37,801 bases of DNA from Parcubacteria group bacterium (GTDB lineage Bacteria; Patescibacteriota; Minisyncoccia; Phycocordibacterales; Zambryskibacteraceae): NCBI GenBank assembly GCA_028286465.1, contig JAQBRN010000011.1, positions 1 to 37,801 of the forward strand, in the 5' to 3' direction. This document shows positions 1 to 37,801 of this stretch, in pieces (within the stretch, counting starts at the first letter, position 1; each line of letters starts with the position of its first letter). A program made the position numbers and the translations under genes. The notes under the pieces were generated by a model. The model searched no databases, had not been told where the DNA came from, and was given only the letters and a program-made list of their open reading frames with translations.

Positions 1-136
1 TCTCGACCTCGTCTTCGATAGCGGGGATCTTGTTCCTCTGATAGTCGGTGCGGTTCTTGCCCATGAGAAGGACAGCTACTTCCGTAGCGATTCTTCCTGG
101 AACTCTGCCGTTGGCGTCGATGGTGTGCTTGTTCAT
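1..136 (-). CDS. rplM: 50S ribosomal protein L13, partial (N-terminal part only)
   Basis: Reverse translation MNKHTIDANGRVPGRIATEVAVLLMGKNRTDYQRNKIPAIEDEVE matches the L13 N-terminus (IDA.G...GR.A...A..L.GK) and sits next to rplQ/rpoA. Confidence 0.8.
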   Translation of the reverse strand, partial: MNKHTIDANGRVPGRIATEVAVLLMGKNRTDYQRNKIPAIEDEVE

Positions 137-165
137 AATGTTTCTGTTTTTGGGTCTAATTGAAA

Positions 166-516
166 TTAGACGAATTCGATGACGGCCATTGGAGCGCCGT
201 CGGTCTTACGCTGGATCATCTTCGTGATGCGAGTATAGCCTCCGGCCCGGCCCTTGTAGCCTGCCGCAAGGCCGCCTGCAGTGATCTTCTTGGCTGCATC
301 TTCTCCGACGCGGGCGATGAGCAGGCGGCGGGATGCGAGAGTTTCCTTCTTGCCTAAGGTAATGAGCTTCTCAACGAAAGGCCTGAGTTCCTTGGCCTTG
401 GCCTCGGTAGTCTTGATCTTCTGCTTCAGCACGAGCGAGCGCGCCAAAGACTTCATCAGGGCGTTCCTCTGGTTCTTTTCCCTTCCGAATTTTCTTTTGT
501 TGTTTGCGTGTCTCAT
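166..516 (-). CDS. rplQ: 50S ribosomal protein L17
   Basis: MRHANNKRKFGREKNQRNALMKSLARSLVLKQKIKTTEAKAKELRPFVEKLITLGKK is a clear L17 sequence. Confidence 0.97.
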   Translation of the reverse strand: MRHANNKRKFGREKNQRNALMKSLARSLVLKQKIKTTEAKAKELRPFVEKLITLGKKETLASRRLLIARVGEDAAKKITAGGLAAGYKGRAGGYTRITKMIQRKTDGAPMAVIEFV

Positions 517-610
517 ATCCTTGCTGTTTTCCTTTGTGAGGCTGCCAGTATACCTTATTTCTCCCCTATTTCAACGTGATGCCAAACTCTCCGAGAGCGG
601 CGCGGATCTC

Positions 611-1525
611 CTAGATCCCCTTGTCGCCGAGGCCGTCGATATCATCGAGGTCCTTCTCCTTCTTCCGAGCAAGGCCTCCGACGGTGCGGATGTTTGCATT
701 GGCCAAAGCATTCTGGGTGCGGGCGCTGATGTCTAAGGATTCGATACGGGTCTTCAATACTTCTGGATCGATATCCGAGCGAAGTGCTGCGGAAGATTCT
801 TCGGGCGTCGACTCTTCTTCGACAGGCTCGTCTTCTTTGAAGCCGACAACGGCCTTCAGTTGGTTGATCATGATCTCGATCGACTGCACGAGAGCATCCT
901 GAGGAGCGATAGTGCCGTCGGTCTCGATGTGGAGGCGGAGCTTGTTGAAGTCCGTCCTGTCGCCGACGCGCATGTTCTCCACTTCGTATGAAGCGCGGCG
1001 GATCGGTGTGAAGATGCCGTCGAGAGAAATGCTGCCGATATCAACGCGGTTCTTCTCGAGCATTTCCTTGGCAACGAAGCCGAGGCCTTTCTCTGCGGTG
1101 ATCTCCATGTCGAGGTCGGCCGACTTGGTGGTCATCGTAGCGATGACCTGTTCAGGATTCAAAATCTCTACCTGGCCTGGGATCTCGAGATCGGCGGCGG
1201 TGATGGTCTTCTCGCCCTTGGCTTTCAGGGTAAGCGTCTGAGGCTCATCGGTCGTGAAGCGCATGCGGATCTTCTTCAAGTTAAGGAGGATGGTGATGAC
1301 GTCTTCCTTGACGCCCTCGATGGTCGAGAACTCGTGCGAGACGCCCTTGATCTTCACATTAGTGACGGCGACGCCGGGAAGCGAGCCCAAGATGATGCGG
1401 CGAAGCGAGTTACCGAGCGTATGTCCATACCCAGGGTAAAGACCCTCGATCTCGTAGATACCGGTGACCCCTTCCTCCTTTATGATCTTCGGCTTCGAAG
1501 GCAAAACGATGTGGTATTCAGCCAT
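611..1525 (-). CDS. rpoA: DNA-directed RNA polymerase subunit alpha; annotated ORF ends at an in-frame TAG, homologous sequence continues to 566
   Basis: GYGHTLGNSLRRIILGSLPGVAVTNVKIKGVSHEFSTIEGVKEDV is alpha-NTD; C-terminal HhH of alpha-CTD at the 3' end. Confidence 0.97.
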   Translation of the reverse strand: MAEYHIVLPSKPKIIKEEGVTGIYEIEGLYPGYGHTLGNSLRRIILGSLPGVAVTNVKIKGVSHEFSTIEGVKEDVITILLNLKKIRMRFTTDEPQTLTLKAKGEKTITAADLEIPGQVEILNPEQVIATMTTKSADLDMEITAEKGLGFVAKEMLEKNRVDIGSISLDGIFTPIRRASYEVENMRVGDRTDFNKLRLHIETDGTIAPQDALVQSIEIMINQLKAVVGFKEDEPVEEESTPEESSAALRSDIDPEVLKTRIESLDISARTQNALANANIRTVGGLARKKEKDLDDIDGLGDKGI

Positions 1526-1588
1526 GTAAATGTTTAATTATATTCTTTAAATTATACGCTATTCTTGCGTTTGTAGCAACTTCGTGTC

Positions 1589-2194
1589 TTATCTTGAGTA
1601 GTACTCAAGCACCACGGCGAGGTCGAACTGCGCTTCAGTAGGAACAAATGTCGGCAAACCCGTAACCGTCGCCTCGCGCTTCGAGGACTCGACCTTGATC
1701 CACGACGGAGCGGAGCTTCCCTTCTGGCGTTCCTCGACGTCCTGGAAGAGGGCGCTCTTCGAGCTTCCTTCTCTGATGCCGACGACGTCATTCTCTTTCA
1801 CTATCATTGATGGGATGGTAACGCGGCGTCCGTTGACCGTGACGTGCCCATGGCTTGCAGCTTGGCGCGCCTGAAGGCGGGTTTTCGCGAAGCCTGCCCT
1901 GTAGAGGGTGTTGTCGAGACGAGTTTCGACGGAGCGGAAGAGCGACTGGACGGGGTCCTTTTCAAGAAGGGCCTTTTTGGCGTACTTTGAGAACTGCTTC
2001 TCGGTGACACCATAGGTGAAGCGGGCCTTCTGCTTCTCAAGGAGCTGCTGACCGAATTGAGACTTCGGACGGGTCGGCATGGTGCCGGCCTTCTCCTTCC
2101 TCGAATTCGTCATGGCGAATCTCGGGGTCTGGGTCTTCTCGTATATTGGTGCGCCGACGCGGCGCGCGATCTTGTATCTAGGTCCTGTTTTCAT
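1589..2194 (-). CDS. rpsD: 30S ribosomal protein S4
   Basis: S4 domain ETRLDNTLYRAGFAKTRLQARQAASHGHVTVNGRRVTIPS; rpoA-rpsD-rpsK-rpsM order. Confidence 0.97.
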   Translation of the reverse strand: MKTGPRYKIARRVGAPIYEKTQTPRFAMTNSRKEKAGTMPTRPKSQFGQQLLEKQKARFTYGVTEKQFSKYAKKALLEKDPVQSLFRSVETRLDNTLYRAGFAKTRLQARQAASHGHVTVNGRRVTIPSMIVKENDVVGIREGSSKSALFQDVEERQKGSSAPSWIKVESSKREATVTGLPTFVPTEAQFDLAVVLEYYSR

Positions 2195-2215
2195 ATGTAT
2201 ATGTTATGCCTCTCT

Positions 2216-2659
2216 TTATGCCCTTCGTGGTCGAGGCGGCTTCGGGCCATTGTGAGGGACCGGAGTCATGTCGACGATGGTCGTGAGGTTGATGCCCTTC
2301 GAGATAAAGCCGCGAATGGCAGATTCGCGGCCGGAACCGACACCCTTCACGACGACGCGGACTTCCTTCATGCCGAAGGCAGCTGCTTTCTCGCCGAGAA
2401 CTTCGCCGATCTTCGCTGCTGCGAAGGGAGTTCCCTTCTTAGCACCGCGGAAACCGAGCGCGCCGGACGTCGACCAGGCAAGAGTATTGCCCTTCGTGTC
2501 GGCGAGGACGAGCTTCGTATTGTTGTATGTCGACTCAACGTTCAAAATGCCGCTCTCAAAGCGCTTTTTCGATGAAGACTTTTGTGCGGATGCGGCAACT
2601 GCGGCAGTATCGACTACCGGTGCCTCACCCTCTGCGGTTGTAATTTTTTTCTTTCCCAT
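2216..2659 (-). CDS. rpsK: 30S ribosomal protein S11
   Basis: GILNVESTYNNTKLVLADTKGNTLAWSTSGALGFRGAKKGTPFAA...VDMTPVPHNGPKPPRPRRA. Confidence 0.97.
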   Translation of the reverse strand: MGKKKITTAEGEAPVVDTAAVAASAQKSSSKKRFESGILNVESTYNNTKLVLADTKGNTLAWSTSGALGFRGAKKGTPFAAAKIGEVLGEKAAAFGMKEVRVVVKGVGSGRESAIRGFISKGINLTTIVDMTPVPHNGPKPPRPRRA

Positions 2660-2693
2660 AACTCAATCAGTGTTGTGTGTGATTACGTGTGTT

Positions 2694-3074
2694 TTATGTC
2701 TTCTCGGCGACCCTTCTGCCCGTACCCATGGTCTTTCTCACATTGCCTCGGCGGGTTCTCGAGTTCGTCTTCGTTCTCTGTCCGCGTACCGGGAGGCCGC
2801 GAGTGTGGCGGACGCCTCTGTAGGCCTTGATGTCCTTCAGGCGCTTCACGTTTGCCGAAACTTCTCTCTTCAGGTCTCCTTCGAGGGTCAAGGTCTCAAT
2901 GATGACGCGGATCTTGTTCTCTTCTTCGATAGAAATGGCGGTAGGTTTCTTCGACCCATCGACACCGGCATCCTTAAGGATGGACACGGCACGGGAACGG
3001 CCAATGCCGAAGAGGACCGTGAGGCCGATATCAATACGCTTTTCGTCTGGAATGGTGATGCCGAGGATTCTCAT
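2694..3074 (-). CDS. rpsM: 30S ribosomal protein S13
   Basis: [29 protein letters not shown]...GVRHTRGLPVRGQRTKTNSRTRRG. Confidence 0.97.
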   Translation of the reverse strand: MRILGITIPDEKRIDIGLTVLFGIGRSRAVSILKDAGVDGSKKPTAISIEEENKIRVIIETLTLEGDLKREVSANVKRLKDIKAYRGVRHTRGLPVRGQRTKTNSRTRRGNVRKTMGTGRRVAEKT

Positions 3075-3190
3075 TAACCTTGTCTCTGTTTATGGCGGGC
3101 ATTAGCCTTGCAAATCACATACACATAGCCCTTTCTGCGGACTATTTGGCATTGTGTACACATTTTCTTGACTGATGCCTTTACTTTCAT
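3074..3190 (-). CDS. rpmJ: 50S ribosomal protein L36 (38 aa, absent from the supplied ORF track)
   Basis: Reverse translation [38 protein letters not shown]; overlaps the rpsM start as TAATG. Confidence 0.95.
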
Positions 3191-3226
3191 AGGAATTGCT
3201 ATTTTAGCTTAAACCGAGTTTTTTGT

Positions 3227-3442
3227 CTAGAGACGCTTTACGATCCGGGCTTTGCCGCCATAGGGCTCGAGCTCCAAGGACACTCTGTCTCCGACCAAAA
3301 CACGGATTCGATGAAGGCGCATTTTGCCCGAAAGGTAGGTCAAAATAGGTTCCTGTTCCCCGTCGATCTGGACGCGGAACATGATATTCGGCAAGGCTTC
3401 GACGACGGTACCGGTGCGCTCGAGTTCTTTATTGGTAGGCAT
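3227..3442 (-). CDS. infA: translation initiation factor IF-1
   Basis: GTVVEALPNIMFRVQIDGEQEPILTYLSGKMRLHRIRVLVGDRVSLELEPY; uses a TAG stop. Confidence 0.95.
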   Translation of the reverse strand: MPTNKELERTGTVVEALPNIMFRVQIDGEQEPILTYLSGKMRLHRIRVLVGDRVSLELEPYGGKARIVKRL

Positions 3443-3479
3443 TACAAGGATTCTATACCGAAATGGCCGTATTTCATAG

Positions 3480-4856
3480 CTACTTAACGGGGTTCTTCTT
3501 TATGGTGATGTCGCTAGGGAGGCTTGGGAAGGATGTTTTCCAGAACGGACGGATGATGGCGTCGGCGCTCGCTACCCCGGGATAATTTTTAAGGATCGAA
3601 CCGAGATCGTTCTTGCTCTGTCCCGAAAGGTCTTTCTTGAGAGCCGCTTCGTCGACTACCCACACTGCGGTCGTGGTGCCGGAAACCTGGAAGCTGATCT
3701 GGGTAGCGGTGAGGAGGTTGTCCGGAGCCGAGCCCGAGAAGGAGAATGCGAGATCTTCAAGATTCGGAATGGCGATGGTCTGACTTGCCGGGAGAGAGAG
3801 CTTTTTGTCCTTTATATATTCATCGAGATCGCTTCTCTTGAATATCACTCCGAAGAAGTCGCCCTTTTCATTGATATTGACCGTACTTCCCGTCGAGCTC
3901 GACTGGGGCAGGTCTGCGTAAGCAATAGTTGAAAGGCTTGGGAAAAGTACGAAGTCGGCGGGAACCTGCGCCTGCGCTTCTTCTATAAGCTCGGTTTTGA
4001 GCGAGGCTTCGAGGCTCGTTTTTCCTGCGGCGAGGGCTTCGGGAGTGACTCCCTTCTCCGTACCGACGAGTCCGCCCGTCATAGGAGTTTTCGATCGAGC
4101 GTAGATAGTCGAGAAGCGCGCATCACCCTTCAATCCCGGCAGGGTAAAGTCGGTCAAACCGATGTTGTAGCTTTCGCCGGGCTGATCGGCCGTCACGGTA
4201 ATCTCAAGTGAGCCTGGTCCGGCAGAGGTCTTCCCGGGAATAGAGATGTCTTGTCCGACCCTGTAGATCTTGCCGTCCGTCGTTTGGAAGCGGGTCGTCT
4301 TCACGAGCGTTTGTGGCGCGGCGCTTGCGTTGTTATAAACAATGATGCTGCCGCTCGCCTTTCTCGAGACCTGTGTTTCTCCGGAGGCTTGGACTGCAAG
4401 ACCCTTTTGGTCGGAGATCTTCACGACGCTGAAGAGAAGGATGCCGTCTCCGCCGGTTTTGTATGCTGTCAGAATGTCATTTGAGAATGTGAGCGGAGCC
4501 GACTTCGGCGTATAGGCAAGCGTCGCGCTTCTCATGAAGGAGAAGACGGCGAAGACAACGACGATAAGGCCTACAGCCGCCGCTATCCAGATGCCTTTCC
4601 GAGATGAGCCGTTGCCCTTCTTCGGCTCTCTATACATCGAGGCCTTCATGCGCGGGAGGACTGTTTCCCTCACCGGTTCGCGCACTTCTTCTTCAACGTG
4701 CTCCTTATGGATGGGTATTTCTATACCGTTCTTGCCTTCGTGCACGGGCTCGCGATCTTCCGCGCGGCGCGATCGATGACGTCTGTCCTCGGGAATAGGA
4801 ACATCCCTGATGGATCGCTTGCTCGAAGGTATGATATCTTCAACGTTTCTAGGCAT
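3480..4856 (-). CDS. hypothetical membrane-anchored protein (charged N-terminus, one TM helix, long extracytoplasmic region)
   Basis: 458 aa; TM segment GIWIAAAVGLIVVVFAVFSFM; intact ORF in the minus-strand gene run. Confidence 0.75.
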   Translation of the reverse strand: MPRNVEDIIPSSKRSIRDVPIPEDRRHRSRRAEDREPVHEGKNGIEIPIHKEHVEEEVREPVRETVLPRMKASMYREPKKGNGSSRKGIWIAAAVGLIVVVFAVFSFMRSATLAYTPKSAPLTFSNDILTAYKTGGDGILLFSVVKISDQKGLAVQASGETQVSRKASGSIIVYNNASAAPQTLVKTTRFQTTDGKIYRVGQDISIPGKTSAGPGSLEITVTADQPGESYNIGLTDFTLPGLKGDARFSTIYARSKTPMTGGLVGTEKGVTPEALAAGKTSLEASLKTELIEEAQAQVPADFVLFPSLSTIAYADLPQSSSTGSTVNINEKGDFFGVIFKRSDLDEYIKDKKLSLPASQTIAIPNLEDLAFSFSGSAPDNLLTATQISFQVSGTTTAVWVVDEAALKKDLSGQSKNDLGSILKNYPGVASADAIIRPFWKTSFPSLPSDITIKKNPVK

Positions 4857-4913
4857 TGCTTGTTGTATTGTATCTCATAATACCTCTTCGCGTTTCTCAG
4901 AACTGGGGAGAAG

Positions 4914-5819
4914 TCATAAGAAAAGATTCGAGAAGGTCAGAAGAATGGCCAGGCGCTCGTTCGGAAGAGCAGTGCCGTCGAACTTCACCATCTCCCTTAT
5001 AAAGCCGTTCTCGGAACCGAACGGGATGATACGCGCCTTCGGCAGGAGCGATCCGAGGAGATCTTTGCTCCCTGGATAGTCATCCGATATTAAGAAGACG
5101 TTCCCGGATGAGAATTCTTCCGAACGTTCCTTCGAAAGTTCGTTCCAAAAGGCATTCCATTCGAGCTGTTTTTCCTTCAGGCCCAATGTCCCCAATGGCA
5201 TCGAGTGGTGCGTATGGAAGGCGCCCTTGTTCATGGAAAGAATATCCGTGGTGTGCCCGGTCATATCGACGAAGAGCGCCGGCTCGATATCCTGGAAAGC
5301 ATGATCGACGACTTTCGAGAACATGACGGTGAAATTCTGCGGACTGACCCCCTCCTTGATGCCGAAAGCGCGGATGATCTCGTCTTCGATCTGTCGTAAG
5401 AGCCGTACCTGCGTGGCGCTGTGAAGACCCTGATCGCTTGCGAAGAGTTCCATGTCGCTCTCGTAGCGCCCCATAAGATCCGAAACGAAGTCCGACTGCG
5501 AATTGCCGAGCTTCGATACGAACCAAGGAGAAGAAAAGGAAATAATGCAGTGGTTGATCGAGCTCGGATATCCCTTTTTACTTAAAAGAAGCGTCCCTTC
5601 TCTGAAGGCAACGCCGAGCGCATCACGAAGAGCGAGGAGCATGGCATGCTCGATGCGCACGAAGTCGAAATCGGGTTTATGAGCGAACGGCACGCGAGTG
5701 GTGACCACAAGCTCGGGCAGAGCCTGTTCGCGCACGCCCGAAAGTCCGACCCCGACGGACGCCGAAGCGATATCGACGAGAAGGACGGAGTGCGTATCCG
5801 GTTTGGAGAAAATACCCAT
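4914..5819 (-). CDS. actin-like ATPase-fold protein (PilM/FtsA-like), hypothetical
   Basis: SVLLVDIASASVGVGL... and ALFVDMTGHTTDILSMNKGAFHTHHSMPLG resemble phosphate-binding segments of PilM/FtsA-type ASKHA proteins. Confidence 0.55.
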   Translation of the reverse strand: MGIFSKPDTHSVLLVDIASASVGVGLSGVREQALPELVVTTRVPFAHKPDFDFVRIEHAMLLALRDALGVAFREGTLLLSKKGYPSSINHCIISFSSPWFVSKLGNSQSDFVSDLMGRYESDMELFASDQGLHSATQVRLLRQIEDEIIRAFGIKEGVSPQNFTVMFSKVVDHAFQDIEPALFVDMTGHTTDILSMNKGAFHTHHSMPLGTLGLKEKQLEWNAFWNELSKERSEEFSSGNVFLISDDYPGSKDLLGSLLPKARIIPFGSENGFIREMVKFDGTALPNERLAILLTFSNLFL

Positions 5820-5833
5820 ATGAATATTCTACA

Positions 5834-6727
5834 CTAATCCTTGATCAAAATAATCCCGATTATGAGGAGGCAAAAGAGGAAAAGTTTCTTATGAATATTC
5901 TTGCGGTGAAGATTCTCTTTGAATACTCGCGGTAAGAGCGTATGGCCGGCCATAGCATAGAAAAGAAGAAAGAATGGAGAGGTCATGGTAATCCCCTTCA
6001 CGACGCTCACCGAGGTTACGGAAATAGCCGAACTCTCGGTCAATTGTCCGAGGAAAGTAAAGCCCTCTTCGATAAGGAAAATCGGTGAAAGCTTCAGAAA
6101 GAGCGGCCAAGAAAGCATTACGTCTCTGCGCACTCTTTTGAGAAAAAGGAGCGATACACCGAAGACAAGACATAATGCCGACTCCCCGATCACGGCCGTG
6201 CTTACGGTCACCCCTTCATCGAAGAGAAGCTTCAAGAGCACTCCCTCGAAAGCGAGAAAAAGGGCCGCGACCGTAATAAGCCACACCGCCTTACTGAATC
6301 GGAAGCGGCCTTTCGAATTGTGAAGCGCGAGGCTAAAGACGCTTACAACGATAAGCGCGATACCTATGTACTGTCTGACGGCAAGCATTTCTCCAACGAT
6401 GAGGAATGCGAGTACGGGCACGAAGATCCTTTCAATAGCGAGAAAGGCTATTGCCACGGAGGTATCATCGGTCTTGAGCGCTTTGTAGTATGGGATGAGA
6501 TATCCGAAACCCACAAATCCCAAAGCAAGAAATATCGGAAGAGTACGGAGCGGCGGAATGACCGGAGGATTCAAGAAAAACAGAACCGGCATAAAAACAA
6601 GATTGAAAAGTGACGCGTAGAAGGTCAGCGTCAGCGGATGCCGGAATGCTTTATTGCTGAGGAAGTTGTCGAGCGTTTCTGCGACTGCATAGAATGCGGG
6701 CGCGATAAAGGCGAAGAAAAGCCACAT
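5834..6727 (-). CDS. EamA/DMT-family transporter-like membrane protein
   Basis: 297 aa, about 10 hydrophobic segments; AIAFLAIERIFVPVLAFLIVGEMLAVRQYIGIALIVVSVF is EamA-like. Confidence 0.7.
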   Translation of the reverse strand: MWLFFAFIAPAFYAVAETLDNFLSNKAFRHPLTLTFYASLFNLVFMPVLFFLNPPVIPPLRTLPIFLALGFVGFGYLIPYYKALKTDDTSVAIAFLAIERIFVPVLAFLIVGEMLAVRQYIGIALIVVSVFSLALHNSKGRFRFSKAVWLITVAALFLAFEGVLLKLLFDEGVTVSTAVIGESALCLVFGVSLLFLKRVRRDVMLSWPLFLKLSPIFLIEEGFTFLGQLTESSAISVTSVSVVKGITMTSPFFLLFYAMAGHTLLPRVFKENLHRKNIHKKLFLFCLLIIGIILIKD

Positions 6728-6746
6728 TTAAAAATTGTAGCACCTT

Positions 6747-8519
6747 TTATTCCATGATAGCTTTGATACGACGCACACCGGCGGAGACCGCTTCCTCCTT
6801 TTGGATTTTAAAGCGACCGAGTTCGGACGTATTCGACACATGCGGCCCGCCGCAGAACTCCTTGCTATAGGCAGTCTCAAGCGAGTCGCCTATATAGTAG
6901 ACTGAGACTTCATCAGGATACTTCTCGCCGAAGAAATGGAGGGCACCCGTTTTTTCTGCTTCCGCCTTCGGCAACACAACTTTGTTCATCGGTAGTTTCG
7001 CTTCAATCTTTTCATTCACGATATCCTCTACCTTTTTCTTTTCCTCGTCGGTCATCTTGCGCGAGAAGGTGAAGTCGAAACGCAGACGCTCCGGAGTGAT
7101 GTTCGAGCCCTTCTGTCCCACTTCGTCTCCAAGCACATCGCGAAGCGCCTGATGCAAAAGGTGCGTGGCGGTGTGATACTTCACGCTCATTTCGGAGTTA
7201 TCCGCCATGCCGCCTTTGAACTTTTGTTCGGCGCCTGCACGGGAGAGATCTTGGTGGGCCTTGAATTTTGCATCGAACTCGGCTTTGCTCATGATGTTTG
7301 AAACTCCAGAGATATTTTGTGTAGTGGTTGTCCCTCTTTCTCTATGAAGTTCCTCTGTAAGCTCGTAAGGAAAACCATGAGTGGTAAAAAGCGTAAAAGC
7401 ATCTGTACCCTTTTCGAACTCCTTAAGGCCGGCGTCTAATGTCTCCTTGAATTTATGTATCTCGTCGTGAATGGCCGAAAAGGTTCTGTCCTGATCGAAA
7501 GTATAGACTCCCGCATAGCTCGGATGAAGCATGACGGAAAGAGCAACTTCGTGCAGGGTGCCCAGATCAAGATTCAGATTACGAGCTTTCAGATATGCAC
7601 GACGCAAGAGACGACGAAGAATATATCCGCGATCGCTGTTGGCCGGCAGAACTCCATCATTGATCATAAAGACCGAAGTGCGGATATGATCCGCAATGAC
7701 GCGCGCACGACTGTCGCTTCGGATAGTTCCTTCCTGAATCTTCTCCATCAATGTCGAAAAAAGGTCGGTATCGAAAATGTTTTCCTTATGCTGAAGCACC
7801 ATTGCCAAGCGCTCAAGTCCTGCGCCGGTGTCAACGTTCTTTTGGGGAAGTTTGCCGATGACCTTCCCATCCTGCTTCATATATTCCATGAATACGTCGT
7901 TCCAAATCTCGACAACCTTCTGTTCGGCATCTGCTTTCATATATTCCTCCTTGCTCATGTCTCCGAGACCTTCCGAGGTGATGTCGTAGAACATCTCCGT
8001 ATCTGGTCCGCATGGGCCGCTATCTCCGGCGCTCCACCAATTCGACTTCGCGCTCATAAAATAGATCCTGTTTTCAGGCATATATTCTTTCCAGATATTG
8101 AAAGCTTCATCGTCACGCGGAGCGTTCGCATCGCCTTCGAAGACGGTTATATAAAGTCTCTTCGGATCGAGACCGAAACCCTCTTCTTTATTGGTGAGAA
8201 GCTCAAAACTCCACTTGATGGCTTCTTCTTTGAAGTAATCACCCAGTGACCAGTTGCCAAGCATTTCGAAAAAGGTGTCGTGCGTGTTATCACCGACTTC
8301 GTCGATATCCTGAGTGCGTACGCATTTTTGTACGTCTGCAATTCTCTTTCCTGCCGGATGCGGTTCGCCCAAGAGATATGGCACAAGAGGCTGCATGCCT
8401 GCCGTATTGAAGAGTACGGACGGATCGTTCTCGGGCACGAGCGATGCAGAAGGAATAATGGCATGCCCCCGCTTTTCGAAAAAGGCGAGGAAGCGCTTCC
8501 TGATTTCTTCTGAATTCAT
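6747..8519 (-). CDS. alaS: alanine--tRNA ligase, short form (590 aa)
   Basis: FLAFFEKRGHAIIPSASLVPENDPSVLFNTAGMQPLVPYLLG; editing motifs HTATHLLHQAL and CGGPHV; protein ends shortly after the editing domain. Confidence 0.95.
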   Translation of the reverse strand: MNSEEIRKRFLAFFEKRGHAIIPSASLVPENDPSVLFNTAGMQPLVPYLLGEPHPAGKRIADVQKCVRTQDIDEVGDNTHDTFFEMLGNWSLGDYFKEEAIKWSFELLTNKEEGFGLDPKRLYITVFEGDANAPRDDEAFNIWKEYMPENRIYFMSAKSNWWSAGDSGPCGPDTEMFYDITSEGLGDMSKEEYMKADAEQKVVEIWNDVFMEYMKQDGKVIGKLPQKNVDTGAGLERLAMVLQHKENIFDTDLFSTLMEKIQEGTIRSDSRARVIADHIRTSVFMINDGVLPANSDRGYILRRLLRRAYLKARNLNLDLGTLHEVALSVMLHPSYAGVYTFDQDRTFSAIHDEIHKFKETLDAGLKEFEKGTDAFTLFTTHGFPYELTEELHRERGTTTTQNISGVSNIMSKAEFDAKFKAHQDLSRAGAEQKFKGGMADNSEMSVKYHTATHLLHQALRDVLGDEVGQKGSNITPERLRFDFTFSRKMTDEEKKKVEDIVNEKIEAKLPMNKVVLPKAEAEKTGALHFFGEKYPDEVSVYYIGDSLETAYSKEFCGGPHVSNTSELGRFKIQKEEAVSAGVRRIKAIME

Positions 8520-8549
8520 AAGGAGAATATAGCAGTTTTCTGGTCAAAT

Positions 8550-8578
8550 GAAAAAGGCCTCGGAAATTCCGAAGGCCT
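8550..8578 (-). terminator. intrinsic terminator of the 8598..8918 gene
   Basis: Minus strand AGGCCTTCGGAATTTCCGAGGCCTTTTTC hairpin + T-tract. Confidence 0.8.
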
Positions 8579-8597
8579 AAGCAAGTTACCGATCACT

Positions 8598-8918
8598 TCA
8601 GGCACTACTGCAAGGAATGACGTAGTTTAAGCCGCGAGTGTATGTCACAAGACCCCACACGCGCGCGATCTCCTCGACTTCCTTGTGAGTAATGTCGCGA
8701 AAGGTCAGAAATGGTTCCGAGCCACTGAACGATAAGTAGGCTCTTCCCACAGATTCATCCTTGAATCGCTTCTGCTTATGTTCTCCGGAATTCTCCGAAT
8801 CGTCGGCTTTATCATGTGGGACAAAGTCGAGGGTGAAGTGGTTTCCGGGTCCATAGCCATATGAGAAAAGCATGAGCCTGGGATTTTCAAGCAAGAATGG
8901 GGCGTCTCCTCTAGACAT
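8598..8918 (-). CDS. hypothetical protein (106 aa)
   Basis: ORF with upstream extended -10 (TGCTAGGAT), GAGAGG RBS-like site and downstream terminator. Confidence 0.6.
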   Translation of the reverse strand: MSRGDAPFLLENPRLMLFSYGYGPGNHFTLDFVPHDKADDSENSGEHKQKRFKDESVGRAYLSFSGSEPFLTFRDITHKEVEEIARVWGLVTYTRGLNYVIPCSSA

Positions 8919-8982
8919 AGGTGCCTCTCAGGGTAAGAATGGTCAAACTCTTGTGTGATCCTAGCATCTTATATATCAAATG

Positions 8983-9004
8983 AAAAACCGAGCCTAAGCT
9001 CGGT
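8983..9004 (-). terminator. intrinsic terminator; loop contains the stop codon of 8994..9251
   Basis: Minus strand ACCGAGC-TTAG-GCTCGGT-TTTTC. Confidence 0.85.
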
Positions 9005-9251
9005 GCGTACTCATCGACGGCTGCTCTCTGAAGGCTTTCATCCAGCAGCGGATGAACCAGTAGAGACCCGGAAGAACAATAAGCCATCCGGCATTCCCCG
9101 TCAGAACACGAGTCACCATTTCGGGGCTCATGATCTTCTGAAGGAGATAACTCGCGGCATACCCAAGCAGGAGGATGATCAAACCAGCTCCTCCGAACCC
9201 AATGACGCCGACGTACAAGACCAGCTTCGCGTACCATTTGATGTGATCCAC
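8994..9251 (-). CDS. hypothetical small membrane protein (85 aa)
   Basis: Two hydrophobic stretches (LVLYVGVIGFGGAGLIILLLGYAASYLL; GWLIVLPGLYWFI); terminator at 3' end. Confidence 0.65.
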   Translation of the reverse strand: MDHIKWYAKLVLYVGVIGFGGAGLIILLLGYAASYLLQKIMSPEMVTRVLTGNAGWLIVLPGLYWFIRCWMKAFREQPSMSTHRA

Positions 9252-9271
9252 ATTGCTCTCCGGTGGAAGGG

Positions 9272-9565
9272 TTACAGGTCCTTCAGTTCCTGATCGTTCC
9301 GATAGATCTTCACGAGCTTGTCCCGAAGAAGATCGAAGCTCTTCGCTTCGCCGTCGGTGAGCTCGGTTTCCTCAGGCACTTTCTCGTCACCGAGCCGGAC
9401 ACGGATACTTTTCAAAAGATTGTCCAAGTGCCTGGCGACATCGCCGACTTCGTCGAAGCGATCTGCCGGATTGCCGTGCGGAGGAGGATTCTCGTGTGGA
9501 TCTTCCTTTCCGAGCCGGGTAATGGCCTTCGACAGCACATTGATCTGTTTCCAGGTCCGTTTCAT
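9272..9565 (-). CDS. hypothetical protein (97 aa)
   Basis: ORF with consensus promoter upstream (TTGACA-16-TATCTT). Confidence 0.6.
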   Translation of the reverse strand: MKRTWKQINVLSKAITRLGKEDPHENPPPHGNPADRFDEVGDVARHLDNLLKSIRVRLGDEKVPEETELTDGEAKSFDLLRDKLVKIYRNDQELKDL

Positions 9566-9590
9566 CGGCGCTCCAGTCGGGTCTTATATT

Positions 9591-9618
9591 AAGATACCAC
9601 CTTTAATCTATTTGTCAA
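9591..9618 (-). promoter_or_regulatory. sigma70-type promoter for 9272..9565
   Basis: Minus strand TTGACA (9618-9613), 16 bp spacer, TATCTT (9596-9591); the -35 overlaps the last codons and stop of udg. Confidence 0.6.
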
Positions 9619-10210
9619 TTATCGTTTTAAGTACCTTGAAATCTTCCTTGAGCGTTTCCTTAAGGGCTTGATTATAGATAGCCGCAGCCGGATGGAAGAG
9701 CGGCACGAACTTCACCTTGCCGTATGGAGGTTCGGCGTCGAAGACCTTCCCGTGCAGAGCCGAGATGGGTTCGACTTCTAAACTCAAGCCGTAACGATTC
9801 ATGATGTAGATCATAGAGAAGCGGCCGAGCGTTGCGATGACCTTCGGTTTAATGATCTCGATCTGTCTATCGAGGAATGGCGCATAGAGCTCTATCTCAT
9901 CCGGAAGCGGGTCGCGGTTCTTGGGCGGACGATCCTTCACGATATTCGTGATGTAGACCGTGTCGCGCGGAATACCAACTGAGTCCAGAAGCTCGTTCAA
10001 GAATTGTCCCGCCCTGCCGACGAAGGGTCTGCCGGTCTTGGCTTCGTTCTCTCCCGGAGCTTCGCCGATGAACATGATATCGGCATCATGGCTCCCCTCT
10101 CCTATGACAGGGAAGGTCTTGTTCTCCCTGCGTTCGTCCGCAAGAGCAGAACCCTTAAGTGCAATGACCTCTTCCTTTATATGTTTGAGCGCTTCGGTTT
10201 TCTGATCCAT
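9608..10210 (-). CDS. uracil-DNA glycosylase family 4 homologue lacking all cysteines
   Basis: MFIGEAPGENEAKTGRPFVGRAGQFLNELLDSVGIPRDTVYITNIVKDRPPKNRDPLPDE...FVPLFHPAAAIYN; UDG4 motifs. Confidence 0.92.
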   Translation of the reverse strand: MDQKTEALKHIKEEVIALKGSALADERRENKTFPVIGEGSHDADIMFIGEAPGENEAKTGRPFVGRAGQFLNELLDSVGIPRDTVYITNIVKDRPPKNRDPLPDEIELYAPFLDRQIEIIKPKVIATLGRFSMIYIMNRYGLSLEVEPISALHGKVFDAEPPYGKVKFVPLFHPAAAIYNQALKETLKEDFKVLKTIIDK

Positions 10211-10222
10211 AGCGTAAGAGCT

Positions 10223-10672
10223 CTAACGATTCTCCGTGGCGTCGGGTCGCTCTTCTCCTTCCCCTGTGATGTAGTGCTCAATGAACCAAAGGACGGTAAA
10301 GGCGAAGAGCGTGACGATAGTGGTGAAGACCGCGAGCGATGCGTATCCGAAGCCGACCGCCGCACCGATGCCCGCAGTGATCCAGAGGCCCGCTGCGGTC
10401 GTCAGTCCGACGGTGTGTTCCTTATTGTGAAGAATAGCGCCGCCTCCGATGAAGCCGATACCCATGATGAGTCCCTGAAGGACATACATCTTGCCGGGAG
10501 AGCCTGGATCGGTCAGAGGCGATGCCAGCCGCGAGAGAATGATGAAAAGGCATGCTCCCATCGAGACGAGCGCATAGGTGCGCATGCCGGCGGTTTTCTT
10601 GGCGAAGGAGCGTTCGAGTCCGAGGCAGATGCCGAGGAAGAGCGCAAGTAATATATCGAGGAAGGCGGTCAT
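10223..10672 (-). CDS. MgtC/SapB-family membrane protein
   Basis: LALFLGICLGLERSFAKKTAGMRTYALVSMGACLFIILS...GLIMGIGFIGGGAILHNKEHTVGLTTAAGLWITAGIGAAVGFG. Confidence 0.92.
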   Translation of the reverse strand: MTAFLDILLALFLGICLGLERSFAKKTAGMRTYALVSMGACLFIILSRLASPLTDPGSPGKMYVLQGLIMGIGFIGGGAILHNKEHTVGLTTAAGLWITAGIGAAVGFGYASLAVFTTIVTLFAFTVLWFIEHYITGEGEERPDATENR

Positions 10673-11391
10673 TATTTTGTGGGATCGTAATGTTTATAAA
10701 TTTCATCGAGAAGTATCGGGCTCTCAAGGATCATCTGATTCAAATTCCCCTTCTCGGGATAATTCCATCCTATCATAGTCAGGTTCTCGCATTCGCCATA
10801 CTGGATGGCGGTCGAGGAGAATTTCGTGTTCGTGATAAGAATGCCCTGGTCGAGCTTGCGTCCGGGCTTGCCATAGTCGAATGTGCCGTGCTTCAAGTCG
10901 TCGAACCGGGCCTTTACATATAGGGCTACTTTGATATCTGACTTCGTGCCGAGCTCGTTGTGGAACTTGGCCTCGCACATGATGAGCTTGTCTTCATTCC
11001 ACGCCACGACATCGACCTCGTGCGCTACGCACTTGCCCATGACGGTCTGATCGGTTGTGACTTCATATCCCTTCTCCTTGAATACTTCGGCCACGAGCTT
11101 CTCGAACGGGAAACCCGTCGGTCCGATGTGCATCACTGCCCGGCGCAGCGAATAGCTCTTGGCGATGTGCTGGTTCAAACCGGCGAGGATCTCGAAGGCA
11201 TGCTTGTAGATGTCCGATGTCGACATGCCGTCATGAAGCTCCGCGATGATATGGTCGATCACCTTCTCCGCAGCGTCATCGGTCGCGCCGGAATTGACGA
11301 GCGAGGAACGAAGTTTCTCGACGTTGAAGGCTTCTTTCTGGCCGTTGGCCTTGCGGATAGTGACTAGCCGCGTGTCTGCTTCGGGATTCAT
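10672..11391 (-). CDS. ATP-cone domain fused to a Mrr-like PD-(D/E)XK nuclease domain
   Basis: N-term VTIRKANGQKEAFNVEKLRSSLVNSGATDDAAEKVIDHI (ATP-cone) + C-term GKCVAHEVDVVAWNEDKLIMCEAKFHNE (D..ExK). Confidence 0.8.
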   Translation of the reverse strand: MNPEADTRLVTIRKANGQKEAFNVEKLRSSLVNSGATDDAAEKVIDHIIAELHDGMSTSDIYKHAFEILAGLNQHIAKSYSLRRAVMHIGPTGFPFEKLVAEVFKEKGYEVTTDQTVMGKCVAHEVDVVAWNEDKLIMCEAKFHNELGTKSDIKVALYVKARFDDLKHGTFDYGKPGRKLDQGILITNTKFSSTAIQYGECENLTMIGWNYPEKGNLNQMILESPILLDEIYKHYDPTK

Positions 11392-12468
11392 TCAGGCCAT
11401 TATAGCACCACCAAGACACTCGACGCCCTTATAGAAGACGATGGATTGCCCCGGTGCGGCTGTCTGAGGTGCTTCGAATATAACTTCGTTTTCGTGAATT
11501 TCGACAGCGAACTTCTCCTGCCTGTATCTGATACGCGCTTCGGCTTCAGCAAGAGGATCATGTATCCGGTTCATGTCCTTGATAGGCATGCTTCGCGGTG
11601 AATGCAAAGCGATCTCTGCCGGCTTGTCGGAAACGGTGATGGTATTTCGCTCAAGATTCTTCCCAATAACAAAGTACGGTTTCGAATCGGAGGTCTTCCT
11701 CGTAATTTCGAAGCCGTGACGTTCCCCGAGCGTATACAGAAGTGCGCCGTTGTGGGTACCGATTACTTCCCCGCCTGTATCGAGCACGCTGCCCTTTCGA
11801 AGATCGATGAAGTGCGAAAGGAATTCTTCGATATCCACATCTCCAAGAAAGCATATCCCCTGGCTGTCCTTCTTCTCGGATACCGGCAGGCCGAATTGCT
11901 TGGCGAGGCGGCGCACTTCCTTCTTCTCTAAATGTCCAACGGGAAAGAGCGTGTGAGAGAGGTCGTCTTGAGTAAGCATCCACAGAAAGTAGCTTTGATC
12001 CTTCTCTTTGTCCATTCCTTCTTTCAGTGAAGCGCCATCGGTCTGTGCATAGTGGCCCGTCGCAATAAAGTCCGCGCCCATCTCTTTGGCCTTCTTCCAA
12101 AAGGCACCGAATTTGACCACTCTGTTGCACATCACGTCCGGATTCGGTGTGCGGCCTTTCCTGTACTCCTCGATCATATACTCGGCCACGCCCTTCTTGT
12201 ATTCTTCTTCGAAATCGAAAAAGAGAAACGGGATATCGAGATGCGCCGCCACCCGCATGGCGTCTCTCCTCTCTTCTCTCCAGGTACAGGTAATAAAATC
12301 CGGCGACCAGGTCTTGATGAAGATTCCGGTGACGTCGTAACCCGCTTGCTTCAAAAGCGCGGCAGAAACGGCGCTATCAACGCCACCCGAAAGACCGACG
12401 AAGACCTTTGCCCCCTGCCTGCCGACAGGCAAATCAGAGATGCTTCTGGATGTTTGTCTGATGTTCAT
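11392..12468 (-). CDS. mnmA: tRNA-specific 2-thiouridylase MnmA (ORF could extend to 12483)
   Basis: VFVGLSGGVDSAVSAALLKQAGYDVTGIFIKTW; catalytic Cys contexts PNPDVMCN and QGICFLG. Confidence 0.95.
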   Translation of the reverse strand: MNIRQTSRSISDLPVGRQGAKVFVGLSGGVDSAVSAALLKQAGYDVTGIFIKTWSPDFITCTWREERRDAMRVAAHLDIPFLFFDFEEEYKKGVAEYMIEEYRKGRTPNPDVMCNRVVKFGAFWKKAKEMGADFIATGHYAQTDGASLKEGMDKEKDQSYFLWMLTQDDLSHTLFPVGHLEKKEVRRLAKQFGLPVSEKKDSQGICFLGDVDIEEFLSHFIDLRKGSVLDTGGEVIGTHNGALLYTLGERHGFEITRKTSDSKPYFVIGKNLERNTITVSDKPAEIALHSPRSMPIKDMNRIHDPLAEAEARIRYRQEKFAVEIHENEVIFEAPQTAAPGQSIVFYKGVECLGGAIMA

Positions 12469-13390
12469 CGAATGTTTTCGCATAGTACATTTTCCCGTCC
12501 TTTCCCGTCAAGAAATAATAGTAGGGCGTCGTAGTCGGATGTATCGAAGCATCGATCGATTCTAATCCCGGATTCGATATGGGAGTCGGCGGCAAACCCT
12601 TATAAACGTAGGTATTGTATGGAGAATCGAATTTCAGGTCCGCCTGAGTCATATCCTTCGACTCTTTGCCGTCGATGTACGTCAGCGTGGCATCGACCTG
12701 GAGGGGCAGATCTTCCTTGATTCTTTTCCAAAGGATGCCCGAGACGATGTACTTGTCTGCTTTGGTATTGGCTTCCTTCTCTATAATGGATGCCATGGTG
12801 ATGATGTCTTTCTGTGAACGCCCCGATGCGGCGATCTCGCCCGTCAGAGGGAAAATGCGCTTCTGGAAATTATCCTTGAGAAGCGCGATCGTTGACGTAG
12901 CCGAGGCATTGAGCCCGATGAAGTAGGTGTCGGGGAAGAGATAGCCTTCCGGCGCGAGCGAAAGGAATTCTCTATGATCGAAAAGGGCGAAGCGGGCATC
13001 GAAGAGATTCGAAATTTTCTTCGCGGTGAAGCCCTCCGGAATGGTCACCTTGAAGCGTTCGATCTGGCGATCTCCCCGTACGATCCTTTCGGCGATCGCA
13101 TAGACGCTCTGCGGATACGGCATGTAGTAATCGCCGGACTGGAGATTCTTCTCTCCGCCGAGAGCGACGGCGACGGTTCGGAACCACGAGGCGTTGCGTA
13201 TCACGCCCGCGTCTTGAAGCGAGCGAGAGACCTCGAGAAGTCCCGCTCCCTCGCGGATCGTCACGATGCCATGCGCAGGAAAGTTCTTCGGCGGTGCCGA
13301 AACCGCCACGAAAAAGAATAGAAAAAAAAGACCGAAGGCCGCAGCGTAGTGAACGGCTTTGAATCGCGAAATATCGATGGCGGAATTCAT
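12434..13390 (-). CDS. mltG: endolytic transglycosylase MltG (YceG-like)
   Basis: ASIIEKEANTKADKYIVSGILWKRIKEDLPLQVDATLTY...SPYNTYVYKGLPPTPISNPGLESIDASIHPT. Confidence 0.95.
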   Translation of the reverse strand: MNSAIDISRFKAVHYAAAFGLFFLFFFVAVSAPPKNFPAHGIVTIREGAGLLEVSRSLQDAGVIRNASWFRTVAVALGGEKNLQSGDYYMPYPQSVYAIAERIVRGDRQIERFKVTIPEGFTAKKISNLFDARFALFDHREFLSLAPEGYLFPDTYFIGLNASATSTIALLKDNFQKRIFPLTGEIAASGRSQKDIITMASIIEKEANTKADKYIVSGILWKRIKEDLPLQVDATLTYIDGKESKDMTQADLKFDSPYNTYVYKGLPPTPISNPGLESIDASIHPTTTPYYYFLTGKDGKMYYAKTFDEHQTNIQKHL

Positions 13391-13392
13391 TG

Positions 13393-14637
13393 TTAAATCG
13401 GAAGATTCGAAGGAGCCTCGGCTTTCTTCGAAGGAATACGCGTAAGAGTCGGTGTGGCGGCAACAAGTCCCGAGGGGAAGTGCCAGAGTGTCGCCAGCTC
13501 CTCCGTCGTCAGGATAAACGGCTTGCCGTGGAAATTCTTAAACGGTGGATGAAAGAACGATCGGCGTTTGTATGCTTCAAGAAGCTTTCGTTCGTTGTCC
13601 GCTCTCATCCTTCCGCCGAAGTCCTGCCACGGATATGCATAGGCCGAACCGAAGTCGGGTCTGAATCCGTTCGATCCCGGCGCGTTGAACTGCATGACCG
13701 AGCCGATAATGCCTCCGATATTCGTCGGGTTGTATGCCTCCTTCGATGCGAAGTACGTAGCCCGGATCATGGTGTCGAAGGCGACCTTCGCTGTCGTGCG
13801 CTCGATGGCTGCTATGGTGTCTTGCTGTCCCTTCGAGAGAGAGACCATGGTGCTTGGCTTCTTGTCGTCTTCGCTTTTGATCTTCCCCTTGTCGACGATG
13901 TCCTGGATCTCTTTCTTGATGGCATCCTTCCAGTCGGGTTTCGGCACGATGCGTCCGAGACTGAGTCCCTCCTTGGCATGCGCCTGGATCATGATCTGGA
14001 TCCAGGCCTGCTCCCCCTTTTTCAAAGAGCCCAAGAATTCCAATGTCGAAACGAGCGGATCGTGCTTGTATTCTTCTTTCGGATCCCTGTCGAGACCGTA
14101 ATCGATGTAGGTTTTGATGGGATGAGGATCGGCCTTGGTCAAAGTGAATTGTCCGAACCAGCCGAAAGTTCGCTCGGCGGGATTGTAGTGGACGGCGAGT
14201 GCGTAGTCGGGCACCTCGTGAACTTCGATGTTCGGGAACTGCGCATAGAGTTGTGTCTCGATGCGGCTCTTATAGCCCTTCGTCGTCCATATGTAGAAGT
14301 GCACGATGCCGTCGATCGACACGAGTTCGAGCGAGAACCAAACGCGCATGGCGCCCTTCCAATAGACCGCAATCAAGTTGCCTGTGACTGGGTTGTAAAG
14401 CGTATTGAGGAAAAGTTCCATAGCGAAGGGCGACTTCAGCATGTCGCGAGGAATGCGAACTTCGAGAAGCACCGAGCCCTGCTCCTTCACCCAGGCCCGC
14501 TGTTTATAATGCAGCCAGAAATCCCACCAGACAGTGACGAGAAGGATAGGCACCCACACCGGAGCGGCTCCGAAGAGTGCATGAAAGACTTGTCCGGAAA
14601 ATCCTGTGCTAAGAGCCGAGAAGAAACTGTTGAGCAT
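13393..14637 (-). CDS. hypothetical membrane-anchored protein (414 aa)
   Basis: N-terminal TM VWVPILLVTVWWDFWLHY; long intact ORF immediately upstream of mltG. Confidence 0.75.
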   Translation of the reverse strand: MLNSFFSALSTGFSGQVFHALFGAAPVWVPILLVTVWWDFWLHYKQRAWVKEQGSVLLEVRIPRDMLKSPFAMELFLNTLYNPVTGNLIAVYWKGAMRVWFSLELVSIDGIVHFYIWTTKGYKSRIETQLYAQFPNIEVHEVPDYALAVHYNPAERTFGWFGQFTLTKADPHPIKTYIDYGLDRDPKEEYKHDPLVSTLEFLGSLKKGEQAWIQIMIQAHAKEGLSLGRIVPKPDWKDAIKKEIQDIVDKGKIKSEDDKKPSTMVSLSKGQQDTIAAIERTTAKVAFDTMIRATYFASKEAYNPTNIGGIIGSVMQFNAPGSNGFRPDFGSAYAYPWQDFGGRMRADNERKLLEAYKRRSFFHPPFKNFHGKPFILTTEELATLWHFPSGLVAATPTLTRIPSKKAEAPSNLPI

Positions 14638-14690
14638 CGCTAAATTCTACTAGAGTTTTATGAAAAATCCCATCGAGTGACGGGATTTGT

Positions 14691-15728
14691 TTAAGCGTTC
14701 GCGTATTTGCCCTCTTTGTCTTTCTTGAAGAACTTGTTGTTCTGAAGATTGACGAGAATGGTGTTCTCCTTGACGTAGCGTTCCTTGAGGACCTTCTTGA
14801 CGATCTCATCCTTGGTGAGAGGGCCTTCCTTGTCGATGATTTTCTTGATGACATCCTTCACGACGCCTGACATGTAGCCCCACTCCGCGAGAGCGTAGAG
14901 GCCGCGGCCGACGAGGACAAAGCGAGGATCCTTAATAAGTTCGTTGTGGGTGGTGGCAACGTGCGCCTTCTTGTCGAAGTATTGCGAAATCGCCTTTGCT
15001 ACTTCCTTGAAATGGATCGGGGAACCGTGCTTTCGTATGACGAGGAAGGCATAGTCTCTCATGCCCTTGGCATTGACGTTCGGGGACGCGGTCTTGCCCC
15101 ATTCGCCCAAAGGATTCTTGCCTATTTTATGAGAAATGGAGAGCCAGCGCTTGATGACCTCTTCGTTCTTGTACTTGTCGTTCATGTCCTTCACTTCCTC
15201 GAGGAAATTGTCGATGAGGTCGGCTTCAAGAACGAGTTCATCGTCAGAAAGCTTGGAGTAGAGGCGCTTCAAGGACCCTTGGATTTTCTTCGCGAGTTCC
15301 TGGTCGACGTACCAGCGGTGCTTGAAATCGTCGTCTTCCTTTTCGCGAGTGAACTCTTCGCCGGTGACGAGAAGGAAGTTAACGTGGTTTTGAATATTGG
15401 CGTCCTTGGCAAGGTGCTTTAAAAGATCCTTCTCCGCGACGATGCCGCCGAGCTCGAGAATGATGGCTTTGAGCTCCGCGAAGGCAGGCTGAGACTCCTT
15501 GTACTCCTTCGACTTTCTGATGAGGGCCAAAGAGTGGTTCTCGATCTGGCGGACGCGCTCACGAGTGATGCCGTACTTCTTGCCGATGGCATCGAGTGTC
15601 ATCTTGGCGCCGGTAGTACCGAGACCATAACGGTTCGTAATGACGTCTTGTCCGCGCTTCGTAAGGACGGAAAGGAGGCGCTTCGTGACGGCTTTCGGTT
15701 TGAAACTGAGGGTGATTTTCTCACTCAT
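14691..15728 (-). CDS. sigma-70 region-4-like HTH fused to HARE-HTH-like domain
   Basis: DAIGKKYGITRERVRQIENHSLALIRKS (sigma region 4 signature); C-term GSPIHFKEVAKAI...LIKDPRFVLVGRGLYALAEWGY (HARE-HTH-like). Confidence 0.8.
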   Translation of the reverse strand: MSEKITLSFKPKAVTKRLLSVLTKRGQDVITNRYGLGTTGAKMTLDAIGKKYGITRERVRQIENHSLALIRKSKEYKESQPAFAELKAIILELGGIVAEKDLLKHLAKDANIQNHVNFLLVTGEEFTREKEDDDFKHRWYVDQELAKKIQGSLKRLYSKLSDDELVLEADLIDNFLEEVKDMNDKYKNEEVIKRWLSISHKIGKNPLGEWGKTASPNVNAKGMRDYAFLVIRKHGSPIHFKEVAKAISQYFDKKAHVATTHNELIKDPRFVLVGRGLYALAEWGYMSGVVKDVIKKIIDKEGPLTKDEIVKKVLKERYVKENTILVNLQNNKFFKKDKEGKYANA

Positions 15729-15793
15729 ATCTTATATTTCTATCATTGTGCACATCGAGTGTCAAGTCAAGAGACGGATGGGGAAAATATCAC

Positions 15794-18022
15794 TTACACC
15801 ACAATGTTGACAACTTTGCCAAGTACGACGACTACTTTCTTGGGAATGGCTCCGTTGAGCCACTTTTCCACCTCAGGCAGTGCGAGTGCAGCTGCCTTGA
15901 CTTCATTCTCCGTTGCATTCGCAGTGGTCTCGAGAGTAGCTCTCACCCTGCCATTGACCTGTATGGCAAGGGTACATCGAGACCTTACGAGTTTCGATTC
16001 GTCAAATGTGGGCCAAGGGGCCTCATGAACGCTTCCTTCTTGTCCTAAAGTCTCCCACAATTCTTCGGTGATATGTGGTGCGAATGGTGCGAGAAGCTTG
16101 AGCAGGTTCTCATATTCGCTCTTTGTAATAACGTCTTTCGCATCCAAATAATTCGAGTAGATCATCATGTTCGAGACGGCGGTATTGAAGCCGAGTACCT
16201 CGATATCCCCGCCCACCTTCTTGATGCTTTCGTTCAGCATGCGTTCGTCTTCGGTATTCATCGACGCGGTCTCGGAAACTTTGGTAGCCAGTTTCCAAAC
16301 ACGTTCCAAGAATCGTCTCGGACCGATGAGTGACGCTTCGCTCCAGGCAATGGCCTGCTCGAACGGGCCCATGAACATTTCGTAGACGCGCAAAGTGTCG
16401 GCGCCGAACATATTAACGATCGTATCGGGATTCACCACATTGCCTTTCGACTTCGACATCTTCTCTCCGCCTTCAGCGAGGATCAAGCCGTGCGAGGTGC
16501 GCTTCTTGTAGGGCTCCGATGTCGGTACGAGGCCTATGTCGAAAAAGAATTTATTCCAGAAGCGCGAATAGAGAAGATGCAGCGTCGTATGCTCCATGCC
16601 GCCGTTGTACCAATCGACGGGCATCCAGTACTTGAGAGCTTCCATCGATGCGAACTCCTTGTCGTTATGCGGATCGGCATAACGGAGGAAATACCACGAA
16701 GAGCCTGCCCAGTTCGGCATGGTGTCCGTTTCTCTCTTTCCCATCCCGCCGCACTTCGGACATTCCACATTGACCCAGGAGTCAATCGTTGCAAGCGGCG
16801 ACTCACCTGTGTCTGTTGGTTCATACATCGGTACTTCGGGAAGCGTCACCGGCAAGTCCTTCTCGGGTACGGGTACGACGCCGCATTTCTCGCAATGGAT
16901 GACGGGTATCGGCTCACCCCAGTATCTCTGTCGGGAGAAGATCCAGTCGCGGAGTTTGAACTTGGTCACCTTCGTGCCAAAGTCTTCGAATCCGGCTTTT
17001 GTATAATTTTCGACAATAGGCAGATTGAATTTTAAAGCGAATTCCCTATCACGCTCATCGTCTGCCGGTACGCCCATGATGGCTCCGGTGCCGTAGTCGG
17101 CAGAGACGTAGTTGACTACCCACACTGATACTTGTTCCTTGGTGGCAGGATTCGTCACTTTCAATCCTGTGTCTACGCCTTTCTTCTCTTTACTCTCACG
17201 ATCGGTCTCTGCAACGATACCGAAATCATTCCCCGTGAGCTTCTTCGCAACTTCCGGCGCGACCGCGACAAACGTGGCGCCGAATATGGTGTCGGGTCTC
17301 GTAGTAAAGACTTCTATGTCTCCGAACTTGATCAAAGCCCCTTCCGAGCGTCCGATCCAGTTCCTTTGCTGCGTCTTCACTCGTTCCGGATAGTCCACGG
17401 TGTCGAGATCTTTATCAAGTCTGTCGGCGTACTTCGTGATGCGGAGCATCCATTGCTCCTTCTCGCGCTTCTCGACTACCGTACCGCAGCGTTCGCACTT
17501 GCCGTCGATGACTTCCTCGTTCGCAAGGCCGATCTTGTCCTTCGGGCACCAGTTGATATTCATCTTCGCCTTGTAGGCCAAGTCGTGCTCGAGGAACTTC
17601 AAGAACAGCCACTGCGTCCATTTGTAATACTTGGGGTCGGTGGTATTGATCTCGCGGGACCAATCGAAGGAAATGGCCAGATTCTGAATCTGCCTGCGAA
17701 ATGTGTCGGTGTTCTCCTTTGTGATGACCGCAGGCTGCTTGTGCGTCTTCAGGGCGAAGTTCTCGGTCTGCAAGCCGAACGCGTCCCAGCCTATCGGGTA
17801 AAGCACATTGTAGCCCTGCATTCTTCGCTTGCGGGAAATGATGTCCATAGCAATGTACGGACGCGGGTGGCCGACATGAAGCCCTTCGCCGGAAGGATAC
17901 GGGAATTCTATAAGCGAGTACCACTTGGGTTTGGAGGAATCGTTCTTGGCTTCGTAAGTTCCCTTCTCTGCCCAAATCTTCTGCCACTTCGCTTCTATTT
18001 CTTTGGGATCGTAGTCCTGCAT
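15794..18022 (-). CDS. leuS: leucine--tRNA ligase (742 aa)
   Basis: EFPYPSGEGLHVGHPRPYIAMDI; TTRPDTIFGATFVAVAPE; NWAGSSWYFLRY; KMSKSKGN. Confidence 0.96.
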   Translation of the reverse strand: MQDYDPKEIEAKWQKIWAEKGTYEAKNDSSKPKWYSLIEFPYPSGEGLHVGHPRPYIAMDIISRKRRMQGYNVLYPIGWDAFGLQTENFALKTHKQPAVITKENTDTFRRQIQNLAISFDWSREINTTDPKYYKWTQWLFLKFLEHDLAYKAKMNINWCPKDKIGLANEEVIDGKCERCGTVVEKREKEQWMLRITKYADRLDKDLDTVDYPERVKTQQRNWIGRSEGALIKFGDIEVFTTRPDTIFGATFVAVAPEVAKKLTGNDFGIVAETDRESKEKKGVDTGLKVTNPATKEQVSVWVVNYVSADYGTGAIMGVPADDERDREFALKFNLPIVENYTKAGFEDFGTKVTKFKLRDWIFSRQRYWGEPIPVIHCEKCGVVPVPEKDLPVTLPEVPMYEPTDTGESPLATIDSWVNVECPKCGGMGKRETDTMPNWAGSSWYFLRYADPHNDKEFASMEALKYWMPVDWYNGGMEHTTLHLLYSRFWNKFFFDIGLVPTSEPYKKRTSHGLILAEGGEKMSKSKGNVVNPDTIVNMFGADTLRVYEMFMGPFEQAIAWSEASLIGPRRFLERVWKLATKVSETASMNTEDERMLNESIKKVGGDIEVLGFNTAVSNMMIYSNYLDAKDVITKSEYENLLKLLAPFAPHITEELWETLGQEGSVHEAPWPTFDESKLVRSRCTLAIQVNGRVRATLETTANATENEVKAAALALPEVEKWLNGAIPKKVVVVLGKVVNIVV

Positions 18023-18561
18023 CAGTTCTTAAATTTCTTCATCGCCACCCAGAAGAGGAGTGCGAGCGCGATGGCAAGAATGACGACGCGCACAAGATCA
18101 TTCGCCGCGCCCCAGTAGCGCATGGATGCGATGATGAAGGAGAGCACGCCTCCGAGCGCGAGGCCGTTCGATATGACCTCGTTGCCCTTGAAGAAGTTGC
18201 CGACAAGGACCATCAGAGCGCCGAGGACGACAAGCGCGGCGAAAATGTTCCTTGAGTACGTATCATTCGCCTTCTGGTAATTCTTCTGGCAGGTGAATTG
18301 CGTATCGCAGTAGCCGCTCGGAATGTCCGTGCCCGGAGGGATGACCTTGGCCTGATAGGCGCTGTTGTCCGTCCATTGGCCTCCCGCTGAGACGCAGGCA
18401 TCCTGCGTGGTTGGAGCGGTGACTATCTGCGTTTGAGGACAATATGTAAGAAAGTCTGGAGACTTATACACAAGCGAGAGCGCGTAGTTGAAGAAAAGAT
18501 TAAGAACGATAATAATGCCGATAATAAGCGACCATTTCAAAACTCTGGGTTGTTTGTTCAT
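18022..18561 (-). CDS. hypothetical membrane protein (179 aa)
   Basis: Several hydrophobic segments; 1-nt-class TGATG overlap with the leuS start. Confidence 0.7.
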   Translation of the reverse strand: MNKQPRVLKWSLIIGIIIVLNLFFNYALSLVYKSPDFLTYCPQTQIVTAPTTQDACVSAGGQWTDNSAYQAKVIPPGTDIPSGYCDTQFTCQKNYQKANDTYSRNIFAALVVLGALMVLVGNFFKGNEVISNGLALGGVLSFIIASMRYWGAANDLVRVVILAIALALLFWVAMKKFKN

Positions 18562-18566
18562 GTGAT

Positions 18567-19568
18567 TTATATCTTAAATTCTATCACGTCCCCATCCTGC
18601 ACCACATACCCTTTGCCTTCCGTGCGCACCCAGCCCTTCTCGCGAGCTATTGCATAGGAGCCGGCTTCGAGGAGCTTGCCGCACTCGATCACTTCCGCTC
18701 GGATGAACTTCTCTTTAAAGTCGTTGTGGATGGCGGTGCCAGCTTCGGGCGCAGTGGCATTCCTTTTGGTCGTCCAGGCTCTCGACTCGTCCTCGCCGGT
18801 CGTGAAGAAGGTGATGAGATCCAAGAGCTCATAGCTCTTCGTGATGAGATCATCAAGCCCCGTGCCGAAGACCGGGTCGACCTTCACAGTTTTACCCGGG
18901 ATGTCCTTGGCTATCTCATCTGCCACGTTCTCTGTCGCTTCTGATGTATTCAAAATGTAGAGTATCGGCTTCATGGTCAGAAGGTGCATACTCTTCACGA
19001 TCTTTCGCTCTTCTTCCGTCAGAGTGACGGTGTTCGCAAGCTTGCCTTGCTTCAGGACCTCATCAACTTTCTTCAGTGCTGCTTCTTCAGCAATAGCGAG
19101 CTTGTCTCCCCTTTTCACATCGCGAGCTAAGTTGCCAAGTCTTTTAGAAACTGTCTCATCATCTGCCAATACGAGTTCGAGATTGATGACACCAACGTCA
19201 GAAAGCGGGTCGACCTTGCCGGCCACATGGATGATGTCTTCGTCTTTAAAGGTGCGGACCATTTCTGCAATGGCATCGGTCTCACGGATATTCGATAAGA
19301 ACTTATTTCCAAGCCCTTCGCCTTCCGCAGCGCCCTTCACGATGCCGGCGATGTCGACAAATTCGACCACGGCCGGGACGGTCTTCAGTGAGTTCGACAT
19401 CTTCGAAAGCTTGTCTAAGCGCTCATCAGGTACGGGCACGATACCGACAGACGGGTCGATGGTGCAGAAAGGATAATTCTCCGCCGGAACGGACTTCTTG
19501 GTTAATGCATTAAAAAGCGTCGATTTGCCGACGTTTGGAAGCCCGACGATGCCGATAGAAAGGGACAT
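18567..19568 (-). CDS. ychF: YchF-family GTP/ATP-binding protein
   Basis: SIGIVGLPNVGKSTLFNALTKKSVPAENYPFCTIDPSVGIVPVPDERL...GLGNKFLSNIRETDAI. Confidence 0.97.
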   Translation of the reverse strand: MSLSIGIVGLPNVGKSTLFNALTKKSVPAENYPFCTIDPSVGIVPVPDERLDKLSKMSNSLKTVPAVVEFVDIAGIVKGAAEGEGLGNKFLSNIRETDAIAEMVRTFKDEDIIHVAGKVDPLSDVGVINLELVLADDETVSKRLGNLARDVKRGDKLAIAEEAALKKVDEVLKQGKLANTVTLTEEERKIVKSMHLLTMKPILYILNTSEATENVADEIAKDIPGKTVKVDPVFGTGLDDLITKSYELLDLITFFTTGEDESRAWTTKRNATAPEAGTAIHNDFKEKFIRAEVIECGKLLEAGSYAIAREKGWVRTEGKGYVVQDGDVIEFKI

Positions 19569-19593
19569 GGCGATACTATACAGAAAAATGCGA

Positions 19594-19623
19594 AAAATAA
19601 AAACGCGCCGATGTTCGGCGCGT
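19594..19623 (-). terminator. intrinsic terminator of the 19646..20728 gene
   Basis: Minus strand ACGCGCCGA-ACA-TCGGCGCGT-TTTTATTTTT. Confidence 0.9.
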
Positions 19624-19645
19624 GGGCTTCAATATTTCAGTCGAG

Positions 19646-20728
19646 TCATTTCCGTGAATTTACCTTATACCAGCCCTCCTTCGTCTCAACCTCGAAGCTG
19701 GTTTGGTTTTGAGTGACATCCAGGACGCGAACCCTGAAGATTCGACTGATCACGGAGTTTGCAGCTTCGTGGTACTTCCCCTTGCTTGGCGGATTGGATT
19801 TCCCTTCGGTGGCTACTCCTTCCAAAGTTTGGTTGACGTAAGAGATGTAACTTTCCATCTGCGACGTCATCGTCGGCAGGGCAATACGACGCCCGGGAGT
19901 AAGCGGTCTTACTTCGATGACATATCGGATATCGGTCAAATACGTCCGTCGCTTGCGCACCTTGCCTTCTTCGATCGTGGTGACGAAACTTTGATGCGAA
20001 ACCGCTTCGGGCCGCACCCATTCGAAGTTGTTTTCCGGCGCCCGTGCATGAATGAGCTTCGGCCACCAGTTGTTCTCCCCATCATGGAATGAGGCAACGT
20101 CCACGATGTCGCCGTCCTTGAGAACGAAAGCGTATGCGGCTTCTCCAGGTGACAATGCCCACGGATTCGTGACGATGGTCGTATTGAACGTCGTTACATT
20201 TGCCACGACCAGCCACAGCACCAGCAAGGATGAGGAAATGGCGACATGATGATCAATATCGAACTCCTCTTTCGCGATCGAGATGGCAACCAAGCTGAGC
20301 AGCGCTGCGACAACAACATAAGAAACTGCCGCCATGCCGTAGACTTGGAATCCGGTGATGATGCTCAGACCGAAGATCAAGAAGGGAGAGATAAGCGCAA
20401 CGCCGTCGCTAAGTTTCGACAGCATCTCGAGACCCGCCCGCCCAATGAGTTTCAAGCCTTCGAGCTTCTTCCCTAACCACCACGCAAAGGCCTCGAACTT
20501 ACTCGGCCCGTCGCTCACCAGTTTGTATTCGGCGGCGGCGCGACTGATATCCTCGTTGTTATCCGGGATCGATGTATCTCCGATAGTCGTGGCCATTTTC
20601 GCTGCGTCGATCTTTGCGTACTCTTTATACAATTCTTTGAGCACGGGATCCTCTGCCTCGGCGGCTAATTGCTGCCAAAGCGATACAGGATTCTCCTTGC
20701 CGCGCTCGTAAAGCTCTCTGCGGTTCAT
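19646..20728 (-). CDS. hypothetical membrane protein (360 aa)
   Basis: Multiple TM segments (LISPFLIFGLSIITGFQVYGMAAVSYVVVAALLSLVAISIA); own promoter and terminator. Confidence 0.75.
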   Translation of the reverse strand: MNRRELYERGKENPVSLWQQLAAEAEDPVLKELYKEYAKIDAAKMATTIGDTSIPDNNEDISRAAAEYKLVSDGPSKFEAFAWWLGKKLEGLKLIGRAGLEMLSKLSDGVALISPFLIFGLSIITGFQVYGMAAVSYVVVAALLSLVAISIAKEEFDIDHHVAISSSLLVLWLVVANVTTFNTTIVTNPWALSPGEAAYAFVLKDGDIVDVASFHDGENNWWPKLIHARAPENNFEWVRPEAVSHQSFVTTIEEGKVRKRRTYLTDIRYVIEVRPLTPGRRIALPTMTSQMESYISYVNQTLEGVATEGKSNPPSKGKYHEAANSVISRIFRVRVLDVTQNQTSFEVETKEGWYKVNSRK

Positions 20729-20771
20729 GGGTGTTCCTCGTGAACTGAGTTAAAGATCGATACTGGTATGT

Positions 20772-20816
20772 GTTATACAGGTCTTAATTGACAAAGTCAA
20801 GAGCTTGTGCTATATA
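20772..20816. promoter_or_regulatory. divergent overlapping promoters for 20728(-) and 20849(+)
   Basis: Plus: TTGACA (20788-20793)-17-TATATA (20811-20816). Minus: TTGACT (20800-20795)-17-TATAAC (20777-20772). TTGACAAAGTCAA is an inverted repeat shared by both -35s. Confidence 0.75.
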
Positions 20817-20848
20817 CACAAGAGATCAGCCCTTCAAACAAGGAAAGG

Positions 20849-21478
20849 ATGAGATACCTCTCATTGCTTCTCATGCTTGCATTGCCAATGAGCAACGCCG
20901 TATCGCAGAAGCCGAGTCTCAAGGGCTCAGCGCAGAAGCTTCGGCATGACAATGCCGTGGCTGACAGCGAGCATCTTTCGAAGATCAAGGACGACAAGGA
21001 AGTCGAACGTTTCAAAAGCGCCGGTCTTCTTGTCCCCATCCCCGACAGGCGCTACGGCCTCATCGTCGATCCGCGCTTGCCCGAGGATCGCAGGCTCTGC
21101 AGGCCGCAGACCATCAGGTTCTTGAAGGCACTCGGCAAGAAGATCTACAAGAAGTTCCACCGCTACCTGCAGGTCAACTCCTGTACGCGCGATGTCGAGA
21201 CTCAGGAAGAGCTTCGAGAGCGCAACCGGAACGCCGCACCTGTCTCGGGCCCGACGGCCTCGCTTCATCTGCGGGGTAATACGGTCGATATCAGACGCAT
21301 GGGGCTGCCGGACGACGTGCAAAACTTCGTACGAGCCGAATTGCGAAGTCTGAAGGCAGCTTGCAAGATCGACCCGATCGAAGAAACCAGGCAGGCCGTC
21401 TGGCATGTCGCCGTCTACAAGGTTTACGACAAGCAGGGTTCCGCTTGTGCAAAGAAACAGATTGCCCGATCCAAATAG
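20849..21478 (+). CDS. secreted M15/DUF5715-like metallopeptidase-fold protein
   Basis: Start at MRYLSLLLMLALPMSNA (signal peptide-like); SLHLRGNTVDI (SxHxxGxxxDI) and WHVAVY. Confidence 0.7.
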   Translation: MRYLSLLLMLALPMSNAVSQKPSLKGSAQKLRHDNAVADSEHLSKIKDDKEVERFKSAGLLVPIPDRRYGLIVDPRLPEDRRLCRPQTIRFLKALGKKIYKKFHRYLQVNSCTRDVETQEELRERNRNAAPVSGPTASLHLRGNTVDIRRMGLPDDVQNFVRAELRSLKAACKIDPIEETRQAVWHVAVYKVYDKQGSACAKKQIARSK

Positions 21479-21491
21479 GATCGGTTTTTTA
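21466..21491 (+). terminator. intrinsic terminator overlapping the TAG stop of 20849..21478
   Basis: CCGATCC-AAATA-GGATCGG-TTTTTT. Confidence 0.9.
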
Positions 21492-22346
21492 TTTTAAGCT
21501 GAGTGACAGGAAGATGACCGCCGTGATGCAGAGCACCATGCCAAAGATCTGATGGCCGCGGAGGCGCTCCTTATTGAAGAAGAATCCGAGAAGCGAGGCG
21601 AGGACGATATAGCTCTCGGAGACACCGATGGCGATCGAGATCGGTATCGTGAGCGCGGCGAAGGTGTAGAAGACCCATGAGAGATTGTCTGCCACAGCCA
21701 TAACGGCGAGGAAGGGCTTGTTCGCATCCTCGAGCGTGATCATCGAATGAAGTTCGCCTTTGTATAAGAAATAGGCAACAAGGAAAAAGAGGATGAACAC
21801 CGCAGCGAACCAGTTGATGACGAAGGGGGTTGTCACGCGTCCTGCTTCCGCGAAGAGATAGTTCGCCAGGCCCATGGCAACGGTCGCGACAAGCGCGAGC
21901 CAAGCGCCCTTTTCGGCATGAATTCGTTTGAGGTGAGAGAAATGCGTCACGGAGACAAGGAAAATGCCGAGCACCATGAGGGCGATGAGCAAACTTTGAT
22001 GCGCGTTGATGCGCTCGCCGATGAAGAGATAGGCAGCAAGGGCCGTGATAGGAACCTCGAAGGCGCAGATAGGTTCGACCACCGAGATCTTGCCGGTTTT
22101 CAGCGCCAGGAAGTCGAAGATGGAGGCAAAGAGAAACACTGCGCCCGACAAGAGAAGAAGGGCCAGAATATTCTTGCCGCCGATGGTCGGAATGTCTCTC
22201 CACACGAAGGGCAGATAGCCTATAGAGGCGAGGAGCGAGATGTAGAAGAGCGCCTTGAGACTCCCGATCCGACGAGAGATGCGCTCTATGGAGAAGTCAC
22301 CTATAGCCCACGTCACTGCGGCCAGTATGGCGAGAATGATGCCCAT
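21489..22346 (-). CDS. EamA-family transporter
   Basis: 285 aa, 10 TM-like segments; VEPICAFEVPITALAAYLFIGERINAHQSLLIALMVLGIFLVS. Confidence 0.8.
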   Translation of the reverse strand: MGIILAILAAVTWAIGDFSIERISRRIGSLKALFYISLLASIGYLPFVWRDIPTIGGKNILALLLLSGAVFLFASIFDFLALKTGKISVVEPICAFEVPITALAAYLFIGERINAHQSLLIALMVLGIFLVSVTHFSHLKRIHAEKGAWLALVATVAMGLANYLFAEAGRVTTPFVINWFAAVFILFFLVAYFLYKGELHSMITLEDANKPFLAVMAVADNLSWVFYTFAALTIPISIAIGVSESYIVLASLLGFFFNKERLRGHQIFGMVLCITAVIFLSLSLK

Positions 22347-22576
22347 TAGCGCATCATGATCTTCTGAAACTCCGCCTGGTGCTCGCGCATGACCTGCATG
22401 GTGGCTGCCATTTCGTCCATGCCGCTCTTCTTCCTCTTTTCAACCTCGTCTCCGACCTTCTTGAAGAAGTCCGGATTCTTCTCCACAAGCTCGAACATCA
22501 TCTTCTGCTGCGCTTCAGGCACGCCCTTCATCTTCTGCTTGAGCATCTGCTTCACGAAAAAGTCTTTGACTCCCAT
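22346..22576 (-). CDS. hypothetical protein (76 aa)
   Basis: ORF overlapping the downstream transporter start as TAATG. Confidence 0.65.
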   Translation of the reverse strand: MGVKDFFVKQMLKQKMKGVPEAQQKMMFELVEKNPDFFKKVGDEVEKRKKSGMDEMAATMQVMREHQAEFQKIMMR

Positions 22577-22608
22577 AGTGGCCGTATTATACAGAATTCT
22601 TCACATAA

Positions 22609-22638
22609 CAAAAAGCACCCCTTGCGGAGCGCTTTTTG
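22609..22638 (-). terminator. intrinsic terminator of the 22653..22823 gene
   Basis: Minus strand AGCGCTCC-GCAA-GGGGTGCT-TTTTG. Confidence 0.8.
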
Positions 22639-22652
22639 CTTGGAGCTTCGTA

Positions 22653-22823
22653 TTAGGCTGCCTTCTTTGCCGAAGGGAGGATCTTGTACATACCCGTTCC
22701 GCAGACGGTGCAAATACCCTTTGCAGCCGGACGGCCTGGTTTGATTTCGACGTGCTTGACGTCCTTCATTTCCCTCTTCTCCTTGCACTTTACGCAGTAA
22801 CCAATGATTGTTTCTTCTGCCAT
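22653..22823 (-). CDS. small zinc-ribbon-like protein (DUF5679-like, 56 aa; absent from the ORF track)
   Basis: Reverse translation MAEETIIGYCVKCKEKREMKDVKHVEIKPGRPAAKGICTVCGTGMYKILPSAKKAA*; two CxxC; TATAAT -10 upstream (22862-22867, minus). Confidence 0.85.
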   Translation of the reverse strand: MAEETIIGYCVKCKEKREMKDVKHVEIKPGRPAAKGICTVCGTGMYKILPSAKKAA

Positions 22824-22947
22824 TTTTCTATCGAAAATCGAATATTATTGCTATGGGGATCAATTATACAGTAAATATAAATTTTGGGAAGTGGTGGACC
22901 CCGCCAAGCGAGGGGCGGAGTGTACGAAAGGTGATTTTCTTGTACAA

Positions 22948-22972
22948 GAAAAAGCACCCATTTCTGAGTGCT
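22948..22972 (-). terminator. intrinsic terminator of the 22986..23474 gene
   Basis: Minus strand AGCACTCAGAAATGGGTGCT-TTTTC. Confidence 0.7.
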
Positions 22973-22985
22973 TGAAGTCGATGTT

Positions 22986-23474
22986 TTATCGAATTGCGAA
23001 GGCCGTCTGAACGGCTGCGCGAATCAGTTCGTTCTTCGACTTCCTTTGACGGAACGCCCTGCGGCGCAGTTCGTCATCGAGCTCCTTCGGGAGGTAGACG
23101 GTGCGCAGCACCATGCGGCTCGTACTTTCGGAGGCGACTTCTTGTCCTCCTTTCCATTGGCCCGGCGCTGACAGCGTCTCGACGATGAGCTTCAGGGCGA
23201 GAGCTTCGTCCCCTTCCTTGAAGAGCGTATCACCGAGCGGCGTCGAAGCATTCGGGAATCCGAATCCTTCGAGCGGGTCATCTGTAGGCTTGATGATACT
23301 GACGCCGATCTCGCCGCGACTAGGACTCCAGGCCGCGAACAGCCAATGCGATTCGCCTCTGATATTGAGCTGCCACACTCCTTGTTCCTCATCGAGGGGT
23401 GTGTCGAGCTCCATCAGCACATCCGGGAACCAGACACGCACTGAGTTTTGCAGAGATTCGAGAATGTTCCGCAC
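22986..23474 (-). CDS. hypothetical protein with C-terminal ribbon-helix-helix-like segment
   Basis: MVLRTVYLPKELDDELRRRAFRQRKSKNELIRAAVQTA (RHH-like). Confidence 0.7.
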   Translation of the reverse strand: MRNILESLQNSVRVWFPDVLMELDTPLDEEQGVWQLNIRGESHWLFAAWSPSRGEIGVSIIKPTDDPLEGFGFPNASTPLGDTLFKEGDEALALKLIVETLSAPGQWKGGQEVASESTSRMVLRTVYLPKELDDELRRRAFRQRKSKNELIRAAVQTAFAIR

Positions 23475-23521
23475 GTTATCCTCACTGGAAAATGGTCTTC
23501 GCCCAGACTAGCACATTCCTT

Positions 23522-23719
23522 ATGGCCATTCAAAAGTTCAAGTTCCTACGATGGTGGTGCAGGGAAACTTCTAAGGTGGACTCTACCAACCTCAATTCGA
23601 ACGCGCTCACCACGGACATTTTGAAGTGGCAGCAGGCGTACAAGGTGATTGATGCTATTCACGCTCGTCACACACCGGATGAGCAGGCAACACAAAACAC
23701 CACCACTACAGTCGCGTAA
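23522..23719 (+). CDS. hypothetical small ORF (65 aa), uncertain
   Basis: MAIQKFKFLRWWCRETSKVDSTNLNSNALTTDILKWQQAYKVIDAIHARHTPDEQATQNTTTTVA; sits in a gap between other genes. Confidence 0.35.
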   Translation: MAIQKFKFLRWWCRETSKVDSTNLNSNALTTDILKWQQAYKVIDAIHARHTPDEQATQNTTTTVA

Positions 23720-23736
23720 GTCTGGCACGCCGAGGC

Positions 23737-23904
23737 CTACTCTTCCGGAGTTGGTTTTGGTATTCTTGCCCTCTCGCGTTGCCAGACTTTGAAGATAAGA
23801 GTGAGGAAGATGCGGATGGTTTCAAATCGCTCTACTACTACTTCTTCCGTCATATCGTTTGCACGTTGGCCGAGATGGGCTTTGTACTCTTCTAGGGTGA
23901 TCAC
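23737..23904 (-). CDS. hypothetical small protein (55 aa, GTG start; absent from ORF track)
   Basis: Reverse translation (V/M)ITLEEYKAHLGQRANDMTEEVVVERFETIRIFLTLIFKVWQRERARIPKPTPEE*; extended -10 TGCTAGGGT just upstream. Confidence 0.55.
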   Translation of the reverse strand: MITLEEYKAHLGQRANDMTEEVVVERFETIRIFLTLIFKVWQRERARIPKPTPEE

Positions 23905-23969
23905 GGCGGTACCCTAGCATTGTCTAGGCACTTGTGATGGATGAACGGCTAATGGTGCCGGGTCGATAT

Positions 23970-23996
23970 GAAAAAGGCGCCGATGTTTCGGTGCCT
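23970..23996 (-). terminator. intrinsic terminator of the 24020..24313 gene
   Basis: Minus strand AGGCACCGA-AACA-TCGGCGCCT-TTTTC. Confidence 0.8.
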
Positions 23997-24019
23997 GGTA
24001 ATTATCGCCCGTGGTCACC

Positions 24020-24313
24020 TCAACGTTTCCTTGAGGGATGAGGCGGAAGAGCATTTGTCGAAGCGATCATGATCTGGTTCTGAAACTCGCGACGCTTGAG
24101 GCCGTCGGGGCTGATGGCCACTGTGACGAACCCTTGATCTTTCTGATCCAGGCTCCATTTGAGGAATTGGAGTGCACCGACGATGACACCCTTCTTGGTT
24201 GAACCTGCACGGGTTGCAAGCGAATCGATGAGCTCAACGAGCGCCGGATTCGCTTCGAAGTTGATTCTCACTGTGACCTCACTGCTCAGGTAGGTGGCGA
24301 ATTCTTGAGCCAC
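24020..24313 (-). CDS. hypothetical protein, possible RHH/Arc-like (97 aa, GTG start)
   Basis: EVTVRINFEANPALVELIDSLATRAGSTKKGVIVGALQFLKWSLDQ; own terminator. Confidence 0.6.
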   Translation of the reverse strand: MAQEFATYLSSEVTVRINFEANPALVELIDSLATRAGSTKKGVIVGALQFLKWSLDQKDQGFVTVAISPDGLKRREFQNQIMIASTNALPPHPSRKR

Positions 24314-24391
24314 CTTACCACACGTGTCACATACTGTCTAAGCTGTACCACTGTCTAGGCAACCGAGTGTTCTCTGTAAGCACATTTTGAG

Positions 24392-24464
24392 TGGACCCTA
24401 TCGGATTCGAACCGATGACCTCCTCATTGCAAATGAGGCGCTCTACCAACTAAGCTAAGGGCCC
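24392..24464 (-). tRNA. tRNA-Ala(TGC)
   Basis: GGGCCCTTAGCTTAGTTGGTAGAGCGCCTCATTTGCAATGAGGAGGTCATCGGTTCGAATCCGATAGGGTCCA; anticodon TGC; cloverleaf by eye; no encoded CCA. Confidence 0.95.
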
Positions 24465-24530
24465 TCTGACTAACGAAGTTATTTTAGTAGACAAACCCCG
24501 AAAAATCAAGAGAATAGAGAGGCAGGTCAA

Positions 24531-24607
24531 GGACGATTAGCTCAGCTGGTTAGAGCGTGCGATTCACATTCGCAAGGTCACAGGTTCGACTCCTGTATCG
24601 TCCACCA
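24531..24607 (+). tRNA. tRNA-Val(CAC), CCA encoded
   Basis: GGACGATTAGCTCAGCTGGTTAGAGCGTGCGATTCACATTCGCAAGGTCACAGGTTCGACTCCTGTATCGTCCACCA; anticodon CAC. Confidence 0.95.
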
Positions 24608-24613
24608 AAGAGA

Positions 24614-24642
24614 TTGACTTCGAATCATCCGTGCCGTATTCT
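24614..24642 (+). promoter_or_regulatory. sigma70-type promoter for 24673..24825
   Basis: TTGACT-17 bp-TATTCT starting 7 bp after the tRNA-Val CCA. Confidence 0.6.
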
Positions 24643-24672
24643 CAAAAGAGATCCTCCTTCCACGAGGCTTGT

Positions 24673-24825
24673 ATGAAAAAAGTTTTTGCCGGCCTGCTCA
24701 ACCTGCTTTTCAACTCCGAGAGCAAAATGGGCCTCCCGCTTCGTGACCCCGAGGTCAGCGAAGTCGCTCGGCAGATCCGCCAGACCCGCGAACGGGAATT
24801 CGGTTTCCATCCGCCGTCTCAGTGA
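24673..24825 (+). CDS. small protein (50 aa), unknown function
   Basis: MKKVFAGLLNLLFNSESKMGLPLRDPEVSEVARQIRQTREREFGFHPPSQ*; own promoter and a terminator overlapping the stop. Confidence 0.65.
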   Translation: MKKVFAGLLNLLFNSESKMGLPLRDPEVSEVARQIRQTREREFGFHPPSQ

Positions 24826-24838
24826 GACGGCTTTTTAT
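24813..24838 (+). terminator. intrinsic terminator overlapping the TGA of 24673..24825
   Basis: GCCGTCTC-AGT-GAGACGGC-TTTTTATTT. Confidence 0.9.
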
Positions 24839-24842
24839 TTGC

Positions 24843-25760
24843 TTATTCCTTCGCGAGATTCAAAAGGTGTTCGACGAATTCCCTCTCCTTCCAGCCCGTC
24901 GCTTTTAAGGATTTCGAAAGTGCCGAATCCGCGATCGTTTCCGGAACCGTATCCGTCTCGAGTATGTATATCTTGCCCCGAGGGGTGATAAGAAAGCGCG
25001 ATGATGAATAATGTCTTAGTCCGAGCGCCTTGTGGGCCCTCTTGGCATATGCTTCGAGCAGCCGCTTCTCTTCCGTGCTGAAGCTTCCAGGGCTTGAGAC
25101 TTTCCCGTCTTTCAGTTCCGCAGGCAGGAGCGCGTAGAGGCGTTCATTGCGCGCATTCTCGATGATGCTCGCGACGGCGATCTTGCCCTTGAGCAATTCC
25201 TCGACTACGATCTTCTTCGAAAACATGAAAGCTTCCTTAACTGTATCCTCGAGTTCGGCATAGGTGCGGGCGATCTTGCCGGAAAATGTCGAACCGCGCT
25301 CCTGGGTGCGAATGGTGACTGGTAAAAGGAAATTTCTAAAAATATGAACAAGTTCGGTGTCGTCGAAGGCGTCTTCCGTCAGGAGCTTGAAGCGGGTCGT
25401 GGGCAAACCCTCGCGTTCGTACATCGTGCGAGCATGCTGTATGTTGCCGGAGAGGGCCGAAGGAACGAGTTCTCCCCCGATGTAATGCACGCCAAGGGTA
25501 TCGAGAATCCTTTTCGAAGCAGTGTCCGCTCCAAGGGTATTCCATGCTACATCGGCATACTTCAGTGCATCATGAGGCTCGACCGGAAGTCCGCGCAGAT
25601 GCCATGTACCATCCTTCGAGACGAAAATGTCCTGCGGTTCGTATGCATCTTCCTTCTCGCGGAGAAGCGAGAGGACGGTCTTCCCCGCATCGAGCGAGTG
25701 CTCGTATGTCGGTGTGCCACCGCCTCGAAGGACAGCTACGCGAATCTTAGAAATTGCCAT
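24843..25760 (-). CDS. D-alanine--D-alanine ligase-like ATP-grasp protein (divergent active site)
   Basis: VAVLRGGGTPTYEHSLDAGKTVLSLL (Ddl N-term); ITPRGKIYILETDTVPETIADSALSKSLKATG (Ddl C-term). Confidence 0.75.
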   Translation of the reverse strand: MAISKIRVAVLRGGGTPTYEHSLDAGKTVLSLLREKEDAYEPQDIFVSKDGTWHLRGLPVEPHDALKYADVAWNTLGADTASKRILDTLGVHYIGGELVPSALSGNIQHARTMYEREGLPTTRFKLLTEDAFDDTELVHIFRNFLLPVTIRTQERGSTFSGKIARTYAELEDTVKEAFMFSKKIVVEELLKGKIAVASIIENARNERLYALLPAELKDGKVSSPGSFSTEEKRLLEAYAKRAHKALGLRHYSSSRFLITPRGKIYILETDTVPETIADSALSKSLKATGWKEREFVEHLLNLAKE

Positions 25761-25786
25761 TCAGAAATTATACTACAACTACACAT

Positions 25787-25814
25787 TTGACTTTAGAAGA
25801 AGATTGCTTAGGGT
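25787..25814 (+). promoter_or_regulatory. promoter for 25840..26307
   Basis: TTGACT-16 bp-TAGGGT, followed by GGAGGAATC-ATG. Confidence 0.5.
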
Positions 25815-25839
25815 ATACCGAGATCTCATTGGAGGAATC

Positions 25840-26307
25840 ATGACCGTTCAAGCACTGGGGCCGAGCAAGCTCGCGCTCTTGCTTCGAGACATCGATGTGT
25901 GCTTGCGAAAGCAAGGCATCAAGCTCCATATAACGATCGGTGTGAGCAGGCAACAACTTACAGCTTGGTGTAATGACCGATCGCTTCCGCCGCCCGAGAA
26001 GCTGCGCGCCATGCTCCAAATCGCAAAAAACTACAAATCGACAAGCGCCCTCCGGCCGTGGGTCGACGAGCTTCTGAAAGCGACCCCGCATACGGTCTCT
26101 CCGCATTGGAAGAAGATCGGCAGGAGCCTCCATGATTACTCGCTCAAGGCAAATGTACAGACAGTGATGGGGTTTGTCAGCGGGCTGCCTGTGCACCGCA
26201 AGGAGGAAGCCCTGCAGAGGATCGTGGCTATCGTCGATCAGATCTTGCTTGAAGAAAGCGGAGAACCGCTTCCGGAAGATGCGAAAGGTCCCAAACTTGT
26301 TCCTTGA
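25840..26307 (+). CDS. hypothetical protein with HTH-like motif (155 aa)
   Basis: GVSRQQLTAWCNDRSLPPPEKLRAMLQIAK (XRE-like); GGAGG RBS; terminator follows. Confidence 0.7.
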   Translation: MTVQALGPSKLALLLRDIDVCLRKQGIKLHITIGVSRQQLTAWCNDRSLPPPEKLRAMLQIAKNYKSTSALRPWVDELLKATPHTVSPHWKKIGRSLHDYSLKANVQTVMGFVSGLPVHRKEEALQRIVAIVDQILLEESGEPLPEDAKGPKLVP

Positions 26308-26332
26308 TCCGCTGCACTGCAGCGGATTTTAC
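26307..26332 (+). terminator. intrinsic terminator adjoining the TGA of 25840..26307
   Basis: ATCCGCTGCA-C-TGCAGCGGAT-TTT. Confidence 0.8.
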
Positions 26333-27598
26333 TTATATTCTGAATCCCTTCCCCCGCAGCTTCCTGTGGTACGTAATAGCGAATCGATGCGCTTCGGCAT
26401 TCGCAAGAAGGATCGATTTCTCCCAATCTTTTTTTGCCTGTTCGTCCCCGAGAATTTCTTTGGCCTTATGTCGCGTGTCCTTCAGTACCGAGACGAGCGC
26501 TATATCAAGATCAAGTTCTTTAAGAATCTCTTTCGCAGCGTTGATCTGCGCTACTCCGCCGTCGACCGCGATGATGTTGGGAAATTGCCACTCGGCATGG
26601 GTGAATCTGCGCCTAAGGACTTCCTTAAGATTGCTCGTATCATCGACGCCGACCTTGCCGGCCTTTCCCCTGATGCGGAATTTTCTGTACTGGCTCTTCT
26701 CGAGCTCGCCGTCCTCGATGACCGTCATGACGCCGACGGTCGACTTACCCGACATGTGGGCTATGTCGTAGGCCTCGATGCGAACGGTGTCCGCGCTCTC
26801 GACGCGCTCGATATCCCGCTTGATAAGGGCGATGTCTTGAATGTGCTCGAGTGCGTAGAGCATTCCTTTAAATGCATTGGCTTCTTCGAATTTCTGCTCC
26901 TTGGCACATGCTTTCATCTCGCCTTCGATATCCTTCACGAGTTCGGCCTTGTTCGCTTCGAAGAACATCCTGATGCGCTTGACCTGCTTTCTATACTCGG
27001 TCTTGCCCACCCAGCCGGCGCATACGCCCGGACAGAGTCCGATCTGCGCGTTGAAGCATGGTCGCGGGTGTATTGGGTCGCGCTGTTCCGGGGCCGGAGT
27101 GCATTTATTGTCCCTGTACGGAAAAATCCTCCTGATGATCTTCAGGGCCTCTCTGAGCTCTCCTCCGTGCGGGAAGGGACCGTAGACCGCTTTCGCCTTC
27201 ATGCCCTTCGATATGGCATTCCAATGTGCGACGCTTCTTGAGCGCATGACCAGGAGCTGCGGGAAGTCTTCGTCGGTGATGACGACCATGTTGAAGCTCT
27301 TGTTGTCTTTCTCTGCCGTGTTGTACGGAGGATTGTGCTTCTTGATCTGGTTCGCTTCGTAGATCAAAGCTTCTAGCACCGAATCCGTCGTCGTCCATTT
27401 AAGATCGACGGCTTCCTGCATCATCTTGACCAAGAGCGGCCCGCGGGCGCTCATCAGATCCTTCGTGAAGTAGCTCTTGGTGCGCTCCTTAAGAGACGTG
27501 GCCTTGCCAACGTAAAGGATTTCTTTCTTCGGTCCGAGGAAGTAGTACACTCCCGGACAGTCAGGAAGGTCGTATTTCTGTAGGTCTTGACTAGTCAT
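26333..27598 (-). CDS. uvrC: excinuclease ABC subunit C, short form (421 aa, no C-terminal HhH2)
   Basis: DLPDCPGVYYFLGPKKEILYVGKATSLKERTKSYF (GIY-YIG); IIAVDGGVAQINAAKEIL; AHRFAITYHRKLRGK then stop. Confidence 0.95.
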   Translation of the reverse strand: MTSQDLQKYDLPDCPGVYYFLGPKKEILYVGKATSLKERTKSYFTKDLMSARGPLLVKMMQEAVDLKWTTTDSVLEALIYEANQIKKHNPPYNTAEKDNKSFNMVVITDEDFPQLLVMRSRSVAHWNAISKGMKAKAVYGPFPHGGELREALKIIRRIFPYRDNKCTPAPEQRDPIHPRPCFNAQIGLCPGVCAGWVGKTEYRKQVKRIRMFFEANKAELVKDIEGEMKACAKEQKFEEANAFKGMLYALEHIQDIALIKRDIERVESADTVRIEAYDIAHMSGKSTVGVMTVIEDGELEKSQYRKFRIRGKAGKVGVDDTSNLKEVLRRRFTHAEWQFPNIIAVDGGVAQINAAKEILKELDLDIALVSVLKDTRHKAKEILGDEQAKKDWEKSILLANAEAHRFAITYHRKLRGKGFRI

Positions 27599-27614
27599 AT
27601 TTGTATGATATCAT
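27587..27614 (+). promoter_or_regulatory. promoter for 27653..27895
   Basis: TTGACT-16 bp-TATCAT; the -10 lies within the palindrome ATGATATCAT. Confidence 0.45.
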
Positions 27615-27652
27615 ATTTCGCAGTAGTTCTTCAAACTATTCGGGAGCTAGCT

Positions 27653-27895
27653 ATGCTGGATGCACAAGATCGTGATGAGCTAGAGATGGCGCTCGGAGAG
27701 CTACGGCGCTCCTTCGAATTCGTTCAAACGAGCGAAGCTGCCCGTAGTCTCAAACGGGGCGCTATGGAACGTCTCGAGAAAATGCTTAACCGCAATCCGG
27801 AAGTGAAGGAGCCGGTCGGTGGCAATGTCGACAGGGCCGTGCCAGAGGAGCCCGGGCAGCCGATCATGGGCGGACTCTTCGATAAACGTATCTGA
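27653..27895 (+). CDS. hypothetical protein (80 aa)
   Basis: MLDAQDRDELEMALGELRRSFEFVQTSEAARSLKRGAMERLEKML...; GGGAG upstream; terminator downstream. Confidence 0.65.
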   Translation: MLDAQDRDELEMALGELRRSFEFVQTSEAARSLKRGAMERLEKMLNRNPEVKEPVGGNVDRAVPEEPGQPIMGGLFDKRI

Positions 27896-27898
27896 CTC

Positions 27899-27927
27899 AA
27901 CACCGAGTATGGCTCGGTGTTTTTTAT
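27899..27927 (+). terminator. intrinsic terminator after 27653..27895
   Basis: AACACCGAG-TATGG-CTCGGTGTT-TTTT. Confidence 0.9.
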
Positions 27928-30578
27928 TTCCTTTTATCCTTTTTTAAAACCTTTCGTAAGTACGTTCCAGTATGCGTATCAGTGTTTGCCACTTCCTCTG
28001 GAGTTCCCTTGGCCACGAGCTTACCTCCCCCGTCGCCGCCTTCTGGGCCGATATCCAAAACGTAGTCGGCGCTCTTAATAAGATCCATATTGTGTTCGAT
28101 GACGAGCACCGTGTTGCCTTTGTCGACGAGCTTCTGAAGGATCTCGATGAGCAATCTCACATCGGCGTAGTGCAGCCCGATCGTCGGCTCGTCCAAAATG
28201 TAAATGGTCTTCTGCATATGCGGCCTGTAGAGCTCGCTCGCGATCTTCACGCGCTGTGCTTCTCCGCCAGAGAGCGTTGTTGCTGATTGTCCGAGCTTCA
28301 AGTAGCCCAAGCCGACGTCATTCAATGTCTTCAGTCGGTCATAGATCGAAGGAATATCTTCGAAGAAGGTGAGAGCTTCCTCGATGGTCATCTCGAGCAC
28401 ATCATAAATAGACTTCTTCCTATACTTCACTTCCAAGGTCTCCTTCATGAAGCGCTTGCCCTGACAGACATCGCACGGCACGTAGACGGTCGGTAAGAAG
28501 TGCATCTCGACCTCGATCATACCGTTGCCCTGGCAGGTCTCGCAGCGGCCGCCCTTCACGTTGAAGCTGAAGCGGTTCGCCTTCCATCCACGCGCACGAG
28601 CTTCTTCGGATTCCGAGAAGAGCTCGCGGATGAAGGTGAAGGCTCCTGTATATGTGGCCGGGTTCGAACGCGGCGTGCGGCCTATGGCGCCCTGGTCGAT
28701 CATGATGGCGCGACCCAAGTATTCCGATCCTTCGAAGGACTGCGCATTGAAGGTCTGTGCGCTTCTGTACTTCTTCTCGAGTCTTGCCTGAAGATTCTTA
28801 TACACGATTTCATACACGAAGGATGACTTGCCGGATCCGGAAACGCCCGTGACGACGACAAGCTTCCCGAGCGGGATGTCTGCATTGATATGCTCGATAT
28901 TGAAGACCTTGCCCGCTCGTATCTTGAGCGAGCCCTTCTCCGAGGTTCTGCGTTCTTCAGGCACCGGCACTCTTTCCTCGCCGCGAAGATACGCAAGCGT
29001 TAAGGAGCCCGACTTATTGGTCTTGGCCGTCAGAAGATCATCGAGATAATCCGCCACGACGACTTCCCCGCCGTGCCTGCCGGCACCGGGTCCTATGTCG
29101 ACGATGTAGTCGGAAGAATAAATGGTGTCTTCATCGTGCTCGACCACAAGGATGGTATTGCCCAAGTCTCTGAGATTCAGAAGTGTTTGTATCAAACGGT
29201 CGTTATCGCGCGAGTGAAGTCCGATGGTCGGCTCGTCCAGGACATAAAGCGCTCCGACAAGGCCCGAGCCGAGCTGCGAAGCAAGCCTGATGCGCTGTGA
29301 TTCGCCGCCTGAGAGCGTATGAGCCCTGCGAGAGAGAGAAAGATACTCGATGCCCACATTCATCATGAAGTCGAGCCTTGCCTCAATCTCTTTCGTCACG
29401 ACCTTCGAGATGTTCTTCTCTCTAACAGTGAGTTTCAGCTTTTTAAAGTATTCGTCCGCATCGCGGATGGAGAGCGCCGTCAGATCGACGATATTCTTGC
29501 CGCCGATGAAGACGTTCAATGCTTCTTCGCGGAGACGTGCACCCTTGCACTTCGGGCACGTTTCAAGGCCGAAGAAGTATTTCGTTCCAAGACCATTGCA
29601 CTCCGGGCATGCTCCGTACGGCGAGTTGAAGGAGAAAAGGCGCGGTTCAATTTCCGGGAAAGAGAATCCGTCATGCGGGCACGACCATTTGGCGGACATC
29701 AGGAATTCTTCCGGCGGCTTCTGTTCCTTCTTCGGTTTCTGTTCGTCGGCAAGGTCGCGGAAACGGACGACAACGAGTCCTTCTGATTCCTGAATAGCCT
29801 TCTCGATTGATTCCGAAAGACGTTCCTCGCTTGTTTTCAGATCGCTTTCGAATTCCGCAAGGCTTATGGAGTCGACAAGGACCGAGATCTCGTGGCGCTG
29901 CGTTTTCGTCATGACGATCCTCTCACGGAGTTTTTTTCTCTCGCCATCGACGAGCACTTCGCTGTAGCCCTTGCCTAAAAGATCATACAAAAGCTGGTAA
30001 TATTCGCCCTTTCGACCTCTGACAACCGGTGCGAAGATCTCGATGTAGACCGGGAAGGGCATCTTCGAGTTCTTTGGCAGGCTTTTATCCTTCTCTTCGA
30101 TCTTTTCGAATATGAAATTCTTTATTTCTTCGTTTGAAAGCTTCTGGATCTCGCGGCCGCAGATAAGACAGTGCGGACGGCCGATGCGGGCGTAGAGGAT
30201 GCGCAGGTAGTCGTAGATCTCGGTGATGGTGGCGACTGTGGAGCGAGGATTGTTCGAGCGCGACTTCTGGTCAATGGAAATGGCCGGAGAAAGGCCGATA
30301 ATCTCATCGACATCGGGCTTCTGCATCTGATGGAGGAACTGGCGCGCGTAGCTCGAAAGCGATTCGACATAACGCCTCTGCCCTTCGGCGAAGATGGTGT
30401 CGAAGGCCAGGGACGATTTGCCCGAACCGGAAAGACCGGTGAAGACCACCATCTTGTTGCGAGGCATTTCGACCGTAATGTTCTTCAGATTATGCGTACG
30501 CGCGCCTCTAACGATGATCTTGTTTTCGCCTTCGTAGGGAGCTTTTGGAGTTTTTTTCTGTTTGTCCATTTTAGCCAT
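27924..30578 (-). CDS. uvrA: excinuclease ABC subunit A (start probably MAKMDKQKK, not the 30632 start)
   Basis: Two ABC ATPase halves: [35 protein letters not shown] and [15 protein letters not shown]; zinc motifs; ORF 5' end overlaps a TGCTATACT -10-like element. Confidence 0.97.
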
Positions 30579-30692
30579 ATAGCAGACCGCCCCGAGCATG
30601 ACGCTAGGGGTTAGTAACGAATAGTATAGCATAGTCTGACCCTTGACGATACTCCGAATCTTTCGCGCTTCGAGTAAATAAGAGGAATTTTA

Positions 30693-30720
30693 TTGACTCT
30701 CGAAACAACGGGTGTACCTT
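30693..30720 (+). promoter_or_regulatory. promoter for 30764..31006
   Basis: TTGACT-16 bp-TACCTT with TG extension. Confidence 0.5.
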
Positions 30721-30763
30721 TAACTCAGGCGCCCTGTACACCACATCACTTGCTGACGGTGAC

Positions 30764-31006
30764 ATGCCCCGCATCAGTCGTAGCAGGCAGAAACGTCGCA
30801 CAAAAGCTCTCCGGCAGAAAGAGTACGACCGCCGACTCTGGAATCTCTGTCGAAGCAAGGATAAACATTCTTCTCATGCGGAGGCTAAACAGCATGCCGA
30901 TCGCCTGAACGGCGAACACGGCGACCCGTTCATTTGTCCTTTCAGCAAACCGAAGAAAACGCACTGGCACATCGGCCACGGCAACAGAAAGAATGATCGA
31001 ACATAA
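30764..31006 (+). CDS. small basic protein with Cys/His-rich C-terminus (80 aa)
   Basis: KQHADRLNGEHGDPFICPFSKPKKTHWHIGHGN; own promoter and terminator. Confidence 0.6.
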   Translation: MPRISRSRQKRRTKALRQKEYDRRLWNLCRSKDKHSSHAEAKQHADRLNGEHGDPFICPFSKPKKTHWHIGHGNRKNDRT

Positions 31007-31034
31007 CCCGAGCCTCAGGCTTTGGGTTTTTTCT
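31005..31034 (+). terminator. intrinsic terminator overlapping the TAA of 30764..31006 and the 3' end of uvrB
   Basis: AACCC-GA-GCCT-C-AGGC-TTT-GGGTT-TTTT. Confidence 0.75.
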
Positions 31035-33069
31035 TTGTCGTTTTCTTGCCTTCCGCCTTTGCCATACGCGTTTCGAGTTCCCTGATCTCGTCGCGGATGA
31101 TGGCAGCCGATTCGAAATCGAGATCCCTCACCGCGTCTTCCATTTCCTGCATTTTGTTCTTGATCAGTTTCTTCGGATCCTTTTGGAAAAGCTTGCCGTC
31201 CGTTTCGAGCAGGAGGTCGACTGCCTGATGATGCTCGCGCTCCAGCGTATCCGTAATATCCCTGATCTTTTTAATGATGGTCTTCGGCGTAATGCCGTGC
31301 TTCGTGTTGTAGTCGACCTGAATCTTGCGGCGACGATTGGTCTCGCCTATAGCGCGTTCCATGGAACCCGTCATGCGGTCTGCATATAAAATGACATGCC
31401 CTTCGATGTTTCGTGCGGCGCGTCCGATGATCTGAATGAGCGAAGTCTCGGAGCGCAGGAACCCTTCTTTGTCCGCGTCTAAAATGCCGATATACATCAC
31501 TTCAGGCAAATCGAGACCCTCACGGAGAAGATTCACCCCGACGAGCACGTCGAACTCGCCGCGGCGGAAGGCGGTTAAAATCTCGATTCGTTCGATAGTC
31601 TTGATCTCCGAATGCAAATAAGTAGCCTTGATCTTCCTGTCCTTTAAGTATTCCGAAAGGTCTTCAGCCATCTTCTTCGTCAGGGTCGTTGCAATGGCCC
31701 TGCCGCCTTTCAGAATTACTTTCTCGGCCTCGGTAATGAAGTCGACGATCTGGCCCTTATAGCTTCCCTTTTCCTGGATAGGGCGCACTTCGACGATCGG
31801 GTCGATGAGTCCCGTCGGACGAATGACCTGCTCGACTACTTGCTCGGAATGTTCCGCTTCGAACTTTCCCGGGGTAGCCGATGTATAAATTGCCTGTCCG
31901 ACCCGTGCTTCGAATTCATCGAACTTGAGCGGTCTGTTGTCGCGCGCGGACGGCAAACGGAAACCGTGTTCGATCAGAGTATCTTTTCTCGACTTGTCTC
32001 CGGCATACATGCCGCCGATCTGAGAGAGCGTGACGTGCGACTCGTCGATGATCGTCAGGAAGTCCGGGGAACCATCCTTCTTCTTTGGGAAGTAAGAGAG
32101 AAGCGTGTCTGGCGCTTCACCGGGCTTTCTTCCGGAAAAGTGGCGCGAGTAGTTCTCGATGCCGTTGCAGTAGCCGACTTCGCGTATAAGGGCCAGGTCG
32201 TATGAGGTGCGTCGCTTCAAACGGTCTGCCTCGAGGATCTTGCCTTCCTTTTTGAATACTTCGAGCCGGTCTTCGAGTTCTGACTTGATCGACTCGAATG
32301 CTCTCTTCTGGGCATCTTCGGCCGTGATGAAGTGTTTTGCAGGGAAAAGAAAGAACGCTTCAGGCTCGCTCACAATGGTGCGCGAGACGGCATCGATGCG
32401 TTTGATCGACGCGATCCTTCCTTCCTCTATTTCAATGCGGTAGATCATATTCTCTCCCGTCGGCATGATCTCTATGGCATTGCCTAAAGCGCGAAACATC
32501 CCGGGCTTCACCTCGACGTTCGTCCTCGAAAAGTGGATATGAATAAGCTGCCGGATGAATTCGGAGCGCGAGATCATTGATCCCTTCACGATCTTCATAT
32601 TGACCTTCTCATACTCTTCGGGAGATCCGAGACCGTAGATGCAGGAAACGGACGCGACGATGATGACGTCTTTCCTTGTGAGCAATGCCTGAGTCGAAGC
32701 ATGGCGCAAGCGGTCGATCTCTTCATTGATCATCGCCTCCTTCTCGATGTAGGTGTCAGTCACCGGCATGTACGCTTCGGGCTGGTAGTAATCGTAGTAC
32801 GAGACGAAATAGTGAACGGCATTCTCTGGGAAGAACTCTCGGTACTCTTGCGCGAGCTGAGCGGCAAGGGTCTTGTTGTGCGCGATGACCAGGGTCGGCT
32901 TGCCGACGTTCGCTATGACATTGGCCGCCGTGAAGGTCTTGCCCGAGCCGGTCACGCCTAAGAGGGTCTGATGCCTCAGGCCTTTTTCTATCCCTTCCGT
33001 GAGCTCCTTGATAGCCTTGGGCTGGTCGCCTGCAGGGAGAAATGCGTTGTTGATCTTGAATATAGACAT
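31015..33069 (-). CDS. uvrB: excinuclease ABC subunit B (start MSIFKINNAF)
   Basis: LLGVTGSGKTFTAANVIA; YFVSYYDYYQPEAYMP; VGVNLLREGLDLPEV; C-terminal UVR motif. Confidence 0.97.
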   Translation of the reverse strand: MSIFKINNAFLPAGDQPKAIKELTEGIEKGLRHQTLLGVTGSGKTFTAANVIANVGKPTLVIAHNKTLAAQLAQEYREFFPENAVHYFVSYYDYYQPEAYMPVTDTYIEKEAMINEEIDRLRHASTQALLTRKDVIIVASVSCIYGLGSPEEYEKVNMKIVKGSMISRSEFIRQLIHIHFSRTNVEVKPGMFRALGNAIEIMPTGENMIYRIEIEEGRIASIKRIDAVSRTIVSEPEAFFLFPAKHFITAEDAQKRAFESIKSELEDRLEVFKKEGKILEADRLKRRTSYDLALIREVGYCNGIENYSRHFSGRKPGEAPDTLLSYFPKKKDGSPDFLTIIDESHVTLSQIGGMYAGDKSRKDTLIEHGFRLPSARDNRPLKFDEFEARVGQAIYTSATPGKFEAEHSEQVVEQVIRPTGLIDPIVEVRPIQEKGSYKGQIVDFITEAEKVILKGGRAIATTLTKKMAEDLSEYLKDRKIKATYLHSEIKTIERIEILTAFRRGEFDVLVGVNLLREGLDLPEVMYIGILDADKEGFLRSETSLIQIIGRAARNIEGHVILYADRMTGSMERAIGETNRRRKIQVDYNTKHGITPKTIIKKIRDITDTLEREHHQAVDLLLETDGKLFQKDPKKLIKNKMQEMEDAVRDLDFESAAIIRDEIRELETRMAKAEGKKTTKKKPKA

Positions 33070-33098
33070 TTCGGTAAGTATAGACGTACGGAGATATA

Positions 33099-33133
33099 AA
33101 AACAAAATGGGAACTCCGATAAGGAATTCCCAT
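33099..33133 (-). terminator. intrinsic terminator of the 33147..33599 gene
   Basis: Minus strand ATGGGAATTCCTTATCGGAGTTCCCAT-TTTGTTTTT. Confidence 0.75.
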
Positions 33134-33146
33134 ACCTGCGGCTTGG

Positions 33147-33599
33147 CTAGAGCGAGATATCGATCGCGACAAGAACCAGATACTCACGCTTCTCATCGCC
33201 GACCGTACTGCACTTCTCCACGTATCTCTTGGCGGCCTCGCTTTCTTGCAACTCAATCGACGCAAGTGCTGGGGCCTCGTAGTGCCGTTCGCATTTCGTG
33301 CATTGGTACCGAGTCTCAGGACATTCGTATCCGTAGAAGTCGCTGAAGACCGGCTTCACGACATGACGGAGCTCTTCGCAGGCGCAGGCGTTGATCCTTA
33401 CCGACAATCCGATCGGCTGATCAAGAACTGTCGGCTTTTTGTAAACGAGTCCGCAGTCGGAGCAGTGATGATTGTCGCTGGTATTCAACCTAAGAATCTG
33501 ACAAGAGCTTCCCCAGTAGAGATGCTCGGACTCGATGCAGGTCAGGTTGGTTCCGAGTACTACAATCCCGCGGTTAGGCGCATCCACGCTTGCGTACAT
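33147..33599 (-). CDS. hypothetical Cys-rich protein (150 aa)
   Basis: CSDCG, CACEE, CTKC motifs; GGAAAGGATG start context; terminator downstream. Confidence 0.65.
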   Translation of the reverse strand: MYASVDAPNRGIVVLGTNLTCIESEHLYWGSSCQILRLNTSDNHHCSDCGLVYKKPTVLDQPIGLSVRINACACEELRHVVKPVFSDFYGYECPETRYQCTKCERHYEAPALASIELQESEAAKRYVEKCSTVGDEKREYLVLVAIDISL

Positions 33600-33680
33600 C
33601 CTTTCCTCGTTTGTAAGAGAAGACCGACTCTGTACAGCATTAGAGCATACTCTTGATCAAGATTCAACCGAGATACATGA

Positions 33681-33710
33681 AAACAAAAAAGCCCCGTGCT
33701 GGCGGCTTTT
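33681..33710 (-). terminator. intrinsic terminator of the 33732..33971 gene
   Basis: Minus strand AAAAGCC...GGCTTTTTTG. Confidence 0.65.
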
Positions 33711-33731
33711 GCTGACAGGAACCTATTTAAC

Positions 33732-33971
33732 TCAAAGAGAATCGACCCAGCCGTTCGAGTCGTAAACTTCCGGCAAAAATAGTACATCATCGAGGAAGAC
33801 GTACACTTTGGTCGGATCATTTTCACTCCAGCGAACTGAAGTGACCCTCAGAAGGCTCGTGGTGTCGACCATTGTCCGGACACCAATCTTATCGCCTTGC
33901 CGCGGGATGTAGGGCATCTGGATCGCCTTCTGCTTGCGGGCGCAGAGTTGCACCAAAACGACTTCGCACAC
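33732..33971 (-). CDS. hypothetical protein (79 aa, GTG start)
   Basis: GAGGAGG RBS before GTG; promoter upstream; terminator downstream. Confidence 0.6.
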   Translation of the reverse strand: MCEVVLVQLCARKQKAIQMPYIPRQGDKIGVRTMVDTTSLLRVTSVRWSENDPTKVYVFLDDVLFLPEVYDSNGWVDSL

Positions 33972-34013
33972 AGTTCCCTCCTCGTTTATGTCTAAACAGG
34001 CTAACTTCTTTTT

Positions 34014-34043
34014 ATATTACATCTAAATTAATAAATAAGTCAA
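34014..34043 (-). promoter_or_regulatory. promoter for 33732..33971
   Basis: Minus strand TTGACT (34043-34038)-18 bp-TAATAT (34019-34014); the -35 contains the TGA stop of tgt. Confidence 0.55.
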
Positions 34044-35245
34044 GAAGTATATTTAGACAAAAAAACCTTCTTTACCTCATCGAAATTCCCATCAATAATC
34101 CCCTGCCGGAGGCGCTTCACAAGGTTAATGATGAAGTAGAGGTTATGCATCGATCCGAGCGTGCCGCCGAGCATTTCGTGCGCACGCATAAGATGGCAAA
34201 TATAGGCGCGGGAGTAGGTTGTACACACTTCGCATTCGCACTCATCGTCGATCGGGCCCATGTCTTCCTTGAAGTCGGCGTTTCTGATATTGATCTTGCC
34301 TCTTGAGGTATACAAAGTTCCGCCGCGGCCGTTGCGAGTCGGTGCAACGCAGTCGAAGAGATCGACGCCGTTCTCGATACCCATGATGAGGTCTTCCGGC
34401 TCGCCGATACCGAGCAAGTGCCGCGGTTTCTCCTTCGGCAGAATCTCATTGACCCACTTTACTGCTGTCTCCATGTCTTCCTTGGCGAACGATCCGCCAA
34501 TGCCGAAGCCGTCGAAGTCTAAGGATGAAATATATTCCGCCGATCGCTTGCGCAGACCTTCGTCCCTGCCGCCTTGGACGATGCCGAAGAGTGCCTGATA
34601 GTGGGAATTGTCTTTGGACTTATGATACTCAAGACTTTTCTTGGCCCAGCGGTGCGTGCGTTCAAGCGCTTCTTCCTGATATCTCAATTCTTCCTGGGGC
34701 GAGGTGCATTCATCGAAGGCGAAGATGATGTCTGCTCCCAGGTTGTGCTGGATCTCGATCGACTTCTCGGGAGTGATGTAATGAAGCGAGCCGTCGAGGT
34801 GCGAGCGAAAAGACACGCCGTCCGCTCCGATCGTCGCGAGCCTTGGAGCTTCCCCGTCTGTGGATCGTTCCGAAAGAAGCTGTGACGGGTCGGTGATGGA
34901 AACAACCTTAGAAATCTGTTTGCCGAACGCAGCACCGAGAGAGAAGACCTGGAAGCCGCCCGAGTCCGTCATGGTCGGGCCGTGCCAGTTCATGAACTTC
35001 TGCAAACCGCCGAATTTCTTCACCCGCTCGTCCCCAGGCTGCAGGTACAAGTGATAGGTGTTCGCAAGGACCACTTCCGCGCCAAGCGACTTTACCTGAT
35101 CCATGGTCAGCGCTTTGACTGTGGCCTTGGTGCCGACCGAGACGAAAGCCGGCGTGTGGATGGCCCCGTGAGGGGTTGTAATAGTGCCCGCGCGACCAAG
35201 CTTGCCTTCAAGGTCTTTCTCAATTTTGAATTCTAGCGGCTTCAT
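34040..35245 (-). CDS. tgt: tRNA-guanine transglycosylase
   Basis: TMTDSGGFQVFSLG; GIVQGGRDEGLRKRSAEYI; zinc site CECEVCTTYSRAYICHLMRAHE. Confidence 0.97.
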   Translation of the reverse strand: MKPLEFKIEKDLEGKLGRAGTITTPHGAIHTPAFVSVGTKATVKALTMDQVKSLGAEVVLANTYHLYLQPGDERVKKFGGLQKFMNWHGPTMTDSGGFQVFSLGAAFGKQISKVVSITDPSQLLSERSTDGEAPRLATIGADGVSFRSHLDGSLHYITPEKSIEIQHNLGADIIFAFDECTSPQEELRYQEEALERTHRWAKKSLEYHKSKDNSHYQALFGIVQGGRDEGLRKRSAEYISSLDFDGFGIGGSFAKEDMETAVKWVNEILPKEKPRHLLGIGEPEDLIMGIENGVDLFDCVAPTRNGRGGTLYTSRGKINIRNADFKEDMGPIDDECECEVCTTYSRAYICHLMRAHEMLGGTLGSMHNLYFIINLVKRLRQGIIDGNFDEVKKVFLSKYTS

Positions 35246-35336
35246 TTCTCCTACCTTAGCAATTTGTAAGCAAATTGGGTATGCCGCGTTTTACACTATG
35301 GGCAGTACTTTACCTCCCTCCTCCATACGGTGCCCA

Positions 35337-36062
35337 ATGAAAAGCGCCTCCCCGGCGGAACGTAGACAAGCCAAACTCCTCCTTCCTGAGTTCGGTGCGT
35401 ATACACCCGGTATCTTGCGGGTCGAAGTAAAAACGGCGGAAAGCCTCAAGGCTCATGATGAGACCTGGGGTACAAGCGACAGCAATGTGTGGCAATCAGA
35501 TTACAGCTTGGGTCATCACTCCCGCAAGCTCTCGAAGGTCATGGGCGATATCGGCACAACCCGCGGGAGAAGCGACCGACAGATCATGCTCGGCAGAGTC
35601 GCAGGACTTCTTCACGATGTCGGCAAGCTCGATGAGGCCTGTAGGATCTACAGGGTCAAGCGCGAGCTCACGCCCGAAGAGCGCGCGGAGATCGACAAGC
35701 ACGCGGGCATTTCCGGTGATTACGTGCTGAAACAGATGTCAGATGTGCGTCCGGAAGATCGTATCTTCCTTGCGGATGTGCATCCGATCGTCCGTTACCA
35801 TCACGCACCCTGGCTCATTCGCGATCCTGAACTTCGGGAACTCGGGTTCGACCTGAAGATCGCCGATATCTTCGTCTCGATGATGGAACATCGGCACCGT
35901 CCCGGATTGTCTCAGTTCCAGGCGGTCGAAGCACTAGAGGAAGTCGTCTTGCGCATGATGAAAGATGCAACGCTCGGGAAGTTCTCTCTCGAGATCCAAG
36001 CAAGCATGCAGACCATCATGAACAAGTACGGCGTGGATAGGAATGTCATCATAATCAAATAG
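35337..36062 (+). CDS. HD-domain phosphohydrolase-like protein (HD-GYP-related core without GYP)
   Basis: GLLHDVGKLDEACRIY...LTPEERAEIDKHAGISGDYVLKQM...VRYHHAPW...KIADIFVSMMEHRHRPG; start MKSASPAERRQ. Confidence 0.75.
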   Translation: MKSASPAERRQAKLLLPEFGAYTPGILRVEVKTAESLKAHDETWGTSDSNVWQSDYSLGHHSRKLSKVMGDIGTTRGRSDRQIMLGRVAGLLHDVGKLDEACRIYRVKRELTPEERAEIDKHAGISGDYVLKQMSDVRPEDRIFLADVHPIVRYHHAPWLIRDPELRELGFDLKIADIFVSMMEHRHRPGLSQFQAVEALEEVVLRMMKDATLGKFSLEIQASMQTIMNKYGVDRNVIIIK

Positions 36063-36069
36063 GAATCCG

Positions 36070-36092
36070 CCGAGCGTATGCGCTCGGTTTTT
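36070..36092 (+). terminator. intrinsic terminator after the HD-domain gene
   Basis: CCGAGCG-TATG-CGCTCGG-TTTTT. Confidence 0.9.
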
Positions 36093-36102
36093 ATATCCAG
36101 AG

Positions 36103-37116
<1,014 letters not shown>

Positions 37117-37138
37117 CCGCCTATGATACTATACGGCC

Positions 37139-37801
37139 ATGAAAGAAAGCGAGCCAAAGGTCGTTGAGGTCATCCCCATCCTGAAGGGCCTGCCGAAGCC
37201 CGCGCTTTCCTACTTCTACAGAGGTGATGTTCGAGAGGGAGAGTTCGTCGAGATAGAGGTCAGGAAATCGAAAACGCTCGCCGTCGTCTCGAAGGTCAGG
37301 GATGCCCGCGAAATGCGCTCGAATCTCAGAAATTCGACGTTCGTTCTGAAGAAACTCGCCAAGAGAAAAGCGAATCTCGGCGTTTCGAAAGCCTTCATCG
37401 AAGCCGCCGAGCGAACAGCCACCTTCTACGCAGCGAACACCGGCGCCATTCTCGGGTCCGTCATACCGAAAATGTTTCTCACCGAGCCCGACCTCTTGAG
37501 TTTCTATTTCCCCGAAGTAACGCGTTCGGCGCGCGAGCCGATGCTCATTCAGCAGGAAACGGAAGAGCGCTATAGTACATATAAATCGATCATCAGGGAA
37601 AACTTTGCCAAGAAGAATTCAGTCTTATTTATCGCGCCGACGAATGAGCTTGCTCGAAGGGCCTTTACAAAATTATCGCCCGGCATCGAAGAGTACACCC
37701 ACCTCTTCACTCTCGATCAGAAAAAGAAAACTCTCGAATCCGTGCTGAAGGAGGCTTCGATCGATCGGCATCCGGTCCTTTTCATTACGACGACCTCGGG
37801 A
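37139..37801 (+). CDS. PriA-like protein, partial (no Walker A in the visible part; absent from ORF track because no stop in window)
   Basis: Translation MKESEPKVVEVIPILKGLPKPALSYFYRGDVREGEFVEIEVRKSKTLAVVSKV...FYAANTGAILGSVIPKMFL...SVLFIAPTNELARRAFTKL: PriA N-terminal domain pattern then helicase lobe-like segment. Confidence 0.7.
   Translation, partial: MKESEPKVVEVIPILKGLPKPALSYFYRGDVREGEFVEIEVRKSKTLAVVSKVRDAREMRSNLRNSTFVLKKLAKRKANLGVSKAFIEAAERTATFYAANTGAILGSVIPKMFLTEPDLLSFYFPEVTRSAREPMLIQQETEERYSTYKSIIRENFAKKNSVLFIAPTNELARRAFTKLSPGIEEYTHLFTLDQKKKTLESVLKEASIDRHPVLFITTTSG

Follow-up and report, generated by a model that had tools for sequence, protein, structure and literature searches.

An isolated in-frame UAG within the alpha-CTD region of the only rpoA gene of a Zambryskibacteria-like Parcubacteria genome

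The only rpoA gene of a Zambryskibacteria-like (Parcubacteria) MAG is interrupted within the region encoding the alpha-CTD by a TAG codon, after which conserved sense codons continue in frame; no comparable stop was found in its relatives with readable sequence or in the other sampled genes of this genome, which decodes UAG in the standard way. We somewhat favour the explanation that the stop is a consensus error or a variant that is not fixed. On this view it is a lone CAG>TAG (C>T) substitution of very recent origin, which would exist only in the assembled consensus, as a base-call or assembly error or as a minority strain variant near the contig end, while the population would still make the full 319-residue alpha; the consensus base, we infer, does not represent the functional population.

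The interrupted rpoA gene and its setting

The window, that is the whole stretch of 37,801 nucleotides analysed, is the entire contig C22 of a genome of 729,632 bases in 32 contigs, estimated to be 96% complete; among named relatives, the nearest to it are MAGs of Parcubacteria and Candidatus Zambryskibacteria. The original prediction of an in-frame UAG inside the alpha-CTD of rpoA, with conserved sequence continuing after it, was borne out. From the ATG at position 1525 the minus-strand frame reaches the premature TAG at codon 305, at a distance of 611 nt from the contig end, and then runs for a further 42 nt to a second TAG. The features concerned are the following:

611..1525, minus strand: assembled rpoA open reading frame of 304 aa, closing at the premature TAG
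611..613, minus strand: codon 305, the premature TAG, where 89 of 107 relatives have Gln (CAG or CAA); approximately residue 301 of E. coli alpha, by the offset read from the match range
569..610, minus strand: 14 conserved post-stop codons, EIRAALGEFGITLK, which together with codon 305 encode the greater part of the final alpha-CTD helix (predicted, residues 300-313)
566..568, minus strand: TAG terminator, the usual end of rpoA in the family
166..516, minus strand: intact gene of 116 aa next downstream of rpoA, which we take to be rplQ from this position and from the usual gene order of the operon
604..618, no strand assigned: inverted repeat GGATCT-AGG-AGATCC spanning the stop

When the stop was read through, the TIGR02027 rpoA model matched up to residue 319, with both TIGR02027 and NF003519 above their cut-offs, and in the profile search the PF03118 match spanned the stop, with '1 TAG' inside it. 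This is the single PF03118 match in the genome, corresponding to one alpha-CTD and to a sole rpoA alpha gene, so that a second rpoA supplying the domain was rejected; the CTD is encoded except for its cut last helix. An AlphaFold2 model of the CTD in which the TAG was read as Q (mean pLDDT 83) placed the final helix at residues 300-313, and the truncated alpha would therefore be predicted to keep 5 of the 14 helix residues.

Ancestral codon and age of the stop

A GAG>TAG change had been put forward as one that would explain the stop, an origin that the relatives do not support. At the equivalent of codon 305 the 107 relatives carry CAG (57), CAA (32) or GAG (3), the rest being mixed, and comparison of these sequences indicates that the ancestral codon was most likely CAG (Gln) and not GAG (Glu). 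The likely event would therefore be CAG>TAG, a C>T transition equivalent to G>A at position 613 of the plus strand, the commonest codon of the family being one transition away from TAG. None of the 107 relatives with readable sequence has a stop at this site, and their rpoA genes all end at the usual place after the last helix; relatives ending at the same point as the interrupted gene, which the original prediction had proposed to look for as the mark of a stable shorter rpoA, numbered 0 of 107. Nor was a loss of the alpha-CTD common to the lineage observed, every congener with readable sequence keeping the domain, and in an order-wide search of 397 genomes no stop within the alpha-CTD was found among the approximately 150 matches listed. 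No conspecific DNA was found in viral_contigs. One genome of the same family (G012, 96% complete) gave no match to either rpoA or the alpha-CTD, probably owing to an assembly gap.

The residues encoded after the stop are alpha-CTD-like and not a chance resemblance, as had been proposed: every post-stop position that is invariant or nearly so in 38 relatives (E, I, L, G, L and K) retains its residue. Compared with seven congeners or close relatives, the 14 codons after the stop carry 3-8 silent differences and 1-2 replacements, a pattern resembling that of the 50 CTD codons preceding the stop. In neutral simulations two or fewer replacements were obtained in 2.2% of runs with five third-position changes and in 0.16% of runs with seven. 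Since the differences are mainly silent, either the stop arose after the lineage had separated from the congeners or translation still extends through the region; these counts, together with the simulations, led to the rejection of an old truncation with a drifting remnant.

The stop also lies within an inverted repeat, a 15-mer present in a single copy in the genome, whose arms are a perfect 6 bp with TAG and 5 bp each if the codon is CAG. Mutations that perfect imperfect inverted repeats have been described (PMC7202029, PMC3820800), and a hairpin-templated mutation or a library fold-back artefact is a possible origin of the C>T change, although its completing an inverted repeat at one site proves nothing.

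Decoding of UAG and quality of the assembly

A sample of 264,883 bases (36% of the genome) was compared with the congener G002. Across 97 genes and 29,082 aligned codons, 1,153 of which are one transition from a stop, the rpoA TAG was the only credible in-frame stop, and in the absence of a second one within these genes it appears to be a one-off. No frameshifts and no other sign of poor quality were found in the sampled 36%. Other in-frame stops had been flagged; they fell mostly in small frames at 40-57% identity and were judged to be antisense shadow frames. In one case (L077) the opposite strand encodes a better-matching gene, and the stops flagged within the window lie opposite minus-strand ribosomal-protein genes.

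In the sampled part of the genome TAG terminates 21 of the 89 genes with homologues. Release factors RF1 (L063) and RF2 (L062) are both present and intact, carrying the release-factor motifs PxT and SPF, respectively. The 44 tRNA genes found with the Rfam tRNA model and typed by ARAGORN include Gln tRNAs with CUG and UUG anticodons; the suppressor tRNA-CUA that the original prediction had suggested looking for was not among them, in a genome estimated as 96% complete. Two of the tRNA genes are His GTG genes that differ in score and anticodon offset (G000:C16:9861-9934, L033; G000:C26:27721-27791, L052). A genome-wide recoding in which UAG would specify an amino acid had already been considered unlikely, and its probability is now negligible: it has in its favour this lone UAG where relatives mostly have Gln, and nothing more, against the use of TAG as an ordinary terminator, the presence of RF1 and RF2, the lack of a CUA anticodon among the tRNAs and the lone in-frame stop within the sampled codons, on which grounds UAG recoding is excluded for practical purposes.

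Readthrough of the UAG by a near-cognate tRNA, for example tRNA-Gln, with truncated and full-length alpha coexisting, is unlikely. The post-stop codons are conserved in the way that coding sequence is, as long-standing readthrough would leave them, and both Gln tRNAs are available; in this the gene resembles known cases of UAG readthrough or amber suppression, in which an in-frame UAG is followed by conserved sense codons. It differs from them in that no suppressor tRNA was found, the stop is not conserved in relatives and no structural signal accompanies it. RF1, which is present here with its PxT motif, also argues against this reading. No unusual RNA structure was detected around the stop (fold z = 0.22), and a conserved readthrough element was rejected on this value and on the absence of the stop from the relatives, which in all congeners precludes a conserved readthrough signal. 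Programmed readthrough of the rpoA UAG has therefore no positive support: constraint after the stop is present, but the stop itself recurs in 0 of 107 relatives. A more elaborate proposal, in which a fixed TAG would be read by near-cognate readthrough in the presence of RF1 and without a CUA tRNA, mixing the alpha forms and thereby adjusting transcription that depends on the alpha-CTD in a symbiont with a reduced genome, is very improbable.

Truncation, natural loss of the alpha-CTD and consensus error

The three options originally put forward for the stop (truncation, readthrough and error) were judged to be the right set. A genuine, recently fixed nonsense mutation is a serious candidate, albeit one that we hold to be less probable than a consensus error or a non-fixed variant. 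It would leave a 304-residue alpha with its assembly domain kept and most of the last CTD helix gone; the CTD would probably be misfolded, with contacts to UP elements and activators weakened or lost, and such a truncation would be an early step toward loss of the alpha-CTD. Given the lack of drift in the codons after the stop, such a mutation could only have arisen very recently. It has been reported that the alpha-NTD is sufficient for assembly and basal transcription, the alpha-CTD being dispensable for both, and that the alpha-CTD is absent in Tremblaya and Hodgkinia (PMC8321222). The same source states its loss in Parcubacteria, the reference cited there (PMC4508563) being without the words rpoA or RNA polymerase. 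On the other hand, loss of the alpha-CTD is lethal in Bacillus subtilis, in agreement with E. coli complementation data cited in that work (PMC4495994), and every other congener or relative with readable sequence has a full CTD.

Loss of the domain was also observed within the same order. In another family, f86, three genomes in two genera have an rpoA of approximately 230 residues that ends after the NTD, with rplQ directly next, and no PF03118 match was found in any of these three genomes:

L189 (G316), L190 (G213) and L195 (G337), with L198-L200: rpoA without CTD in f86

Other genomes of f86 (L188, L192) retain a weak, shortened CTD, and from these sequences the family looks like a case of stepwise natural loss of the alpha-CTD. 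A real truncation could therefore be tolerated. As in Tremblaya, Hodgkinia, the Parcubacteria of PMC8321222 and f86, the CTD would here be impaired and the NTD intact; in the three f86 genomes, however, nothing of the CTD is left and rplQ adjoins, whereas here the stop cuts off no more than the greater part of the final helix, whose conserved codons persist. Elsewhere, frames whose lengths of 148, 163, 491 and 517 aa do not fit rpoA carry PF03118 alpha-CTD-like domains (G130:C23:7271-7438, G035:C7:8597-8770, G407:C38:16035-16211 and G274:C5:79485-79673), and these include the order's best scorer among the matches listed.

The rpoA gene carries three private CTD residues (L294D, A301D and K309A), of which L294D is radical; they are a weak hint of relaxed constraint and, together with the clean sampled assembly and the real loss of the CTD elsewhere in the order, count in favour of truncation and against an artefact. 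An artefact or minority variant is nevertheless favoured over a real truncation because the stop is found in one genome, depends on one transition and is close to the contig end, while the congeners keep the CTD. The conservation of the post-stop codons, the single alpha-CTD in the genome and the lethality of its loss in B. subtilis give further support to the artefact reading. The stop resembles single-base consensus errors and strain variants in MAGs: it depends on a lone transition, affects a conserved essential gene close to where the contig ends, and is flanked by intact coding sequence. It differs from MAG consensus errors in that the sampled 36% of the genome yielded no second error of this kind.

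As matters stand, the finding is mainly a caution against taking a lone stop in one MAG for truncation or recoding. A stop that was both real and fixed would capture the first step in the loss of the alpha-CTD, a domain that is essential in B. subtilis yet missing in some reduced-genome bacteria.
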